From positions 868,001-932,000 of the forward strand of contig NZ_FNQB01000002.1 in the NCBI RefSeq assembly GCF_900107455.1: a stretch of DNA of 64,000 nucleotides. The letters run 5' to 3'. Positions 1-64,000 of the stretch are shown one piece after another. The stretch is from Asanoa ishikariensis (GTDB lineage: Bacteria; Actinomycetota; Actinomycetes; Mycobacteriales; Micromonosporaceae). Below the pieces are notes generated by a model. The model ran no database searches and was not told the DNA's origin. It worked only from the letters and a program-made list of their open reading frames with translations. Position 1 is the first letter of the stretch. Each line of letters starts with the position of its first letter. A program made the position numbers and the translations under genes.

Positions 1-362
1 TCGCGCTTGGCCTCGCCCCGGTGGTCGTTGGCCTGCTCCTCGGCGAGGCGCAGGATCTGCTCGACCCGGGTGCCGAGACCGGAGAGCGTCGGCCGGTTGT
101 TCTCCTCGAGCTGCTTGTTGGTGTCGTTCAGCTTCTGCTCGAGTGCGCCGAGCCGCTGCTCGGCCTGGCGCAGGCGGCGCTGCGCGTCGTTGGTCTTCTG
201 CTCCGCGTCGGCGCGCTCCTTCTCGGCAGCGGCGAGGCGGTTCTGCAGGCGCGAGATGGTGTCGTCGACCTGCCTGCGGTCGTAGCCGCGCAGAGCGACG
301 GTGAACTCTTCCGTCGAGTTAGCGTTCTCGAAGAAGCCAAGGGAGGACTGCTGCTGGGGCAT
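1..362 (-). CDS. DivIVA-domain coiled-coil protein (partial, C-terminus beyond left edge)
   Basis: The first 120 residues of a minus-strand gene that runs off the left edge are visible. An ATG at 362-360 with AGGA about 10 bases upstream starts the sequence MPQQQSSLGFFENAN. The motif ALRGYDRRQVDD (residues 23-34) is the DivIVA-type N-terminal motif, followed by heptad-rich Ala/Glu/Lys/Arg/Gln sequence from about residue 37 that predicts a long coiled coil. DivIVA, FilP and Scy-type proteins organise polar growth and peptidoglycan assembly at the cytoplasmic membrane in actinomycetes. From memory, the Streptomyces coelicolor FilP/Scy genes also sit beside the epimerase, thiolase and MeaB genes found just to the right here, which supports a polarity role. 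The total length cannot be seen. Confidence 0.85.
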   Translation of the reverse strand, partial: MPQQQSSLGFFENANSTEEFTVALRGYDRRQVDDTISRLQNRLAAAEKERADAEQKTNDAQRRLRQAEQRLGALEQKLNDTNKQLEENNRPTLSGLGTRVEQILRLAEEQANDHRGEAKR

Positions 363-413
363 TGGGACATCCTGGCAGACCTACCAGGGGGCAGCGCAAG
401 GGCGGTGCGGCCG

Positions 414-427
414 TTGTCGCCCGACAA
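414..427. promoter_or_regulatory. Inverted repeat in the leader of the DivIVA-like gene
   Basis: TTGTCG-CC-CGACAA is a perfect 6-bp-arm palindrome in the 137-bp gap between the end of ccr and the DivIVA-like start. It lies just downstream of a possible minus-strand -10 (TAAGAT, 442-437). It could be an operator or a leader hairpin. No regulator can be assigned. Confidence 0.3.
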
Positions 428-499
428 AGCATGGTCATCTTACCAGCCTTGGCCGTCGACATAGGAAATTCCGCCGATCGTGGACAAACGGCGAGTCGG

Positions 500-1849
500 C
501 TATTCGCCCCGGAACCTGTTGATCGCTTGTTCGTGCCGCGCGCGCAGCTCAGGATCACGAACGCCCAGCCCCTCGGCAGGTGCGAGGCAGCGGACGCCGA
601 CCTTTCCCTGATGCCTGTTGTGTTGTACGTCGAGGGTCGCTTGGCCGGTCTGCTCCAGCGGATAGACGCGGGAGAGCGTCGGGTGGATTCGAGCCGAAGA
701 GATGAGTCGATTCGCTTCCCACGCCTCGCGATAGTTGGCGAAGTGGCTGCCGATGATCCGCTTCAGGTTCATCCACAGATAGCGGTTGTCGAACTCGTGT
801 TGGAAACCACTTGTCGACGCGCACGTGACGATCGCCCCGCCCCGCCGCGCGACGTACACGCTGGCGCCGAAGGTCTCCCTCCCCGGGTGCTCGAAGACGA
901 TGTCCGGATCGCGCCCGCCGGTGAGCGTCCGGATCAGCTCGCCCAGTCGGCGCCACTCGCTCGGGTCCTGGGTGTGCTCGTCGGACCAGAACCGGAAGTC
1001 CTCCGCGGCGCGGTCGATGACGAGCTCGGCGCCCATCCGCCGGCACAGCTCGGCCTTCTCGGGCGAGGACACCACGCAGACCGGCGTCGCGCCGCCGTGC
1101 AGCGCGTACTGGGTGGCGTACCCGCCGAGCCCGCCCGAGGCACCCCAGATGAGCACGACGTCACCCTGCTTCATCGCGGCGCCGTGGTGCGAGACGAGCT
1201 GCCGGTACGCGGTGGAGTTCACCAGCCCCGGGCAGGCGGCCTCCTCCCAGGTCAGGTGCCGCGGCTTCGGCATGAGCTGGTTGGCCTTGACCACGGCCAG
1301 CTCGGCCAGGCCGCCGAAGTTGGTCTCGAAGCCCCAGATCCGCTGCTCCGGGTCGAGCATCGTGTCGTCGTGCCCGTCGGCCTCCTCCAGCTCGACCGAC
1401 AGGCAGTGCGCCACCACCTCGTCACCCGGTTTCCATTTGGAGACGCCGGCACCCACCCGGAGCACGACGCCGGCGGCGTCCGAACCCACCACCTGGTACG
1501 GCAGCTCGTGCCGCTTGGTGATCGCCGAGAGCTTGGCGTAGCGGCGGAGGAACGCGAACGTCGGCACCGGCTCGAAGATGCTGGTCCAGACGGTGTTGTA
1601 GTTGATGGCGCTCGCCATGACCGCGACCAGCGCCTCGCCCGGCGCCAGCTCCGGCGTCGGCACCTCCTGCACGTGCAGCGACTTGCGGGGGTCCTTGTCG
1701 CCGGTGGCCAGCCCTTCGAACATGCCGGTCTCGTCGGCCCGCACCACCACACCGCGATAGGTCGGGGGCACCGGTATCCGCCCGAGTGCGGACAGCTCGG
1801 ACGAAGTGGAACCTTCGCCCGCCATGATCGCTTCGACGATCTCGCGCAC
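500..1849 (-). CDS. ccr: Crotonyl-CoA carboxylase/reductase
   Basis: This NADPH-dependent enzyme reductively carboxylates crotonyl-CoA to (2S)-ethylmalonyl-CoA. The product feeds the ethylmalonyl-CoA pathway or supplies polyketide extender units. The 449-residue length is typical. It is a zinc-independent MDR fold with the Rossmann motif GASGGLGG at residues 236-243. The four residues known to hold CO2 in the Kitasatospora enzyme (Asn81, Phe170, Glu171, His365) are matched by Asn85, Phe174, Glu175 and His369 with a constant offset of four, so a carboxylating enzyme rather than a plain enoyl reductase is expected. The start is GTG at 1849, with GGAGG seven bases upstream. It is transcribed alone, toward the DivIVA-like gene. 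Thiolase, epimerase and mutase genes nearby support a role in C4-C5 acyl-CoA metabolism. Confidence 0.96.
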   Translation of the reverse strand: MREIVEAIMAGEGSTSSELSALGRIPVPPTYRGVVVRADETGMFEGLATGDKDPRKSLHVQEVPTPELAPGEALVAVMASAINYNTVWTSIFEPVPTFAFLRRYAKLSAITKRHELPYQVVGSDAAGVVLRVGAGVSKWKPGDEVVAHCLSVELEEADGHDDTMLDPEQRIWGFETNFGGLAELAVVKANQLMPKPRHLTWEEAACPGLVNSTAYRQLVSHHGAAMKQGDVVLIWGASGGLGGYATQYALHGGATPVCVVSSPEKAELCRRMGAELVIDRAAEDFRFWSDEHTQDPSEWRRLGELIRTLTGGRDPDIVFEHPGRETFGASVYVARRGGAIVTCASTSGFQHEFDNRYLWMNLKRIIGSHFANYREAWEANRLISSARIHPTLSRVYPLEQTGQATLDVQHNRHQGKVGVRCLAPAEGLGVRDPELRARHEQAINRFRGE

Positions 1850-1951
1850 CCGGAACCTCCGCAGCCCCCGACAATCCCGCTGATCCGGACGTTACGCACG
1901 CCGCCGCCGGCCCGGACCCCGTTCGCGAAACGAGCCACTAGGGTCGGCGCC

Positions 1952-2875
1952 ATGCCGAAGCCGTTTCGCTTCACCGCGTCCATGCCGGGCCTCAACCGGA
2001 GCCCGGAGCAGTGGCGCGATCAGATCCGCCGGATCGAGGAGCTGGGTTTCAGCTCGGTGGCCGTGTCCGACCACTTCACCGACGGCTGGGCGATGGACCC
2101 GATCGTGGCGATGACGGTGGCCGCCGAGGCGACCAGCCGGCTCCACGTGCTCGCACTGGTGTTCTGCAACGACTTCCGGCACCCCGTGCTGCTGCACAAG
2201 TCGATGGCCAACCTCGCGGTGTTCTCCGGTGGCCGGGTGGAGGTCGGCCTGGGCGCCGGTTGGAAGCAGAGTGAGCACGAGGCGGCCGGGCTCACCTTCG
2301 ATCCGCCGGCCGAACGGGTCGAGCGGCTCGCCGAGTCGATCGAGGTGGTCTCCGGGCTGTTCGGTCCCGCGCCGCTGACGTACGCCGGCAAGCACTATCG
2401 GATCACCGAGCTCGACGGGCTGCCCAAGCTGGATCGGCGCCCGCCGCTGCTGGTCGGCGGGGGCGGTCGCAAGGTGCTCGAACTGGCTGGGCGCACGGCG
2501 GACATCGTCGGCATCAACCCGCGGCTGACCGCCGGGGGTGGGCTGGCCGCGGCGATGGCCGACATGACCGCCGAGCGGATCGCGCGGAAGGTCGCCTGGG
2601 CGCGCGCCGCCGCCCCCGAACCCGAGCGGCTCGAGTTCCAGATGACGATGCTCGACGTGCGGGTGACGGTCGGTGGCGAGACGCACGGCTCGACGTCGAG
2701 CCAGGCCGCGGCGGCGACGCCGGAGGAGTTGGCCGCGTCGCCCGCGGTGCTGCACGGCACCGTCGACGAGTGTGTCGACAAGCTGGTCGAGGTCCGTGAA
2801 CGGTTCGGGATCAGCTATTTCCACCTGGGCGGCAACCTGGCCGCCGCGGCCCCGATCGTGGCCAAACTGGCCTAG
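1952..2875 (+). CDS. LLM-class F420-dependent oxidoreductase
   Basis: A 307-residue luciferase-like TIM-barrel protein. The N-terminus (FRFTASMPG, then GFSSVAVSDHF) and VGGGGRKVLELAG around residue 167 are typical of the actinobacterial F420-dependent subgroup resembling MSMEG_2516. Such enzymes transfer hydride from or to coenzyme F420 on unknown small molecules in the cytoplasm. I chose the ATG at 1952: it follows a -10-like TAGGGT (1939-1944) by seven bases and has no Shine-Dalgarno, so the mRNA is probably leaderless. A much longer open frame upstream in the same phase is antisense to ccr and not real. The 3' end overlaps the convergent epimerase gene by 4 bp. The substrate cannot be deduced. 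Confidence 0.88.
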   Translation: MPKPFRFTASMPGLNRSPEQWRDQIRRIEELGFSSVAVSDHFTDGWAMDPIVAMTVAAEATSRLHVLALVFCNDFRHPVLLHKSMANLAVFSGGRVEVGLGAGWKQSEHEAAGLTFDPPAERVERLAESIEVVSGLFGPAPLTYAGKHYRITELDGLPKLDRRPPLLVGGGGRKVLELAGRTADIVGINPRLTAGGGLAAAMADMTAERIARKVAWARAAAPEPERLEFQMTMLDVRVTVGGETHGSTSSQAAAATPEELAASPAVLHGTVDECVDKLVEVRERFGISYFHLGGNLAAAAPIVAKLA

Positions 2876-3342
2876 CGGGGCGGCTCGACGAGCTCGACCA
2901 GCACGCCGCCGGCGTCCTTCGGGTGCACGAAGTTGATCCGGGAGCCGGCGGTGCCGCGCCGGGGTGCGTCGTAGAGCAGCCGCATGCCGCGGTCGCGCAG
3001 CACGGCGGCGGCCACCTCCACGTCACGCACCGTGTACGCGACCTGCTGCACGCCCGGGCCGGACCGGTCGAGGAACTTGGCGATGGCCGACGCCGGCGAC
3101 AGCGGCGCGAGAAGCTGCACGCAGCCGCCCTCGGTGGTCGGGCCGACCGACATCATCGCCTCGCGTACGCCCTGGTCGGTGTTCTCCTCGATGTGCACAC
3201 AGGTCATCCCGAACACCCGGGTGTAGAACTCGACGGCTTCGTCAAGGTCGGCGACCGCCACCCCGACATGGTCGATGCGGAGCAGTCCCACATCCGAAGT
3301 GACAGAGTCGTCAGCGTGCTTCGCGGCGGCGTCCTGGCCCAT
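2872..3342 (-). CDS. mce: Methylmalonyl-CoA epimerase (VOC fold)
   Basis: A 156-residue glyoxalase/VOC-fold protein predicted to interconvert (2R)- and (2S)-methylmalonyl-CoA, and possibly ethylmalonyl-CoA, ahead of B12-dependent mutases. Expected metal ligands are visible at His25 (RIDHVGVAV), Gln76 (GGCVQLLAP) and Glu150 (VLVELVEP). The position corresponding to His91 of the Propionibacterium enzyme is Gln100 (GPGVQQVAY), a variation I believe is common in actinobacterial members. The ATG at 3342 is divergent from the thiolase gene, and the 66-bp gap holds both promoters. Neighbouring ccr, thiolase, MeaB and mutase genes support the assignment. Epimerase of this pathway is much more likely than another VOC enzyme. 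Confidence 0.9.
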   Translation of the reverse strand: MGQDAAAKHADDSVTSDVGLLRIDHVGVAVADLDEAVEFYTRVFGMTCVHIEENTDQGVREAMMSVGPTTEGGCVQLLAPLSPASAIAKFLDRSGPGVQQVAYTVRDVEVAAAVLRDRGMRLLYDAPRRGTAGSRINFVHPKDAGGVLVELVEPPR

Positions 3343-3407
3343 GGCGATATTCTGGCCGAACGATCGCTAAGGTGACCGGTCGACACCCGTTCTGAGAGGT
3401 AAACGAC

Positions 3408-4592
3408 ATGACGAGCGTGATCGTTGGCGGCGCGCGCACGCCGATGGGCCGGCTGTTGGGCAACCTCAAGGACTTCCCGGCGACCAAACTGGGTGGGTTC
3501 GCCATCAAGGCGGCGCTCGAGCGCGCCGGTGTGGCGGCCGACCGGGTCGACTACGTGATCATGGGTCAGGTGCTCCAGGCCGGCTCCGGGCAGATCCCCG
3601 CCCGTCAGGCCGCCGTCGCGGGCGGCATCCCGATGTCGGTGCCGGCGCTGACCATCAACAAGGTCTGCCTCTCGGGTCTCGACGCGATCGCCCTCGCCGA
3701 CCAGCTCATCCGCGCGGGCGAGGCGGAGATCGTGGTGGCCGGCGGCATGGAGTCGATGACCAACGCGCCGCACCTGATGCTCGGCCAGCGGGGCGGCTAC
3801 AAATACGGCGACGTCACGGTCAAGGACCACATGGCGCTCGACGGCCTCACCGACGCCTTCGACCAGATCAGCATGGGCGAGTCGACCGAGCGGCTGGGCA
3901 CCAAGCTGGGCATCGGCCGGGCCGAACAGGACGAGTTCGCCGCGCGCAGCCACCAGCGGGCCGCCGCCGCGCAGAAGAACGGCTTCCTGGCCGAGGAGAT
4001 CGTGCCGATCGAGGTCCCGCAGCGCCGGGGCGAGCCGATCGTGATCAGCGAGGACGAGGGCATCCGGCCCGACTCGACCGGCGAGTCGCTGGGCAAGCTG
4101 CGCCCCGCCTTCGCCGCCGACGGCACGATCACCGCGGGCAGCTCGTCCCCGATCTCCGACGGCGCCGCCGCGGTGGTCGTGATGAGCAAGGCCAAGGCCG
4201 AGGAGCTGGGCCTGTCCTGGCTCGCCGAGATCGGCGCGCACGGCATGGTCGCCGGTCCCGACAACTCCCTGCACTCGCAGCCGTCCAACGCGATCAAGAA
4301 GGCGCTCGCCAAGCAGGGGCTCTCCGTCGCGGATCTCGACCTGATCGAGATCAACGAGGCCTTCGCCCAGGTCGGCATCCAGTCGATGCGGGACCTCGGT
4401 GTCACCGACGAGATCGTCAACGTCAACGGCGGCGCCATCGCGCTCGGCCACCCGATCGGCATGAGCGGCGCCCGGCTGGCGCTCACCCTCGCGCTGGAGC
4501 TCAAGCGGCGCGGCGGCGGCACCGGCGCGGCGGCCCTGTGCGGCGGCGGCGGCCAGGGCGACGCCCTGATCATCACCGTTCCCAACGCATGA
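3408..4592 (+). CDS. Acetyl-CoA C-acetyltransferase (thiolase)
   Basis: A 394-residue thiolase II that condenses two acetyl-CoA to acetoacetyl-CoA or runs the reverse cleavage. The nucleophilic cysteine is Cys87 in [10 protein letters not shown]. The [11 protein letters not shown] loop, NEAFAQVG, the catalytic histidine in [14 protein letters not shown] and the second cysteine in [11 protein letters not shown] are all present, so the enzyme should be active. The ATG at 3408 has GAGAGG about 8 bases upstream. Its stop overlaps the start of meaB (ATGA), so the two are translationally coupled. In this cluster it probably supplies the C4 branch that leads to crotonyl-CoA and then to Ccr. Confidence 0.95.
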
Positions 4593-5560
4593 CCGTTCGG
4601 CGCAGCCGAAGCGTTCCCGAGCTGGTCGAGCAGGCCCAGGCCGGTGACCACCGGGCCGTCGCGCGGCTGATCACCCTCGTGGAGAACGGTGACGAGCTGC
4701 TGCCCGAGATCGCGGCCGCGCTCGCGCCGCACACGGGTCGGGCGCAGGTGATCGGCCTGACCGGGTCGCCCGGCGTCGGCAAGTCGACGACCACCAACGA
4801 GCTGGTCAGCCACCTGCGCAAGCAGGGGCATCGGGTGGGCGTGCTGGCGGTCGACCCGTCCAGCCCGTTCACCGGCGGCGCGATCCTCGGCGACCGGGTG
4901 CGCATGCAGGACCACGCCACCGACCCGGGTGTCTACATCCGGTCGATGTCGTCCCGCGGGCACCTCGGCGGGCTCGGCGCCGCCACCCCGCAGGCGGTCC
5001 GGGTGCTGGAGGGCGCCGGCTGCGACGTGGTGCTGGTCGAGACCGTCGGTGTCGGGCAGGCCGAGGTGGAGGTCGCATCACTGGCGGACACCACGCTGGT
5101 GCTGCTCGCGCCCGGCATGGGCGACGCGATCCAGGCCGTCAAGGCCGGCATTCTGGAGATCGCCGACGTGTTCGTGGTCAACAAGGCGGACCGGGACGGT
5201 GCGGACAACACCTACCGGGACATCCAGGGCATGATCAGCCTCGGCGAGCGCGGCCCGGGTGACTGGCGGCCGCAGGTGGTGCGCGCGGTGGCCAGCAAGG
5301 CCGAGGGCATCACCGACATCATCGAGGCGGTCGACAAGCACCGCGCCTGGCTGGTCGAGCACGACCAGCTTCGCCGCCGCCGGGAGAAGCGGGCGGCCGC
5401 CGAGGTCGAGGCCATCACGCTGGGCGCGCTGCGTGCCCGGATGGCCTCGTTCCGCGACGGTACGACCCTTGGAGAACTGGCCTCCGCGGTGGCCGCAGGC
5501 GAACTGTCCCCTTATGCCGCGGCCGATCGGTTGCTGTCGACTCTCGAGATCGAAAACTAG
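4589..5560 (+). CDS. meaB: Methylmalonyl-CoA mutase-associated GTPase MeaB
   Basis: A 323-residue G3E-family GTPase that gates adenosylcobalamin loading into, and protects, methylmalonyl-CoA-type mutases. Walker A is GSPGVGKST at residues 59-67. The switch region [18 protein letters not shown], the [13 protein letters not shown] motif and the base-specificity motif NKAD follow in the family order, and a C-terminal helical dimerisation arm ends the protein. The start at 4589 overlaps the thiolase stop by four bases (ATGA); in-frame codons further upstream lie inside the thiolase gene and are not used. The likely client is the mutase large subunit at 10.8-12.5 kb, or a methylmalonyl-CoA mutase elsewhere. 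Confidence 0.95.
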
Positions 5561-5608
5561 GCAACCTTCGGGGCGACGTCGCGCGTTACGTTCCCCGGAG
5601 GTGAGCCA

Positions 5609-8600
5609 GTGTCCGGTCTGATCGTGACTCTGCGCGGCATCCGATCACGGTTTGGCCGGTCGACGCTCGTCGTCCTGCTGTCGACGGTCGCTATCGCGGC
5701 CGCCGTGCTCGTGCCGCTGTATTCGAGGGCTGCCGCGCAGTCGGTGCTTACCGACACGGTCGCGGGCCCGCCGCCGATCGTGGCGGGGTTGACGGCGCGC
5801 AGCACCGAGCTGCAGGACATGTCGACGAAGGTCGACGCTCGGCTCAAGGCCACGCCGATTGTGGCCTCCGTCCTCGGCAGCCCCCAGGACACCATCGCCA
5901 ACAGCGTCGACCCCGCCATCAAGCAGAAGAGCCGGGGCCGACTGGTCTACCGCCCGGGCGCCTGCGAGCACCTCACGATCGTCGAAGGGCGCTGCCCGGG
6001 CGAGAACGAGCTGATGATCAGCGACCGCACGGTCGAGCGGATCGACGTGCACATGGGCGATCTGGTGCGGTTGCCGGCCACCGGCGGCAGCTCGCGCACC
6101 ACGATTGGCGCGCCGCCTCCGAAGAACCCCAGCTTCCCGGTCGTGGGCATCTACCGGATCGGGGACCCTACCGACCCGTACTGGGAGACCACCGGCTTCT
6201 TCGGTGGCTCCGAGTTCAACGAGTACGGCGACGGCACAAAGATCGTCGACGAGCTGTTCACCGGCACCGAAAGCACCGTGCGGAGCATCCCGCTCGGTCG
6301 CCCGGTGGCCTCCATCGAATACCCGCTGGTGCCCGAGAGGGTCCGGCTGGGCGACGTGCCGGAGCTGCTCCGCGAGCTCAACGCCTTGAGCGCGGCCAAC
6401 TCGATCGAGGACGTGGCGTTCACCATCGGCCTGCTGGACAGCTTGCGGGTCGCCGACCGGCAACGATCGGCCATCACCGCCTCGGTGCCCACGGTCGCCC
6501 TGCCGCTGGTGGTCCTCTGCTGGTTCGTGTTGTTCCTGGTGGTCGCGGCCGTCACCGACGACCGGCGGGCGGAGATCGCGGTCGGCAAGCTGCGTGGGCT
6601 CAGCCTCGGCGGGATCACCCGGTTCGCGGTCGGTGAGCCGTTGCTGCTGATCGCCCTGGCCGCGCCGCTCGGCCTGCTGCTCGGCATCGGGCTGACCAAC
6701 CTCGCGGCCGGCGCCTTCCTGGCGCCCGGCGTCGACGTCCAGGTCGGCTGGCCGGCGTTGCTGGTGGGCCTCGGCGCGCTGTTCGGCGCCGTGGCCGCCG
6801 CCGTGCTCGGCGCCCGGGAGACCGTACGGGCGAGCATCGGTGCGCTGTTGCGCCGCGTGCCGCACCGCGCGCGGCGAAGGGCGCTGGTGGTCGAGGCGAT
6901 CGTCGCGGCGCTCGCGCTGGCCGCCCTCTACCAGCTCCTGGCCGGCAGCGACGGGCAGAGCGCGACGCTGGGCTATGCGGCGCCGGCGCTGATCGCCCTG
7001 CTCGCCGGCCTGCTCACCGCCCGGCTGCTCGGCCTGGTCGCCCGTCGCCGGCTGCCCAGGGCGGTCCGCCGGGGCCGGCTGCCCACGCTGCTGGCCGCTG
7101 CCCAGGTCGGCCGCCGGCCCGAGAGCGCGCGGCTGGTCGCTGTGCTGACGGTGGCGCTGGCGCTGCTGACCTTCGCGGCGACCATCTGGGACGTCTCCTC
7201 GGCGAACCGGCTGCGTACCGCCAACGCCGAGATCGGCGCCGACCGGGTGTACGTCGTCAACGCCACCGAGCCCAACCAGGTGCGTGCCGCGGTCGCCCGG
7301 ATCGACCCGACCGGCCAGGTCGCGATGGCGGTGACGCGGGTCAAGCAGAGCTACAACCTCGACTACGTCGACCTGATCGGGGTGGACGCGGAGCGGATGC
7401 TCGCGGTCAGCCGCTGGCCCGACAAGTCACCCGAGCAGGTCGCCGCCGTGGCGAAGAGCCTCGACGACGCGAGCGCACCGACCGTGACGCTGAAGACGGG
7501 TCGGGTGCAGGTGCGGGCGACCGTGCGCGCGCTCCAGCAGAAGCGGCCGATGAGCCTCGGCATGGTGGTCGGCGAGCCCGGCGCCGCGCCGCGCTCGATC
7601 TACCTTGGTCCGCTCAAGTCCGGGTCCGCCACGTACTCGGGCGACCTGACCTGCGCCCCGGCCGGGTGCCGGCTGCTCGGCCTGCAGGTGCGCCGTTACC
7701 CGGGTGACAACGAGCCGGGCGCCGCGACCGTCACGATCGAGAGCCTGGAGCTCGGCGGCGCCCCGCTCGACGCGGCGCTGAGCGTTCCCGGCGCCTGGCG
7801 CCCGACCGAGCCCCTGCCGGCAACCCAGACGATGAACATCAGCACCGACGACAGCGGGCTCACGCTCGACGTGACCGGTGCCAGCAGCATGGACATCGTG
7901 GCGCAGTACGGCGACGTGTCCGCGGAGGCACCGGTCGTCCTGGCCGGCCCGGCGCCCGCCGACGACCCCGAGGCGGGCAGCTTCTCCTTCCCGCTGCTCG
8001 GCAGGGCGCCGGACCCGGTGAAGGTGGTCGACCATGTCGACCTGGTGCCGCGCGGCGGCGGAAACGCGCTGCTCTTCGACGGCCCCGCGATGGTGGACCG
8101 GGCCGAACGCTCCGCCGGGCTCAACACCGACCAGATGACCTTCGAGGTCTGGGCGACCGATGCGGCACCGGCCGACCTGGGCGCGCGGCTGGCCGCCGAG
8201 GGCGTGCCGGTGGTGCGCACCGAGAGCTGGTCCGCACAGATGACCCAGCTCGGCCGAGCCGCGCCGGCGCTCGCCCTGCGGCTCTACCTGTTCTCCGGGC
8301 TGGTCGCCTTGCTGCTCGCACTGCTCGCGCTGGTGCTCGACGCGGGCATCACCGCGCCGTGGCGCCGCGAGCAGGCGCGCGGACTGCGGCTGACCGGCGT
8401 CCCGGCCAAGGCCCTGCGGGCGATGGCCAACCGGGAGAACCTGATGGTGCTCGGGTATCCGGTCGTCGCCGGGGTCGTGGCCGGGGTCGGCGGTGCTGCT
8501 CTGGTGCTGCCCGCGATCGCGCTGGTCTCGATCGACGGCGGCGACCAGGCTTATCGGCTGGGCGGCTGGTGGCTGCTCGGCTCGCTGTTGTTCCTGTTGG

Positions 8601-8656
8601 TCGCGCTCGTGGGCGCGGGTCTGGTGCTGCGCCGAGTGCGGGGAGGTGCGCGATGA
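5609..8656 (+). CDS. Giant FtsX/MacB-like ABC transporter permease (module 1)
   Basis: A 1015-residue membrane protein. One N-terminal membrane helix (about residues 17-38) precedes roughly 250 extracellular residues. A block of three or four helices follows (about 290-400), then another helical segment around 425-475. A second helix near 510 precedes a second extracellular region of about 330 residues, and the last three helices lie at 900-1010 with a positively charged tail. This duplicated FtsX/MacB layout suggests extraction of lipids or lipoproteins, or mechanotransmission, rather than channel transport. Conserved cysteines occur in ACEHLTIVEGRCPGENE and in CAPAGCRLLGL, with equivalents in the two paralogues downstream. 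GTG 5609 has GGAGGTGA just upstream. The stop overlaps the next ATPase (ATGA). The substrate is unknown. Confidence 0.88.
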   Translation: MSGLIVTLRGIRSRFGRSTLVVLLSTVAIAAAVLVPLYSRAAAQSVLTDTVAGPPPIVAGLTARSTELQDMSTKVDARLKATPIVASVLGSPQDTIANSVDPAIKQKSRGRLVYRPGACEHLTIVEGRCPGENELMISDRTVERIDVHMGDLVRLPATGGSSRTTIGAPPPKNPSFPVVGIYRIGDPTDPYWETTGFFGGSEFNEYGDGTKIVDELFTGTESTVRSIPLGRPVASIEYPLVPERVRLGDVPELLRELNALSAANSIEDVAFTIGLLDSLRVADRQRSAITASVPTVALPLVVLCWFVLFLVVAAVTDDRRAEIAVGKLRGLSLGGITRFAVGEPLLLIALAAPLGLLLGIGLTNLAAGAFLAPGVDVQVGWPALLVGLGALFGAVAAAVLGARETVRASIGALLRRVPHRARRRALVVEAIVAALALAALYQLLAGSDGQSATLGYAAPALIALLAGLLTARLLGLVARRRLPRAVRRGRLPTLLAAAQVGRRPESARLVAVLTVALALLTFAATIWDVSSANRLRTANAEIGADRVYVVNATEPNQVRAAVARIDPTGQVAMAVTRVKQSYNLDYVDLIGVDAERMLAVSRWPDKSPEQVAAVAKSLDDASAPTVTLKTGRVQVRATVRALQQKRPMSLGMVVGEPGAAPRSIYLGPLKSGSATYSGDLTCAPAGCRLLGLQVRRYPGDNEPGAATVTIESLELGGAPLDAALSVPGAWRPTEPLPATQTMNISTDDSGLTLDVTGASSMDIVAQYGDVSAEAPVVLAGPAPADDPEAGSFSFPLLGRAPDPVKVVDHVDLVPRGGGNALLFDGPAMVDRAERSAGLNTDQMTFEVWATDAAPADLGARLAAEGVPVVRTESWSAQMTQLGRAAPALALRLYLFSGLVALLLALLALVLDAGITAPWRREQARGLRLTGVPAKALRAMANRENLMVLGYPVVAGVVAGVGGAALVLPAIALVSIDGGDQAYRLGGWWLLGSLLFLLVALVGAGLVLRRVRGGAR

Positions 8657-9531
8657 GCGCGCGAGTCGACACGCTGGACACCGAGGTGGGCTTCGTGCCG
8701 CTCGGCGTCACCTGCCGGGGCGTGGTCCTGATCTACCGGCTGGAGGGTTACGACGTGGTCGCGCTGGCCGGCGTCGACCTCGACATCGCGCCCGGTGAGT
8801 CGGTGGCCCTGGTCGGGCCGTCCGGTGCGGGCAAGTCCACGCTGCTGTCGCTGATGTCCGGTGTGCTGCGGCCCTCGGCCGGGCGGTTGCACGTCGGCGA
8901 GCTCGACCTGGTCAGGGCCGGGCCGGCCGAGGTGCAGCGGCTGCGGGCGGTCGACGTCGGCGTCTCGCTGCAGGGCAGTGCGCGAAACCTGTTGCCGTAC
9001 CTGACCTGCGAGCAGAACGTGCGGTTCGCCCAGCGCGCGGCCCGCAGCCATGGCCGGCGCCCGCCGGACCCGACGGTGATCCTCGACGACGTGGGCCTGC
9101 TGGCCAAGCGCCGCGCGGAGCCGGGTGAGCTGGCACCGGGTGAGCGGCAACGGCTGGCGTTCGCGGTGGCCCTGGCCGCTCGGCCGGGCCTGCTGCTGCT
9201 CGACGAACCGACCAACCAGCTCGACGAGCACTCCCGCGACGAGGTGCTGGAGGTGCTGCACCGCCTGCACGCGGCCGGCACCACGGTCGTGGTCGTCACC
9301 CACGACATCGAGGTCGGCGCGGCGCTCGGCCGCACCGTGACCATCCGCGACGGCCGGGTCGGCGCCGAGGGCCGGCGCGGAGAGGACTACTCCGTGGTGG
9401 GGCGCGACGGTAGCGTGCACCTTCCGACGGAGCTGCTCGACCGGCTGCCGCCGGGCACGCTTGTCAAGATCGCGTCCGACGCCGACGGCACCATCCGGCT
9501 CGTACCGGCGCTCGAAGGGGGAAACCGATGA
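8653..9531 (+). CDS. ABC transporter ATPase with extra C-terminal domain (module 1)
   Basis: A 292-residue ATP-binding subunit for the preceding permease. Walker A is GPSGAGKST, the signature is the variant LAPGERQRLAF instead of LSGGQ, Walker B is LLLLDEPTNQLD, and the H-loop is VTHD, so ATPase activity is likely. After the usual end of a LolD-like domain (about residue 235) lie some 55 more residues, including DGSVHLPTELLDRLPPGT and DGTIRLVP. This pattern resembles an AbrB/SpoVT swapped-hairpin and is shared with the ATPase at 12.6 kb. The ATG overlaps the permease stop, and its own stop overlaps the next ATPase start, so the three genes form one tightly coupled operon. Confidence 0.92.
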   Translation: MSARVDTLDTEVGFVPLGVTCRGVVLIYRLEGYDVVALAGVDLDIAPGESVALVGPSGAGKSTLLSLMSGVLRPSAGRLHVGELDLVRAGPAEVQRLRAVDVGVSLQGSARNLLPYLTCEQNVRFAQRAARSHGRRPPDPTVILDDVGLLAKRRAEPGELAPGERQRLAFAVALAARPGLLLLDEPTNQLDEHSRDEVLEVLHRLHAAGTTVVVVTHDIEVGAALGRTVTIRDGRVGAEGRRGEDYSVVGRDGSVHLPTELLDRLPPGTLVKIASDADGTIRLVPALEGGNR

Positions 9532-10202
9532 GCAGGACCATCGTCGTCGACGAGGTGACCGTCGCGTACGGCGCGGGCGAGCCGGTGCTGGCCGGCGTCT
9601 CCGCGCTCGCCACGCCGGGGCAGGTGCTCGCCGTGACCGGCCCGTCCGGAGCCGGCAAGACGACGCTGCTGTGGACCATGGCCGGGCTGCTGCGCCCGTC
9701 GGCGGGCAGCGTGACCGTGGACGGCGAGGCGGTCCGCGACCGGGACTTCGCGGTCGCGCAGCAGATCGTGCTGGTGCCGCAGGACAACGGGCTGGCCGCG
9801 ATCCTGACCGCCGCCGAGAACGTGCAGGTCGCCCTCATCGCCGGTGGCGTCACACCGCCGGAGGCGCGCCGGCGCACCGCCGAGGCCCTGGAGCGGCTGG
9901 GCCTGAGCGGCCAGGCCGACCAGCTCGTCGAGGAGCTCTCCGGTGGCCAGCAGCAGCGCACGGCGATCGCCCGGGGGCTCGCGCTGCACGGTGACGTGGT
10001 GCTGGCCGACGAGGTCACCAGCGAGCTCGACGCGACCAACCGGCAGAAGGTCATCGACCTGCTCCGCGAGGAGGCGTTCCGGGGCGCGGCGGTCGTGTTC
10101 GCGACTCACGACCCGGAGGCGGCCGCGGCCTGCGACGCGGAGCTGCACCTCGTCGACGGGCGGGCCGAACTGGTGCGGGGTGCTGCCGTCAAGGCCGGCT
10201 GA
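9528..10202 (+). CDS. ABC transporter ATPase, short (module 1)
   Basis: A 224-residue ATP-binding subunit with Walker A GPSGAGKTT, a Q-loop region around LVPQDNG, a canonical signature ELSGGQQQRTAIARGL and the H-loop ATHD. Walker B reads VVLADEVTSELD, with Val in place of the usual Pro after the catalytic Glu; this is tolerable. It begins in an ATGA overlap with the preceding ATPase. One permease with two different ATPases suggests an asymmetric heterodimer, or sharing with the two permeases of module 2, which has only one ATPase. It lacks the extra C-terminal domain seen in its two neighbours. Confidence 0.92.
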   Translation: MSRTIVVDEVTVAYGAGEPVLAGVSALATPGQVLAVTGPSGAGKTTLLWTMAGLLRPSAGSVTVDGEAVRDRDFAVAQQIVLVPQDNGLAAILTAAENVQVALIAGGVTPPEARRRTAEALERLGLSGQADQLVEELSGGQQQRTAIARGLALHGDVVLADEVTSELDATNRQKVIDLLREEAFRGAAVVFATHDPEAAAACDAELHLVDGRAELVRGAAVKAG

Positions 10203-10234
10203 CAGGGTTGCCTGGCGGGGCTAGGGTGCCGGCC

Positions 10235-10780
10235 ATGACCGAAGCCAGCACCACGGCTGCCGACGACGCGGCGGCGGCCCAGGCACACGTGCCAGCACAG
10301 CGGCCGGAGAGCAACGGCGAGGGTGTCGCGATCTCCGAGGTGGTCGAGCGCGCCACGGCCGCGTCCGGCCGGGTCGCGTCGGCGGTCGTCGAACGACTGC
10401 GCAACGAGGGTTCCCTGGCCGCCGAGCGCGGCGCGACCACCGTCGCCGACGAGGTCGTCGAGAAGATCGCCGGGATCGCCGTGCGCGGGGTGCCCGGCGT
10501 CCACGACCTCGGCGGCGACGTCGCCCGGGTGTTCGCCGGCCTGCGCGAGCGGGTCGGCCTCGGTGACGCCGACGACGCGGCCGACCGGGGCGTCAAGGTC
10601 CGCCTCCAGGGCGACCAGGCCACGGTCGAGATCACCCTGGTCATCGAGTACGGGCAGGTCGTGCGCACCGTGACCGACGCGGTCCGGGCCGAGGTGATCA
10701 GCTCCGTCGAGAAGATGCTCAGCCTGCACGTGACCGAGGTGAACATCAGGGTTGACGACGTACACGTACCAGAGGCTTAG
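10235..10780 (+). CDS. Asp23/Gls24-family envelope stress protein
   Basis: A 181-residue protein with an Ala/Glu-rich, probably disordered start and an Asp23/Gls24 domain from about residue 65. Recognisable features are VADEVVEKIAGIAVRGVPGV, the loop region, and a strand-rich half (VKVRLQGDQATVEITLVIEYG, broken by loops) ending EVNIRVDDVHV. Members associate with the inner face of the membrane and are linked to envelope stress; the biochemical activity is unknown. TAGGGT at 10222-10227 precedes the ATG by seven bases, which suggests its own promoter and a leaderless message despite the short gap to the ABC operon. It separates that operon from the mutase gene. Confidence 0.85.
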   Translation: MTEASTTAADDAAAAQAHVPAQRPESNGEGVAISEVVERATAASGRVASAVVERLRNEGSLAAERGATTVADEVVEKIAGIAVRGVPGVHDLGGDVARVFAGLRERVGLGDADDAADRGVKVRLQGDQATVEITLVIEYGQVVRTVTDAVRAEVISSVEKMLSLHVTEVNIRVDDVHVPEA

Positions 10781-10813
10781 CGATCGTTCAGGCGAACCAT
10801 CTAGACTGGCCCG

Positions 10814-12487
10814 ATGGACGCCGAGGAGATCGCTGCTGGGCGAGCGCGCTGGCAGGCCCGCTACGACGCCGCACGCAAGCGCGACGCCGACTTCACCACG
10901 CTCTCCGGCATGCCGGTCGAGCCGGTCTACGGGCCGCCTCCTGGCGCCGACGTGCCCGGTTTCGAGCGGGTCGGCTGGCCCGGTGAATATCCCTACACCC
11001 GCGGCCTCTACCCGACCGGCTACCGGGGCCGCACCTGGACGATCCGGCAGTTCGCCGGCTTCGGCAACGCGCAGCAGACCAACGAGCGCTACAAGCTGAT
11101 CCTCGGCGCCGGCGGCGGCGGGCTGTCGGTCGCGTTCGACATGCCGACCCTGATGGGTCGCGACTCCGACGACGCGCAGGCGCTGGGCGAGGTCGGCCAT
11201 TGCGGCGTGGCCATCGACTCGGCCGCCGACATGGACGAGCTCTTCGACGGCATCGACCTGGCCTCGGTCACCACCTCGATGACGATCTCCGGGCCCGCGG
11301 TGCCGGTCTTCTGCATGTATCTGGTGGCCGCCGAGCGGCAGGGCGCCGACCTGAGCAAGCTCGACGGGACGCTGCAGACCGACATCTTCAAGGAATACAT
11401 CGCGCAGAAGGAGTGGCTCTTCGAGCCGGAGCCGCACCTGCGCCTGATCGGCGACCTGATGGAATACTGCGCCCGCGAGATCCCCCGCTACAAGCCGCTG
11501 TCGGTCTCGGGCTACCACATCCGCGAGGCCGGCTCGACCGCCGCGCAGGAGCTCGCGTACACGCTCGCTGACGGCTTCGGCTACGTCGAGCTCGGCCTGT
11601 CCCGGGGTCTCGACATCAACACGTTCGCTCCCGGCCTGTCGTTCTTCTTCGACTCGCACGTCGACTTCTTCGAAGAGATCGCCAAGTTCCGCGCCGCCCG
11701 GCGCATCTGGGCGCGCTGGCTGCGCGACGTCTACGGCGCCACCGACGAACGCGCCCTCTGGCTGCGCTTCCACACGCAGACCGCGGGCGTCTCGCTGACC
11801 GCGCAGCAGCCGGTCAACAACGTCGTCCGCACCGCCGTGGAAGCGCTGGCCGCGGTGCTCGGTGGCACCAACTCGCTGCACACCAACGCGCTCGACGAGA
11901 CGCTGGCGCTGCCCACCGACGAGTCGGCCGAGATCGCCCTGCGCACGCAGCAGGTGCTGATGGAGGAGACCGGCGTGACCAACGTGGCCGACCCGCTGGG
12001 CGGCTCCTGGTACGTCGAGGCGCTCACCGACGCCATCGAGGCCGAGGCGGAGAAGACCTTCGAGCGGATCCGCGAGCTGGGCTCCGACGGCACGATCACC
12101 TCGGGCATCCTGCGCGGCATCGAAGACGGCTGGTTCACCGCCGCGATCGCCGACTCGGCTTTTACTTACCAGCGTGCCCTCGAAAAGGGTGAGAAGAAGA
12201 TCGTCGGGGTCAACGTGCACACCTCCACCACCGCCAAGGAGCTGGAGATCCTGCGCATCTCGCACGAGGTCGAGATCGAGCAGAAGGCGCTGCTGGGCCG
12301 CCGCAAGGCCGCCCGCGACGAGGCGGTCGTCGAGGCCGCCCTCAAGCGGATGGTCGACGTGGCCAGGACCGGCGACAACATGATCCCGGCCATGCTGGAC
12401 GCCGTGCGCGTCGAGGCGACCCTGGGCGAGATCTGCGGCGTCCTGAAGGACGAGTGGGGCATTTACCGGGAACCCGCACGCTTCTGA
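10814..12487 (+). CDS. icmA: Isobutyryl-CoA mutase-type large subunit (B12-dependent acyl-CoA mutase)
   Basis: A 557-residue TIM-barrel catalytic subunit without the C-terminal cobalamin-binding domain, so it needs a separate B12 subunit (IcmB type, about 135 residues), which is not in this window. Two substrate-specificity positions decide the call: Phe80 in [12 protein letters not shown] and Gln198 in KEYIAQKEW. In methylmalonyl-CoA mutases these are Tyr and Arg; in Streptomyces isobutyryl-CoA mutase they are Phe80 and Gln198, the same numbers. The enzyme should therefore interconvert isobutyryl-CoA and n-butyryl-CoA, linking valine breakdown with the C4 pool used by Ccr. TAGACT (10802-10807) lies six bases before the ATG, so the message is probably leaderless. 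Automatic annotation would probably call it methylmalonyl-CoA mutase. Confidence 0.9.
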
Positions 12488-12523
12488 GGCCAGCTCTGCT
12501 AACGCTGTGATCACGGGGCTGCG

Positions 12524-12545
12524 CTATCGCCGTCATAGGTGATAG
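12524..12545. promoter_or_regulatory. Candidate operator ahead of ABC module 2
   Basis: CTATCGCC-(6)-GGTGATAG forms a dyad with seven of eight positions matching, ending nine bases before the GTG of the module 2 ATPase. It overlaps the place where a promoter must lie. The binding protein is unknown; this is only a structural observation. Confidence 0.35.
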
Positions 12546-12554
12546 GCAGTACCC

Positions 12555-13421
12555 GTGTCGGGTCTCGCTGTCGCATGTCGCCGGGTGGTGCACATCTATC
12601 GTGCCGAGGCGGGCGATGTCGTCGCCCTCTCCGGTGTCGACCTGTCGATCGGTCCCGGCGAGATGCTCGCGCTGGTCGGCCCGTCGGGTTCAGGCAAGTC
12701 CACGTTGGTCGCGCTGCTCGCCGGGCTCATGCGCCCGTCCGCCGGGCGGGTCAACGTCGGCACCTTCGACCTAGGCAAGCTCAGCGACGCCGAGATCTCG
12801 CGGCTGCGCGGCACCCAGATCGGTGTGGTGCTCCAGGGCGCCGCCCGCAACCTGTTGCCGTACGCGTCGCTGGAGCGCAACGTCTGGCTCGCCCAGCGCC
12901 GCGCCGCCCGCACCGAGGGCATCGAGCTCGAAGATCCGGAGCGCATCCTCGACCTGGTCGGCCTGCGCGGCAAGGGCGCGGCGCGGCTGACCGACCTGGC
13001 GCCCGGCGCCCGCCAGCGCGCCGCGCTCGCGGTCGGCATCGCCGCGTCGCCCGGCCTGCTGCTGGTCGACGAGCCGACCAGCCAGCTCGACTCGCACGGC
13101 CGCGACGAGGTGCTCGACGCGCTGGAGACGGTCAACGCCGAGCGCGGCACCACCGTCGTCGTGGTCACCCACGACGCCGAGGTCGGCGCGCGCCTGGGCC
13201 GGGCGGTCACCATCCGCGACGGCCGGGTCGGTGCCGAAGGACGCGGGGGCCAGGACTTCGCCGTGGTCGCCGGCGACGGCACCGTGCAACTACCGCCCGA
13301 CGTGCTCGGCCACTTCCCGCCCGGCACCCTGTTCACCGTCGACCAGGCCGACGGCAGCGTGACCCTGGTTCCCGGCGGTGCCGCCCAGCTCCCGGAGTCG
13401 CACACCGGCGACGCGGCGTAA
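12555..13421 (+). CDS. ABC transporter ATPase with extra C-terminal domain (module 2)
   Basis: A 288-residue paralogue of the ATPase at 8.65 kb. Walker A is GPSGSGKST, the variant signature is LAPGARQRAAL, Walker B is LLLVDEPTSQLD and the H-loop is VTHD. The post-ATPase tail again carries the AbrB-like pattern (DGTVQLPPDVLGHFPPGT, then DGSVTLVP). The GTG at 12555 has no good Shine-Dalgarno. It leads a three-gene run with the next permease only 7 bp downstream. Gene order here is ATPase-permease-permease, against permease-ATPase-ATPase in module 1, so the two modules look like rearranged duplicates that may form mixed complexes. Confidence 0.92.
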   Translation: MSGLAVACRRVVHIYRAEAGDVVALSGVDLSIGPGEMLALVGPSGSGKSTLVALLAGLMRPSAGRVNVGTFDLGKLSDAEISRLRGTQIGVVLQGAARNLLPYASLERNVWLAQRRAARTEGIELEDPERILDLVGLRGKGAARLTDLAPGARQRAALAVGIAASPGLLLVDEPTSQLDSHGRDEVLDALETVNAERGTTVVVVTHDAEVGARLGRAVTIRDGRVGAEGRGGQDFAVVAGDGTVQLPPDVLGHFPPGTLFTVDQADGSVTLVPGGAAQLPESHTGDAA

Positions 13422-13428
13422 CCCGCGG

Positions 13429-16400
13429 ATGTTCGGAGTCGTTCGGGGCGCGCTGCGGGCGCGCCGTGCACAGGCCGCCACGGTGCTCGTGCTCACCGGC
13501 CTCGCCGTGGCCGTCGCCGCCGCCGCGCCCTGGTACGTCCGAGCCGCGGAACGCTCGGTCGCGGTGGCCGATGTCGACGGTGCCCGTTCCAGCGAGCTGG
13601 TGGTGCGGATCGCCGGCCAGGTCGAGGGCGCGATCGCGGCCGGTGGCCGCGTGCGTCCGGGGGCCGACGTGGTCTCCGAGGTCGACCAGCAGGCCGGCGC
13701 TTTGGTCGACGTCCCCGGGGCCGACAGCACCGTGTCCCTGCGCGAGACCGGCGCGATTGTCTCTGAGTTGGCCCGGGTGAGCCTACGGGTGGTCTACCGC
13801 GACGACATGTGCGAGCACCTGGCGGTCGAGGGCACCTGCCCGCGCGCCGCCGGTGAGGTGCTGCTCAGCCGGCGCACCGCGCAGGCGCTCCAGGTGAAGG
13901 CCGGCGACAAGGTCGACTTCGTGCTGTCCTCACAGCCGCCGATCGAGTTCACCGTCGTCGGCATCTACCAGTTGTCGGATCCACTCGGCCAGTACTGGGC
14001 GCTGACCGACTTCGGCGGTTCGTCGGCACTCGACCCTGGCGCGGACGGGCCCGGCGACCCGGCCTTCGTCGGCTCCGACACCGTCGCGGCACTGCCGATC
14101 AAGGAGATCTCGGCCGACTACCACGTGCGGATCCCGCCCGGCATGTTCCTCGACGACCTCGCCGGGCTGCGTGCCGACCTCGCGCCGGTCGGCCGGGACA
14201 ACGGCGCCTGGCGGGTCAACACCGACGCCGTCACGCTGGCCAACCGGATCGACCGGGAACGTGACCTCGTCAGCCTCGGCGTCGGCGTGGCGGCCGTACA
14301 ACTGCTGGTGCTCTGCTGGTTCGGGCTGTTCTTCGCGGTCCGGCACACGGCCGAGCAGCGCCGGCCCGACATCGGCCTGCTGAAACTGCGTGGTGCCGCG
14401 CGGTGGCGGCTCTGGCACCTGGCGATCGCGCAGAGCGCGGTGCCGATGCTGTTCGGCGCGGTGATCGGTGCGGCCGCCGGGCTCGGTATGGCAAGGCTGG
14501 TCGCCGGCAACGTCCAGGAGACCGGCTCGGCCGCGATCCTGTCCGGCATCGCCGCGCTCGCGGCCCTGGCCGGCGCTGTGCTCGCGGCGGTCGCCGCGGA
14601 CGCCGGCGGCATGCGCGCACCGGTGACCGACCTGCTCCGGCATGTGCCGTCCCGGCGCCGCGGCTGGCGGGCCGAGGTGGTCGACCTGGTCATCGTGCTG
14701 GTCGCCGCGGCCGGCCTCTACCAGAGCTACGCGACCTCGGTCGAGCGCGACGACACGACCGGCCTCTCGCTGCTCGCGCCCGCGCTGGTCGCGGTCCTCG
14801 TCGCGCTCGCCGCCGGCCGGCTGCTCACCCCGTTGGCCGGCCGGGTCGGCCGGCGCGCGCTGCGATCCGGCCGGGTCCCGGCGGCGCTCGGCGCCACCCA
14901 GCTCGCCCGGCGGCCGGGCACGCACCGCGTTTTCGCGTTGCTGGTCATCGCCGTCGCGCTGCTCGGCACCGCGATCGGCGGCTGGACCGCGGCCAGTGAC
15001 AGCCGGGTCGAGCGGGCCCGCCACGAGCTCGGCGCCGACCGGGTGCTCACGGTCCAGGCCCGCAGCCGCGCACAGCTCGTCGCCGCCGTGCGTGCCGCCG
15101 ACCCCGGCGGCCGGCAGGCGATGGCTGTGGTGCGCGGCCTCAACGGCCCCGCGACGGTGCTGCTCGCCGTCGACTCGGCCCGCTTCGCGGCGGTCGCCGA
15201 CTGGCAGCCGGTGTACGGAGGCCCGCCGCCCGCCACCCTGGCCGACCTGCTCCACCCCGCGGCACCCGCCGCACTGTCCACCGCCGACGGCGAGCTGACC
15301 CTCGACGTCGAGGTCAAGCTGCTGCCCGCACCCCTGGCACCCTTGGAACCGGGCGACACCGGCGGTGCCGCGGGTGGTGCCGCCTCGGCCGTGGCCGAAC
15401 CCCTGCTCGTCCTGCTGCACCTGATGGACCCGGCCGGCGACCAGATCACCGTGCGGTTCGGCCCGGTCAGCGGCCCGCGGGCCAGCTACACCGCGACGCT
15501 GAGCGGTTGCGGTGGCGGCTGCCGGGTGCTCGGCATCGAGCCGGTGAACCGCAACTTCGCCGGCCGCTCGGTGGTGCCGGAGCCGGGGACGACGGTCACC
15601 GTCTTCGGGCTCTCCGGTGCCGGCGGGCCGGTCCTGCCGCCCGCCGCACTCGCTGACGTATCGCGCTGGCGGGCCGGAGTCGGCGCCGACATGGTCGGCC
15701 CCAACCTGACCATGGCGGACGGCGCACTCACCATCACCGCCGTCCGCGCCGCGCGCGAGTCCGACCGGGCCACCCGGGTCTACGCCGTCGACGCGCCCGC
15801 GCCGCTGCCGGTGGTCTCCACCGACAACGCGCCGACACCGGCGGCCGGCGACCCCCGGCTGCCCGTCTTCGGGGGTGAGGACGTGCCGATCCGCAAGGTC
15901 GGTGTCGTAGGCACCCTGCCCACCGCCGGCCGGTTCGGCTACCTGATGGACCTGGAATACGCGGACCGGATCGCCGAGAACCCCGGCACCGAGGACGTGC
16001 CGCAGGTCTGGCTGACCGCCGACGCCGCACCCGACATCGTCGACCGGCTGCGGGCCGGCGGGGTGACCGTGATCTCCGACGAGACGTCGGCCAGGTTGAC
16101 CGACCGGTTCGGCCGCGAGGCACCACCGGCCGCGTTGGGCTTCCAGCTCGTCGCCGCCCTCGCCGGACTGCTGCTCACCGCCGGCGCGTTCATCGTGGTG
16201 GCCGCCGTCGAACGCCCCGAACGGGCGGCCGAGCTCGCCGCGTTGCGCGCACAGGGCCTGCCACCGCGAGTCGTCAGCCGGGTCGCCTGGGGTGGTTACC
16301 TCGGGCTCGCATTGGCGGCGATCGCGCTCGGCATCGGCGCGAGCGCGCTGGCCCAGGCGGTCACCCGCCGGCCGATCCCGCTCTTCGTCGACGGCTGGAA

Positions 16401-16536
16401 CGTGCTGCCGGTCGCCGCTGGCCCACAGTTCGTCCCGCTCGGCCTGGCCCTGCTCGGCGCGCTGCTGGTCGTCGGCACGGCCGGCGCGGCGGCCGCGACG
16501 CTGCTCGTCCGCGCGGTCGACGAGGAGTCCGCGTGA
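13429..16536 (+). CDS. Giant FtsX/MacB-like ABC transporter permease (module 2, first)
   Basis: A 1035-residue paralogue of the 5.6-kb permease. An N-terminal helix (residues 18-38) is followed by a long extracellular segment, central helices around 290-410 and 430-490, a helix near 510-530, a second large extracellular region, and three helices near 910-1030. The cysteine positions recur as MCEHLAVEGTCPRAAGE and CGGGCRVLGIE. I start it at ATG 13429, 7 bp after the ATPase stop; in-frame codons further upstream would overlap the ATPase. The stop overlaps the next permease by four bases (GTGA). Function is inferred only from fold and partners: an ATP-driven envelope exporter or mechanotransmission complex. 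Confidence 0.87.
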   Translation: MFGVVRGALRARRAQAATVLVLTGLAVAVAAAAPWYVRAAERSVAVADVDGARSSELVVRIAGQVEGAIAAGGRVRPGADVVSEVDQQAGALVDVPGADSTVSLRETGAIVSELARVSLRVVYRDDMCEHLAVEGTCPRAAGEVLLSRRTAQALQVKAGDKVDFVLSSQPPIEFTVVGIYQLSDPLGQYWALTDFGGSSALDPGADGPGDPAFVGSDTVAALPIKEISADYHVRIPPGMFLDDLAGLRADLAPVGRDNGAWRVNTDAVTLANRIDRERDLVSLGVGVAAVQLLVLCWFGLFFAVRHTAEQRRPDIGLLKLRGAARWRLWHLAIAQSAVPMLFGAVIGAAAGLGMARLVAGNVQETGSAAILSGIAALAALAGAVLAAVAADAGGMRAPVTDLLRHVPSRRRGWRAEVVDLVIVLVAAAGLYQSYATSVERDDTTGLSLLAPALVAVLVALAAGRLLTPLAGRVGRRALRSGRVPAALGATQLARRPGTHRVFALLVIAVALLGTAIGGWTAASDSRVERARHELGADRVLTVQARSRAQLVAAVRAADPGGRQAMAVVRGLNGPATVLLAVDSARFAAVADWQPVYGGPPPATLADLLHPAAPAALSTADGELTLDVEVKLLPAPLAPLEPGDTGGAAGGAASAVAEPLLVLLHLMDPAGDQITVRFGPVSGPRASYTATLSGCGGGCRVLGIEPVNRNFAGRSVVPEPGTTVTVFGLSGAGGPVLPPAALADVSRWRAGVGADMVGPNLTMADGALTITAVRAARESDRATRVYAVDAPAPLPVVSTDNAPTPAAGDPRLPVFGGEDVPIRKVGVVGTLPTAGRFGYLMDLEYADRIAENPGTEDVPQVWLTADAAPDIVDRLRAGGVTVISDETSARLTDRFGREAPPAALGFQLVAALAGLLLTAGAFIVVAAVERPERAAELAALRAQGLPPRVVSRVAWGGYLGLALAAIALGIGASALAQAVTRRPIPLFVDGWNVLPVAAGPQFVPLGLALLGALLVVGTAGAAAATLLVRAVDEESA

Positions 16537-19500
16537 TCGCTCTGGTGACCTTGATGCTCACGGCCCGCCGGGCGCAGGCGGCGCTGGTGGTGCTGCTCAG
16601 CGCGTTGGCCACGGCAGCGGCCGTGGCCGGCCCCGTCTACACGGCCGCGGTCGACCGGGCCTCGGCGGTCGCCGAGGTGGCCAACACCCCGCCGGCCGAG
16701 CGCACGGTGTCGATCCAGGCCGGGATCGACAGCACCCAGCGGGACCGGTTCGACGCGGTGGCCAACGACCTGGCCGAGCTGCCCCGGTTCGACACCGTGC
16801 TGACCGCGGTGGTGCCGGTGCTCGGCCTCGACAGCGAGCCGGGCGAGATCGCCTGGATGACGTTCCGTGACGGCCTCTGTGACCACGTGCGGATCGTCGC
16901 CGGGCGCTGCCTGATGGCGGCCGGTGAGGTCGTGGTCGGCGAGGCCACGGCCCACCGACTGGGCCTGACGCCCGGCCGGTCGGCCATGTTGAGCTGGGCC
17001 CGCTACGACAACATCAGCCGGACCTGGGTGATCGCCGGCCGGCCGGCCCCGACCACCGTCGTCGGCGTCTACCAGCCCGTCGACCGGGCCGAGCCGTACT
17101 GGGGGCGCAGCGGGTATTTCGCACCGACCGCGCCGGACACCACCGCGGAGCCGCTGTTCGCCGGGCGGCCGACGGTCGACGGGCTCGAGCACGACTCCGA
17201 CAACCGCACTGTCGAGGCGATCCCCGGTCCGGGCGCGTTCGACGCCGACCACCTGCCGGAGCTGTCCGCCGCGCTCGACGAGCTGAGCGAGGACCTGGGC
17301 TCCAACGACGAGACGGCCCGCTTCGCTTCGCTCATCGACGAACTGCCCAACCTCTTCGAGCGCGTACGCCGTTCCGACCAGCTCACCCGCGAGCTGGTGC
17401 CGTTGGCCGGGCTGCCGCTGATCGGCCTGTGCTGGCTGGTCATCTTCGTCGCGGTGGCCGGCGCGACCGCCGCCCGCCGGCACGAGCAGGCGCTGATCGC
17501 GCTGCGCGGCGCGCCCAGGGTCGGCCGGTTCTGGCTCGCCGCCGGGGAGAGCGTGATCGCGATCGCGGTCGGTGCTCCGCTCGGCTACCTGGCCGGGACC
17601 CTGGCCACCCGGGCGGTCGCCAACGCCCGATTCGGCCCGATCCCCGTCTTCGACCTCACGCCGGCGCCGGGCGCGGTGTCCGCAGCCCTGATCGCGGTCG
17701 CCGGAGCGGTGCTGGTCGGGCTGCTCGCGCTCCGCCGTGACCTGGCCAGCCCGGTGGTCGACCTGCTGCGTCGGGTGCCGCCGCGGGGCGCCGCGTGGCG
17801 GACGATCGCGATCGACGCCGCCGCGGTCGTGCTCGCCGTGCTGGCCGCCGTGCAGCTTCGCGCGTTCGACGGGCAACTGCTCGGGCTCGGCCTGCTGGTG
17901 CCGGGGCTGATCGGCCTGGCGATCGCGGTGCTCACCGGCCGGCTGCTGGTGCCGCTCGCCGCCCGGCTCGGCCGCCGCGCGGTCCAGCGCGGCCGGCTCG
18001 GGCTCGCCCTCGGTGCCCTCCAGGTCGCCCGCCGGCCCGGCAGCCAGCGCCTGTTCGTGCTGCTGGCGGTCGCGGTCGCCGTGCTCGGCTTCGCCACCAC
18101 CGCGGTCGACGTGGCCGACCAGGCGCGTGCCGACCGGGCCGCGGTGCAGACTGGCGCCATCCGCACGCTGACCGTGCCACCGACCGACTCGGGCACGCTG
18201 CGGGCCGCGGTGCGGGCGGTCGACCCGGACGGCCGGTTCGCGATGGCGGTCGGCACCCGGCAGGTGGTCGACGGGCCGCCGGTGCTCTTCGTCGACACCG
18301 CCGCCCTGCCTGACGTGGCGATCTGGCGGCCGGAGTACGGCGACCGCTCGCCCGCCGAGGTAGCCGACGAGTTGCGCCCACCGGCAGACGAACCGATCGT
18401 GGTCAAGGGCTCGGAGCTCGCTCTGACCGTGGACTATGCCGCGCCGGCGACGGTTGGCTCGGCACCACCGGCGACCCGCACGGAACTGCGGCTGACCGCG
18501 TTGCTGCGCCCACTGACCGGCGGCGCGCCGGTGCGCGCCGGCAGCGCCGAGATCGAGCCCGGCCGGCACACCTGGGAGCTGGCCAGCCAGGCCTGTGTCG
18601 ACGGCTGCCGGCTGGCCGGGATCGAAGCGGTCTACGAGGCGGCCGGCGGTGAGGCGGCCGAGCTGTCGATCGTCTCCTTGGCCGCGCGCGCCGACCGGTC
18701 CCAGCCGTTCACCGACGTGGTGCCGGCTTTCACGACCGACAAGTGGCGGGCCGGCGACGACGCCAAGGTGACCGCGGAGGACGGTGGCGTGCACGTGGTC
18801 GTGCCCGGTGCGGTCATTCAGCCTCGGCCGACCGTGCTGCTGCCGGCCGGCACACCCGCCGACGTACCGGTGCTCAGCGGCGGCCCACCGCCCAAGTCCG
18901 GTGAGGCCGAGGGCGTCGACGGCAACGTGGTGGCGATCCGGCCGGTCGCGCAGGGTCGCGCACTGCCCCGGATCGGCACGGGCCTGCTGATGGACCTCGG
19001 GTACGCCGAGCGCCTCGCGACCGGCAACACCGACCTGGCCACCGCCGAGGTCTGGCTCGGGTCGGCGGCTCCGCCCGACATCGAGCAGCGGTTGGCCGAG
19101 CGGGGACTAGTGGTGATCGGCCGGGACTCGATGACGGCGGCCGCCGACCGGCTCGACGGGCGTGGCCCGGCGCTCGCGGTCTGGTTCCACCTGCTGGCCG
19201 GCGGGGTCGCGGTGCTGCTCGCCGCGTGCGGCATGTGGCTGATGGCGGCCGTCGACCGCCGGCGGGTCCTCGACGACATGGTCGCCCTGCGACGGCAGGG
19301 ACTCGCGGCGCGTACCGGCGGAAGCTGGGTGCTCTGGGCCTATCTGCCGGTCGCCGTCGCGGCCGTGGTCACCGGTTTGGTGGCGGCCGTCATCGCCTGG
19401 GCGGTCGTCGGCCGGTATGTCCCGTATTTCGTCGATGATGACTTCGCGCTCGCGGCGCCGACCTGGCCCGGGCCCATCGCGATCGCCCTGCCGGCGGTAG

Positions 19501-19565
19501 CAGCGGCCCTGCTATTCACCACGGTGGCGGTCGGTCTGCGTCGCGCGCTGCGCGTGCGAGACTAG
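16533..19565 (+). CDS. Giant FtsX/MacB-like ABC transporter permease (module 2, second)
   Basis: A 1010-residue third paralogue with the same layout: an N-terminal helix at about residues 15-35, extracellular domain, helices around 290-400 and 425-480, a further helix near 505-525, a second extracellular domain, and C-terminal helices around 885-1005. Cysteines match the family as LCDHVRIVAGRC and CVDGCRLAGIE. The GTG start sits in a GTGA overlap with the preceding permease, so the pair is co-translated and probably heterodimerises. The stop TAG at 19563-19565 lies six bases before the thioredoxin-like gene. No substrate can be proposed from sequence alone. Confidence 0.87.
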   Translation: MIALVTLMLTARRAQAALVVLLSALATAAAVAGPVYTAAVDRASAVAEVANTPPAERTVSIQAGIDSTQRDRFDAVANDLAELPRFDTVLTAVVPVLGLDSEPGEIAWMTFRDGLCDHVRIVAGRCLMAAGEVVVGEATAHRLGLTPGRSAMLSWARYDNISRTWVIAGRPAPTTVVGVYQPVDRAEPYWGRSGYFAPTAPDTTAEPLFAGRPTVDGLEHDSDNRTVEAIPGPGAFDADHLPELSAALDELSEDLGSNDETARFASLIDELPNLFERVRRSDQLTRELVPLAGLPLIGLCWLVIFVAVAGATAARRHEQALIALRGAPRVGRFWLAAGESVIAIAVGAPLGYLAGTLATRAVANARFGPIPVFDLTPAPGAVSAALIAVAGAVLVGLLALRRDLASPVVDLLRRVPPRGAAWRTIAIDAAAVVLAVLAAVQLRAFDGQLLGLGLLVPGLIGLAIAVLTGRLLVPLAARLGRRAVQRGRLGLALGALQVARRPGSQRLFVLLAVAVAVLGFATTAVDVADQARADRAAVQTGAIRTLTVPPTDSGTLRAAVRAVDPDGRFAMAVGTRQVVDGPPVLFVDTAALPDVAIWRPEYGDRSPAEVADELRPPADEPIVVKGSELALTVDYAAPATVGSAPPATRTELRLTALLRPLTGGAPVRAGSAEIEPGRHTWELASQACVDGCRLAGIEAVYEAAGGEAAELSIVSLAARADRSQPFTDVVPAFTTDKWRAGDDAKVTAEDGGVHVVVPGAVIQPRPTVLLPAGTPADVPVLSGGPPPKSGEAEGVDGNVVAIRPVAQGRALPRIGTGLLMDLGYAERLATGNTDLATAEVWLGSAAPPDIEQRLAERGLVVIGRDSMTAAADRLDGRGPALAVWFHLLAGGVAVLLAACGMWLMAAVDRRRVLDDMVALRRQGLAARTGGSWVLWAYLPVAVAAVVTGLVAAVIAWAVVGRYVPYFVDDDFALAAPTWPGPIAIALPAVAAALLFTTVAVGLRRALRVRD

Positions 19566-19571
19566 GGAACC

Positions 19572-20504
19572 ATGAGCGAACCACGGACCTCTCCGTCGAT
19601 CTTCACCCGCGGTGCGGTCGATCTCGGCGCACTGCGGCCGTCCGGATCACCGTCCCCGGCGGCCGGTGCTGGTGCGGGCGGGCCGGCCGGACCACCGGCC
19701 GAGCAACCCGCGTTCTCACCCTCCGGCGGCGGCAACGCGGCCGTGATCGAGGTGACCGAGGCGACCTTCCAGACCGAGGTCCTCGAACGTTCCATGACGA
19801 CACCCGTGGTGATCGACTTCTGGGCCGAGTGGTGTGAGCCCTGCAAGCAGCTCTCCCCGGTGCTGGAGAAGCTCGCGATCGAGGGCGCCGGCGCCTGGAT
19901 CCTGGCCAAGATCGACGTTGACGCCAACCAGCGGCTCGCGCAGATGTTCCGGGTGCAGGGCATCCCGATGGTCTTCGCCGTGGTCGGTGGCCAGCCCGTC
20001 GACGCGTTCTCCGGCGTCGTGCCCGAGGCGCAGCTCCGCCAGTGGATCGGCGCGGTGCTCAAGGCCGGCGGCGTCGAGGTCGAGGCACCGGCCGACCCGC
20101 GGCTCGAGTCCGCCGACGACGCGCTGATGGTCGGCGACCTCGACGCGGCCGAGGCGGCCTACAAGAAGATCCTGTTCGAGGCGCCGGCCGACGCGGCCGC
20201 CGAGGCCGGGCTCGCCCAGGTCGGCCTGTTCCGGCGGGTGCAGGGCGTCGACGCGGCGGCAGCGCTGACCGCGGCGTCCGCGGCCCCCGACGACCTCGAG
20301 GCCCAGATGCTCGCGGCCGACGTCGAGGTGCTCGGCGGCGAGGCCGAGCGTGCCTACAAGAGACTGGTCGACCTGGTCCGGCGCAGCGTCGGCGACGACA
20401 AGGAGACAGTCCGCAAGCATCTGGTGACGTTGTTCACGATCGCCGGACCCGACGACCCGGCGGTCTCCGCGGCCCGCCGGGCCCTGGCAAGCGCGCTGTT
20501 CTGA
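19572..20504 (+). CDS. Thioredoxin-TPR protein, YbbN/CnoX-like co-chaperone
   Basis: A 310-residue cytoplasmic protein. After a Gly/Ala/Pro-rich linker (to about residue 55) comes a thioredoxin fold with the active-site motif WCEPCK (Cys88, Cys91) and the cis-proline segment QGIPMVFAV. The C-terminal half (about 170-310) is alpha-helical with TPR-like repeats, as in YbbN/CnoX. Those proteins hold unfolding clients and protect cysteines during oxidative stress. Here the CxxC is intact, so redox activity is possible, unlike in E. coli YbbN, which lacks it. The ATG at 19572 follows the permease stop by six bases. The GTG of the arginase-like gene follows this stop by four bases, so the two are probably cotranscribed. 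Confidence 0.88.
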   Translation: MSEPRTSPSIFTRGAVDLGALRPSGSPSPAAGAGAGGPAGPPAEQPAFSPSGGGNAAVIEVTEATFQTEVLERSMTTPVVIDFWAEWCEPCKQLSPVLEKLAIEGAGAWILAKIDVDANQRLAQMFRVQGIPMVFAVVGGQPVDAFSGVVPEAQLRQWIGAVLKAGGVEVEAPADPRLESADDALMVGDLDAAEAAYKKILFEAPADAAAEAGLAQVGLFRRVQGVDAAAALTAASAAPDDLEAQMLAADVEVLGGEAERAYKRLVDLVRRSVGDDKETVRKHLVTLFTIAGPDDPAVSAARRALASALF

Positions 20505-20508
20505 GCCG

Positions 20509-22323
20509 GTGAGCGCCGTGCGCCGGATCGCACTCCTGGACGCGCCGTCGAACCTGGGCCTACGACCGCCCACGCCGACGTCAACTCCTGGCTGCGCCAA
20601 GGCGCCCGGCGCTCTCCGCGACCACGGCCTGCTGGGCCGGCTGGTCGCCCGCGACGCGGGCTGCCTGACCCCACCGAGGTACGACCCGGGCGACTGGCGA
20701 CCCGGCGACGGGGTCTGCCACGCCGACGCGATCGCCGCGTACTCGGTGGCCTTGGCCGGTCGCATCGGCGCGATCATCGACGCCGACGAGTTCCCGGTGG
20801 TCCTCGGCGGCGACTGCTCCATCCTGCTCGGCTCGGCCCTGGCCATGCACCGCCTCGGCGAGGCGGTCGGCGGCCGGATCGGCCTCGTCTTCGTGGACGG
20901 GCACTCCGACTTCCGGCACCCCGGCAACGCCTCCTATGTCGGCGCGGCGGCCGGCGAGGACCTGGCCCTGGCGACCGGTCGCGGCCAGGCCGAGCTGGCC
21001 GCCATCGAAGGCCGAAGACCCTACTTCCGCGACATCGACGTGGTGGTGCTGGGCATCCGCGCCCAGGACGAGTACCGGCTGGACCTCCAGGCCGCCGGCA
21101 TCCTGACCCGCCCGGTGCCGGCCCTGCGCGCCGAGGGCGCGGCACGCTCCGCGCAGTGGGCACGCGACCAACTCGCCGACTGCGCGGGCTACTGGGTGCA
21201 CGTCGACGTCGACGTCCTGGACCCGGCCGTGATGCCCGCGGTCGACGCGCCCGATCCGGGTGGGATCGCCTTCACCGAGCTCGAGCTGCTGATCGCCGGC
21301 CTGGTCGACACCCCGCACTGCCTGGGCATCGAGCTCACCGTCTTCGACCCGGACTACGACCCGGACGGCGCGTACGCGGCCGAGATCGTGAGCTCCCTTG
21401 TCGCCGGTCTGGCTCCGATCCGCGCGGCCGCCTCCGCTTCGACCAGGTCACCGCTGGCCTTCACCCAACGCCGCCGCCCGGCGCCCGACGCTGACCGGTT
21501 CCGCCCGCCGCTGACGGCCGTCGAACCCGACCCGGAGCCGGCTGCGGTGGCCGTCCTCGCCCCGGTCGTCGAGCCGCCGGCCCCGTCGGAGCCGGAGCCG
21601 GAGCCGGTGGAAGAGCCTGAAGAGGTGGTGGCGCCGGCCGCCGAGGAGGAGAGCCCGTCTCCCGAGCGGAAGAAGCCCACGATCGGGCGCCAACGCCGGT
21701 CCGCCTTCGACGTGATCCCCGGCGACGCCGGCAAGCGCCGTTCGGCGGCCGACATCCTGGCCGCGCCGCTCGGCGGCGACTCGACCGGTCCGGGCCGCCT
21801 ACGCCGCACCACCGACGGCGAGGCCGTCCGGTCCGGCGGCCTGCGGCGCGCTACCGACGGCGATGCCGCCACTGACGTCCGTCCGGGCGGCCTGCGGCGC
21901 GCTACCGACGGCGAGGCCGTTCGGTCCGGCGGCCTGGGGCGCGCTACCGACGGCGATGCCGCCGCTGACGTCCGTCCGGGTGGCCTGGGGCGCGCTACCG
22001 ACGGCGAGGCCGCCACTGATGTCAGGCCGGGCGGCCTGCGGCGCGCTGCCGACGGTGAGGCCGCCGCTGACGTCCGTCCGGGTGGCCTGCGCCGCAGGCC
22101 CGCGGCGGACGGCGATGCCGTGCCCACCGATGTGCGGCCGGGCGGCCTGCGCCGTAAGGATTCGCCGGCCGACGCCGACGCCGACGCCGTCACGACCGAC
22201 GCGCGGCCGGGCGGGCTTCGCCGGAAGACGTCACCCGATGACGGGGACGCGGTCGCGCTGGACGTCCGGCCGGGTGGCCTGCGCCCCGATACCGACGAGC
22301 CGCCGGCCGCGGACGAGGGCTAG
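20509..22323 (+). CDS. Arginase-fold protein fused to a long acidic/repetitive tail
   Basis: 604 residues. Residues 1-315 form a ureohydrolase (arginase/agmatinase) domain: Asp130, His132 and Asp134 in VDGHSDFRHP, Asp233 and Asp235 in VDVDVLDPAVMP, and Glu275 in GIELTVFD. The first metal-ligand motif reads GGDCS, with Cys103 where arginases have His; from memory, DcsB of the D-cycloserine pathway has a similar change. Residues 320-425 are Pro/Glu-rich and probably disordered. Residues 428-604 hold about ten degenerate units of the form RPGGLRRATDGEA(A)DV. I know of no ureohydrolase with such a tail. The substrate (arginine, agmatine or another guanidino compound) is unknown. The start is GTG at 20509, four bases after the thioredoxin-like gene. 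Confidence 0.8.
   Translation: MSAVRRIALLDAPSNLGLRPPTPTSTPGCAKAPGALRDHGLLGRLVARDAGCLTPPRYDPGDWRPGDGVCHADAIAAYSVALAGRIGAIIDADEFPVVLGGDCSILLGSALAMHRLGEAVGGRIGLVFVDGHSDFRHPGNASYVGAAAGEDLALATGRGQAELAAIEGRRPYFRDIDVVVLGIRAQDEYRLDLQAAGILTRPVPALRAEGAARSAQWARDQLADCAGYWVHVDVDVLDPAVMPAVDAPDPGGIAFTELELLIAGLVDTPHCLGIELTVFDPDYDPDGAYAAEIVSSLVAGLAPIRAAASASTRSPLAFTQRRRPAPDADRFRPPLTAVEPDPEPAAVAVLAPVVEPPAPSEPEPEPVEEPEEVVAPAAEEESPSPERKKPTIGRQRRSAFDVIPGDAGKRRSAADILAAPLGGDSTGPGRLRRTTDGEAVRSGGLRRATDGDAATDVRPGGLRRATDGEAVRSGGLGRATDGDAAADVRPGGLGRATDGEAATDVRPGGLRRAADGEAAADVRPGGLRRRPAADGDAVPTDVRPGGLRRKDSPADADADAVTTDARPGGLRRKTSPDDGDAVALDVRPGGLRPDTDEPPAADEG
21790..22305 (+). repeat. Degenerate tandem repeats encoding the arginase-fusion tail
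   Basis: About ten in-frame units begin with RPGGLRR or RSGGL(R/G)R and continue with (A/T)TDG(E/D)A. Spacing is 14 or 17 residues in the first six units and then 20-23 residues. The nucleotide core GGCCTGCGGCGCGCTACCGA recurs almost exactly in the early units, showing recent expansion by slippage or recombination. All spacings are multiples of three. The units are translated and vary in length, so this is a protein repeat and not a CRISPR array. Confidence 0.9.
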
Positions 22324-22336
22324 GCGTCGGCCCTCG

Positions 22337-22363
22337 CTTCCTGCCGATGATCATCGGAGGAAG
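22337..22363. terminator. Bidirectional hairpin between convergent genes
   Basis: CTTCCTG-CCGATGA pairs with TCATCGG-AGGAAG, a nearly perfect stem with one bulged G. It sits in the 45-bp gap between the arginase-like gene and the convergent penicillin-binding protein gene. Position and symmetry suggest a two-way terminator, although the downstream T run is poor. Confidence 0.6.
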
Positions 22364-22368
22364 ACTCG

Positions 22369-24297
22369 TCAGTGCAGGGCGCGGATGAAGCGTTCCGCGG
22401 CCGGGACCGCCGTCGTGCCGCTGCCGCCGCCGTTCTCGACGAAGACCGCGAACGCGATGTCGCCCTGCCAGCCCACGAACCAGGCGTGCGTGTGCTCCGG
22501 GTTGTCGTCGAACTCCGCCGTGCCTGTCTTGCCGGACACCGCGCCGCCCGGCACGTCCTTGAGGGCCGTCGCCGTCCCCGACGTGACCACCTGCCGCATC
22601 ATCGACTTCAGTGGTCCGAGCGCGTCGGCCTTCAACGCAGAACCGTCGCCGGCACCCGGCCGGTCCGACAGGACCTTCGGCGTCACCGCCGCGCCCTTCG
22701 CCACCGACGCCGTCGCGGATGCCATCGACAACGGCGACACCAGCGTCGTGCCCTGGCCGAAGGCCGCCGCCGCCCGCTCCGCCGCCGAGCCGCCGGTCGA
22801 CACCTTGCCGCTGAACGCGTCGACGCCCAGGTCCCACTTGGCCTCCAGGCCGAGCGCCCGGCCGGCCGCCGCCAGGCCGTCGTCGCCGAGGGAGGGCGCG
22901 AGAGACGCGAACGCCGTGTTGCACGACTTGGCGAAGTCGACCTGGAACGGCACCTTGCCGAGGGCGAAGTTCTCCGAGTTCTTGAACGACCGGCCGTCGA
23001 CGGTGAAGGTCTTCGGGCAGTCGACCGCCGTCGACGCGGTGACCTTGCCGCTCTCCAGCAGGCCGTAGCCGCTGACCACCTTGAACGTCGAGCCCGGCGG
23101 GACTTGCGCGGTGAACGCCAGGTTCTCGCCGCTGCCGCCGTCGGGGCCGTTGGCGGCCGCGAGCACCGCGCCGTCGCTGACCCGCACGGCCACGAGCGCG
23201 GACCGCTGCTTGAGGCCCGCCAGGGCGGTGTCGGCGGCGTTCTGCACCGAGACGTCGAGCGTGGTCTTCACCGGCGTGCCGGGCTTGGCCTCCGACCGCC
23301 ACAGCTCCTCGCCGTCGGTGACCTCGCCGTCCGGGCCCTTGTTCGCGATCACGACGGAGACGCCGGGCGTACCCCGTAGCTGCTTGTCGAGCGCACCCTG
23401 GAGGCCGCCGTGGCCGACCAGGTCACCCGCGGCGACCTCGTCCGGCCGTTTGTCGATGTCTTCCTTGAGCGCCGGGTCGGCCGAGCCGAGCAGCGCGCGG
23501 GCGAACGCCCTGGTCGGGGCCAGGTCGCGCTTCTCCTCGCGGAACCGGGTGCCCTCCAAAGGCTGGATCTTGGATCGGATCTGCAGGTACGCGTCCCGGC
23601 GCAGCGACACGACCTCGAGGAACTGCTCCGGATCCTCCGCCGAGGTGATCCGCTTAGGCAGGTCCGACACGTCGATCTTGGGCAGTGCGGGCCGCACCGA
23701 CTTGAACGCCGAGTCCAACGCCCGGGCGATGCCCGCGGGGTCGTCGACGCCAGCCGGCTCGACGCCGACCACGACCACGTCGCGGGGCTCGACGATCGGC
23801 TTGCCGGCGCCGTCCAGGATGCCGGCCCGTTCCGGTCGTTGGCGCCGCAGCGCGAGCTGGTCGCCGCTCTTGAGCTTGGCGTTGAGGATCGCCGGCTCCC
23901 AGATCACCGACCAGACGTCGTCGTTGCCCTGGATCAGCCGGACCGTGGACGGATAGGTCCAGTGCGTGCCGCCCGGCAGCGTCCAGTCGAGGGTGATGGC
24001 CGCGGTCGCGCTGCCCTCGACCTCCTTCGGGTCGCCGTCCCGGCGTACCGCCGGCGGGGTCTTGAAAAGCTCCCCGGACAGCTCCTTGAGCGCCGTCGTG
24101 ACCTCGGTGGCGGCGACCTTGGAACCGGTCGGCTCGACGAACGCGATCTGGCTGAGGTCGCCGGACTTCCACGCGGACAGGAACCCGTCGACGGCGTCGT
24201 CGGGACCAGGGTCGCTGGAACATCCGGCCAGGCCGGCCGCGACGAGCGCCAGCCCGGCCAGCAGCGCAGTGGGACGTCTTGTCATCGACCGACGCAT
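22369..24297 (-). CDS. Penicillin-binding lipoprotein, MecA/PbpLipo-like transpeptidase
   Basis: A 642-residue class B penicillin-binding protein. The signal peptide ends in a lipobox (AGLAGC, Cys26), so it is predicted to be lipid-anchored outside the membrane. A MecA-type NTF2-like domain (about 30-150) and a dimerisation domain precede the transpeptidase. Catalytic motifs are STFK (Ser403), SCN (458-460) and KTG (590-592), all intact. It crosslinks peptidoglycan, and this architecture is associated with low beta-lactam affinity. The closest described relative I recall is mycobacterial PbpLipo (Rv2864c). ATG 24297 is chosen because AAGGA lies about 9 bases upstream; an internal ATG at 24285 is the alternative. 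Divergent from the glutamate dehydrogenase gene across 170 bp. Confidence 0.93.
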   Translation of the reverse strand: MRRSMTRRPTALLAGLALVAAGLAGCSSDPGPDDAVDGFLSAWKSGDLSQIAFVEPTGSKVAATEVTTALKELSGELFKTPPAVRRDGDPKEVEGSATAAITLDWTLPGGTHWTYPSTVRLIQGNDDVWSVIWEPAILNAKLKSGDQLALRRQRPERAGILDGAGKPIVEPRDVVVVGVEPAGVDDPAGIARALDSAFKSVRPALPKIDVSDLPKRITSAEDPEQFLEVVSLRRDAYLQIRSKIQPLEGTRFREEKRDLAPTRAFARALLGSADPALKEDIDKRPDEVAAGDLVGHGGLQGALDKQLRGTPGVSVVIANKGPDGEVTDGEELWRSEAKPGTPVKTTLDVSVQNAADTALAGLKQRSALVAVRVSDGAVLAAANGPDGGSGENLAFTAQVPPGSTFKVVSGYGLLESGKVTASTAVDCPKTFTVDGRSFKNSENFALGKVPFQVDFAKSCNTAFASLAPSLGDDGLAAAGRALGLEAKWDLGVDAFSGKVSTGGSAAERAAAAFGQGTTLVSPLSMASATASVAKGAAVTPKVLSDRPGAGDGSALKADALGPLKSMMRQVVTSGTATALKDVPGGAVSGKTGTAEFDDNPEHTHAWFVGWQGDIAFAVFVENGGGSGTTAVPAAERFIRALH

Positions 24298-24467
24298 GGC
24301 AACAATCCTTCCCCCGGAAACATCAGGGACCCTAGTACGCGACGCAAAACGGGTATGAGCACCAGTACTCAGGAAGGCCCGATCCGACGCGGAACCTTTA
24401 CCGGGACCGCCGTACGCTGACGGGATTGGGCCCCACAACGTGGTGGGTTTCGAGGGGAGTGGCACCG

Positions 24468-27400
24468 ATGGACCGGCGTCCCACGCGTACGTCGCAGAGC
24501 ACGGCACGGACCCGCGGCGGTGCGCGCCGCCTAGACCGGCCGGACCTGACCGAGGAGTACGACACCGCGCTAGACGACGACGCCGATGTCGTCGCGCCTG
24601 TCGGAGCCGGCACGGCCACCGCGACCGCGACCGCCGACGACGGTGACGAGAGCGAGCTCGACGAGCCGGTGCCCAACGCCGAGCGGCTGGTCGCCGAGGC
24701 GGTCACACTGGCCGGCCCGGGCAGTCCGGAAGCGGCCCTGGTGGCCCGATTCTGGCGGTTCGCTCCCGACGAGGAGCTGGTCGGCTGCACCGCGCAGGAG
24801 ATGGCCGACGCCGTCGAAAGCCACCGCGACCTGGCCGAACAGCGGATGCCGGGGCAGCTCAAGCTGCGGATCACCGACCCGGTAGCCGACCTGCCACACA
24901 CCGTGATCGAGATCGTCATCGACGACATGCCGTTCCTGGTCGGCTCGGTCACCGCCCTGCTCACCGGCCGGCACCTGGACGTCCACCTGCTCGTGCACCC
25001 GCTGGTCGTGGTCCGCCGCGAGCCGATGGGCAAGCTGGTCGAGGTGGCCGCCGAGGTCGAGCCCGACGACGCCATCGACGGCGACATCGTGGAGAGCTGG
25101 ATGCGCGTCGAGATCGACGCGATCCGGCACGCCTCCGAGCGTGAACAGCTCGAACGCGAGCTCGTGCGGGTGCTGACCGACGTACGCGAGGCGGTCGAGG
25201 ACTGGCCCAAGATGCGGCAGAAGGCCCTCGCGATGGCCGACGAGCTGTCCGCCACCCGCACCACCGACTCCCGCCCGCCGGTGCCGGAGAAGGACATCAC
25301 CGACTCGGTCGAGCTGCTCCGCTGGCTGGCCCACGAGCACTTCACGTTCCTCGGCTACCGGGAGTACCGGCTGGTGCCGGGCGACGGCGGCGAGCAGCTC
25401 CTCGCCGCCCAAATGGGCACCGGGCTCGGCATCCTGCGCCAGGACCAGACCACCCCGCTGGCCTTGAGTGCTCTGCCGCCCGAGGCGCGGGCCAAGGTGC
25501 TGGAGAAGCGGCTGCTGATCATCACCAAGGCCAACTCCCGGGCCACGGTGCAGCGCTCCGCGTACCTCGACTACATCGGTTTCAAGGTCTTCGACGACAA
25601 GGGTGAGGTGATCGGCGAGCGCCGGTTCCTCGGCCTGTTCTCCAGCGCCGCCTACCGCACCAGCGTGCGCGAGCTGCCGGTGGTGCGCCGCAAGGTCGCC
25701 GAGGTGTTCGACCGCTCCGGGCTCTCGCCGCGCAGCCACTCCGGCAAGGATCTGCTCCAGATCCTGGAGACGTACCCGCGCGACGAGCTCTTCCAGATCA
25801 AGACCGATGACCTCTACCGCGCGGTGATCGGCGTGCTGCGGATGGCCGGGCGGCGCCAGCTCCGGGTGTTCGTCCGCCGCGACGGCTACGGCCGGTTCAT
25901 CTCGTGCCTGATCTACCTGCCCCGCGACCGGTTCACCACGCACAACCGGCTGCGCATGCAGGAGATCCTGCTGCGCCGGTTCAACGGCGTCGGGCTGGAC
26001 TACACGACCCGGGTCACCGAGTCGCTGCTGGCCCGGGTGCACGTGGTCGTGCGGACCGACCCGACCAACCCGCCCGGCGTCGTCGACATCGACGCGCTGG
26101 CCGAGGAACTGGCGGACGCCACCCGGCTCTGGGACGACGACTTCAACCTGATGCTCGGCCGCAAACTCGGCGACGAGCAGGGCAAACAGCTCTTCGCGCG
26201 GTACGCGGGCGCGTTCCCGGACGGCTACAAGGAGGAGAACAGCCCGTACGAGGCGTTCAAGGACCTGGCCAAGCTGGAGCTGCTGGAAGAGCCCGGCCAG
26301 CTCGAGATGCACCTGTTCCGGAAGAACCGCGACGACCTCGACGTGCGGTTCAAGGTCTTCCGGTACGGCGAGCCGATGGTGCTCTCCGCCGTGCTGCCGG
26401 TGCTGCACTCGCTGGGCGTGCGGGTCGCCGACGAGCGGCCGTACGAGGTCGAGCGGGCCGACGGCACCGTCTACCTCTACGACTTCGGCCTGGAGCTGCC
26501 CGACGGCCAGACGCTGCCGACCGCGGTCCGGCCCCATGTGGAGAACGCTTTCGCGGCGGCCTGGCGCGGTGAGGCCGAGGTCGACGGCTTCAACCAGCTC
26601 GTCCTGCTGGCCGGGCTGACCTGGCGGCAGGCGGTGATCCTGCGGGCGTACGCGAAGTACCTGCGCCAGGCGGGCACGGTCTTCTCGCAGGACTACATGG
26701 AGTCGACCTTCGTCGCGTACCCGGAGATCGCGACCCGGCTCGTCGAGCTGTTCGAGGTGCGCTTCTCTCCTCGGCTGGCGCTGGACGAGCCCGAGCGTGC
26801 CGAGCGCGCGGCGACGCTGGTCGACGAGATCGGCAAGCGCCTCGACGACGTGAACAGCCTCGACCAGGACCGGATCCTGCGGTCCTACCTGACGCTGATC
26901 CAGGCGACCCTGCGCACCAGCTTCTTCCAGCGGGGCAGCGACGGACGACCGAAGTCGTACGTGGCGTTCAAGCTCGACCCGCAGGCGGTGCCGGACCTGC
27001 CGGCGCCGCGGCCTCGTTTCGAGATCTTCGTGTACTCGCCTCGGTTCGAGGGTGTGCACCTGCGGTTCGGGCCGGTCGCTCGGGGCGGGCTGCGCTGGTC
27101 CGACCGGCGTGAGGACTTCCGCACCGAGGTGCTCGGGCTGGTCAAGGCGCAGATGGTGAAGAACGCCGTGATCGTGCCGGTGGGCGCCAAGGGCGGCTTC
27201 GTTCTCAAGCAGAAGCCGGGCGACCGTGACGAGGCGGTCATCTGCTACAAGCTGTTCATCACCGCGCTGCTGGACGTCACGGACAACATCGTCGGTGGCG
27301 ACATCAAGCACCCCACGGATGTCGTACGCCATGACGGCGACGACCCCTACCTGGTGGTGGCCGCGGACAAGGGCACGGCGACGTTCTCCGACCTCGCCAA

Positions 27401-29462
27401 CGCGATCTCGGTGGCGCACGGGTTCTGGCTGGGTGACGCGTTCGCGTCGGGCGGCTCGGCCGGCTACGACCACAAGAAGATGGGCATCACCGCCCGCGGT
27501 GCGTGGGAGTCGGTCAAGCGGCACTTCCGCGACCTGGGCACCGACATCCAGACCACCGACTTCACCGTGGTCGGCGTCGGCGACATGTCCGGCGACGTGT
27601 TCGGCAACGGGATGCTGCTCTCGCCGCACATCCGGCTGGTGGCCGCGTTCGACCACCGGCACATCTTCCTGGATCCGTCCCCGGTCGCTTCCTCGTCGTT
27701 CGCCGAGCGGCGCCGGCTGTTCGACCTGCCGCGCTCGTCGTGGGCCGACTACGACGCTTCGCTGATCTCGTCCGGTGGCGGGATCTTCGCTCGTACCCTC
27801 AAGTCGATCCCGATCTCCCCGCAGGTCCGGGACGCGCTGGGGCTGGGCGAGGAGGTCACCGCCATGTCTCCGTCGGACCTGCAGAAGGCGATCCTGCAGG
27901 CGCCGGTCGACCTGCTGTGGAACGGCGGCATCGGCACGTACGTCAAGGCCACGTCGGAGACGCACGCCGAGGTCGGCGACAAGTCCAACGACGCGATCCG
28001 GGTCAACGGCAAGCAGGTGCGCGCGCGGGTCGTGGGCGAGGGCGGCAACTTGGGCCTGACCCAACTCGGCCGCATCGAGTACGCGGTGCGCGGCGGCCGG
28101 GTCTACACGGACTTCATCGACAACAGCGCCGGCGTCGACTGCTCCGACCACGAGGTCAACATCAAGATCCTGCTGGGCGGCGCGGTAGCCGACGGCGAAC
28201 TGACCGTGCCCGACCGCGACGCGCTGCTGGCCGAGATGACCGACGAGGTCGCCGACCTCGTGCTGCGCGACAACTACAGCCAGGCCACCGCGCTCGGTAC
28301 CGCGATCGTCCAGGCCGAGTCGCTGCTGCCGGTGCACCGCCGGCTGATCACCGACATGGAACGCTCGGGGCTGCTCGACCGTTCTTTGGAGGGCCTGCCC
28401 ACCGACGAGGAGCTGGCGACGCGCCCCGGCGGCCTGACCGCGCCGGAGTTCGCGGTGCTGCTCGCGTACGTGAAGATCGACCTCGAAAACCAGGTGCTCG
28501 CGGACCCGCTGGTCGACGAGCAGTGGACCTTCGAGGTGCTGGCGGACTACTTCCCGACCCCGCTGCGCGCCGCGTACGCGGACCGGATGGCCAGCCACCG
28601 CCTGCGCCGCGAGATCGTCACCACGTCGCTGGTCAACGAGGTCGTCAACCGCGGCGGCACGTCCTTCGTCTACCGCGCGATGGAGGAGACCGGAGCATCG
28701 GCCGCCGACGTCATCCGGGCGTTCGTGGTGGCCAGGGAGATCTACGGCCTGCGCCGGATCTGGGAGTCGGTGGAGGCACTGGACAACTCGGTGCCGACGG
28801 TCGCGCAGACGAAGGTCTACCTGGAGCTGCGCCGGTTGCTCGACCGTGCGGTCCGCTGGCTGGTCACCAACCGCCGCTCGCCGCTGGACGTGACGGGCGA
28901 GATCGCCCGCTTCGCGGCGGTGTCGGACCTGCTCGGCGAGCTCGACACGAGGTTCGTGGGTGCCGAGCGCGAGTCGCTGCTGTCGCACATGGAAGAGGTC
29001 GAGGCGCGCGGCATGCCGGCGAGCCTGGCAACGGCGATAGCCCGGGTGATGTACGGCTTCGGCCTGATCGACGTGGTCGAGACGGCCCGGGTCACCGCCC
29101 GCGCCCCGGGCGACGTGGCACAGGTGTATTTCGTCCTGAGCGACCGGCTGCGGGTCGACGCACTGCTGTCGAAGATCTCGCTGCTGCCACGCGAGGACCG
29201 CTGGCAGACCCTGGCCCGGATGGCGCTGCGCTACGACCTCTACGCGGCCCTGGCCGCGCTGACGGCAGGCATCCTCCAGTCCACACCGGACGGATCGCCG
29301 GTCGAGGAACGGGTGGAAGCCTGGGAGGCAGCCAACGCCACGGCGGTTGGTCGGGCCGAACGCGCGATCAACGAGTTCGGCGAGTCGAACGCGGACCTGG
29401 CCGCCCTGTCGGTCCTGTTACGCCAGATCCGCCAGTTGGTCCGCCAGTCCTCCGCGAACTGA
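24468..29462 (+). CDS. gdh: NAD-specific glutamate dehydrogenase, large (about 180-kDa) type
   Basis: 1664 residues, matching the large GDH family first studied in Streptomyces clavuligerus. It deaminates glutamate to 2-oxoglutarate with NAD+, mainly for catabolism. An Ala/Asp-rich start precedes ACT-like regulatory regions in the N-terminal half. The catalytic core lies near residues 870-910 (RGGLRWSDRREDFRTEV, then KNAVIVPVGAKGGF), with the dinucleotide-binding region following (VVGVGDMSGDVFGNGML). ATG 24468 has GAGGGGAG upstream; an in-frame TTG at 24426 is less likely. TACGCT at 24413-24418 may be the -10. A very long open frame on the opposite strand inside this gene is a GC-codon artefact. 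Transcription ends at a strong hairpin (29473-29501). Confidence 0.95.
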   Translation: MDRRPTRTSQSTARTRGGARRLDRPDLTEEYDTALDDDADVVAPVGAGTATATATADDGDESELDEPVPNAERLVAEAVTLAGPGSPEAALVARFWRFAPDEELVGCTAQEMADAVESHRDLAEQRMPGQLKLRITDPVADLPHTVIEIVIDDMPFLVGSVTALLTGRHLDVHLLVHPLVVVRREPMGKLVEVAAEVEPDDAIDGDIVESWMRVEIDAIRHASEREQLERELVRVLTDVREAVEDWPKMRQKALAMADELSATRTTDSRPPVPEKDITDSVELLRWLAHEHFTFLGYREYRLVPGDGGEQLLAAQMGTGLGILRQDQTTPLALSALPPEARAKVLEKRLLIITKANSRATVQRSAYLDYIGFKVFDDKGEVIGERRFLGLFSSAAYRTSVRELPVVRRKVAEVFDRSGLSPRSHSGKDLLQILETYPRDELFQIKTDDLYRAVIGVLRMAGRRQLRVFVRRDGYGRFISCLIYLPRDRFTTHNRLRMQEILLRRFNGVGLDYTTRVTESLLARVHVVVRTDPTNPPGVVDIDALAEELADATRLWDDDFNLMLGRKLGDEQGKQLFARYAGAFPDGYKEENSPYEAFKDLAKLELLEEPGQLEMHLFRKNRDDLDVRFKVFRYGEPMVLSAVLPVLHSLGVRVADERPYEVERADGTVYLYDFGLELPDGQTLPTAVRPHVENAFAAAWRGEAEVDGFNQLVLLAGLTWRQAVILRAYAKYLRQAGTVFSQDYMESTFVAYPEIATRLVELFEVRFSPRLALDEPERAERAATLVDEIGKRLDDVNSLDQDRILRSYLTLIQATLRTSFFQRGSDGRPKSYVAFKLDPQAVPDLPAPRPRFEIFVYSPRFEGVHLRFGPVARGGLRWSDRREDFRTEVLGLVKAQMVKNAVIVPVGAKGGFVLKQKPGDRDEAVICYKLFITALLDVTDNIVGGDIKHPTDVVRHDGDDPYLVVAADKGTATFSDLANAISVAHGFWLGDAFASGGSAGYDHKKMGITARGAWESVKRHFRDLGTDIQTTDFTVVGVGDMSGDVFGNGMLLSPHIRLVAAFDHRHIFLDPSPVASSSFAERRRLFDLPRSSWADYDASLISSGGGIFARTLKSIPISPQVRDALGLGEEVTAMSPSDLQKAILQAPVDLLWNGGIGTYVKATSETHAEVGDKSNDAIRVNGKQVRARVVGEGGNLGLTQLGRIEYAVRGGRVYTDFIDNSAGVDCSDHEVNIKILLGGAVADGELTVPDRDALLAEMTDEVADLVLRDNYSQATALGTAIVQAESLLPVHRRLITDMERSGLLDRSLEGLPTDEELATRPGGLTAPEFAVLLAYVKIDLENQVLADPLVDEQWTFEVLADYFPTPLRAAYADRMASHRLRREIVTTSLVNEVVNRGGTSFVYRAMEETGASAADVIRAFVVAREIYGLRRIWESVEALDNSVPTVAQTKVYLELRRLLDRAVRWLVTNRRSPLDVTGEIARFAAVSDLLGELDTRFVGAERESLLSHMEEVEARGMPASLATAIARVMYGFGLIDVVETARVTARAPGDVAQVYFVLSDRLRVDALLSKISLLPREDRWQTLARMALRYDLYAALAALTAGILQSTPDGSPVEERVEAWEAANATAVGRAERAINEFGESNADLAALSVLLRQIRQLVRQSSAN

Positions 29463-29472
29463 TAGCCGGCCG

Positions 29473-29501
29473 CGGCGACCGCCTTCCCGGCGGTCGCCGC
29501 C
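29473..29501 (+). terminator. Terminator after NAD-glutamate dehydrogenase
   Basis: GCGGCGACCGCC-(TTCCC)-GGCGGTCGCCGC is a perfect 12-bp stem with a five-base loop, beginning ten bases after the stop codon. It is followed by a pyrimidine-rich stretch ending in TTCCCCCTTTA. It isolates the dehydrogenase from the copper-ATPase promoter. Confidence 0.85.
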
Positions 29502-29567
29502 GCCCGTTGTTCCCCCTTTAGCCCGTTTCGCTTAACTTTCTCAGGGATCGCCGGGACCACCTCTTGC

Positions 29568-29595
29568 TTGACTTCATACCCCCCAGGGGTACTCT
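29568..29595 (+). promoter_or_regulatory. copA promoter with CsoR-like operator
   Basis: A -35 TTGACT (29568-29573) and a -10 TACTCT (29590-29595) are separated by 16 bp. Overlapping the spacer and -10 is TACCCC-CCA-GGGGTA (29577-29591), a perfect 6-bp inverted repeat that closely matches the GC-rich operators of the copper sensor CsoR. Repressor bound here would block RNA polymerase until Cu(I) releases it. Transcription should begin near 29602, which is the A of the ATG. The csoR gene itself is not in this window. Confidence 0.8.
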
Positions 29596-29601
29596 CGGGG
29601 C

Positions 29602-31800
<2,199 letters not shown>

Positions 31801-31814
31801 CCTGGAGGTCCCGG

Positions 31815-32486
31815 GTGCTCGACACGCGCCTCTACCACCATCTGGTGACCTGGTTGGGCCAATGGCCCACCAAGCAGGCGCTACAGGTCGTCGGCTTCGA
31901 GAGACGGCTGCGCCCGGCCTGGGACGGCGCCATCCGTCCGGCGGTCGGCATCGGCGCGCCCGAGGGCGTGCTGCTGTCGGTGCCGCCGCAGCGGGTCGAG
32001 ACCGTCCGGGCACTGGCCGACCTGCCGATGCCGGACCTGCTCGACAAGCTTCCGGGCGCGGTCGGCTACGACGGTTGGCGTGCCTCCGGCGCCGTCTTCC
32101 GCTGGACGACCGCGCCGACGCCGCTGCCCGACGCGGGGGAGTGGGTGCCCGTCGACGACCCGGTGGTGCCGGGGTGGCTGCGCCCGTTCGGCGGCGAGGT
32201 GCTGATCGCCCGCGACGAGGCGGGCCGCTACCTGGCCGGCGTCGGGATCAAGCGGCACGACCAGTACGGCAACGAGCTCGCGGTGGGCACCGAAACCGCC
32301 GCCCGCGGCCAGGGGCTGGCGCGCCGGCTGGTCGCCCAGGCGGCGCGCCGGATCCTGGACGAAGGTGCGGTGCCGACCTACCTGCACGACCCGGAGAACC
32401 TCGCGTCCTCGAAGGTCGCCGAGGCGGCCGGCTTCCCCGACCTGGGCTGGGTCGGCTACGGGGTGTTCGGGCCGGAAGGTCGATAA
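31815..32486 (+). CDS. GNAT-family N-acetyltransferase
   Basis: A 223-residue protein whose C-terminal half carries the acetyl-CoA-binding motif of GNAT enzymes: TETAARGQGLARRLVAQAAR (about residues 157-176), followed by the AAGFPDLGWVGYGVF ending. The N-terminal half (to about residue 115) is not recognisable as a known domain. The GTG at 31815 has TGGAGG upstream and lies 14 bp after copA, so it may ride on the copper-regulated message; any connection to metal stress is guesswork. A 14-bp direct repeat spans its stop codon. The substrate is unknown. Confidence 0.8.
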   Translation: MLDTRLYHHLVTWLGQWPTKQALQVVGFERRLRPAWDGAIRPAVGIGAPEGVLLSVPPQRVETVRALADLPMPDLLDKLPGAVGYDGWRASGAVFRWTTAPTPLPDAGEWVPVDDPVVPGWLRPFGGEVLIARDEAGRYLAGVGIKRHDQYGNELAVGTETAARGQGLARRLVAQAARRILDEGAVPTYLHDPENLASSKVAEAAGFPDLGWVGYGVFGPEGR

Positions 32487-32502
32487 CCCGGAAGGTCGAT
32501 AC

Positions 32503-33678
32503 CTACGAGGTGGTCGAGCCGAAGACGTCGTCGCGGACGGCGTCCAGGGCCGTCAGCAGCGCGCCCCGCAGCACCGGCTCCTCGTCGACCTGGGTGACCA
32601 CGACCTTCGGCGAGACCAGCGTGATCGCGGCCACCTCGTGCTGCACCCGCTCGGCCAGGGCGGTGCCACCGGCCTGGCCGACCTCGCCGGCCAGCACCAC
32701 CAGCGGCGGGTCGAGCACCACACAGGTGCTGGCCACACCGAGTGCCAGCCGCCGGGCGATCTCGTCGAGGGCCGGCCCGCCCTCGGTGCCCGCCGCGATG
32801 GTCGCGCGGATCGCGTCGGCCGCCGAGCCGCCGCGGAAGCCGTGCTCGCGGGCCACCGCGCGGAGCGCCGCGGCGCCGGCGAGCTGGCCGAACGGCGGCT
32901 GGGAACGGCGTGACTGGTCGCGGTTGACCGCGACGCCCGGCACCGGCAGGTAGCCGATCTCGCCGGCCGCGCCGCTGCTGCCGTGGTGCAGCCGGCCGCC
33001 GAGCACGATCGCGAGACCGACGCCGACCCCCGCCCAGACCAGCACGAAGTCGTCGACGCCGGCGGCCGCGCCGAACTCGGCCTCGGCGCAGGCGGCCAGG
33101 TTGGTGTCGTTCTCGAAGACGACCGGGGTGTGCAGGTCCTCGCGGAGCGCGGCGAGCAGGCCGCGGTGCCAGCGGGGCAGGTTGAACGCGAAGGTGATGT
33201 CGCCGGAGCCCGGGTCGACCAGACCCGGCGTGCCCAGCACTACCCGCCGCACGCTGGCCAGCGGGGCGTGCGCGTCGCTGGCCGCCTGCATGACCGCCTC
33301 GTGCACGACACCCACCGGGTCGTCGGTGTCCTTGGTGGACATCTCGACCTGGCCGATGGTCTTGCCGGTGATGTCGGCGCAGGCCGCGACGACCCGGTCG
33401 GCGGAGACGTCGACGCCGACCACGTACGCGCTGCTCGGCCGGACGGCATAGAGCTGCGCGTTGGGGCCGCGGCCGCCGGCCTGTTCGCCGACCCGGGTGA
33501 CCAGGCCGCGCTCTTCCAACCGCTCGACGAGCTGCGAGGCGGTCACCTTGGACAGGCCGGTGAGCTCACCGAGTTGGGCCCGGGTGAGCGGGCCACGCGT
33601 GAGCAAAAGCTCCAGTGCGGCGCGGTCGTTCAGCGCGCGCAACAGGCGCGGGGTACCGGGCAGGCGGGTCGACCCCAT
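32503..33678 (-). CDS. ROK-family transcriptional regulator
   Basis: 391 residues. An N-terminal winged helix-turn-helix (about 20-75, TRAQLGELTGLSKVTASQLV) is joined to a ROK/sugar-kinase fold with VVGVDVSADRVVAAC, FENDTNLAACAEA and SSGAAGEIGYLPV. The cysteine-rich zinc motif found in NagC and Mlc is not seen. ROK repressors sense sugars such as N-acetylglucosamine. The gene is divergent from the NagZ-like GH3 gene, with palindromic sequence between them, so control of that gene and of itself is the natural hypothesis. The ATG at 33678 is the only good start. The 3' end faces the GNAT gene, leaving 16 bp. Confidence 0.9.
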   Translation of the reverse strand: MGSTRLPGTPRLLRALNDRAALELLLTRGPLTRAQLGELTGLSKVTASQLVERLEERGLVTRVGEQAGGRGPNAQLYAVRPSSAYVVGVDVSADRVVAACADITGKTIGQVEMSTKDTDDPVGVVHEAVMQAASDAHAPLASVRRVVLGTPGLVDPGSGDITFAFNLPRWHRGLLAALREDLHTPVVFENDTNLAACAEAEFGAAAGVDDFVLVWAGVGVGLAIVLGGRLHHGSSGAAGEIGYLPVPGVAVNRDQSRRSQPPFGQLAGAAALRAVAREHGFRGGSAADAIRATIAAGTEGGPALDEIARRLALGVASTCVVLDPPLVVLAGEVGQAGGTALAERVQHEVAAITLVSPKVVVTQVDEEPVLRGALLTALDAVRDDVFGSTTS

Positions 33679-33708
33679 GCGACATCCTCTAGCAATAAGG
33701 AATCTTTA

Positions 33709-33738
33709 CTAATACATTAGTCGCCTTACGAGTAGGCG
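33709..33738. promoter_or_regulatory. Palindromes in the ROK-GH3 divergent promoter
   Basis: CTAAT-AC-ATTAG (33709-33720) is a perfect palindrome in an unusually AT-rich patch, and CGCCT-(7)-AGGCG (33722-33738) follows immediately. Either may be the operator of the adjacent ROK regulator. The AT-rich dyad resembles the TTA/TAA-rich sites of ROK repressors. Confidence 0.5.
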
Positions 33739-33811
33739 TAGCGTACTGGGAAGCGAATGGTGCGACGATCACACGACCCGGCAGCAGCGAGTCACAAGAG
33801 GGTGAGTACCG

Positions 33812-35260
33812 ATGGCGATTGATCCCGCTCTGCGCCGGTTAGCGCTACGTACGCTGCTCGCTGCCTTCCCCGGCACGACTCCGCCGCCCTGGGCGCTCGA
33901 CCTCGCCGCCGACGGACTGGCCGGCTACACGCTCTTCGGGTTCAACATCGTCGACCGCGATCAGGTGGCCGCCTGCACGGCCGCGCTGCGCGCCGCGAAC
34001 CCCAACGTGATCGTGGCGATCGACGAGGAGGGTGGCGACGTCACCCGGCTCGCGCACCGCACCGGCAGCCCGTACCCCGGCAATGCCGCGCTCGGTGCGC
34101 TCGACGACGTCGAGGTGACCCGCGCGGTCTACCGGGCGATCGGCGCGGAGCTCGCCGCCGTCGGCGTGACCGTCGACCTCGCGCCGACCGTCGACGTCAA
34201 CACCGCCGACGACAACCCGATCATCGGCACCCGGTCGTTCGGCGCCGACACCGCGCTGGTCGCCGCGCACACCGCGGCCGCGGTCGAGGGTCTCCAGGAG
34301 ACCCGGGTCGCCGCCTGTGCCAAGCACTTCCCGGGGCACGGCGCGACCGTCGCCGACTCGCACCTCGAACTGCCCACGGTGGACGTTCCGTTGGCCGTGC
34401 TGCGCGAGCGCGACCTTCCGCCGTTCGCGGCGGCGGTGGCGGCCGGCACGCAGACCGTGATGACCGCACACATCCGGGTGCCCGAGCTGACCGGCGACGC
34501 GCCGGCCACGTTCAGCCGGGCGGCCCTGCACGACCTGCTGCGCGGTGAGCTCGGCTTCACCGGCGCGCTGATCACCGACGCGCTGGAGATGAAGGGCGCG
34601 GCGGTGGTCGCCGGTGGCACCGCGCAGGCCGCGCCGCTCGCCCTGGCCGCCGGTGCCGACCTGCTGTGCATCGGTGCCGACATCGACGCCCCGCTGGTCG
34701 AGGAGACCGCCGCCGAGATCGTCGCCGCGATCCAGGACGGCCGGCTCGACGCGGCCCGGGTCGAGGAGGCGGCCGAGCGGACGGCGGCCCTGGCCGCCTG
34801 GACGGCACCGACCGCACCGACGGAGCCCACGCCGGAGAGCCTCGGCTACGACGCCGCCCGCCGCGCGGTGCGGGTCGAGGGCGACCCGCTGGTCGGCGCC
34901 GAGCCGCTGGTGATCGAGCTGGCCGCGACCTCGACCATCGCCGAGGGTCGGGTCCCGTGGGGCCTGGCCGGGCACGTCAACGGCGTGGAGCAGATCCGGA
35001 CCGTGGCCGCCACGACGGGCGCGGACGAGCTGCTGGCACGGGCGGGTGGCCGGCCGATCGTGGTGGTCGCCCGGCACGCGCACCGGCTGGCCAACGCGAC
35101 GGAGCTGATCGAGGCACTGGCGGCGCGTCACCCGGTCACCGTGGTGGAGATGGGCTGGCCGTCGAGCTGGCGGCCGGCGGGGGTGCGCGCGTTCGTGACG
35201 ACCTTCGGTGCCAGCCACGCCAACGGGCGGGCGGCAGCGGCGGTGCTCGGGCTGCGCTGA
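33812..35260 (+). CDS. Glycoside hydrolase family 3, NagZ-like beta-N-acetylhexosaminidase
   Basis: 482 residues. The (beta/alpha)8 domain has the NagZ signature KHFPGHGATVADSH (residues 171-184), whose Asp182/His184 pair is the acid/base dyad specific to NagZ-type enzymes, and the nucleophile Asp256 in ITDALEMKG. An additional C-terminal domain (about 340-482) resembles the second domain of Gram-positive NagZ. It should release terminal N-acetylglucosamine from muropeptides or chitin oligomers, possibly by phosphorolysis. No signal peptide is visible, so it probably works in the cytoplasm. The ATG at 33812 has GAGGGTGAG upstream. Divergent from the ROK regulator. Confidence 0.88.
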   Translation: MAIDPALRRLALRTLLAAFPGTTPPPWALDLAADGLAGYTLFGFNIVDRDQVAACTAALRAANPNVIVAIDEEGGDVTRLAHRTGSPYPGNAALGALDDVEVTRAVYRAIGAELAAVGVTVDLAPTVDVNTADDNPIIGTRSFGADTALVAAHTAAAVEGLQETRVAACAKHFPGHGATVADSHLELPTVDVPLAVLRERDLPPFAAAVAAGTQTVMTAHIRVPELTGDAPATFSRAALHDLLRGELGFTGALITDALEMKGAAVVAGGTAQAAPLALAAGADLLCIGADIDAPLVEETAAEIVAAIQDGRLDAARVEEAAERTAALAAWTAPTAPTEPTPESLGYDAARRAVRVEGDPLVGAEPLVIELAATSTIAEGRVPWGLAGHVNGVEQIRTVAATTGADELLARAGGRPIVVVARHAHRLANATELIEALAARHPVTVVEMGWPSSWRPAGVRAFVTTFGASHANGRAAAAVLGLR

Positions 35261-35318
35261 TTGAACACGTTCAACTCTCGCGTACGATGAGTCGCACTCG
35301 GAAGTTGAACGTGTTCGA
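35261..35318. promoter_or_regulatory. Paired TetR-type operators
   Basis: TTGAACACGTTCAA (35261-35274) and TTGAACGTGTTCGA (35305-35318) lie 44 bp apart, centre to centre, directly upstream of the tetR gene. Each is a dyad with AAC-NN-GTT at its core, and the second is nearly the reverse complement of the first. They very likely bind the adjacent TetR protein for autoregulation. Together they could also fold into a hairpin ending the GH3 transcript. Confidence 0.75.
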
Positions 35319-35350
35319 CACGGCGGAGTCGAGTCGGTACGGTGAGAAAA

Positions 35351-36130
35351 ATGACCGACCGATCCGTTCCGCCACCCGCCGACGCCGGCGGTGCCGCCGA
35401 GCAAACGGGGGTCGGTGGCGCCGCCGGCGCCGAGCCGGTGACCGCCCGCGGGGAGGCCGCGGGCGCCGAGCCGGTCACGGCCCGCGGTGAGCAGACCCGC
35501 AAGCTCATCCTGGACACCGCGCTGCGCCTGTTCCGCGAGCGTGGCTACGCGCAGACCACGATGCGCGCGGTCGCCAAGGAGGCGGGCGTCGCGGTCGGCA
35601 ACGCCTACTACTACTTCGGTTCCAAGGAACACCTGATCCAGGAGTTCTACGCGGAGACGCTGGTCGAGCATCGCGGCCGGGCCGCGCGCGTGCTGGCGAC
35701 CGAGACCGACTTCGCCGAACGGCTGCGCGGCGTGCTGCACGCCGGCGTCGACACCATGACGCCCTCCCACGAGTTCGCGGCCACCTTCTTCAAGACCGCC
35801 GCCGAGCCGACCTCACCGCTGAGCCCCTTCTCGGCCGAGTCGTCGCCGACCCGGGAGGCGTCCATCGCGCTGTTCCGTGAGGCGCTGACGGGCTCGACGG
35901 CCAAAGTGGACCCCGAGCTCCGCGACGAGTTGCCGGAGCTGCTCTGGCTGGCGTACATGGGAGTCATCCTCTACTGGGTCTATGACCGTTCCGCCGATCA
36001 GACGAAAACCCGCGCGCTGATCAACGGCGTCGTGCCGCTGATCGACCGTCTGGTCGGGCTCTCCCGCCTGCGGGTTCTGCGTCCGGTGACCCGCGACGTG
36101 CTGGGGCTGATCCGCACGCTGCGTCAGTAA
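35351..36130 (+). CDS. TetR-family transcriptional regulator
   Basis: 259 residues from ATG 35351, which has GGTGAG five bases upstream (an in-frame GTG at 35342 is the alternative). The helix-turn-helix occupies about residues 47-95 (LILDTALRLFRERGYAQTTM, then GNAYYYFGSKEHL), followed by an all-helical ligand domain. The first 45 residues are Gly/Ala-rich and contain a perfect tandem duplication GAEPVTARGE(AA)GAEPVTARGE. It precedes an ABC exporter by 42 bp in the same direction and has two palindromic operators upstream, so it probably represses itself and the exporter. The inducer is unknown. Confidence 0.9.
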   Translation: MTDRSVPPPADAGGAAEQTGVGGAAGAEPVTARGEAAGAEPVTARGEQTRKLILDTALRLFRERGYAQTTMRAVAKEAGVAVGNAYYYFGSKEHLIQEFYAETLVEHRGRAARVLATETDFAERLRGVLHAGVDTMTPSHEFAATFFKTAAEPTSPLSPFSAESSPTREASIALFREALTGSTAKVDPELRDELPELLWLAYMGVILYWVYDRSADQTKTRALINGVVPLIDRLVGLSRLRVLRPVTRDVLGLIRTLRQ

Positions 36131-36172
36131 ATGCTTTGCTGAGCGTGGCGGTCGCGGCCGACCATCGACAGC

Positions 36173-36913
36173 ATGGACGTATTGACGGTCACCGCTCTGT
36201 GCAAGCGGTTCGGCTCCGTCGTGGCCGTCGACGGTGTCAGCTTCACCGTCGGCGCCGGCGAGGTCGTCGGCCTGCTGGGGCCCAACGGCGCGGGCAAGAC
36301 CACCACCCTGCACATGGTGCTCGGCCTGACCAGGCCCGACTCGGGCACGGTCGAGATGTTCGGCCACGACATGGCGCGCGACCGGTCGCGGGCGTTGGCC
36401 CGGGCCAACTTCGCGGCGAGCTACCTGCACCTGCCGGCCGTGCTGCGGGTCGGCGAGATCCTCGACGTCTACGCGCACCTCTACGGACTGCGCCGGCCGG
36501 CCGCGCGAGTCGCCGAGATGGTGGAGATGCTCGACCTCGGTCCGCTGCGGCGGCAGCAGTTCTCGCGCCTGTCGTCCGGCCAGCAGACCCGGGTGCTGTT
36601 GGCCAAGGCCCTGCTCAACGACCCGGGGCTGCTGGTGCTCGACGAGCCGACCGCCAACCTCGACCCGGACGCGGCCGACCGGATCCGGGGGCTGCTGGTC
36701 GAGCAGGCCGTGACGTCCGGGCGGGCGATGCTGATCACCTCGCACAACATGCGCGAGGTGGAGCGGATGTGCGACCGGGTGCACTTCGTGTCGGGCGGCC
36801 GGATCGTCGCCACCGGCAGCGCGGTCGAGTTGGCCGGCGCGTACGGGGTCGACGACCTGGAAGCGGTGTTCTTGCGAGTGGCCAGGGGAGGTGCGCCATC
36901 GTCTACGACGTGA
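36173..36913 (+). CDS. ABC-2 exporter ATP-binding subunit
   Basis: 246 residues with Walker A GPNGAGKTTT (from about residue 36), signature LSSGQQTRVLLAKAL, Walker B LLVLDEPTANLD and H-loop ITSHN, all functional-looking. This is the DrrA/CcmA-like class that drives drug or polysaccharide export. It forms a two-gene transporter with the following permease, whose start overlaps its stop, and lies 42 bp after a TetR gene. Efflux of a toxic compound sensed by TetR is the simplest reading. Confidence 0.93.
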   Translation: MDVLTVTALCKRFGSVVAVDGVSFTVGAGEVVGLLGPNGAGKTTTLHMVLGLTRPDSGTVEMFGHDMARDRSRALARANFAASYLHLPAVLRVGEILDVYAHLYGLRRPAARVAEMVEMLDLGPLRRQQFSRLSSGQQTRVLLAKALLNDPGLLVLDEPTANLDPDAADRIRGLLVEQAVTSGRAMLITSHNMREVERMCDRVHFVSGGRIVATGSAVELAGAYGVDDLEAVFLRVARGGAPSSTT

Positions 36914-37710
36914 CCACCGCCGCCGCCCGTCGGAGCCGGGTGGTGGGCATTGTGAAGCGCGACTTCTACGCCCTGCGCGGCAACGGCGGCCGCCTGCTGG
37001 AGATCTTCTTCTGGCCGGTGCTGGAGTTGGTGATCTGGGGCTTCGTCTCGGTGTTCCTGCGCGCCAACAACGTGCCGATCGCGGTGTCGATGCTGCTCGG
37101 CGCCGTGCTGCTGTGGCAGGTGGTCGGCCGCGCCCAGGGCGAGCTCGCCGCGATGTTCCTGCACGACGTGTGGAGCCGCAACCTGCTCAACGTGTTCGTC
37201 AGCCCGACCTCGCTGGCCGAGTTCCTGACCGGTCACGTCATCTTCGGTGCGGGCCTGATCGCCCTCAGCACGGCCGTCATGTCCGGGCTGGCCCTGCTGC
37301 TCTACGGCTTCGGCATCGCCACGATCGGGCCGGCGCTGGTGCCCTTCGTGACGCTGCTCGTCGTGATGGGCTGGGGGCTGGGCGTCGTCTCGATCGCGGT
37401 GGTGATCCGGTTCGGCGAGAGCACGCAGTCGGTCGCCTGGGTGCTCTCGGCCGCGTTCCAGCCGTTCGCGGCCGTGTTCTACCCGGTCGGGGTGCTGCCA
37501 CCGGTGGCGCAGGCGATCGCGCATGCCGTCCCGGCCAGCTACGTCTTCGAGGGCCTGCGCGGCGTGCTCGACGGACACGGCATCGACTGGTCGGGCGTCG
37601 CGATGGCCGGGCTGCTCGACCTGCTCCTCGTCGCGGGGGCGCTGGCCTTCGTGGCACACGCGTTGCGGCACGCCCGGCGCACGGGCCGCCTCAGCAAGTT
37701 CGGCGAGTGA
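36910..37710 (+). CDS. ABC-2 type exporter permease
   Basis: 266 residues with six predicted membrane helices and the ABC-2 layout (IVKRDFYALRG at the N-terminus, VFYPVGVLPPVAQAI near residue 190). It pairs with the preceding ATPase. I place the start at GTG 36910, which overlaps the ATPase stop as GTGA. A strong AGGGGAGG (36884-36891) lies 18 bases before this GTG but only 6 bases before an in-frame ATC at 36898, so the real start may be the rare codon ATC. A palindromic repeat follows the stop. Confidence 0.88.
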   Translation: MTTAAARRSRVVGIVKRDFYALRGNGGRLLEIFFWPVLELVIWGFVSVFLRANNVPIAVSMLLGAVLLWQVVGRAQGELAAMFLHDVWSRNLLNVFVSPTSLAEFLTGHVIFGAGLIALSTAVMSGLALLLYGFGIATIGPALVPFVTLLVVMGWGLGVVSIAVVIRFGESTQSVAWVLSAAFQPFAAVFYPVGVLPPVAQAIAHAVPASYVFEGLRGVLDGHGIDWSGVAMAGLLDLLLVAGALAFVAHALRHARRTGRLSKFGE

Positions 37711-37711
37711 A

Positions 37712-37763
37712 GCAAGGGTCCCTTCTTATCGCTTTCCGCATAGGAAGGGACCCTTGTTAACGC
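37712..37763. repeat. Dispersed palindromic element, copy A
   Basis: AAGGGTCCCTTC (37714-37725) pairs perfectly with GAAGGGACCCTT (37744-37755), followed by GTTAACGC. Each arm is itself an almost perfect palindrome. It lies between the convergent ABC permease and EamA genes and can act as a two-way terminator. Copies B (40.0 kb) and C (57.9 kb) share the AAGGG(T/A)CCCTT arms and GTTAAC. Confidence 0.85.
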
Positions 37764-37769
37764 GCCACG

Positions 37770-38639
37770 TCAAGTCGCTGGCAGAGCGAGCATGGCGACG
37801 CCAAGAGCCACGGCGACGCTGGCCGCGACGCGTACCCGGCCCATGGGCTCTTTGAAAGCGATCACGCCGATCACGGCCGCGACCACCACGCTGCTCTCGC
37901 GCAGCGCGGCGACCGCGGCCAGCGCACCGCGGGTCTGTGCCCACAGCACCAGGCCGTAGGCCGCAGTGGCCATGACGGTGACGGCGGCCGCACCCAGCCA
38001 GGCACGGGCGCCGGCAGCCAGGATCGGGCTCTTGACGCGCTTGCGCAGGGCGAGCGCGAGCAGCGCCGTCGCCGCGAACTCCAGACCGCACAGCCACAGG
38101 GTGTAGCCGGCGGCGCCCTCGCTGCGGCGCACGCCGACGCCGTCGACCACGGTGTAGCTCGCGATGGTCAGACCGGTGAAGACCGCGGCCAGCACGGCCG
38201 GGCGGTTGGCCCTGACGCGACGCCAGGGTGTCAGCCCGAGCACGCCGATCGAGGCCGCGATGACCAGCACGCCGACCGCCGGCAACGGTGCGAGCGGCTC
38301 GTGCAGCACCAGCGCCGCGAACACCGCCACCACCACCGGACCAAGACCACGGGCCAGGGGGTACGTCTGGTTGAAGTCACCGAGCCGGTACGCGGCCAGC
38401 AGGCCGAGGTTGTAGAAGACGTGGATCACCACCGAGGCGATCAGAAATCCCCAGGAGGCCCGGGCCGGCGGTTCGATGAACCACACCGCGACCAGGCTCG
38501 CCGCCGCGCCGACCAGGCTGGAGCGGGCCATGATGCCGATCTGGTCGCCGCTGCCCTTGACCACCGCGTTCCAGGTCGCGTGCAGCACGGCCGCGGCCAG
38601 CACCGCGACCACCGCCGCGGGGCCGGCCCACGGGCTCAT
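37770..38639 (-). CDS. EamA/DMT-family transporter
   Basis: 289 residues with about ten membrane helices in two EamA repeats. The first repeat includes LHATWNAVVKGSGD and YPLARGLGPVVVAV, the second SEGAAGYTLWLCGL and LRESSVVVAAVIGVIAFKE. Such carriers export small metabolites across the cytoplasmic membrane. The start ATG 38639 overlaps the upstream serine-hydrolase stop (ATGA); a longer in-frame extension overlaps that gene and is rejected. The two genes are translationally coupled. The substrate is unknown. Confidence 0.9.
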   Translation of the reverse strand: MSPWAGPAAVVAVLAAAVLHATWNAVVKGSGDQIGIMARSSLVGAAASLVAVWFIEPPARASWGFLIASVVIHVFYNLGLLAAYRLGDFNQTYPLARGLGPVVVAVFAALVLHEPLAPLPAVGVLVIAASIGVLGLTPWRRVRANRPAVLAAVFTGLTIASYTVVDGVGVRRSEGAAGYTLWLCGLEFAATALLALALRKRVKSPILAAGARAWLGAAAVTVMATAAYGLVLWAQTRGALAAVAALRESSVVVAAVIGVIAFKEPMGRVRVAASVAVALGVAMLALPAT

Positions 38640-39973
38640 ATCGTGTTCGCCGCCGCCACCCGGGCGGGATCCGGGTCGGCCCAGCTCCAGTTGGGATGTG
38701 CCCGGTTGGTGAGCAGCACGAAGACCAGCCGCCGGTCGGGGTTGACGACCAACGAGGTGCCCGTGAATCCGGTGTGTCCGAACGTGCGCGGCCCGGCCAA
38801 CTTGCCCATGAACCACGGCTGGTTGAGCACCACACCCAGGCCGTGGTCCGCGGTGCGGTGCGGCCGCTCCGGGTCGACCGCGGGCTTGCCCTTGTTGGCG
38901 TTGGTCAGCATCCGCTTGACGGTCGCCGCGGAGAGGATCCGCTCGCCCTTGTACGTGCCGCCGTTGAGCAGCAGCTCACCGATGACAGCGACGTCGGCCG
39001 CGGTGCTGAACACCCCGGCCGAGCCGGCGACCCCGCCCATGATGTTGGCGACGTCGTCGTGCACCGTGCCGCGCAGCAGCCCGCGCGAGGTGCGGGCGTC
39101 GGTGGCCGCCAGGCGCTTCGCCTGGGCGTCCTTGCTCAGCCAGGTCAGCGGCTTGAACCCGGTGTCGCGCAGGCCGAGCGGGCCGGTCAGGTCGTTCTTC
39201 AGCACGACGTCGAGGCGTTGGCCGGTGACCTCCTCGACGAGGAGCGCGGCGACCATCAGACCGACGCTGGAGTAGCGGAACGTGTTGCCCGGGACCGCGC
39301 CCTTGACCAGCGGCGTAGCCAGCACCGCGGCGCGCCGCGCGGCCTCGGACGACAGCCCGGTCACCGTGGCGCCGACCGGCAGCCCGCTGGTGTGGGTGAG
39401 CAGCATCTGGACGGTCACCGCGCCCTTGCCCGCGCCGGTGAAACCGGGCAGGTACGAGGCGACCGGCGCGGCGAGGTCGACGGTGCCCTGGTCGACCTGC
39501 CGCAGCAGCAGGATCGAGGTGCAGACCTTCGTGAGCGAGGCGAGGTCGAAGATCGAGTCGGTGCGCATCGCGACCCGCTGGGCCTTCGGCAACTCGACCG
39601 GGCCGGCGCGGTAGCGCAGCGCGTCACCCACCGCGACCTGACTGATCACCTTGCCGGCGACGCTGACCAGCGCGACCGCGCCGGCGTACGTCGGGTGCTT
39701 CGGATTCTCGCGGCTCGGCGCGAGGTAGCGGCGCAGGGTCTCGGCCAACTTGGCGGGCGGTTGCTGTTTGATGACCGCGGACCCGGCGGGCCGGGGCGAG
39801 GGCACCGCCGGCCGTCCGGCGCCGGCTCCGGCACCAGGTGCGGCCGGGTCACCCTGGCCTGCCAACCAACGGGATCCCGGATCGGCGCAGGCGCCGGTGG
39901 CCGCACCAACCGCGGCGGCCAGGCCACCGGTCAACAACACACGCCGCGAGACAGACACGGCGCCGATCGTCAC
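38636..39973 (-). CDS. Secreted serine hydrolase, beta-lactamase/class C family
   Basis: 445 residues. The N-terminus has a twin-arginine motif (VSRRVLLTGG, Arg10-Arg11) and a weak lipobox-like TGAC (Cys29), suggesting Tat export with possible lipid anchoring. A Pro/Ala/Gly linker leads to the catalytic domain with SLTK (Ser146, Lys149), the Tyr motif YSS (Tyr234) and the HTG triad in FGHTGFTGTS. This fold covers class C beta-lactamases, D-alanyl-D-alanine carboxypeptidases and esterases, and sequence alone does not separate them. The stop overlaps the EamA start. The 5' region adjoins palindromic element B. Confidence 0.88.
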   Translation of the reverse strand: MTIGAVSVSRRVLLTGGLAAAVGAATGACADPGSRWLAGQGDPAAPGAGAGAGRPAVPSPRPAGSAVIKQQPPAKLAETLRRYLAPSRENPKHPTYAGAVALVSVAGKVISQVAVGDALRYRAGPVELPKAQRVAMRTDSIFDLASLTKVCTSILLLRQVDQGTVDLAAPVASYLPGFTGAGKGAVTVQMLLTHTSGLPVGATVTGLSSEAARRAAVLATPLVKGAVPGNTFRYSSVGLMVAALLVEEVTGQRLDVVLKNDLTGPLGLRDTGFKPLTWLSKDAQAKRLAATDARTSRGLLRGTVHDDVANIMGGVAGSAGVFSTAADVAVIGELLLNGGTYKGERILSAATVKRMLTNANKGKPAVDPERPHRTADHGLGVVLNQPWFMGKLAGPRTFGHTGFTGTSLVVNPDRRLVFVLLTNRAHPNWSWADPDPARVAAANTI

Positions 39974-40010
39974 ATGCGACCCGGGTGCTGGGCTACCCCG
40001 CGTCTGGTTA

Positions 40011-40056
40011 GCAAGGGACCCTTCCTATGCGGAATGCGTTAACAAGGGTCCCTTGC
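40011..40056. repeat. Dispersed palindromic element, copy B
   Basis: GCAAGGGACCCTT (40011-40023) pairs perfectly with AAGGGTCCCTTGC (40044-40056). The loop contains TATGCGGAATGCGTTAAC, partly matching copy A in reverse and sharing GCGTTAAC with copy C. It sits just downstream of the ApbE-like gene on the minus strand and upstream of the serine hydrolase. Confidence 0.85.
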
Positions 40057-40064
40057 TTCGCCTG

Positions 40065-41177
40065 TCAGGTGTCGGCGGCGGTCGGCCACGTGCCGAAGAA
40101 GCGCAGCGAACGGTCGTTGCCGACCAGGCGGGCCGGTGCGGCGAGCGCCTCCAGCCAGGACGGTGCCACGACACCGCGGGCCAGGCTGGCGTTGGCGACC
40201 GCGGTCGCGCGCAGCGCGGAGAACGCGGCCACGCTCGCGGTGCGCCAGACGGGCCGGGCGGCATGGCCGGTCTCCGGGTCGATGATCTGGTGGAGCAACT
40301 CCTCGGCGGTGTCCCAGTGCCGGTGATGGCTGCTCGCCGTGGACACGGCCGCGCCGCCGGGCAGCGACACCCGGGCGGCCGGGTCGACCGGGCCGTCGCG
40401 AACCAGCAACGGCCAGCCGGCCCGCGGTGCCGGACCCGCGGTCGCGACGTCGCCGCCGACCGAGACCAGCACACCGGTGTCGAGCGTCGCGGCGACGAGC
40501 GCGGCGCAGCGGTCGACCGCGCGCGCCCGCATCGTGTCGGACAGGTCGAGCGTGACGCCCTCCGGGATGGTCAGCCGCCGGTCGTCGAGGCGCACCTCTT
40601 CCCAGGTCGGTGGGCGATAGACGGCGAGCTGACCGACCTGGACGTGCCGGGTGGGACGGGTCGCCACCAGGGCGCCGAAGTCCGGGTCGTAGCCGAGGCT
40701 GCCGAGCATCGCGCCGACCGTCGGGTCGACGTCGCCGTCGGTCTCCCGGGCGGCGGACAGGGCCACCGCGACGAGCTCGGCCAGCAACGGGCTGACCTCG
40801 CTGCCGTCGCCGGCCGAGGCGAGCTCGGAGTCGGGCCGCAGCCGGCTCGCGGCGACGTCGATCGCGTCCAGCTCGCCACCGACCAGCTCGGCCGCGCGAT
40901 CGAGCTTGCCGGCCTCGGTCACCGAGACCCGGACGGGCTCGTCCCAGAGTGTCCACTCCGATGTGTTGACGGTGGACGGATCATCGCCCGCCACCGACAG
41001 CATCGGCCACTGGGTGAACGCGGGCGGGGGAGGCGGTGCGTTCTCCGGTGGCGCGGCCCCGGGCGGGGGGCCCTGCCCGGAACCGCGCGCGGACCCCGAC
41101 GCGGGCACCTGGCGCCGGCCGGAGTTTCCAAAGACACTGGCCACAAGGGCCACCAGAAGCACTCGTGTCAACACCAT
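40065..41177 (-). CDS. Divergent ApbE-family (FAD:protein FMN transferase-like) protein
   Basis: 370 residues with a short N-terminal hydrophobic segment and a Pro-rich linker, so it is probably membrane-anchored or secreted. ApbE landmarks are recognisable: AIDVAASRLRPDSELASAG, DVDPTVGAMLGSLGYD, LVSVGGDV and HQIIDPETG. Key positions are altered, however. The usual DLGGIAKGYAVDR reads DLSDTMRARAVDR, the STSG element reads STASS, and the C-terminal metal-site aspartate region is replaced by AFSALRATAVANA. ApbE enzymes attach FMN to proteins; this one may be inactive or have another substrate. The ATG at 41177 has GGGGG upstream. No flavin-carrying target gene is adjacent. Confidence 0.75.
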   Translation of the reverse strand: MVLTRVLLVALVASVFGNSGRRQVPASGSARGSGQGPPPGAAPPENAPPPPPAFTQWPMLSVAGDDPSTVNTSEWTLWDEPVRVSVTEAGKLDRAAELVGGELDAIDVAASRLRPDSELASAGDGSEVSPLLAELVAVALSAARETDGDVDPTVGAMLGSLGYDPDFGALVATRPTRHVQVGQLAVYRPPTWEEVRLDDRRLTIPEGVTLDLSDTMRARAVDRCAALVAATLDTGVLVSVGGDVATAGPAPRAGWPLLVRDGPVDPAARVSLPGGAAVSTASSHHRHWDTAEELLHQIIDPETGHAARPVWRTASVAAFSALRATAVANASLARGVVAPSWLEALAAPARLVGNDRSLRFFGTWPTAADT

Positions 41178-41257
41178 CGCTGCCCCCCGCGTGACGGATC
41201 TCTCAGGCTTAGCGCGGCTTCCTGTACGTTGTCTGAGAGTCCGTTACGGGTGGGTAC

Positions 41258-42046
<789 letters not shown>

Positions 42047-42128
42047 GTTGGTCGGCACGCGGTCATCAAATCACGCAGCCCACCGGGCGGCAGGTGCGCC
42101 CCGCGGCCCGGCGACCGGGAGCACATGC

Positions 42129-43100
42129 TCACCCACCCAACAACGCCTCGGCGGCCAGGGTCAGGTGTGCCACGGACAGGTCCGCGTCGCGCGGCGGCAC
42201 GAAGACGACGGCGTCGGCGCCGGCCGCCGCGAGCCGGGAGACGGCTTTGCCGCAACTGTCGGCGTCGCCGACGACCGCGTACCGGTCGACGATCTCGTCG
42301 GGCAGCGCGGCGGCGAGTGCCTCGAGGTCACCCTTCGCGTCGGACACCAGGCCGGCCAGCACGTCGGCGTCGGCCGGGTCCGAGGGCTGCACCGGCGAGC
42401 TGAACTGCGCCGCGAGCTCGGAGCGCGCACTGCGCGGCGCGTCGTCGAAGTCGAGGTGGGCGTAGACGGTGACCCGGTGCGGATCGGTGCGCCCGGCCTC
42501 GGTGCGGCCCTCGTCGATCCGCGCTCGCGCCCAGGCGATGTAGGCGGGCGCCGCACCCTCGGCCAGGATCGTGCCGTCGGCGACGCGCCCGGCGAGCCGC
42601 AGCGACTTCTCGTTGCGCACGCCGGCCGAGATCAGCGGCGGTTCGGCCGGCGGGAACGCCAGCTTCACCCCGTCGAGGTCGACGTGGCGGCCGTGCGCGG
42701 TGACCGTCTCGCCGTGCAGCAGGGCGCGGACGGCGGCGATGGTCTCCTCGAGCACGGCCAGCGGCGACGGGTGGTGCGCGCCGACCTGACGGACCCAGTC
42801 GGGCACGCCATGCCCGAAGCCCGGCAGGATCCGGCCCGGGAACAGCCGGCTCAGGTTGGACAGCTCCATCGCGGCGAGCGCGGGGTTGCGGAACGCCGCG
42901 GGCAGGATGCCGATGCCGATCTTCAGCGACTCGGTGCTCGCCGCGGCCACAGCGGCCGCCGACACCGCACCGGTGAAGAAGCAGTCCTCGACCACCCACA
43001 GCTCGTCGTAGCCGAGGCGTTCGGCGAGCTGTGCGTACGCGGGGAGGTTCTCCGGCGGGCTGTCGCAGCGGAACATGACCCCGATCGGTGGATTGTCCAT
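42129..43100 (-). CDS. LLM-class (F420-dependent) oxidoreductase
   Basis: 323 residues of the luciferase-like TIM barrel: IGVMFRCDSPPENLPAYAQL at the start, GYDELWVVEDCFFTGAVSAA, IGIGILPAAFRNPAL and GRILPGFGHGVPDWV. These match F420-dependent reductases rather than FMN monooxygenases, though the distinction is uncertain. The ATG at 43100 is divergent from ribokinase with only 39 bp between, so the two promoters overlap. It differs from the LLM protein at 2 kb in length and motifs. The substrate is unknown. Confidence 0.88.
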   Translation of the reverse strand: MDNPPIGVMFRCDSPPENLPAYAQLAERLGYDELWVVEDCFFTGAVSAAAVAAASTESLKIGIGILPAAFRNPALAAMELSNLSRLFPGRILPGFGHGVPDWVRQVGAHHPSPLAVLEETIAAVRALLHGETVTAHGRHVDLDGVKLAFPPAEPPLISAGVRNEKSLRLAGRVADGTILAEGAAPAYIAWARARIDEGRTEAGRTDPHRVTVYAHLDFDDAPRSARSELAAQFSSPVQPSDPADADVLAGLVSDAKGDLEALAAALPDEIVDRYAVVGDADSCGKAVSRLAAAGADAVVFVPPRDADLSVAHLTLAAEALLGG

Positions 43101-43139
43101 GGGGAGCAGCCTGCCAGAAGAGCCCTAAACTCGCCGACT

Positions 43140-44051
43140 ATGGATCAGGCCCGGGTCGTGGTCGTCGGAAGCACCAACATGGATCTGGTCGCCAAGGCGG
43201 CGGTGCTGCCACGACCGGGTGAGACCGTGCTGGGCGGCGAGTTCGTCACGGTGGCCGGTGGCAAGGGCGCCAACCAGGCGATCGCGGCGGTACGCGCGGG
43301 CGCCGCCACCAGGCTGCTCGGCGCGATCGGATCCGACGCGTTCGGGGTCACGCTCAAGGCCCGGATCGACGCCGCCGGTGTCGACACCGGACTGTTGCGG
43401 GTGGTCTACGGCGCGTCGGGGGTCGCGCTGATCACCGTCGACGCGGCCGGTGAGAACACCATCGTGGTCTCGCCCGGCGCCAACGGCAGCTTCACCGACC
43501 TCGACGAGCGGGAGCGGGCCGCGATCGCCGAGGCCGCCGTCATGCTCGCGCAGTTGGAGATCCCGGTGGAGACGGTCACCGCCGCCGCGCTCGCCGCGCG
43601 GTCGGCCGGCACCCGGGTCGTGCTCAACGCGGCGCCGGCCCGGGCCCTGCCGGCCGAGCTGCTCGACGCGGTGGACCTGCTGGTGGTCAACGAGACCGAG
43701 GCGGTCGCGATCAGCGGGGAGAGCCGGCCCGAGCCGCTGCTCGCGTCGGTGCCCAGGGTGGTGTTGACGCTGGGTGCGCAGGGTGCCTGGTACGTCGACC
43801 GGGAGGGCGCCTCGGTTCAGGTCCCCGGCGTACGGGTGGAGACGGTCGACTCGACGGCCGCCGGCGACGCGTTCACCGGGGCGCTGGCAGTGGCCTGGGC
43901 CGAGGGCCGCGAGCTCGTCGAGGCGGTCGGCTGGGCCTGCGCGGCCGGCGCCGCCTGCGCCCGCAAGCTGGGTGCCTCGACCGCGCTGCCTACCCGCGCC
44001 GAGATCGACGAGTTGTGGTCGGTCAGTCGAGGTCCTGACCGCGCTTCGTGA
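43140..44051 (+). CDS. rbsK: Ribokinase (PfkB family)
   Basis: 303 residues. The two PfkB signatures are present: GGKGANQAIAAVRAGA (from residue 40) and DSTAAGDAFTGALAVAW (from Asp237), with the catalytic base Asp243. It phosphorylates ribose, or a related sugar or nucleoside, at O5 in the cytoplasm. GSTNMDLVAKA at the N-terminus is typical of RbsK. TAAACT at 43126-43131 lies eight bases before ATG 43140 and there is no Shine-Dalgarno, so the message is probably leaderless. The 3' end overlaps the convergent gene by 29 bp. No ribose transporter or repressor is adjacent. Confidence 0.9.
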   Translation: MDQARVVVVGSTNMDLVAKAAVLPRPGETVLGGEFVTVAGGKGANQAIAAVRAGAATRLLGAIGSDAFGVTLKARIDAAGVDTGLLRVVYGASGVALITVDAAGENTIVVSPGANGSFTDLDERERAAIAEAAVMLAQLEIPVETVTAAALAARSAGTRVVLNAAPARALPAELLDAVDLLVVNETEAVAISGESRPEPLLASVPRVVLTLGAQGAWYVDREGASVQVPGVRVETVDSTAAGDAFTGALAVAWAEGRELVEAVGWACAAGAACARKLGASTALPTRAEIDELWSVSRGPDRAS

Positions 44052-44775
44052 GCATGCGCAGGCCGGGGATGCCCTTGACGGCGAGCCGCAGCTCGCGGGT
44101 GACGTCCAGCAGCTCGTGGATGTCGGGACCGACCCGGTCGAGGGTGGCCAGGATCGGCAGGATGTCCTCGTCCATGTGCTTCGTGAACCGGGGCAGCTCG
44201 TCGATCAGCTTGATCGCCGCGTCGACCTCTTCGTCGGAGAGCTGCTCGACGAACCGGTGCGCCATCGGCGCGCCCCGGCGCAGCGCGGGCGCGTAGATAC
44301 CGAGCAGCTCGTCGGCCGTGCCGGCCGTGAGCTCGGCCTTGTCGACCAGGCCGTTGGCCTTGACCGCGACCGTCTCCGCCTCGCCGATGACGGCGCGCGC
44401 GTCGGTCACGGCCGTGCCCGCCGCCTCCGTCAGCCGCTGGGTCTCCGCGACCAGGATCGCGGCGGCGGTGACCACCCGGGTCACCTTCTCGACCTGTGTG
44501 GTCGCGGCCGTGCTGACCGCACGGGCGCGCTCGAGCACGGACTCGGCGTCGGTGACCGCGGCGTCGACGCCGTCGATCAGCGCGCTGGCCCGGTCGGCCA
44601 GGCCGTCGACCCGGTCCAGGAACGCGTCGGCCCGGTCGGCGATCCGGCCGACTCGCTTGACCAGCGCTTCGATGTCGTCGATGACGCGCAGCGCACGGAG
44701 GGGCACGGTGACGGCGGTGCGGGTCAGACCGATGAGGTCACCCGGCGTCGGGATGGGCAAGGCCATGCCGACCAT
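44023..44775 (-). CDS. Helical/coiled-coil protein of unknown function
   Basis: 250 residues from ATG 44775 (or 247 from ATG 44766, which is equally plausible). The sequence is almost entirely alpha-helical with long Ala/Asp/Arg-rich heptad patterns (ADAFLDRVDGLADRASALID, then TAAATTQVEKVTRVVTAAAI) resembling apolipoprotein-like amphipathic helices, ending in a short basic tail. Similar actinobacterial proteins have been labelled as ribulose bisphosphate carboxylase subunits, without any resemblance to that enzyme here. It may bind membranes or polymers. Its last 29 bases overlap the 3' end of ribokinase. Confidence 0.75.
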   Translation of the reverse strand: MVGMALPIPTPGDLIGLTRTAVTVPLRALRVIDDIEALVKRVGRIADRADAFLDRVDGLADRASALIDGVDAAVTDAESVLERARAVSTAATTQVEKVTRVVTAAAILVAETQRLTEAAGTAVTDARAVIGEAETVAVKANGLVDKAELTAGTADELLGIYAPALRRGAPMAHRFVEQLSDEEVDAAIKLIDELPRFTKHMDEDILPILATLDRVGPDIHELLDVTRELRLAVKGIPGLRMLTKRGQDLD

Positions 44776-44780
44776 TCTTA

Positions 44781-44803
44781 CCTGCCGGGGCCACCCCGGC
44801 AGG
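44781..44803 (-). terminator. Hairpin terminator after the IlvG-like gene
   Basis: CCTGCCGGGG-CCA-CCCCGGCAGG is a perfect 10-bp stem starting immediately after the minus-strand stop at 44804. The tail (TAAGAATGG) is weakly U-containing. It separates the TPP enzyme gene from the helical-protein gene. Confidence 0.75.
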
Positions 44804-46426
44804 TCAGGCCAGGTTCGACGAGCGGGGATAGGCGTCGGCCGGGTCGGTGAGCACGTTGACGAGGTAAGGCACGCCGGCCGAGAAGGCTCGCTCCAGCGCC
44901 TCAGGGAGGTCGGCTGCCTTGCTGACCGTCTCGCCGGCGCCACCCATCGCCCGGACCACGTCGTCGTAGCGCAGGCCGGGCTGCAGGTCGGCGGCCACGT
45001 CGTAGCCGTACATCGCCTGCATGGGGTGCTTCTCCAGGCCCCAGATGCCGTTGTTGCCGACCACGATGACGACCGGAAGCTGCTGGCGGACCAGGGACTC
45101 GACGTCCATCAGGGAGAAGCCGGCGGCGCCGTCGCCCATCAGCACGCAGATCTGCCGGTCGGGGTAGGTGACGCGGGCGCCCATCGCGTAGCCCATGCCG
45201 GTGCCGAGGCAGCCGTACGGGCCCGGGTCGAGCCAGCTTCCCGGCACCGAGGGCTCCAGATAGCGGCCGGCGTACGAGACGAAGTCGCCGCCGTCACCGA
45301 TGGTCACCGCGTCCGGGGCGAGCACGCGGCGCAGTTCGCCGTACACCCGGGCGGGCTTGATCGGGTCGGTGTCGGCGGCCATCTCCTGCGCGTCGCGGGC
45401 CTTGCCGGCGTCCTCCGCGGTGCGCAGGGTGGCGATCCAGTCCTCGTGGTCGGCGCGGACGCCGGTGTAGTCGGCCAGCGCCGAGAGGATCAGCCGCAGG
45501 TCGCCGGCGGGGGAGACGACCGGCTGCACGTGGGTCGCGCGCTGGCTCGGCGCGTCGACGATGTGCACGACCTGGGCGGAGCCGAAGTCGCCGAAGCTGA
45601 GCCGGAAGTCGAGCGGGGTGCCGATCACGACGACCACGTCGGCGCCGCGCAGCGCGGCGCGGCGGGCCTTGGCGAACGCGAGCGGATGGGTCGGCGGCAG
45701 CGCGCCACGGCCCATCCCGTTGGCGATCACCGGTACGCGCAGCGTCTCGGCCGCCTCCCGCAGCGCGGCGACGGCGTTGGAGGCGTACACATCGGAGCCC
45801 GCGATGATGACCGGGTGCTGCGCCTCGGCGATGAGTTGGGCGGCCCGGGCGACCTCGTCCGGGTCCGGCTCGATCACGGCGACGTCGGGCGCCCCGGGCG
45901 CGTCGGCCTCGTCGTGCGAGAAGACGATCTCCAGCGGAATATCGAGGAACACCGGGCCGCGGTGCGGGGTCAGGGCGGCGCCGAGCGCCGTGCGGATCGC
46001 GCCCGGGATCTCGCTGGTGGCGAAGACCGTCGACGCGTGCTTGGTGACCGGGGCGACCAGCGGCACGTGGTCGAGCTCCTGGAGGCTGCCGGATCCCCAG
46101 CGCATCGCCGGTGCCCGGCCGCCGATCACCATCACCGGCGAGGCGTTGAAGTAGGCGCTGGTCAGACCCGAGATGCCGTTGGTGACACCGGGTCCGGCGG
46201 TCAACACCGCGAGGCCAGGGCGGCGGCGCAGCTTGGCGACGGCCTCGGCGGCGAACACCGCGGACTGCTCGTGGCGCACGTCGTAGATCGGGAAACCGCT
46301 CTTGTGCGCCGCGTCGTAGAGCGGGAAGACGTGGCCGCCCGACAGCGTGAACATCTCCTCGACACCCGCCGCGCGCAACGCCGCGAGGGCGAGTTCGCCG
46401 CCGTGACCCTCGATCCGCTCGCTCAT
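44804..46426 (-). CDS. Thiamine-diphosphate enzyme, IlvG-like (acetolactate synthase / acyl-CoA lyase family)
   Basis: 540 residues. The catalytic Glu53 is in VRHEQSAVFAAEA. GPGVTNGISGLTSAY and the TPP/Mg motif GDGAAGFSLMDVESLVRQQL, ending NNGIWG, are present. It resembles the mycobacterial protein annotated IlvG (Rv1820), down to a YPR(S/R)SNLA C-terminus. The family also includes oxalyl-CoA decarboxylase and 2-hydroxyacyl-CoA lyase, and no small regulatory subunit is nearby, so branched-chain amino-acid synthesis is not certain. ATG 46426 is preferred (GGGAG eight bases upstream; GTG 46432 is possible). Its promoter carries a 17-bp element shared with the etfBA promoter, which leans toward acyl-CoA catabolism. 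Confidence 0.8.
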   Translation of the reverse strand: MSERIEGHGGELALAALRAAGVEEMFTLSGGHVFPLYDAAHKSGFPIYDVRHEQSAVFAAEAVAKLRRRPGLAVLTAGPGVTNGISGLTSAYFNASPVMVIGGRAPAMRWGSGSLQELDHVPLVAPVTKHASTVFATSEIPGAIRTALGAALTPHRGPVFLDIPLEIVFSHDEADAPGAPDVAVIEPDPDEVARAAQLIAEAQHPVIIAGSDVYASNAVAALREAAETLRVPVIANGMGRGALPPTHPLAFAKARRAALRGADVVVVIGTPLDFRLSFGDFGSAQVVHIVDAPSQRATHVQPVVSPAGDLRLILSALADYTGVRADHEDWIATLRTAEDAGKARDAQEMAADTDPIKPARVYGELRRVLAPDAVTIGDGGDFVSYAGRYLEPSVPGSWLDPGPYGCLGTGMGYAMGARVTYPDRQICVLMGDGAAGFSLMDVESLVRQQLPVVIVVGNNGIWGLEKHPMQAMYGYDVAADLQPGLRYDDVVRAMGGAGETVSKAADLPEALERAFSAGVPYLVNVLTDPADAYPRSSNLA

Positions 46427-46456
46427 CGCCACTCCCGTCGTCGGTTCGCTGCGAGC

Positions 46457-46473
46457 ACCTTACTAGCCAGTAG
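46457..46473 (-). promoter_or_regulatory. Shared operator-like element, IlvG-like gene promoter
   Basis: On the minus strand it reads CTACTGGCTAGTAAGGT, containing TACT-(4)-AGTA as a dyad; TAAGGT may be the -10. It matches the element before etfB (CTACTGGCGGGTAAGTT) at 14 of 17 positions, in the same orientation relative to the gene. A TetR-type repressor of acyl-CoA metabolism is a reasonable guess. Confidence 0.55.
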
Positions 46474-46493
46474 GCAGCGAACGTGAAGACGAC

Positions 46494-48209
46494 TCACCTA
46501 AGCCCGTCGACCCAGCGCCGGATGCCCTCGATGATGTCGGTGTAGGAGTCGCCCGTGGCGTAGTGGAACGCCACCACGGCCGCGGCCACCGGGGTCGCCA
46601 CCAGCAGGGCGAACATCAGCAGACCACGCAGGAACCGGCTGAACCCGCCGCGCCGTCGCCTGGGTGCGGGCCGGGCCGGGGCCGGCCGGGGCTCGTCCCA
46701 GACCGGCTTGCGGTCGTCGCGGCGCGCGGGTGCCGGCTCGGGATAGACCCTCGGCTCGTCGTGGCCGGACAACGCGCGCAGGTCGGCGACCAACGCCGGC
46801 TCCGCGAGCGTGTCGCGGCCGAAGCGGGTCGGGCGGTTGGCACTCTTCGGCGTCTTCACCGGCACCGCGGCGCGGCCCGGCGGGAAGGCGGGTGCGGCCG
46901 GCAGCGGATCGGTGGCTGGCTCGAGCCGGGGACCGCTGCCGTTGCGGGCCGGGGAGACGGGCGCGCTGGCGACCGCGGCCGGCCTGTCGGGTGCGGCCGG
47001 TGAGATCGGCGCGACCACGGCCGGCGCCGCGAGTGCGCCGTTGGCCGGCTCGACGATTCTCGGGAACTCGCCGGTCACCGGCACCGACGCGGGCGCGCTG
47101 GCCAACACTGCGGTGGCCGCCAGCACGGCGCCCTCGGCCACCACGAGCTCGGGCTGCTCGATCACCACCGGCGGCTCACCCAGCTCGCGGTGCAGCAGGG
47201 TGGCCAGCAGCGGGATCCGGCTCGAGCCGCCGACCAGGAAGACGCCGGCGCGGTTGCCCTCCGGCAGCGCCGCCGCGTCTATCACGGCCTTGGTCACCTG
47301 CACGGTCTGGGCCAGGATCGGCGTCGCGACCTTCTCCAGCTCGGTGCGGGTCAGGTGGGCTTCGACGTCGCAGATCGGGATCACCAGGTCGGCCGAGGGC
47401 GAGCGCGACAACCGCTCCTTGGCCACGCGTACGTCGTCCCAGAGCTGCCGCTTCGCCCGCCGGTCCTCGACGGTCATGGGCGCGCGCAGCCGGGCCCAGG
47501 CCTCCGGATGGGCCGGCGCGTAGGTGTCGGCCAAGTGCTCGACGAGCGCCGCGTCGACGTCGAGGCCGCCCAGGTCGCCGCGGCCGTCGACGGCGAGCAC
47601 TTCGAAGCCCGTCGAGCGGCGGACCACCACGCTCGCGTCGAACGTGCCGGCGCCGAAGTCGTGCACCACCACCGCCGAGCCGATCGGCACGTCGCGGCCC
47701 AGCACCTCGGCGAAATAGGTGGCCGCGGCCACCGGCTCGGCGACCAGCCGGCCCTCGCCCAGGCCCGCCTCGGCGGCCGCGGTGGAGAGCAGCGCCCGCC
47801 GGGTCGCACCCCAGGTCGCCGGGCAGGTCAGGGTCAGCGTGAGCGGGGTGTCGGCGGTGACCTCGCCGGTGGTCAGGTCGCCGACCGTGCGGCGCCACTC
47901 CTCGGCGAGCCGGGCGAGCACCGCGGTGACCAACTCGGCCACCGGAATGTCGCGCTCGCCGAGCAACACGCTGCCGTCGTCGACCCGGCGCTTCGGGTTG
48001 GGCTCGAACCGGGCCGGGTCGAGCCGGGCGCTGTGCACCGCGTCCCGGCCGGCCACCAGCAGCAGGTCGCCCGGTGGGGCATAGACGGCCGAGGGCAGCA
48101 GGGGAGAGCCGTCGACCAGCAGTGGGCGCGCACGACCGTCGGGCCAGCGCACCACGGCCACCGTGTGCGAGGTCCCGAAATCGACCCCTAGCGCGGCCCC
48201 CGGCGACAT
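46494..48209 (-). CDS. Membrane-anchored Hsp70/DnaK-like protein
   Basis: 571 residues. Residues 1-370 form an Hsp70 nucleotide-binding domain (GVDFGTSHTVAVV, VVVHDFGAGTFDASVV, VFLVGGSSRIPLLATLLH). No peptide-binding beta-sandwich follows. Instead come about 150 Pro/Ala-rich residues, a basic patch PAPRRRRGGFSRF and one membrane helix (about 532-552), with some 18 residues beyond it. The ATPase domain should therefore be cytoplasmic and tethered by a disordered linker. Such truncated Hsp70s are common in actinobacteria and of unknown role, so classical chaperone action is unlikely. The start is ATG 48209. The gene is alone, between the TPP enzyme and enoyl-CoA hydratase genes in the same direction. 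Confidence 0.85.
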   Translation of the reverse strand: MSPGAALGVDFGTSHTVAVVRWPDGRARPLLVDGSPLLPSAVYAPPGDLLLVAGRDAVHSARLDPARFEPNPKRRVDDGSVLLGERDIPVAELVTAVLARLAEEWRRTVGDLTTGEVTADTPLTLTLTCPATWGATRRALLSTAAAEAGLGEGRLVAEPVAAATYFAEVLGRDVPIGSAVVVHDFGAGTFDASVVVRRSTGFEVLAVDGRGDLGGLDVDAALVEHLADTYAPAHPEAWARLRAPMTVEDRRAKRQLWDDVRVAKERLSRSPSADLVIPICDVEAHLTRTELEKVATPILAQTVQVTKAVIDAAALPEGNRAGVFLVGGSSRIPLLATLLHRELGEPPVVIEQPELVVAEGAVLAATAVLASAPASVPVTGEFPRIVEPANGALAAPAVVAPISPAAPDRPAAVASAPVSPARNGSGPRLEPATDPLPAAPAFPPGRAAVPVKTPKSANRPTRFGRDTLAEPALVADLRALSGHDEPRVYPEPAPARRDDRKPVWDEPRPAPARPAPRRRRGGFSRFLRGLLMFALLVATPVAAAVVAFHYATGDSYTDIIEGIRRWVDGLR

Positions 48210-48267
48210 GCGCAGAGCCTACCGGGAATGCGCCCGTTCCCGACCGTGACGGATCGGTAACCGACGG

Positions 48268-49041
48268 TCAGCGGCCGGTGAAGTCCGGCTTGCGCTTCTC
48301 GACGAACGCGGCCATGCCCTCGCTGCGGTCGTCGGTGGCGAACAGGGCCGCGAAGAGCTGGCTCTCCCAGGCGAGGCCCGAGTTCAGGTCCATGTCCAGG
48401 CCGCCGTCGATGGCCGCCTTGGCCGCGCGGATCGCCTGGGCGGGGCCGTTGGCGTACGGCCGGACCAGTGAGATCGCCTCCGCGTAGACGTCGGCGGCGG
48501 GCACCACGCGGTCGGCGAGGCCGATCCGCAGTGCCTCCTGCGCGTCGACCATGCGGCCCGACACCACGATGTCCTTGGCCCGCGCCGGGCCCACCAGGCG
48601 GGCGAGCCGCTGGGTGCCACCGGCGCCCGGGATGATGCCGAGCTTGATCTCCGGCTGGCCGAGCTTGGCGTCGTCGGCCACCACCCGCCAGTCACAGGCC
48701 AGCGCTAGCTCGCAGCCGCCGCCGAGGGCGTAGCCGGTGATGGCCGCGACCACCGGCTTCGGGATCCGGGCCACCGCGCCGAGCGCCGCGGACAGGTTCG
48801 CCGCCCGGGCCGCCATGTCCACGTACGACATCTTGAGCATTTCCTTGATGTCGGCGCCGGCGGCGAAGACCTTCTCGCCCCCGTAGACGACGACCGCACG
48901 GACGCTGTCGTCCGCCGTGGCCTCGACGGCCGCGGCCCGGATCTCCTCTTGCACCTGGGTGTTGAGCGCGTTCATCGGCGGCCGCTCCAGCCGGATCGTG
49001 CCGATTCCGTCGTGCTTCTCCAATCGGACAAGCTCGCCCAC
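48268..49041 (-). CDS. Enoyl-CoA hydratase
   Basis: 257 residues of the crotonase fold. Both catalytic glutamates are present: Glu111 in GGGCELALACD and Glu131 in GQPEIKLGIIPGAGGTQRL. The oxyanion-hole segment is AAGADIKEM. It hydrates trans-2-enoyl-CoA to 3-hydroxyacyl-CoA in beta-oxidation. The start is GTG 49041 with GGAGG six bases upstream. It is transcribed away from the DUF6232 pair across a 90-bp gap. EtfBA at 56 kb could accept electrons from the preceding dehydrogenation step, although no acyl-CoA dehydrogenase is in the window. Confidence 0.94.
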   Translation of the reverse strand: MGELVRLEKHDGIGTIRLERPPMNALNTQVQEEIRAAAVEATADDSVRAVVVYGGEKVFAAGADIKEMLKMSYVDMAARAANLSAALGAVARIPKPVVAAITGYALGGGCELALACDWRVVADDAKLGQPEIKLGIIPGAGGTQRLARLVGPARAKDIVVSGRMVDAQEALRIGLADRVVPAADVYAEAISLVRPYANGPAQAIRAAKAAIDGGLDMDLNSGLAWESQLFAALFATDDRSEGMAAFVEKRKPDFTGR

Positions 49042-49131
49042 GTCACACCTCCATGTGCTTATCGCGTTCGAGACACATTACGGGGTCTCCGACTGGGTAA
49101 CTTAGATGTGGGTCCTATCAGGTGGCAGGTG

Positions 49132-49593
49132 ATGATCACTTACTACAACGACCGTGCGGTGCAGGTCACGTCCCAGGCGATCCGGGTCGCCGACCGCAGT
49201 TACCCGCTGGCCACGCTGTCGCGGGTCTGGCACCGGCGCGGTGAGCGCTCCTGGGGCACCGTTGCCGGCCGGGGTGCGATCGGCGTGGCGCTGATCGTGC
49301 CGCTGGTCGCCGCCGGGCTCGGCATCGCGCTCGCGCTGCGGCTGCACACCACGATGACCATGACGGTGCTGATCGTCGGCTGTTCGGTGCTGGTCGGCCT
49401 GGCCGCCGCACCGCTGGCCGACTTCCTGCTCGGCCGCCTCGACATGTCCTATTCGAAGGGCGCCCGCGCGCTGGAGATCTGGGCCGAGGTCGGTGGCCGG
49501 CCCACCCTCCTGGTGCGCACCGCCGACGCCCTGAAGTTCGGCCAGATCTACCGGGCGCTGCAACGCGCGCTCGAGGCCGCGCCGAGGTATTGA
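49132..49593 (+). CDS. DUF6232-type small membrane protein (first paralogue)
   Basis: 153 residues. The N-terminus YYNDRAVQVTSQAIRVADRSYPLATLSRVWHRRG forms the family hallmark strands (pieces: VQVTSQAIRV, SYPLATLSRVW). Two adjacent membrane helices occupy about 50-98, and a cytoplasmic end carries RTADALKFGQIYRALQRALE. The function is unknown; the ends look like a split beta domain on the cytoplasmic face. ATG 49132 has AGGTG upstream. The next gene encodes a paralogue 22 bp downstream, and both end with the same FGQIYRA(L/V)QRA motif. Confidence 0.82.
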   Translation: MITYYNDRAVQVTSQAIRVADRSYPLATLSRVWHRRGERSWGTVAGRGAIGVALIVPLVAAGLGIALALRLHTTMTMTVLIVGCSVLVGLAAAPLADFLLGRLDMSYSKGARALEIWAEVGGRPTLLVRTADALKFGQIYRALQRALEAAPRY

Positions 49594-49615
49594 CGCCGGC
49601 AGCTTTGCTGAAGTG

Positions 49616-50089
49616 GTGACCGTCTATTACCGCGACCCGCACGTCCAGGTGACGTCCGACGCGGTGCGGGTCGACGGCGTCAGCTATCCGGTGACGGCGC
49701 TGGAGCTCGTCTGGCACCACCGCGGCAGTGGCACGACCCGCACCAGGTCCCGGCGGCTCGGCCGGGGCGTGCTCATCCTGATCATCTCGATCCTGCCGCT
49801 GGCGGCGATCGTCTGTGCCATCTCGCTGGTCTATTCCGCGAGCGACCGGGCGGCCTGGGGGCTGGCCGCCGGCGTGCTCGCGGTCGGCGTGATCGGCGCG
49901 CTGGCGCTGGCCCCGCTGGCCGAGGTGCCGCTCGGCTGGCTGGACCGGTCCTACGACCGCGGCAACGCGGTCAACGAGCTATGGGTCCGGTACGCGGGGG
50001 AGGACCGGCTGCTCCTGCGCACCTCCGACGCGCTGCGCTTCGGCCAGATCTACCGCGCCGTGCAGCGCGCCGTGGAGCAGCACGGCTAG
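49616..50089 (+). CDS. DUF6232-type small membrane protein (second paralogue)
   Basis: 157 residues from GTG 49616 (GTG 49613 directly before it is also possible). It shares the YYRDPHVQVTSDAVRVDG start, the YPVTALELVWHHRG segment, two membrane helices (about 53-103) and the RTSDALRFGQIYRAVQRAVE end with its neighbour. The pair is a tandem duplication that has diverged strongly in the membrane part, which suggests they may form a heteromer. The stop lies four bases before the 3' end of the convergent SARP gene. The function is unknown. Confidence 0.8.
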   Translation: MTVYYRDPHVQVTSDAVRVDGVSYPVTALELVWHHRGSGTTRTRSRRLGRGVLILIISILPLAAIVCAISLVYSASDRAAWGLAAGVLAVGVIGALALAPLAEVPLGWLDRSYDRGNAVNELWVRYAGEDRLLLRTSDALRFGQIYRAVQRAVEQHG

Positions 50090-50093
50090 CTCC

Positions 50094-53000
50094 CTAGGCG
50101 CCCAGGCGGGCCTGGGCCGTGACGAGCTTGGGCGAGGAGAGGTCGGCGTAGAGGTTGCGCGCCTTGAGCCACATCTCGGTGCCCGCGTCGACGTCGCCCC
50201 ACTCGACCAGCACGTCGCCGAGCAGCAGGAGCGCGTCCGCGATGCCCGGGCGGTGGCCGGTCTCCCGGAGGATCAGCAACGCGCTGCGGACGTCGCGAAT
50301 GGCCGCGGGCGGACGGCCCAGGTCGTGCGCGCAGCCGGCCAACACCCACAGCGCCCGGCCTTCGAGGATCCGGTAGCCGGCCGCGCGGGACTGGTCGAGC
50401 GCCGTCTCGGCGAGCCCCTCGGCGGCCTCGGGCCGGCCCTGCTGGCGGCGCAGGTCGGCCAGCGTGAGCCCTGCGCTGATCTCGGTGTGCGGGTACGCCG
50501 CCTGGCGGGACAGCCGGATCGCCTCGTCGAGCGCCTCGGTGGCCAGGCCGATGTCGCCGTTGCCGTAGTGGGCGACGCCGAGCGCCTTGTGCCCGTCGGC
50601 GAGCAGCCGGGGCCGTTCGGTCTCGACACCGATCTCGACCGCGCGCCGGGCCGTGCGCAGCGCGTCCGCGCCCTCGCCGCACGCCGCGTGCACCTGCGCG
50701 ATCGCGCAAAGGATCTCGCCCTCGGTGCGTCGGTTGGCGTTGCGGACCGCCATCCGCAGCGCGCCGTTGAGCGTGCGCCGGGCCTGGCGGTAGCGGCCCT
50801 GGTCGGCGCGGATCAGCCCGAGGCCGAGGAAGGCGATCGCCGACGACTGTGGCCAGCCGGCGGCCCGGTGCAGGCGCAGCCCGCGCTGGAGCACCTTGGC
50901 GGACTCTTCGAGCCGGCCGAGCGCCCAGTAGAGGCCGGACAGGTTGCCCAGCACGGTCGCCTCGGCCGTGCTGTTCTCGTTGCGCTGCGCCACCTCGATG
51001 CTGCCCTCGAACAGCGCCACCGCGTCGTGCAGGCGCCCGTTGCGCCAGTAGAGCAGCGCGAGGTTGCCCATCACCCCGCCCTCGCCGGTCTGCCAGCCGC
51101 TGGATCGGGCCAGCTCCAGGGCGCGCCGGTAGTGCGGCTCCGCGGCCGGCAGGTCGTTGCGCTGCGCGTGCAGGTCGCCGAGGCTGATCTCGGCCGCCGC
51201 GGTGCCCATCGGGTCGTCGTCGGCGCTGGCCGCGGCCAATGCCGCCTCGGCGATCGCGCGCCACTCGGTCGGGCTGCCGGCGGACCAGAGGAACGGGCGC
51301 AGCGCGTCGGCCAGCCGCACCGCGGCCTGGCGCGGGCCGTGCTGCGCGGCGGAGGTCACCGCCGGCACCAGGTTGGGCAGCTCGGCCGTGATCCACGCGA
51401 CGGCGTCGGCGGCACCCGGATAGGAGGCCACGGCGGGTGTCGCCGTCGTCGGCGCGGGCAGGCGGGAGAACTCGGGGTAGACCAGCCGGCTGGCGGTGTC
51501 GACGTGGTCGAGGTAGTAGCCGAAGAGCCGGTCGCGGGCCTCGTCGTGGTCGGGCTCGTCGGCGGCGAGCCGGCCGCGCGCGTATTCCGCGACGAGGTCG
51601 TGCAGGCCGTAGCGGCCGGTGTCGCGCTCGTTGACCAGGTTGGCCGCGACCAGCGCGTCCAGTGCCGGCCCGACGTCGGGCAGGTCGGCCACCGCGGCCG
51701 CCGGACCGGCACCGAACTCGGGCCCGGGCACCAGCGCGAGCAAGCGGAACAGTCGCCGGGTGGGTTGGGGCAGCGCCGCGTAGCTCAGGTCGAAAGCCGC
51801 CGAGACGGTGGCCGCCGCGTCGTGCTCGATGCCGAGCCCGGCCAGCCGGTCGCCGTCGCGCAACCGCTGGTTGTAGGCGGCGATCGGCGTCGGGCGCTCG
51901 GTGTCGACCTGCGCGGCCGCGATCCGCAGCGCGAGCGGGAGGTGGCCGGTCAGCGCGGTCAGCTCGGTCGCGGCGGCCGGCTCGCGCATCACCACGTCGG
52001 TGCCGAGCAGCCGGCCGAGCAGCGCGGTCGAGGTGGTCGGCGCCAGCACGTCGAGCGGCAGGGCGACCGCCCCGTCGACCGCGACCAGGCCGGTGAGCCG
52101 GTTGCGGCTGGTCACCAGCGTCACGCTGCCGTCGCCGGCGGGCAGCAGCGGCCGGACCTGGTCGGCGTGCTCGGCGTTGTCGAGCAGCACCAGCAGCCGC
52201 TTGTCGGCGGTCAGCGTGCGGTAGAGCTGGGCGGCCTCGTCGAGGTCGGCCGGCGTGCTGGCCGACGGCACGCCGAACGCGGCCAGGAACCGGCCGATCA
52301 CCTCGGACGGGCGCAGCGACCGGGTCTGCGCCCAACCGCGCAGGTCGATCGCGAGCTGGCCGTCGGGGAAGCGGCGGCGGGCCCGGTGCCCCCAGTGGAC
52401 GGCCAGGGTGGTCTTGCCGACGCCGGCCATGCCGGAGACGACCACCACGACCGGACCGGTGCCCTCGCCGGCGACCAGCGCGTCGAGCCGGTGCAGCGGC
52501 TCGTCGCGGCCCAGGAACGTGCGTGCCGGCGCCGGAAGCTGGGCCGGCGCGGTGCGTTCGTGCGTGGCGGCCCGCAGGATCCGCCGGTGCAGGTCGCGCA
52601 GGTTGGCGCCCGGATCGACGCCGAGCTCGTCGGCGAGCAGCCGGCGGGTGCGCTCGTAGGCGGCCAACGCCTCGCCGCGCCGGTCGGCCCGGGCCAGCGA
52701 GCTCATCAACTGCGCCTGGAGGCGTTCGCGCAGCGGGTGCTGCTCGGCCAACGCGCGCACCTCGGCACCGATCTCGCGGTGCCGGCCGAGCTCCAGCTCC
52801 AGCTCGAAGCAGTCCTCGTAGGCGGCCAGCCGCAGCTCGTGCAGCCGGGCGGCCTCGGCCCGGACCCGATCGCCGAAGTCGTCGCCCTCGTAGGCGGTGG
52901 CACCGCGCCAGAGCCCGAGCGCCCGGCGCAGCTCCCGGCGCGCGGCCTCGCCCTGCCCTTCGGCGCGTAGCCGGCCGGCCTGCGCGACCAGCGTGTCGAA

Positions 53001-53327
53001 CAGGTCGGCGTCGAGCTGGCCCGGCGGCACCGTGAGCAGGTAGCCCGCCGGCGACCGGGTCAACGCCTCGTCGCCGACAGCGCGCCGCAGGTGGTGGACG
53101 AGCACCCGGATGGCGCCGCGCCGGGTCTCCTCGCCGGCGCCCTTGTCCCATAGGGCCTCGGCGAGCACCGCCACCGACACCGGGCGGTTGGCCTCGACCA
53201 ACAGGTTGGCGAGCACCACGCGGTGCTGGCGGGCGGCCAGCACGATCACCTCTGGATCGGTGCGCTGCGTGCGCGCATCAGGCTCAGTGCGCAGCACGCG
53301 CAGTGGGCCCAGAACCTCGAATCGCAC
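50094..53327 (-). CDS. AfsR/SARP-family regulator: DNA-binding, BTAD, NB-ARC and TPR domains
   Basis: 1077 residues. Domain order: OmpR-type winged helix (about 1-100, VLAARQHRVVLANLLVEANR), bacterial transcriptional activation domain (about 100-250, ending DELGVDPGANLRDLHRRIL), NB-ARC ATPase with P-loop GMAGVGKTT (about residue 298) and TSRNRLTGL, then TPR repeats (about 600-1060). It binds direct repeats at promoters, usually activating secondary metabolism, with ATP and TPR ligands controlling activity. I prefer GTG 53327 (MRFEVLGPLRV), which has GGGAG five bases upstream, over ATG 53348. There is no biosynthetic cluster alongside, so targets are elsewhere. A tiny divergent ORF lies directly upstream. 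Confidence 0.93.
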   Translation of the reverse strand: MRFEVLGPLRVLRTEPDARTQRTDPEVIVLAARQHRVVLANLLVEANRPVSVAVLAEALWDKGAGEETRRGAIRVLVHHLRRAVGDEALTRSPAGYLLTVPPGQLDADLFDTLVAQAGRLRAEGQGEAARRELRRALGLWRGATAYEGDDFGDRVRAEAARLHELRLAAYEDCFELELELGRHREIGAEVRALAEQHPLRERLQAQLMSSLARADRRGEALAAYERTRRLLADELGVDPGANLRDLHRRILRAATHERTAPAQLPAPARTFLGRDEPLHRLDALVAGEGTGPVVVVVSGMAGVGKTTLAVHWGHRARRRFPDGQLAIDLRGWAQTRSLRPSEVIGRFLAAFGVPSASTPADLDEAAQLYRTLTADKRLLVLLDNAEHADQVRPLLPAGDGSVTLVTSRNRLTGLVAVDGAVALPLDVLAPTTSTALLGRLLGTDVVMREPAAATELTALTGHLPLALRIAAAQVDTERPTPIAAYNQRLRDGDRLAGLGIEHDAAATVSAAFDLSYAALPQPTRRLFRLLALVPGPEFGAGPAAAVADLPDVGPALDALVAANLVNERDTGRYGLHDLVAEYARGRLAADEPDHDEARDRLFGYYLDHVDTASRLVYPEFSRLPAPTTATPAVASYPGAADAVAWITAELPNLVPAVTSAAQHGPRQAAVRLADALRPFLWSAGSPTEWRAIAEAALAAASADDDPMGTAAAEISLGDLHAQRNDLPAAEPHYRRALELARSSGWQTGEGGVMGNLALLYWRNGRLHDAVALFEGSIEVAQRNENSTAEATVLGNLSGLYWALGRLEESAKVLQRGLRLHRAAGWPQSSAIAFLGLGLIRADQGRYRQARRTLNGALRMAVRNANRRTEGEILCAIAQVHAACGEGADALRTARRAVEIGVETERPRLLADGHKALGVAHYGNGDIGLATEALDEAIRLSRQAAYPHTEISAGLTLADLRRQQGRPEAAEGLAETALDQSRAAGYRILEGRALWVLAGCAHDLGRPPAAIRDVRSALLILRETGHRPGIADALLLLGDVLVEWGDVDAGTEMWLKARNLYADLSSPKLVTAQARLGA

Positions 53328-53346
53328 GGCATCTCCCGTTGTTACC

Positions 53347-53475
53347 ATGGCAAAGACGGTTACTCACGTTAGCGCACGAATGCTAGCCCTTGCCGGTTCA
53401 GCCAACGCAGATCCAACACTGGCCCTGCACAGTAGGCACCGGCCGCACCCGCCCAGCGCGCAACCGGCCGCCTAG
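53347..53475 (+). CDS. Candidate small ORF divergent from the SARP regulator
   Basis: 42 codons beginning MAKTVTHVSARMLALAGSAN and ending HPPSAQPAA. An internal ATG at 53380, preceded by the -10-like TTAGCG at five bases, would give 31 residues from a leaderless message. No domain is recognised. Support comes from position: it starts at the regulator's promoter and its stop is followed after six bases by a strong terminator hairpin, which nothing else nearby would need. Against it are the lack of a Shine-Dalgarno and the short length. Confidence 0.4.
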   Translation: MAKTVTHVSARMLALAGSANADPTLALHSRHRPHPPSAQPAA

Positions 53476-53481
53476 GAGGGT

Positions 53482-53506
53482 GACGCGGCCAACGGGGGGC
53501 CGCGTC
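53482..53506. terminator. Hairpin terminator after the small ORF
   Basis: GACGCGGCC-(AACGGGG)-GGCCGCGTC is a perfect 9-bp stem followed by TTCCCCTTGCC. It lies between the small plus-strand ORF and the convergent PLDc_N-type gene, 40 bp from the latter's stop, and may serve both. Confidence 0.75.
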
Positions 53507-53546
53507 TTCCCCTTGCCTCTGCCTGCCCGTTGCCGCCGCCTGCCTG

Positions 53547-53945
53547 TTACTTAGGCGCGGGCGGGTCTTCCTTTTCCTTGCGTAGGTCTTCCTCGCGCCG
53601 ACGTAGGTCGGCCTCCCAACGCTCGAAGAGCTCGGTGTCTTCCTTGCTTCGTTGGTCGAGTGACTTGAGGAACTCGGGGTCGTCGTCCGGCGCCTGCTGA
53701 CGCGGCCGTTCGTTTTCCGGGAAGCCGCTGCCCGGGCGCCGACTCCCGGCCGCCGGACGCGACGCGGGCCGCCCCGCGAGGAACCAGGCCACGCCGCCGA
53801 CCAGGGGGAAGAACAGGATGATGAGCACCCAGGCGATGCGCGGCAACGCCCGGATCTCGCTCTCGTCGGCGGACAGGCAGCTGATCAGTGCGGCCACAGC
53901 CAGCACGAGCTGGGCCACGAAGAGGAGTCCGTAGAGGCGCACCAT
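53547..53945 (-). CDS. PLDc_N-domain small membrane protein
   Basis: 132 residues. Two membrane helices (about 4-24 and 36-56) frame the phospholipase D N-terminal-type motif RIAWVLIILFFPLVGGVAWF and LAGRP. A charged tail rich in Arg/Glu/Pro with coiled-coil character follows (TELFERWEADLRRREEDLRK). No catalytic HKD domain is present, so this is the stand-alone form common in actinobacteria, of unknown function. The start is ATG 53945; the longer in-frame extension adds an unlikely leader. Confidence 0.85.
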   Translation of the reverse strand: MVRLYGLLFVAQLVLAVAALISCLSADESEIRALPRIAWVLIILFFPLVGGVAWFLAGRPASRPAAGSRRPGSGFPENERPRQQAPDDDPEFLKSLDQRSKEDTELFERWEADLRRREEDLRKEKEDPPAPK

Positions 53946-54006
53946 GCGGACATGATGGACCGTCCGTGCCAGTTGCGGCCACCCCATGGCGTTGCCAAAA
54001 CGGTTG

Positions 54007-54348
54007 TCACAGGGTGAAGAGCATCAACAACCCCAGGACGGCGTACCCGGGAGCGATCAACGCGGCCACCGTCAGCATCCGCGGAGTCACTGGTGAAACG
54101 GGCCGTGACCGGCCGGAAAGCTGCCGCAGCCGACCGAGCACCCACAGCCCGGCGGCGCCCCAGCCGGCGATGGACACGGCGGCGAACACCACGCCCGCTG
54201 TGCCGTGCCGGACACCGAACCGGGCGGCGAGCACCGCCGTCACGGCGAGCGTCAGCACGGTGCGGCCCCAGGCCAGCCGGGTGCGGATCCACGCGACGCC
54301 GGTGTCGACGACCCGGAAGTCGGCCCCCTCCGGGGCCGGCTCAGCCAC
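54007..54348 (-). CDS. DUF202-family membrane protein (second of pair)
   Basis: 113 residues with three membrane helices. The DUF202 hallmark DTGVAWIRTRLAWGRTVLTL lies before the first helix. The start is GTG 54348. It follows the other DUF202 gene by 23 bp, so the two are probably one operon and may assemble together. The family (including E. coli YidH and YidG, which are also encoded as neighbours) has no established function. Confidence 0.85.
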   Translation of the reverse strand: MAEPAPEGADFRVVDTGVAWIRTRLAWGRTVLTLAVTAVLAARFGVRHGTAGVVFAAVSIAGWGAAGLWVLGRLRQLSGRSRPVSPVTPRMLTVAALIAPGYAVLGLLMLFTL

Positions 54349-54371
54349 GGGCCGTCTCGTTCCGGCGTCGG

Positions 54372-54743
54372 TCAGCCACGGGCGGCCTGCACCAGGACGG
54401 CCACCACGAGCAACAGCGCACCGGCGGCGACCAGGATGGACAGCAGGGCGGGAAACCGCGACGGCGGCAGGTCGCGGCGTTGCCGCATGGCCCGCTCGGC
54501 GCGTGCCCAGTGGTCGACCGCACGCAGTGCGACGAAGCCGCCGATCACCAGCAGCGCCACCGCGATGACCTCGCGCAGGTGGGCGATGCCGAGCACCGGC
54601 AGGAACTGCGCGGCGGCCAGGCCGCCCGCGACCAACGCCAGCGCGGTGCGGATCCAGGCCAGGAACGTGCGCTCGTTCGCCAGCGAGAACCGGTAGTCCG
54701 GGGTCTCACCCACGTCCTGGGGGTCGAACCACCGCTTGATCAC
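54372..54743 (-). CDS. DUF202-family membrane protein, YidH-like (first of pair)
   Basis: 123 residues: VGETPDYRFSLANERTFLAW, then [18 protein letters not shown], the YidH-type DUF202 signature. Three membrane helices are predicted, with a basic loop (RAERAMRQRRDLPPSRF) between the second and third. The start is GTG 54743. It is divergent from a GNAT gene, with a perfect CTGTCGACAG palindrome in the 39-bp gap. The function is unknown. Confidence 0.87.
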   Translation of the reverse strand: MIKRWFDPQDVGETPDYRFSLANERTFLAWIRTALALVAGGLAAAQFLPVLGIAHLREVIAVALLVIGGFVALRAVDHWARAERAMRQRRDLPPSRFPALLSILVAAGALLLVVAVLVQAARG

Positions 54744-54754
54744 GTACCGATTAT

Positions 54755-54776
54755 CTGTCGACAGGTCGCCTAACCT
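54755..54776. promoter_or_regulatory. Divergent promoter region with palindrome CTGTCGACAG
   Basis: A perfect 10-bp palindrome (54755-54764) is followed by TAACCT (54771-54776), a -10 that lies six bases before the GTG of the GNAT gene. The palindrome sits in the spacer of that promoter and could control it and the DUF202 pair. Confidence 0.4.
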
Positions 54777-54782
54777 GAGCCG

Positions 54783-55580
54783 GTGACTGAACTGGACATC
54801 ACCGCCCTGCGTGACGCGTACGACAGCCAGCTCCGCGCCTACGATCCCGAGCTGCCCGGAGTGACGGTCGAGTTCGACGGTCCGCTCAAGCGGGCGTCCG
54901 CGATGATGGGCGGCGGCTACATCGTCTACCAGGACCTCGGCGGTCTCGCCGGCGCCGAGCTCGACGAGCTGATCGCCCGCCAGCGTGACCACTTCCGCGA
55001 CCGTGGCGAGCAGGTCGAGTGGAAGCTGCACGGCCACGACGAGCCGGCCGACCTCGCCGAGCGGCTCACGGCGCACGGTTTCGTGGCCGAGGAGCGCGAG
55101 ACCGTCGTGATCGGCCCGGTGGCGCCGCTGGCGGCCGCGCTGCCGGTGGTGCCGGCCGGTGTGCGGTTGCGCGACGTCAGTCAGCGCGCCGACTTCGACA
55201 GCATCGTGCGCATGGAAGCGGCGGTCTGGGGCGACGACCGGAGCTGGATCGCCGACATGCTCGAGGAGGAGAGCGCCGCCCACCCGACCGACCTCGTCGT
55301 GACGGTGGCCGAAGACGTCGAGACCGGCGAGGTGGTCAGCGCCGGTTGGGTCCGCTTCGTGCCGGGCACGGCGTTCGCGACGCTGTGGGGCGGCTCGACG
55401 CTGCCCGCGTACCGGCGGCGCGGCATCTATCGGGCGCTCGTCGCCCACCGGGCACGCCTCGCGGAGGTCAACGGATTCACGCTGCTCCAGGTCGACGCGT
55501 CCGAGGACAGCCGGCCGATCCTGGAGCGGCTGGGCTTTGTGGCGGTCACCACCACGACGCCGTACGTCTACCATCCGTGA
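54783..55580 (+). CDS. GNAT-family N-acetyltransferase
   Basis: 265 residues. The C-terminal domain has GNAT elements: VSAGWVRFVPGTAFATLWGG, LPAYRRRGIYRALVAHRARL (acetyl-CoA pyrophosphate loop) and a final strand ILERLGFVAVTTTTPYVY. The N-terminal 110 residues look like a degenerate second GNAT-like half. The start is GTG 54783, six bases after TAACCT, so probably leaderless. The stop overlaps the next gene (GTGA). The acceptor substrate cannot be deduced. Confidence 0.87.
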   Translation: MTELDITALRDAYDSQLRAYDPELPGVTVEFDGPLKRASAMMGGGYIVYQDLGGLAGAELDELIARQRDHFRDRGEQVEWKLHGHDEPADLAERLTAHGFVAEERETVVIGPVAPLAAALPVVPAGVRLRDVSQRADFDSIVRMEAAVWGDDRSWIADMLEEESAAHPTDLVVTVAEDVETGEVVSAGWVRFVPGTAFATLWGGSTLPAYRRRGIYRALVAHRARLAEVNGFTLLQVDASEDSRPILERLGFVAVTTTTPYVYHP

Positions 55581-55978
55581 TCGTGACTGAGCTGACCGAT
55601 CACGAACGGGCGACCCTCAAACGCGCTGCCTTCGGCGTGGTCTACCTGGTCTCCAACGCGGACCCCGGCTTCCTGGCGATGCTGCGGGAGAGCGTCGCGG
55701 CGTCCGGCGCGTTCACCGGCGCCCGCGGACTGGCCCGCGACGTGCTGACCAGCGGCAGCTTGCCGAGGTTCCCGCGCCGGGACCCGGGGCGGGTCGAGGC
55801 CGAGGTGCTGCCCGCGTTGACCGAGTCGCTGGCGATTCTGCGCGCGAAGGCACCCGACGAGGTCGACAACTACCGCGACGCGGTGTTGTCGGCGGCGCAG
55901 CGGGCCGCGGAGGCGGCACACGGTGTGCGACCTTCCGAGGCGGCTGTCCTGGCGAAGGTGCGTGCCGCGCTCGCCTGA
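55577..55978 (+). CDS. Hypothetical helical protein
   Basis: 133 residues, mostly alpha-helical, beginning MIVTELTDHERATLKRAAFG. No known domain is recognised. Features are GVVYLVSNADPGFLAMLRES and LRAKAPDEVDNYRDAVLSAA. It starts in a GTGA overlap with the GNAT gene (or GTG 55583), so the two are coupled and may act together. High third-position GC and the overlap argue that it is real. Confidence 0.7.
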   Translation: MIVTELTDHERATLKRAAFGVVYLVSNADPGFLAMLRESVAASGAFTGARGLARDVLTSGSLPRFPRRDPGRVEAEVLPALTESLAILRAKAPDEVDNYRDAVLSAAQRAAEAAHGVRPSEAAVLAKVRAALA

Positions 55979-56020
55979 CGGGCGTGAGCCGTGTCACGCT
56001 GATGGTCGGCTGAGCCGATG

Positions 56021-56037
56021 CTACTGGCGGGTAAGTT
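56021..56037 (+). promoter_or_regulatory. Shared operator-like element in the etfBA promoter
   Basis: CTACTGGCGGGTAAGTT matches the element before the IlvG-like gene (14 of 17 positions). TAAGTT may serve as -10, giving a leader of about 110 bases to etfB. The rest of the 176-bp gap holds a GC-rich stretch and AGGAGG at about 12 bases before the etfB start; I see nothing else in it. Confidence 0.55.
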
Positions 56038-56154
56038 AGCTCTCGGTGGCGGGTGGGAAACTCCACACCGCCGCCAGATTGACCCGGCCTTCCGCCGCCC
56101 GGCAGGCTGCGGCCTAAGTGCGCGTTAACCAACCAGGAGGGTCGTCGAAACGCG

Positions 56155-56931
56155 ATGAACATCGTCGTCCTCGTCAAGCAGGTGCCTGACTCCGGCTCGG
56201 AGCGCAACCTCGCTGGCGACAACACGGTCGAACGTCAGTCGGCCAACAACGTCATCAACGAGATGGACGAGTACGCCATCGAGGCGGCGTTGAAGATCCA
56301 GGAAGCGCATGGCGGCGAGGTCACGATCCTCACCATGGGCCCCGAGCGCGCGACGGAGTCGATCCGCAAGGCGCTGTCGATGGGACCGGACAAGGCCGTG
56401 CACGTCCTCGACGACGCCCTGCACGGATCGTGCGCCGTGGCCACGTCCAAGGTGCTGGCCGCCGCCCTCGGCACGCTCAACCCGGACCTGATCATCGCCG
56501 GCGCGGAGTCCACCGACGGCCGCGTGCAGGTGATGCCGCACATGATCGCGGAGCGGCTCGGCGTCGCGGCGCTGACCGGCGCCCGCAAGCTGACCGTCGA
56601 CGGCGGCACGCTGACCATCGAGCGGCAGACCGAGGAGGGCTACGAGGTGGTCACCGCCGCCACGCCCGCCGTGGTGTCGGTCTGGGACACGATCAACGAG
56701 CCGCGCTACCCCTCGTTCAAGGGCATCATGGCCGCCAAGAAGAAGCCGGTGCAGACCCTGGCTCTGGCCGACCTGGGTGTCGAGGCGGGCGAGGTCGGCT
56801 TCGCCGGCGCCACCTCCGAGGTCGTCGAGCACGCGAAGCGGCCGGCCCGCGCCGGTGGCCAGAAGGTCGCCGACGACGGCAACGGCGGCGTCGCGCTGGT
56901 CGAATACCTGTCGTCCGAGAAGTTCGTCTGA
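56155..56931 (+). CDS. etfB: Electron transfer flavoprotein subunit beta
   Basis: 258 residues beginning MNIVVLVKQVPDSGSERNL, the classic EtfB start. The AMP-binding domain includes GAESTDGRVQVMPHMIAERL and the recognition-loop region follows (PRYPSFKGIMAAKKKPV), the site that docks acyl-CoA dehydrogenases. With EtfA it passes electrons from dehydrogenases to the quinone pool through ETF:quinone oxidoreductase. ATG 56155; etfA follows 18 bp later. No acyl-CoA dehydrogenase is adjacent. Confidence 0.96.
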   Translation: MNIVVLVKQVPDSGSERNLAGDNTVERQSANNVINEMDEYAIEAALKIQEAHGGEVTILTMGPERATESIRKALSMGPDKAVHVLDDALHGSCAVATSKVLAAALGTLNPDLIIAGAESTDGRVQVMPHMIAERLGVAALTGARKLTVDGGTLTIERQTEEGYEVVTAATPAVVSVWDTINEPRYPSFKGIMAAKKKPVQTLALADLGVEAGEVGFAGATSEVVEHAKRPARAGGQKVADDGNGGVALVEYLSSEKFV

Positions 56932-56949
56932 GCAGGGGGAGGCATAAAC

Positions 56950-57909
56950 ATGGCTGAGGTATTGGTCCTGGTCGAGGCCACCCGCGACTTCACGGTCAAG
57001 AAGGTCACCCTGGAGCTGCTCACGCTGGCCCGCACCCTGGGTAGCCCGTCGGCGGTCGTGTTCGGCGCGAGCGGTGCCGCCGCCGCGCTGGCCGACAAGC
57101 TGGGGGAATACGGCGCGGAGAAGATCTACGCCGGCGAGGGCGACGAGATCGACGGCCACCTGGTGGCGCCGAAGGCGACCACCCTGGCCGCGCTGGTCAA
57201 GCGGGTGCAGCCGGCCGCCGTGCTGCTCCCGTCCACCCAGGAAGGCAAGGAGATCGCCGGCCGGCTGGCCGTCAAGCTCGACAACGGCCTGCTCACCGAC
57301 GTGGTCGAGCTGACCGCCGACGGCGTGGCCACCCAGCCGGCGTTCGCCGGCCAGGTCGTCGTCAAGTCGAAGGTCACCCGCGGCATCCCCATCGCCACCG
57401 TCCGCCCGAACTCCCTGACGCCGACCCCGGCAGCGGCGTCGCCCCAGGTCGAGGCCCTGGAGATCAGCCTCGGCGCGGCCGACACCCTGGCCAAGGTGGT
57501 CGACCGGGTGATCGAGCAGAAGGGCTCGCGCCCGGAGCTCACCGAGGCGTCCGTGGTCGTCTCCGGTGGTCGTGGCGTCGGCAGCGGCGACAACTTCAAG
57601 CTGGTCGAGGAGCTGGCCGACCTGCTCGGCGGCGCGGTTGGCGCGTCCCGCGCGGCGGTCGACTCGGGCTTCTACCCGCACCAGTTCCAGGTCGGGCAGA
57701 CCGGCAAGACCGTGTCGCCGCAGCTCTACATCGCACTGGGCATCTCCGGCGCGATCCAGCACCGGGCCGGCATGCAGACCTCGAAGACGATCGTGGCGGT
57801 CAACAAGGACGCCGAGGCGCCGATCTTCGAGCTGGCCGACTACGGCGTGGTCGGCGACCTCTTCAAGGTCGTCCCGCAGGCCGCGGAGGAGATCCGCAAG
57901 CGCAAGTGA
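56950..57909 (+). CDS. etfA: Electron transfer flavoprotein subunit alpha
   Basis: 319 residues. The N-terminal domain starts [20 protein letters not shown]. The C-terminal FAD domain has [57 protein letters not shown] and the closing [14 protein letters not shown]. All conserved FAD contacts are visible, so it should be active with EtfB. GGGGGAGG lies upstream of ATG 56950. Palindromic element C follows the stop and is likely the terminator. Confidence 0.96.
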
Positions 57910-57913
57910 CGCG

Positions 57914-57962
57914 AAGGAAGGGTCCCTTGTCAACGCCGTGCGTTAACAAGGGACCCTTCCTT
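57914..57962. repeat. Dispersed palindromic element, copy C
   Basis: A 23-bp stem (57914-57936 with 57940-57962) has one mismatch and a three-base loop. The arms contain AAGGGTCCCTT / AAGGGACCCTT plus GTTAACGC (GTCAACGC in the left arm). It lies between etfA and the cysteine desulfurase gene and could end etfBA transcription. It is the most symmetrical of the three copies. Confidence 0.9.
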
Positions 57963-57993
57963 ACGTAAGGACCGCACGGGGCTACGCTGAACC

Positions 57994-59163
57994 GTGATGG
58001 CATACCTGGACCACGCCGCCACTACCCCGATGCTCGACGAGGCGATCGAGGCCTACGCCGCTACGGCACGGGAGGTCGGCAACCCTTCGTCGCTGCACGC
58101 GGCTGGGCGCTGCGCGCGCCGGCACGTCGAGGAGTCCCGCGAGCGGATCGCGGCTGCCCTGGGCGCCCGGCCCTCTGAGGTGATCTTCACGGGCGGCGGC
58201 ACCGAAGCCGACAACCTGGCGGTCAAGGGCATCTTCTGGGCGCGCCGGGCCGAGCGGCCGGGGCGCGTCCGGGTGATCGCGAGCTCCGTCGAACACCACG
58301 CCGTCCTCGACTCGGTGGAGTGGCTGGTCCGGCACGAGGGCGCCGCCGCCACCTGGCTGCCGGTCGACGAGGCCGGGCGGCTCGACCCGGCCAGCCTGGC
58401 CGAAGCCCTCGACGACGACGTCGCCCTGGTCACCGCCATGTGGGCCAACAACGAGGTCGGCACCGTCCAGCCGGTCACCGAACTGGCCGCGCTGGCCGCC
58501 GCCGCCCAGGTGCCGTTCCACACCGACGCGGTGCAGGCGGTCGGCCAGGTGCCGGTCGACTTCGCCGCCAGCGGTGCCGCCGCGCTCACCGTCACCGGCC
58601 ACAAGCTGGGCGGCCCGGTCGGCGTCGGCGCCCTGCTGCTCGGCCGCGACGTCGCCGCCACGCCCTTGCTGCACGGGGGCGGCCAGGAGCGCGACGTGCG
58701 CTCCGGCACGCTCGACGCACCCGGCATCGTCGCCTTCGCGGTCGCGGTGGAGCGCAGCGTCAAGACCCAGCGGGAGTACGCCGCCCGGATCGCCGCCCTC
58801 CGCGACGCGCTGGTCGCCGGCGTGCGCGGGGTCGCGCCGGACGTGATCTACAACGGCGACCCGGTTGACCGGCTGCCCAGCAACGCGCACTTCTCGTTCC
58901 CCGGCTGCGAGGGCGACGCGCTGTTGCTGCTCCTCGACGCCCAGGGCGTCGCCTGCTCGACGGGTTCGGCCTGCTCGGCCGGGGTCGCGCAGCCCTCGCA
59001 CGTGCTGATCGCCATGGGCAACGACGACGACCGGGCGCGGTCCTCGCTGCGCTTCACGCTCGGGCACACCTCGACCCAGGCCGACGTCGACGCGCTGGTC
59101 GCCGCGCTGCCGGCAGCGGTCGAGCGGGCCCGCCGGGCCGGGATGATCAAGTCGTCCCGGTGA
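57994..59163 (+). CDS. Cysteine desulfurase (IscS/NifS type)
   Basis: 389 residues. PLP lysine Lys204 is in TGHKLGG and the persulfide cysteine Cys327 in STGSACSAG, both intact; [10 protein letters not shown] opens the protein and [12 protein letters not shown] lies centrally. It moves sulfur from cysteine to acceptors. The adjacent MnmA gene, 25 bp downstream, is the obvious recipient for 2-thiouridine in tRNA, and Fe-S assembly is also possible. TACGCT (57983-57988) precedes GTG 57994 by five bases and ATG 57997 by eight, so the message is probably leaderless; the exact start is unsettled by one residue. Confidence 0.94.
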
Positions 59164-59188
59164 CGGCCCACCGCGTACCCTTGCCGCT

Positions 59189-60259
59189 GTGAGGGTTCTA
59201 GCAGCGATGTCCGGCGGGGTCGACTCCGCCGTCGCGGCCGCGCGTGCCGCGGCGGCCGGGCACGACGTCACCGGCGTGCACCTGGCGCTGTCGCGCAATC
59301 CGCAGACCTACCGGTCCGGCGCGCGGGGCTGCTGCACGCTCGAAGACTCCCGCGACGCCCGCCGCGCCGCAGACGTGATCGGCATCCCGTTCTACGTGTG
59401 GGACATGGCCGACCGGTTCCACGAAGACGTCGTCGACGACTTCGTCGCGGAATATGCCGCGGGCCGCACGCCCAACCCCTGCCTGCGCTGCAACGAGAAG
59501 ATCAAGTTCGCGGCGGTGCTCGACCGGGCGATCGCGCTCGGCTTCGACGCGGTGGTCACCGGGCACCACGCTCGCCTCGGCGCCGACGGCCTGCTGCGGC
59601 GCAGCGTCGACCTGCCCAAGGACCAGTCCTACGTGCTGGCCGTGCTCAACCGCGAGCAGCTCGACCGGTCGATGTTCCCGCTCGGCGACACGACCAAGGC
59701 CCAGGTCCGCGCGGAGGCAGCGGCGCGCGGCCTGTCCGTGGCCGACAAGCCCGACTCGCACGACATCTGCTTCATCGCCGACGGCGACACCCGCGGCTTC
59801 CTGGCCGAGCGCCTGGGCGAGGAGCCCGGCGACATCGTCGACGCGCTGACCGGCGCGGTGGTCGGCTCGCACGCCGGCGCCTACGCCTACACGGTCGGCC
59901 AGCGTCGCGGCCTCAACATCGGCGTGCCGGCGCCGGACGGCAAGCCCCGCTACGTGCTGTCGATCACGCCGGTCACCAACACCGTCACGGTCGGCCCGGC
60001 CGAGTCGCTCGAGGTCGGCACCGTGGCCGGCGATCGTCCGGTGTGGACCGGCGGCGCGCTGCCGGACGGCCCGGTCGAGTGCGAGGTGCAGCTACGCGCG
60101 CACGGCACCCCGGTGCCGGCCGTGGTCACCCTCGCCGACGGCGTGCTGACCGCCGAGCTCCGCAGCCCGGCCCGCGGCGTCGCCCCGGGCCAGGCCGTGG
60201 TGGCCTACCGCCCGGACCCAGCCGGCGACATCGTCCTCGGCTCAGCCACCATCAGCTAG
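59189..60259 (+). CDS. mnmA: tRNA-specific 2-thiouridylase
   Basis: 356 residues. The PP-loop is SGGVDS (8-13). Catalytic Cys98 ([14 protein letters not shown]) and Cys194 ([11 protein letters not shown]) are both present, and [10 protein letters not shown] and a C-terminal beta-barrel follow. It adds sulfur to uridine 34 of Lys, Glu and Gln tRNAs, taking it from the desulfurase encoded just upstream. TACCCT at 59176-59181 lies seven bases before GTG 59189, so it may have its own leaderless promoter in addition to read-through. The stop overlaps the convergent reductase gene by four bases. Confidence 0.96.
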
Positions 60260-61611
60260 TCGCCCGCTAGGGCGAACCTTTCCGCGTGCACCTGGCGCTT
60301 GGGCACGCCGATCTGCTTGAGCGACTTCAGGACCGCGTCGGTCATCGCGGGCGGCCCGCACACGTACACGTCGCGCTCGCGGATGTCCGGCACCAGCGCC
60401 GACAGGTTCTCGGGCGCGAACGGTCGGTTGGGCGGGTCGCCCGCGCCGGTGCGGCCGGTCAGCAGGTGCACGGTGACGCCCTGCGTGGTCACGTAGTGGC
60501 CCAGCTCCGAGAGCAGCACCGCGTCGTCCTCGGTCGGCACCCGGTAGAGCACCGTGACCGGCCCGGTCAGCTCACCGAGCAGCGACCGGATCGGGGTGAT
60601 CCCGACCCCGCCGGCGATCAGCAGCGTGGCCTCGCGGGTGCGGTGCAGAGTGGTGAACGCGCCGTACGGACCCTCGACGAAGACCCGCGCGCCGACCGGC
60701 AGGTGCCGCAGCCCCGTGCTGGTCTTGCCCACCGCCCGCGCGGTCAGCCGGAGCACCTCGCCGTCCGGCGTCGACGAGATCGAGAACGGGTTGGCCTGCC
60801 ACCAGCGGCCCTTGGTCAGGAACCGCCAGATGAAGAACTGGCCGGCCCGCGCCTCGAGCCCGGCCAGGTCGCGGCCGGTCACGTAGACCGAGGTGACGTT
60901 GTCGGCCTCGGGCACCACGGCGGCCACCCGGAGCTTGTGCCGGGCGTTGCGGACCAGCGGCGTGACCGCCCGCCCGTGCAGCAGGGCGACGATCACCACT
61001 CCCCAGAGCCCCCACCAGTACGCCGTGCTCAGCGGGTTGGCCCGGAAGCTGCTGCCCTCGTAGAGCTGGTGCAGCACGGCCAGCGTGACAGCGGCGTAGA
61101 GCAGCAGGTGGATGGCGTGCCAGAGCTCGTAGGAGAGCCGGCGGCGGGCGAACCGCACCGAGAGCGCCACGACGATCACGATCAACGCCACGGCCAGCAT
61201 GCCGAGCAGTGTCGGGAAGATGCCGAGAAAGACGTCGATCTGGGCGAAGACCGAAATGTTGGCGAGTTGGGCGTACCCCGTCAGGATGAAGCTCGCGTGC
61301 AGCACCACCGCCCAGAACAGGGCGAACCCGGTCCAGCGGTGCCAAGCGGTCAGCTTGTCGGGGCCGATCCAGGCGTCCAGCCAGGGCATCCGGGCCACCA
61401 GCACGAGCTGCAGCATCATCAGCAGCGCGGCGTGCAGCGCGATGAACTTGGCGGTGCCGATCAGCGCGTTCTTCGCCGGGTCGCCCGTGAAGAACAGGAC
61501 CTCGACGATCAGCACGTTGGCGACCAGCGCACCCCACACGGCGTATCTGGCCGTCCGGGCCTGGTTGGTGGTGGCGCGGCGCGCCTGTGCCGTCGGCGCG
61601 GTCGCGGTCAT
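60256..61611 (-). CDS. Ferric-reductase-like membrane flavoprotein (ferredoxin reductase family)
   Basis: 451 residues. Six membrane helices (about 25-215) with histidines suited to two b-type hemes ([38 protein letters not shown]) form a ferric-reductase domain. An FAD domain ([22 protein letters not shown]) and an NAD(P)H domain ([29 protein letters not shown]) complete it. It should carry electrons from cytoplasmic NAD(P)H across the membrane to iron, copper or oxygen. ATG 61611 is chosen; in-frame sequence upstream is antisense to the next gene. No regulator or iron carrier is adjacent. Confidence 0.9.
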
Positions 61612-61689
61612 GAGCGGTCTCCTGTCACCGTCGAGCTTCCCGCTATGACTACGGGGTTCCGGCGAGAGTAGTTCAGCTAGGGTGCCTGC

Positions 61690-62433
61690 ATGCTGACCCG
61701 CGCGTGGGGAATCGCCCGATCGTTGATTATCTATCACGGCCAGCCTGGTCGGCACCGCCGGCTCGTCCGCTTCTACGGGCAGTTTCTCGGCCCCGGCGAC
61801 GTCGCCTTCGACATCGGCGCGCACGTCGGCAGTCGGGTCCGGGCCTGGCGGTCGCTTGGCGCGCGAGTGATCGCCGTCGAGCCCCAACCTGACCTGCTGC
61901 GCGTGCTGCGCACCTTCTTCGGCCGCGACGACCAGGTCGTGATCGCCCCGGTCGCCGTCGGCGCCACACCCGGCACCGCCCAGTTGGCCCTGTCCACCGC
62001 GACGCCCACGGTCTCGACCCTGTCCACCTCGTGGCGCGACACGGTCTCCGCGGACCGCAGCTTCGCCAAGGTCCGCTGGGATCGCTCGGTCGAGGTGCCG
62101 GTGACGACCCTGGACGAAATGATCAAGGAGTACGGCGAGCCGGCCTTCTGCAAGATCGACGTGGAGGGCTTCGAGGCCGAGGTGCTGGCCGGGCTGTCCA
62201 ACCCGGTGCGGGCGCTGAGCTTCGAATACCTGCCGATGGCGCACGACGCCGGGCTGGCGGTGCTCGGCCAGGTCGAGGCGCTGGGCGACTACGAGTACAA
62301 CTACTCGCCGGTCGAGACCATGCGCTGGGCCCGCGAGTCGTGGATGAGCGCGGCGGAGCTCGTCGCCCTGTTCGGCGAGATCCGTCCGACGGGCCGTTCC
62401 GGCGACGTGTACGCCCGCCTCCGCGCGTCGTGA
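61690..62433 (+). CDS. FkbM-family methyltransferase
   Basis: 247 residues. The SAM-binding Rossmann motifs are VAFDIGAHVGSRV (about 38-50) and VIAVEPQPDLLRVL, and the FkbM domain signature DVEGFEAEVLAGL comes later. These enzymes O-methylate sugars, polyketides or glycolipids; the acceptor here is unknown. TAGGGT (61678-61683) precedes ATG 61690 by six bases, so the message is probably leaderless. The stop overlaps the next gene (GTGA), making a two-gene operon. Confidence 0.88.
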   Translation: MLTRAWGIARSLIIYHGQPGRHRRLVRFYGQFLGPGDVAFDIGAHVGSRVRAWRSLGARVIAVEPQPDLLRVLRTFFGRDDQVVIAPVAVGATPGTAQLALSTATPTVSTLSTSWRDTVSADRSFAKVRWDRSVEVPVTTLDEMIKEYGEPAFCKIDVEGFEAEVLAGLSNPVRALSFEYLPMAHDAGLAVLGQVEALGDYEYNYSPVETMRWARESWMSAAELVALFGEIRPTGRSGDVYARLRAS

Positions 62434-62963
62434 ACCGCGCCGTCATCCTGCTCACCGGCATCCAGGCGGCGGGCAAGTCGACGGTGGCCCAGGCGCTCGC
62501 GGAGCGGCTGCCGCGCTCGGCGCACGTGCGCGGCGACGTGTTCCGCCGGATGGTCGTCAGCGGGCGGGCCGAGATGAGTCCGGTGCCGTCGGCAGAAGCG
62601 CTCGCGCAGCTCCGCCTGCGATACCGGCTGGCCGCCCAGGTCAGCGACGCCTACTTCGAGGCGGGGCTGACGGTGGTCACCCAGGACGTCATCCTCGGAG
62701 AGTCCCTGGGGGAGATGGTCGGCCTGATCAAGAGCCGTCCGCTGCTGGTGGTCGTGCTCGCGCCGCGGCCGGCCGCGATCGCCGAGCGAGAGGCCGGGCG
62801 GGGCAAGGTCGCCTACGGGACCTTCGCGATCGAGCAGCTCGAACGGGTGCTGCGTGACGAGACGCCGCGGATCGGGTTGTGGCTGGACACGTCGGAGCAG
62901 ACGGTCGCCGAGACGGTGGACGAGATCCTGGCCAGGGCGTGGACCGAAGCGATGGTGCCGTGA
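62430..62963 (+). CDS. Small P-loop kinase/ATPase (AAA_33, zeta or chloramphenicol phosphotransferase-like)
   Basis: 177 residues. Walker A is GIQAAGKST (residues 10-18). VRGDVFRRMVVSG and VVTQDVILGESLGEMV follow, typical of small P-loop kinases related to gluconokinase and chloramphenicol 3-O-phosphotransferase. It likely phosphorylates a small molecule; the target is unknown. GTG 62430 overlaps the FkbM stop. A zeta-toxin role is unlikely because no antitoxin gene accompanies it. Confidence 0.85.
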   Translation: MNRAVILLTGIQAAGKSTVAQALAERLPRSAHVRGDVFRRMVVSGRAEMSPVPSAEALAQLRLRYRLAAQVSDAYFEAGLTVVTQDVILGESLGEMVGLIKSRPLLVVVLAPRPAAIAEREAGRGKVAYGTFAIEQLERVLRDETPRIGLWLDTSEQTVAETVDEILARAWTEAMVP

Positions 62964-62995
62964 GGGTGCCCGCCGGCGCGCTCGGCAGGCAGCCC
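62964..62995. terminator. Imperfect hairpin between the kinase gene and the cysteine-peptide gene
   Basis: GGGTGCCCGCCG can pair with CGGCAGGCAGCCC with two bulges. It begins directly after the kinase stop and lies a few bases beyond the minus-strand stop of the small peptide, so it may end both transcripts. Confidence 0.45.
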
Positions 62996-63000
62996 GCTGT

Positions 63001-63042
63001 CTAGCAGCCGCAGTCGCAGCCACATCCGCAGCATCCGCGCAT
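63001..63042 (-). CDS. 13-residue cysteine-rich peptide downstream of MerR regulator
   Basis: ATG at 63042-63040 encodes MRGCCGCGCDCGC, ending in TAG at 63003-63001. Six of thirteen residues are cysteine, in a CCxCxCxCxC arrangement typical of metal-thiolate binding. Upstream is AAAGGAGGTGA, a perfect match to the 16S rRNA 3' end, nine bases before the ATG; this ribosome site also contains the stop of the MerR gene, so translation is coupled. Standard gene finders would miss it by length. No other frame explains so strong a Shine-Dalgarno. It probably chelates or carries the metal sensed by the MerR protein. I know no described family of this size. Confidence 0.7.
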   Translation of the reverse strand: MRGCCGCGCDCGC

Positions 63043-63048
63043 CCTCGC

Positions 63049-63456
63049 TCACCTCCTTTCGGCGTCGGTCCCGGGCGGGCACCAGGTCCCCGGCTCGGGC
63101 GGCGGGCAGTCCGGCGACGGCAGCGCGTCGATCATCCGCACCATCTCGGCGCGCAGCGCGGCCAGCCGGGCCAGCTCCGCGTCGAGCTCGGCCAGGCGCC
63201 GCGTGAGCAGCTCCTCGGCCGGCTCGCACGGGCACACCCCGGTGTCCCGCACCGCCAGCAGCTCGCCGATGTCGCGCAGCCGCAACCCGAGCCGCTGCCC
63301 ACCCTGGATGAACCGCACCCGGTCCGCCGCGCTCTCGTCGTACGCCCGGTAGCCGGACGCCGTCCGCGGCGGCGGCCGCAGCAGCCCGACCCGCTCGTAG
63401 TACCGGACGGTGTCCGCGGAAACGCCCGCCACCTGCGCCAACTCGGCAACCCGCAT
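63049..63456 (-). CDS. MerR-family metal-responsive regulator
   Basis: 135 residues from ATG 63456. The winged helix covers about 1-70 (AELAQVAGVSADTVRYYERV, YRAYDE). A long dimerisation helix follows. Cysteines lie where thiophilic-metal sensors use them: CPCEPAEELL at the helix start, and near the C-terminus PDCPPPEPGTWCPPG. This resembles MerR and ZntR-type sensors of soft or divalent ions rather than drug sensors; which metal is uncertain. It lies under a typical MerR promoter (63464-63495) and is probably autoregulated and leaderless. Its stop codon is inside the ribosome-binding site of the 13-residue cysteine peptide, and the two form one operon. Confidence 0.88.
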   Translation of the reverse strand: MRVAELAQVAGVSADTVRYYERVGLLRPPPRTASGYRAYDESAADRVRFIQGGQRLGLRLRDIGELLAVRDTGVCPCEPAEELLTRRLAELDAELARLAALRAEMVRMIDALPSPDCPPPEPGTWCPPGTDAERR

Positions 63457-63463
63457 GAGCACC

Positions 63464-63495
63464 ACGCTAAACCTTGGAGCACACTCCAAAGTCAA
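63464..63495 (-). promoter_or_regulatory. MerR-type promoter and operator
   Basis: On the minus strand, -35 TTGACT (63495-63490) and -10 TTAGCG or TAGCGT (63470-63464) are separated by 19-20 bp, the over-long spacing typical of MerR-activated promoters. Between them is TTGGAG-(4)-CTCCAA, extended to 8 of 9 matching positions on each side (63471-63492). The -10 ends seven bases before the merR ATG, implying a leaderless message. Confidence 0.85.
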
Positions 63496-63535
63496 GCGCT
63501 GGATCGATGGACATGCCGCCGGTACGGTCGGCGCC

Positions 63536-64000
63536 ATGGACTCGCTGCCGCGCACCATGTGGACGCTGTTCGAGCCGATCCACTCGGTCACGTACTTCAC
63601 GCCGCAGGCCAAGGAGGCGTTCGAGGCGGCCAACCTGCGCGGCTTCTGGCGCGGCTACTTCGCCGGCCGGGCGGCGCCGCTGGGTGCGGTCGACGCGGCC
63701 CCGGTCATCGCGCTGTTCTGGGGCTTCGCACCGGGCATGGTGACCCGGGCACTGCCCGACGTCTGGTCCCGGGCGACGCCCGCGGAGTCGCTGGCGGCCC
63801 GCCTGGCCGGTGCCCGCGCCTCGCTGGCGGCGCTGCTCGACGGCGTCGGCCCGGTCGACGAGGCCGCCGACCTGCTCCGCGAGGCGGCGTCCGCAGTGCC
63901 GACCGTGGGCCGCGTGCTGGGCGCCGCGAACGCCGCGTTGCCGTGGCCGGAGGACCCGATCGGGAGGCTTTGGCAGGCGGCCACGATCCTGCGCGAGCAC
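63536..64000 (+). CDS. SCO6745-family protein (partial, C-terminus beyond right edge)
   Basis: The first 155 residues of a plus-strand gene that continues past the window. The sequence RTMWTLFEPIHSVTYFTPQA, then LRGFWRGYFAGRAAPLGAV, is highly characteristic of the actinobacterial SCO6745 family, helical proteins of unknown function. TACGGT (63523-63528) lies seven bases before ATG 63536, so the message is probably leaderless. It is divergent from the merR gene across 79 bp, and the MerR operator could influence it too, although its own -35 region is separate. Confidence 0.85.
   Translation, partial: MDSLPRTMWTLFEPIHSVTYFTPQAKEAFEAANLRGFWRGYFAGRAAPLGAVDAAPVIALFWGFAPGMVTRALPDVWSRATPAESLAARLAGARASLAALLDGVGPVDEAADLLREAASAVPTVGRVLGAANAALPWPEDPIGRLWQAATILREH

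Follow-up and report, generated by a model that had tools for sequence, protein, structure and literature searches.

An arginase-fold protein from Asanoa ishikariensis consists of a catalytic domain, a hypervariable linker, and ten copies of a short peptide, the core of which, PGxLR[RP], recurs in most of the long tails carried by its orthologues in the Micromonosporaceae. The peptide is under purifying selection, changes in copy number between species, and is absent from some lineages. On balance, we regard this protein as probably an arginase-fold metal hydrolase that a disordered linker tethers to a docking peptide, PGxLR[RP], which forms an array in Asanoa.

Gene and protein architecture

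The gene lies in the 64,000-nucleotide stretch of DNA analyzed here (the window), part of a genome of 9.09 Mb. The open reading frame listing and translation place it at 20509..22323 on the forward strand, with a GTG start and a product of 604 aa, of which residues 303-604 form a 302-residue tail made up of a Pro/Glu-rich linker and then a heptad array. The features of the locus are as follows, with the supporting evidence in parentheses.

19572..20504, forward strand: thioredoxin-TPR (CnoX-like) gene, its stop 4 nt before the enzyme start (PF00085 and PF14561)
20509..21414, forward strand: arginase-fold catalytic domain, residues 1-302 (PF00491, 2eiv alignment, orthologue motif table, fold match)
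21415..21783, forward strand: Pro/Glu-rich linker, predicted to be disordered, residues 303-425 (hypervariable in the interspecies tail comparison, low pLDDT)
21688..21771, forward strand: Asanoa-conserved block RQRRSAFDV...KRRSAADILAAPL, residues 394-421, just before the array (in 6/6 Asanoa tails)
21787..21807, forward strand: first motif copy, GPGRLRR (copy 1 in 6/6 Asanoa; same form in sister genera)
21829..22287, forward strand: nine later copies, R[PS]GGL[RG][RP], starting at 21829, 21880, 21922, 21973, 22024, 22075, 22135, 22204, and 22267 (heptad positions, DNA tandem repeat)

The ten heptads begin at residues 427, 441, 458, 472, 489, 506, 523, 543, 566, and 587, 14-23 residues apart, and follow the consensus R-P-G-G-L-R-R, with copy 1 reading GPGRLRR. 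The preliminary description of this DNA, as encoding a 604-residue arginase-fold protein of which nearly half is a Pro/Glu linker and about ten repeats at that spacing, was confirmed in full by the reading frame, the Pfam match, and the heptad positions. At the DNA level the array is a strong tandem repeat (TRF score up to 418, periods 93 and 51). Third-position GC is 0.92 in the core, 0.90 in the linker, and 0.83 in the repeats, and this high value along the whole gene fits a translated frame in the Asanoa genome. Charge alternates along the tail in a pattern that recurs every 17 residues (autocorrelation of -0.25 at lag 9 and 0.35 at lag 17), which bears out the alternation of basic and acidic patches noticed earlier. 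Disorder prediction, proposed as a check on the tail, gave AlphaFold2 pLDDT values of about 32-45 there versus 70-89 in the better-scoring core regions, and the tail is predicted to be intrinsically disordered, with a short helix predicted by AlphaFold2 in the Asanoa-conserved block that precedes the array.

An altered active site on the arginase fold

The Pfam Arginase domain (PF00491) matches residues 22-296 (E=6e-27), and comparison with solved structures returned arginases at a Z of about 20. The core contains the metal-site motifs GGDC (C103), DGHSD (D130, H132, D134), and DVDVLDP (D233, D235). Alignment to the arginase of T. thermophilus (2eiv) indicates that five of the six arginase metal ligands are kept, namely, D130, H132, D134, D233, and D235, while the sixth, arginase His101 in GGDH, is Cys103 in the window protein and is likewise Cys (GGDC) in its orthologues. 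Further arginase residues are replaced in the same alignment (His141 by Ala148, Glu277 by Val278, Thr246 by Ala247, and Asn130 by Arg136), and the motif table showed this replaced pattern to be common to nearly all orthologues, tailed or tail-less. The core thus resembles RocF and ARG1 in fold and in five ligands but differs from them in the equivalents of His101, Asn130, His141, Thr246, and Glu277, as well as in its score against the curated NCBI arginase equivalog model, which at 78.2 bits falls far below the cut-off of 227.6. Since the counterparts of His101, His141, Thr246, and Glu277 are missing, classical arginase (EC 3.5.3.1) activity is unlikely, and the label "arginase" on Micromonosporaceae orthologues is, judging from sequence, probably wrong. 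The earlier view, that of a genuine ureohydrolase with guanidino compounds as substrates, is not supported either, because several catalytic residues of arginase have been replaced.

The N-hydroxy-L-arginine hydrolase DcsB (6LUG), which belongs to a cycloserine gene cluster, was also among the solved-structure matches. DcsB has a Cys at the position of the MnA-ligand His and no His141 equivalent, and the window core shares both this pattern and the arginase fold. The two differ in that the DcsB match, obtained for an orthologue, is a distant one by sequence (E about 1e-9 to 1e-5) and that solved DcsB is a 281-residue chain. We infer that the active site would be DcsB-like rather than arginase-like.

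Nine core positions (116, 120, 142, 169, 174, 189, 202, 230, and 270) are fixed among orthologues with the peptide and differ in tail-less ones, a contrast that is confounded with phylogeny. One tail-less orthologue (L061, genome G018) has DGNSD for DGHSD and so loses the metal-ligand His equivalent to H132. The genome that contains the window also encodes a second, tail-less GGDC arginase-fold protein that is 41% identical (L002, G000:C5:455041-455853). A search for viral relatives found none.

Tail and peptide across the Micromonosporaceae

The catalytic domain is present in 197 of the 200 Micromonosporaceae genomes sampled, with 57-99% identity among the orthologues compared. All six Asanoa species have tails of 221-471 residues, with 10, 5, 14, 4, 5, and 5 motif copies, and most other genera, including Micromonospora, Actinoplanes, Phytohabitans, and Plantactinospora, have tails as well; tails of at least 60 residues range from 64 to 1,232 residues (median, 178) and are hypervariable in sequence. 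In some genera the tail is 13-56 residues long and lacks the motif, basal genera have 0-1 residues beyond about position 302, and orthologues from other families stop at about residue 302. The tail evidently originated inside the Micromonosporaceae, since basal genera and other families end near this point. A tree of 113 catalytic domains, in which branches are long and the root is uncertain, clusters the tail and motif states and points to several gains or losses. Given its presence in 6/6 Asanoa species (221-471 residues, 4-14 copies) and most sister genera, the tail is a conserved feature rather than a recent addition; the refuting outcome named in the preliminary description, orthologues in close relatives ending at about residue 320, does not hold, since a terminus near residue 302 is confined to basal members of the family and to orthologues in other families.

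Of the 131 distinct tails that reach 60 residues or more, 101 contain PGxLR[RP], and 99 have it within their last 80 residues. Shuffled tails gave an expectation of 0.56, a figure that accounts for composition and not phylogeny, the 131 tails coming from one family and not being independent. More weight falls on the codons, which at the core motif positions switch among several synonyms and yet encode amino acids that change little or not at all; this was seen in 39 Micromonospora-type and 10 Actinoplanes copies and again in 43 Asanoa copies. This pattern indicates that purifying selection acts on the peptide, which is not a by-product of DNA slippage. The Pro, Gly, and Leu of the motif are as conserved as the Arg. 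The remaining 30 tails lack the motif, several of them in Micromonospora, and it is evidently dispensable in some lineages. The motif count excludes four tails, one that has unread bases and three in which the reading frame appears shifted. The tails of L192, L108, and L199 (Phytohabitans flavus and P. suffuscus), read in frame, turn Arg-rich soon after their start, which looks like a frameshift, whether a sequencing error or a genuine mutation.

The conserved unit is usually a single copy near the C-terminus, some 10-70 residues before it. Its forms by lineage are as follows.

Micromonospora, Plantactinospora, and others: EPVGPPASAGPG(L/R)LRR
Actinoplanes: PLGSAPLLDSEPLPATRPGMLRPRP
A Phytohabitans clade: FEPFGPPAKAGPGRLRRPKK
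The clade grouping with Asanoa: ADRIAPRGSAKPGRLRRP
Asanoa: GPGRLRR plus RPGGLRR arrays

The Asanoa array is this single motif in amplified form, and amplification into an array evidently took place in a species of the Phytohabitans clade as well, independently of Asanoa. The repeat unit as first described needs dividing: its short peptide, PGxLR[RP], is conserved across genera, whereas its acidic TDGEA spacers are not conserved beyond Asanoa. Scans for RPGGLRR, GPGRLRR, and AGPG[LV]LRR in the window's genome and nine relatives found the peptide in plausible coding frames almost only in the enzyme; almost all other matches were in frames that do not look coding, and the sole plausible exception was a winged-helix-like protein with PGGLRR (L129). 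A literature search on the enzyme tail or the PGxLR[RP] motif returned nothing.

Possible partners and functions of the tail

The gene directly upstream encodes a protein with PF00085 at residues 58-159, a CxxC of the form CEPC, and PF14561 (TPR_20) at residues 224-310. The pairing of an N-terminal thioredoxin with a C-terminal TPR domain, which this protein has, defines CnoX/YbbN proteins, holdases, some of them redox active, that pass clients to GroEL and DnaK (PMC6282202). Coupling of the enzyme to a thioredoxin-TPR gene, as first described, is upheld by the 4-nt gap in the window and by the presence of a CnoX-like gene upstream in 56 of 61 family loci (flank of about 1.5 kb). Of the other five, three (L040, L045, and L055) have their match no more than 100 bases from where a contig begins, one (L065) is a 42%-identity relative and not an orthologue, and in one (L054) the neighbour is truly absent. 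In other families, the orthologues retrieved showed no CnoX-like gene next to them. The enzyme has conserved cysteines (C29, C52, and C103), and given the holdase and, in some cases, redox activity of CnoX proteins, a plausible candidate link between the two proteins is that of chaperone and client or a redox relation.

Other observations were made in the neighbourhood. The CnoX-like protein has a conserved N-terminal peptide, SIFTRGAVDL[GS]ALR, before a variable Gly/Pro/Ala linker (19572-19730), so that each product of the coupled pair has a conserved end-peptide attached through a variable linker. Directly upstream of the CnoX-like gene, 13378-19565 encodes, side by side, two large permease-like proteins of the FtsX type, 1052 and 1010 aa long. 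Downstream of the enzyme lie a convergent gene for a MecA_N-type penicillin-binding protein (22369-24507) and, beyond it, one for a large NAD-glutamate dehydrogenase (PF05088 and ACT domains; 24426-29462).

Several functions can be envisaged for the tail. The array may self-condense in sticker-and-spacer fashion, with the alternating basic patches (LRR) and acidic patches (DGEA) of an oligomeric enzyme adhering to one another. The 17-residue charge periodicity, the predicted disorder, and the multivalent arrays in Asanoa and L107 are consistent with this explanation, which we nevertheless regard as unlikely given that most relatives have a single motif, that the acidic spacers are unconserved beyond Asanoa, and that the invariance of P, G, and L, going beyond charge, suggests a shaped pocket.

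Somewhat less likely is that the Arg-rich peptide serves as a pseudosubstrate, entering the active site of its own subunit or of another one to regulate it or to be modified there. Arginase-fold pockets bind guanidinium groups, and the motif keeps an Arg at its first LR position; however, the equivalents of the guanidinium-contacting residues Glu277 and Thr246 are replaced, and tail-less orthologues have identical active-site motifs. AlphaFold2 also gave no rise in pLDDT at the motif that would point to docking on the enzyme's own core, either for the window protein or for a short-tailed Micromonospora orthologue, in models of low alignment diversity and mean pLDDT of 51-54. We hold in equally low regard the explanation that the motif, being basic, attaches nonspecifically to nucleic acid or to anionic membrane: the repeated Arg pairs would suit such binding, but the tail is net acidic (54 D+E versus 46 K+R), and charge alone would not need Pro, Gly, and Leu to be kept like Arg.

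Neutral repeat expansion, leaving a functionless tail, would account for the variation in copy number between species and for a recent block duplication in L008, yet it is very improbable in view of a motif that many genera keep while its codons change almost exclusively in a synonymous way. The tail is very probably functional. Encapsulin targeting is the most remote candidate; the motif loosely resembles cargo-loading peptides of the GSLRR type, but because shell genes are missing (the window's genome encodes neither a PF04454 nor a PF19307 protein, PF04454 occurs in 0/6 Asanoa, and only 16 of 121 family genomes have an encapsulin), it is excluded for Asanoa and refuted as a general role.

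In the partner-docking model that we favor, the role of PGxLR[RP] is most likely to dock in a pocket of a single dedicated partner protein, which would position the enzyme, with the fast-evolving linker supplying only reach and spacing. The 30 tails without the motif and the common family origin of the sequences weigh against this model, whereas the lack of predicted docking on the enzyme's own core counts neither way. Multiplication into an array would raise avidity or allow one enzyme chain to gather several partners. The adjacent CnoX-like protein would be the first candidate partner, on genomic grounds only.

An arrangement of core, tether, and peptide is a known architecture, and what is new here is an arginase-fold enzyme bearing PGxLR[RP]. 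Short motifs repeated along a disordered chain, as in EPYC1 and CsoS2, can give multivalent partner binding; the Asanoa enzyme has such a chain, but its repeats form part of the enzyme polypeptide, relatives mostly carry a single copy, and any condensate or partner is putative. In SSB, partners are bound by a short peptide at the end of a disordered linker (PMC7145534). Like SSB and FtsZ, the enzyme combines a structured core, a hypervariable disordered linker, and a short constrained peptide near the C-terminus; unlike them, it has an enzyme fold as its core and a basic peptide (PGxLRR) that is preterminal and, in Asanoa, amplified into an array, and docking to a partner is what we infer.

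The broader proposition treats PGxLR[RP] as a docking motif, so far undescribed, that takes a family-wide enzyme to a dedicated partner and whose copy number (1 to 14) is tuned between species by tandem duplication; in our judgment it is evenly balanced. If true, it would provide a natural copy-number series for studies of multivalency in an enzyme, and one that is near-universal and highly conserved in an antibiotic-producing family. Evolution has marked which few residues matter in an otherwise scrambled tail, which should make for a simple partner search with natural valency variants at hand.

Follow-up and report, generated by a model that had tools for sequence, protein, structure and literature searches.

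A MerR-type regulator gene and a cysteine-rich micro-ORF in Asanoa ishikariensis: a probable metal-response operon with a micro-metallothionein as its output

The 64,000 nucleotides of Asanoa ishikariensis DNA analysed here (the window) include a gene for a MerR-type regulator that is followed, on the same minus strand, by an open reading frame of only 13 codons (Table 1). The regulator gene runs from the ATG at 63456 to the TGA at 63051-63049 and spans 135 codons. The micro-ORF, MRGCCGCGCDCGC, encodes six cysteines; it opens with ATG CGC GGA TGC TGC (ATG at 63042-63040) and closes with the TAG at 63003-63001. The last codons of merR and its stop codon together make up a Shine-Dalgarno sequence, AGGAGGTGA (63057-63049), whose GGAGG lies 9 nt from the ATG of the micro-ORF. 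That ATG is 6 nt past the merR stop, and in this genome both genes share the same frame.

Table 1. Features of the merR–micro-ORF locus and its flanks (positions within the window).
Feature	Position	Strand	Remarks
Convergent P-loop kinase-like gene	62430..62963	plus	outside the operon, marks its end
Terminator-like hairpin, core GCCG-AGCGCGC-CGGC	62964..62995	minus	between convergent genes; covariation
Micro-ORF MRGCCGCGCDCGC	63001..63042	minus	13 codons + TAG; proposed micro-metallothionein; kept in relatives
Shine-Dalgarno AGGAGGTGA	63049..63057	minus	overlaps merR stop codon; 5-8 nt core in nearly all relatives
merR-type regulator	63049..63456	minus	135 aa; cysteines 75, 77, 117, 126
MerR-type operator/promoter TTGACTTTGGAGTGTGCTCCAAGGTTTA	63468..63495	minus	0 mismatches; conserved in relatives
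Divergent SCO6745-family gene	63536..64000	plus	neighbour; partnership not conserved outside genus

The initial annotation had described a perfect Shine-Dalgarno sequence within the merR stop, ahead of the ATG of a 13-residue, six-cysteine peptide. The coordinates confirm this arrangement, which is far above chance expectation. The window contains 672 ORFs of 9-40 codons, of which none but MRGCCGCGCDCGC reaches both 35% cysteine and five cysteines, and windows resampled under a Markov-1 model contained no ORF of comparable cysteine content. Across 273 kb of related loci, with the stretch directly after merR excluded, none of 4018 short ORFs qualified.

The regulator possesses the MerR winged-helix domain and dimerisation helix (Pfam PF13411, PF09278 and PF00376, all above cut-off). 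The proposal that it is a metal-type MerR with CxC cysteines is borne out: Cys75, Cys77, Cys117 and Cys126 are all present. Cys117 and Cys126 are conserved in the C-terminal loop with a spacing of 9, as are the two loop cysteines of mercury MerR; between Cys77 and the loop there are about 5 more residues here than in classical MerR. Sensors for divalent soft ions, unlike those for Cu(I), typically have a cysteine where the dimerisation helix begins. Cys77 occupies this place, aligning with Cys79 of Bacillus MerR (4ua1), and Cys75 adds a CPC motif. The best profile matches are models of MerR, ZntR, CadR/PbrR and CueR, with which the regulator has its domain structure, operator geometry and loop cysteines in common, but from which it differs by the extra CPC motif. 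It falls under every curated NCBIfam cut-off, those of the mercury MerR, ZntR, CueR and CadR equivalogs included (best score 89.4 bits, against 150.85).

The promoter of merR has a -35 element, TTGACT, and a -10 element, TAGCGT (63469-63464), separated by a 20-bp spacer that holds a palindrome. A palindromic operator in a spacer of 19-20 bp is the mark of the MerR family, and the geometry is that of a MerR-activated promoter; even with three mismatches allowed, just 0.01 such operator sites are expected by chance in the window. The merR mRNA is predicted to be leaderless, or nearly so, with a transcription start that coincides with the merR ATG or adjoins it. Loci with a peptide carry the operator before merR, with the consensus TTGACCTTGGAGTCGACTCCAAGGTTTA; in L047, L065 and L079 a divergent version under the search threshold was seen by eye. 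Before MerR homologues without the CPC motif no operator was found, the exceptions being L141, with a weak match, and L161, with a variant. The A. ishikariensis genome contains a single site at up to two mismatches and thus no second target within that limit. Scans for sigma-70 promoters and for U-tract terminators gave no match, as expected for a 20-bp spacer and for a hairpin that has no U-tract.

That hairpin, of 12 pairs, lies 3' of the micro-ORF. Five of the 12 pairs show compensatory changes across nine loci; folding of the single sequence after the peptide was weakly better than that of shuffled sequences, and the case for the hairpin therefore rests on covariation. An inverted-repeat search returned nothing at the settings used and a search of Rfam gave no match. 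The structure looks like a terminator without a U-tract that closes the operon. Its core, GCCGAGCGCGCCGGCG, is present in four copies in the A. ishikariensis genome and in 4-9 copies in congeners, compared with 0-1 for a reversed control, and is possibly a recurrent type of terminator.

If the peptide is real, then the ORF and its ribosome-binding site should be kept beside orthologous merR genes. This was the check proposed at the outset, and conservation does reach across many genera and into two or more classes of Actinomycetota. Two congeners carry an orthologue of the regulator (90 and 93% identical); at the equivalent place, behind a similar Shine-Dalgarno sequence, they encode MSGCCGCGCECGY and MSCGCGCGCDC. 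Within the family the regulator is patchily distributed (33 of 251 genomes), and a cysteine-rich micro-ORF directly follows merR in 29 of the 30 loci read (for example MLEPTTRCDCEPDCCGPGCC, MTKRDCCGGCCGGGCC and MNTDECCNCCNDDACQCAGEDCCHGCCEK); in the remaining one, L059, it is broken partway. Nearly every close MerR homologue is followed by such an ORF, 11-30 codons long, about 36% cysteine and with a strong Shine-Dalgarno sequence, as are most other homologues with a CPCEP signature in the order and phylum samples and among named genomes. The loci belong to Micromonosporaceae, Geodermatophilaceae, Nocardioidaceae, Thermomonosporaceae, Acidimicrobiia and a Rhodococcus plasmid, and the genera include Virgisporangium, Phytohabitans, Saccharothrix, Lentzea, Actinophytocola, Geodermatophilus, Nocardioides, Knoellia and Actinomadura. 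We infer the reach into another class from named Acidimicrobiia relatives that fall in the same part of the MerR tree. Counts are of loci rather than species, and four genomes appear under two labels each (L038/L122, L041/L123, L065/L128 and L078/L131).

The association is specific to this type of regulator. None of the 27 other MerR paralogues of the genus is followed by a cysteine-rich ORF, and on the MerR tree (built from few columns, with rough support) the distribution of the peptide requires 10 changes, where shuffled labels are expected to require 45. The suggestion that the peptide is too short for automatic annotation, and may represent a widespread, overlooked family, is likewise supported. 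Seven representative peptides had no match in Pfam or NCBIfam up to E = 1, so we do not file the peptide under any known metallothionein family; on the Rhodococcus plasmid pGA1, whose gene table is incomplete, MHDCCEDPMCPPELCGCGC stands behind merR where no CDS is listed. These sequences are probably a real and overlooked actinobacterial family of very small metal-binding peptides, each produced when needed under the control of its own sensor.

One conceivable way of making the peptide would be read-through of the merR TGA. In this genome read-through is imaginable, because the ATG 6 nt past the stop keeps the frame. In relatives the offset between merR and the micro-ORF is -4, -1, +2, +5, +7 and other values, such that all three frames occur; we therefore reject read-through as a general mechanism.

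The composition of the peptides is that of metallothioneins: very high in cysteine, with CC or CxC motifs and few aromatic residues. In 57 distinct peptides cysteine accounts for 36% of residues, aspartate for 14% and glycine for 12%; all 57 contain CC or CxC, and 48 are devoid of phenylalanine, tryptophan and tyrosine. Metallothioneins also bind d10 metal ions in thiolate clusters and are expressed on induction by metal; the operator and the metal-type MerR gene 5' of the micro-ORF bear indirectly on the latter. Among the 11 species of one genus (g12), all ten cysteine columns are invariant, using only TGC and TGT codons, and other positions change, a pattern indicating that the peptide ORF is under purifying selection specific to its cysteines. 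From genus to genus the peptide sequences are very different, and what is demonstrated across genera is therefore a shared position and composition rather than common descent. At five loci (L088, L102, L111, L132 and, in Chloroflexota, L158) MerR continues in frame into a cysteine-rich tail. The four fusions in Actinomycetota, all of them examined on this point, retain an internal Shine-Dalgarno sequence and ATG, as if the free peptide were still needed.

Genes around the operon might reveal the metal concerned. They vary between genera and are conserved mostly within them, and most peptide loci are without metal-resistance neighbours. A conserved efflux or enzyme partner next door was accordingly rejected; beyond the within-genus conservation, there is a minority association with ars genes. 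ArsR-type matches account for 6 of 110 neighbours, where about 0.65 is expected (from 50 in the A. ishikariensis genome, assuming about 8500 genes), and ArsO-, ArsC- and ACR3-like genes are also found. The association amounts to about four independent lineages and is for that reason too thin to name arsenic as the ligand, which is likely a soft metal or metalloid. No family of modification enzymes recurs among the neighbours, and we do not favour the idea that the peptide is a RiPP precursor.

Plasmid-borne relatives of the regulator in Streptomyces and Mycobacteroides have neither the fourth cysteine nor the peptide. Their operators point at a divergent gene for a P-type ATPase that contains a CSC motif; it is as though the operator had two possible outputs, pump or peptide. 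On plasmids pFRL4 and pGD22-1 (L234, L235) the operator faces such an ATPase gene beside a related MerR, and the ATPase has an unusual ACSCSFAMATP motif where CPC is expected.

We put at about 0.7 the probability that the two genes constitute a self-contained, autoregulated metal-response operon, the only output of which is a micro-metallothionein. A soft metal or metalloid ion would bind MerR via Cys77, Cys117, Cys126 and possibly Cys75. Metal-bound MerR would then untwist its own promoter, whose 20-bp spacer would be too long for RNA polymerase to use without help. Translation of the short-leader mRNA would yield MerR, and terminating ribosomes would re-initiate at the overlapping strong Shine-Dalgarno sequence to deliver the cysteine-rich peptide in excess. 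Acting as a gene-encoded micro-metallothionein, the peptide would chelate the metal, lower the concentration of free ion and thereby turn the operon off again. Given that the operator drives merR and the peptide as the only target seen in the genome, the evidence favours a buffer or effector over a metal donor. The capacity of each chain would be small, because six cysteines bind at most one or two ions.

Strict adjacency and predicted coupled translation would also suit a peptide that is a trans-acting part of the sensor, handing metal to MerR or stripping it away, and so setting a threshold or off-switch rather than providing protection. The cysteine-rich tails fused to MerR at five loci point the same way. 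The length and cysteine pattern of the peptide nevertheless vary freely beside a conserved MerR, which suits bulk chelation better than a docking surface, and some loci have a second peptide in tandem; we hold a role within the sensor to be unlikely. It is similarly doubtful that the peptide is a dedicated ligand of MerR, a detachable metal-binding tail that some lineages still have attached and that loads the sensor with metal or unloads it. Were this so, sensor and metal carrier would come from a single mRNA at a constant ratio.

SoxR and NmlR are also members of the MerR family, and at two loci (L096 and L106) thioredoxin-like ORFs stand in the place of the peptide; the peptide could thus be a sink for thiol redox or electrophile chemistry, controlled by a MerR that senses electrophiles or redox stress. 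We judge this quite improbable, since the best profile matches are the metal sensors named above, the cysteine pattern of the regulator fits a metal site and ars genes lie nearby in several lineages.

It is more improbable still that the run of cysteine codons is itself regulatory, with ribosomes that stall at low Cys-tRNA altering mRNA stability or termination, despite the hairpin directly 3' of the run. Attenuators act on downstream genes; the micro-ORF is Shine-Dalgarno driven, is the last gene before the hairpin, has no same-strand gene 3' of it in the window, and tracks a metal-type MerR and its operator. A leader peptide or attenuator was rejected as the main reading on the ground that the ORF comes last. 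The mycobacterial polycysteine attenuators are leaderless sORFs that are positioned 5' of the genes they regulate and work by attenuation (Canestrari 2020, cited in PMC9031893). The micro-ORF resembles them in being short, actinobacterial and rich in cysteine codons, but it has a Shine-Dalgarno sequence, lies 3' of merR and is followed by a hairpin and a convergent gene, and it does not fit their pattern.

Thirteen codons are few, and TGC/GGC repeats arise easily at high G+C, but the absence of such ORFs elsewhere, the cysteine-specific purifying selection and the recurrence at dozens of loci in many genera refute a functionless chance ORF, to which we assign a negligible probability.

The micro-metallothionein operon proposed here has parallels among known systems. 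In Synechococcus the metallothionein gene also lies beside that of its sensor; there the sensor SmtB is a repressor of the ArsR type and the metallothionein SmtA is about 56 aa long, as opposed to a MerR-type activator and a 13-aa peptide here. Mycobacterial MymT (about 50 aa, CsoR/RicR-controlled) and the copper metallothionein of Neurospora (about 25 aa) are cytosolic metal chelators, small and cysteine-rich with CxC and CC motifs like the peptides described here, the shortest of which (11-13 aa) are about half the length of the latter. Salmonella GolS-GolB likewise couples a MerR-family sensor to an adjacent small metal-binding protein, but GolB is folded and CopZ-like rather than a cysteine-rich peptide. 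The nearest published case that we found is in Pseudomonas aeruginosa, where CadR activates zrd, a small, previously unannotated, metallothionein-like cysteine-rich ORF with a proposed role in metal sequestration (PMC12301328). Both systems combine a metal-type MerR-family regulator with a small unannotated cysteine-rich ORF. Zrd, however, is a zinc-ribbon protein encoded at a different place in the genome, as part of a regulon with cadA among its members (PMC12301328), whereas the peptides here have 11-30 aa, are encoded directly behind merR and go with one operator in the genome. We found no description of the MerR–cysteine micro-peptide arrangement in the open-access literature. If translated and metal-binding, these peptides would rank among the smallest gene-encoded metallothioneins, forming a class invisible to gene finders, spread over Actinomycetota and also carried on a conjugative plasmid. 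The minimal unit of one sensor, one peptide and one operator is directly testable and could be useful as a compact cassette for metal response and chelation; its existence further suggests that micro-peptides lie concealed past the stop codons of other metal regulators.

Several loci depart from the common arrangement. A relic in congener G002 (L118) keeps the operator and flanks; merR, the peptide and most of the kinase gene have been deleted, merR and peptide being lost together. In L093, L094 and L095, which are among the loci placed with the Acidimicrobiia relatives, two different cysteine-rich micro-ORFs, one of the CPCCGCPCGDCGG type and one of the CDCxPxC type, stand in tandem behind merR. 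The thioredoxin-like ORFs of L096 and L106 (VFTAxCPVCEPAV...) follow the same MerR and operator. At three loci from another genus of the family (L229, L230 and L231) the same operator precedes a gene for a small predicted membrane protein, and this MerR is not directly behind it. Finally, in L101, L104, L110 and L135-L138 CxCGC-rich proteins of 38-98 aa replace the micro-peptide behind the same type of MerR; these loci form one clade on the MerR tree, and the proteins tested belong to no Pfam family.
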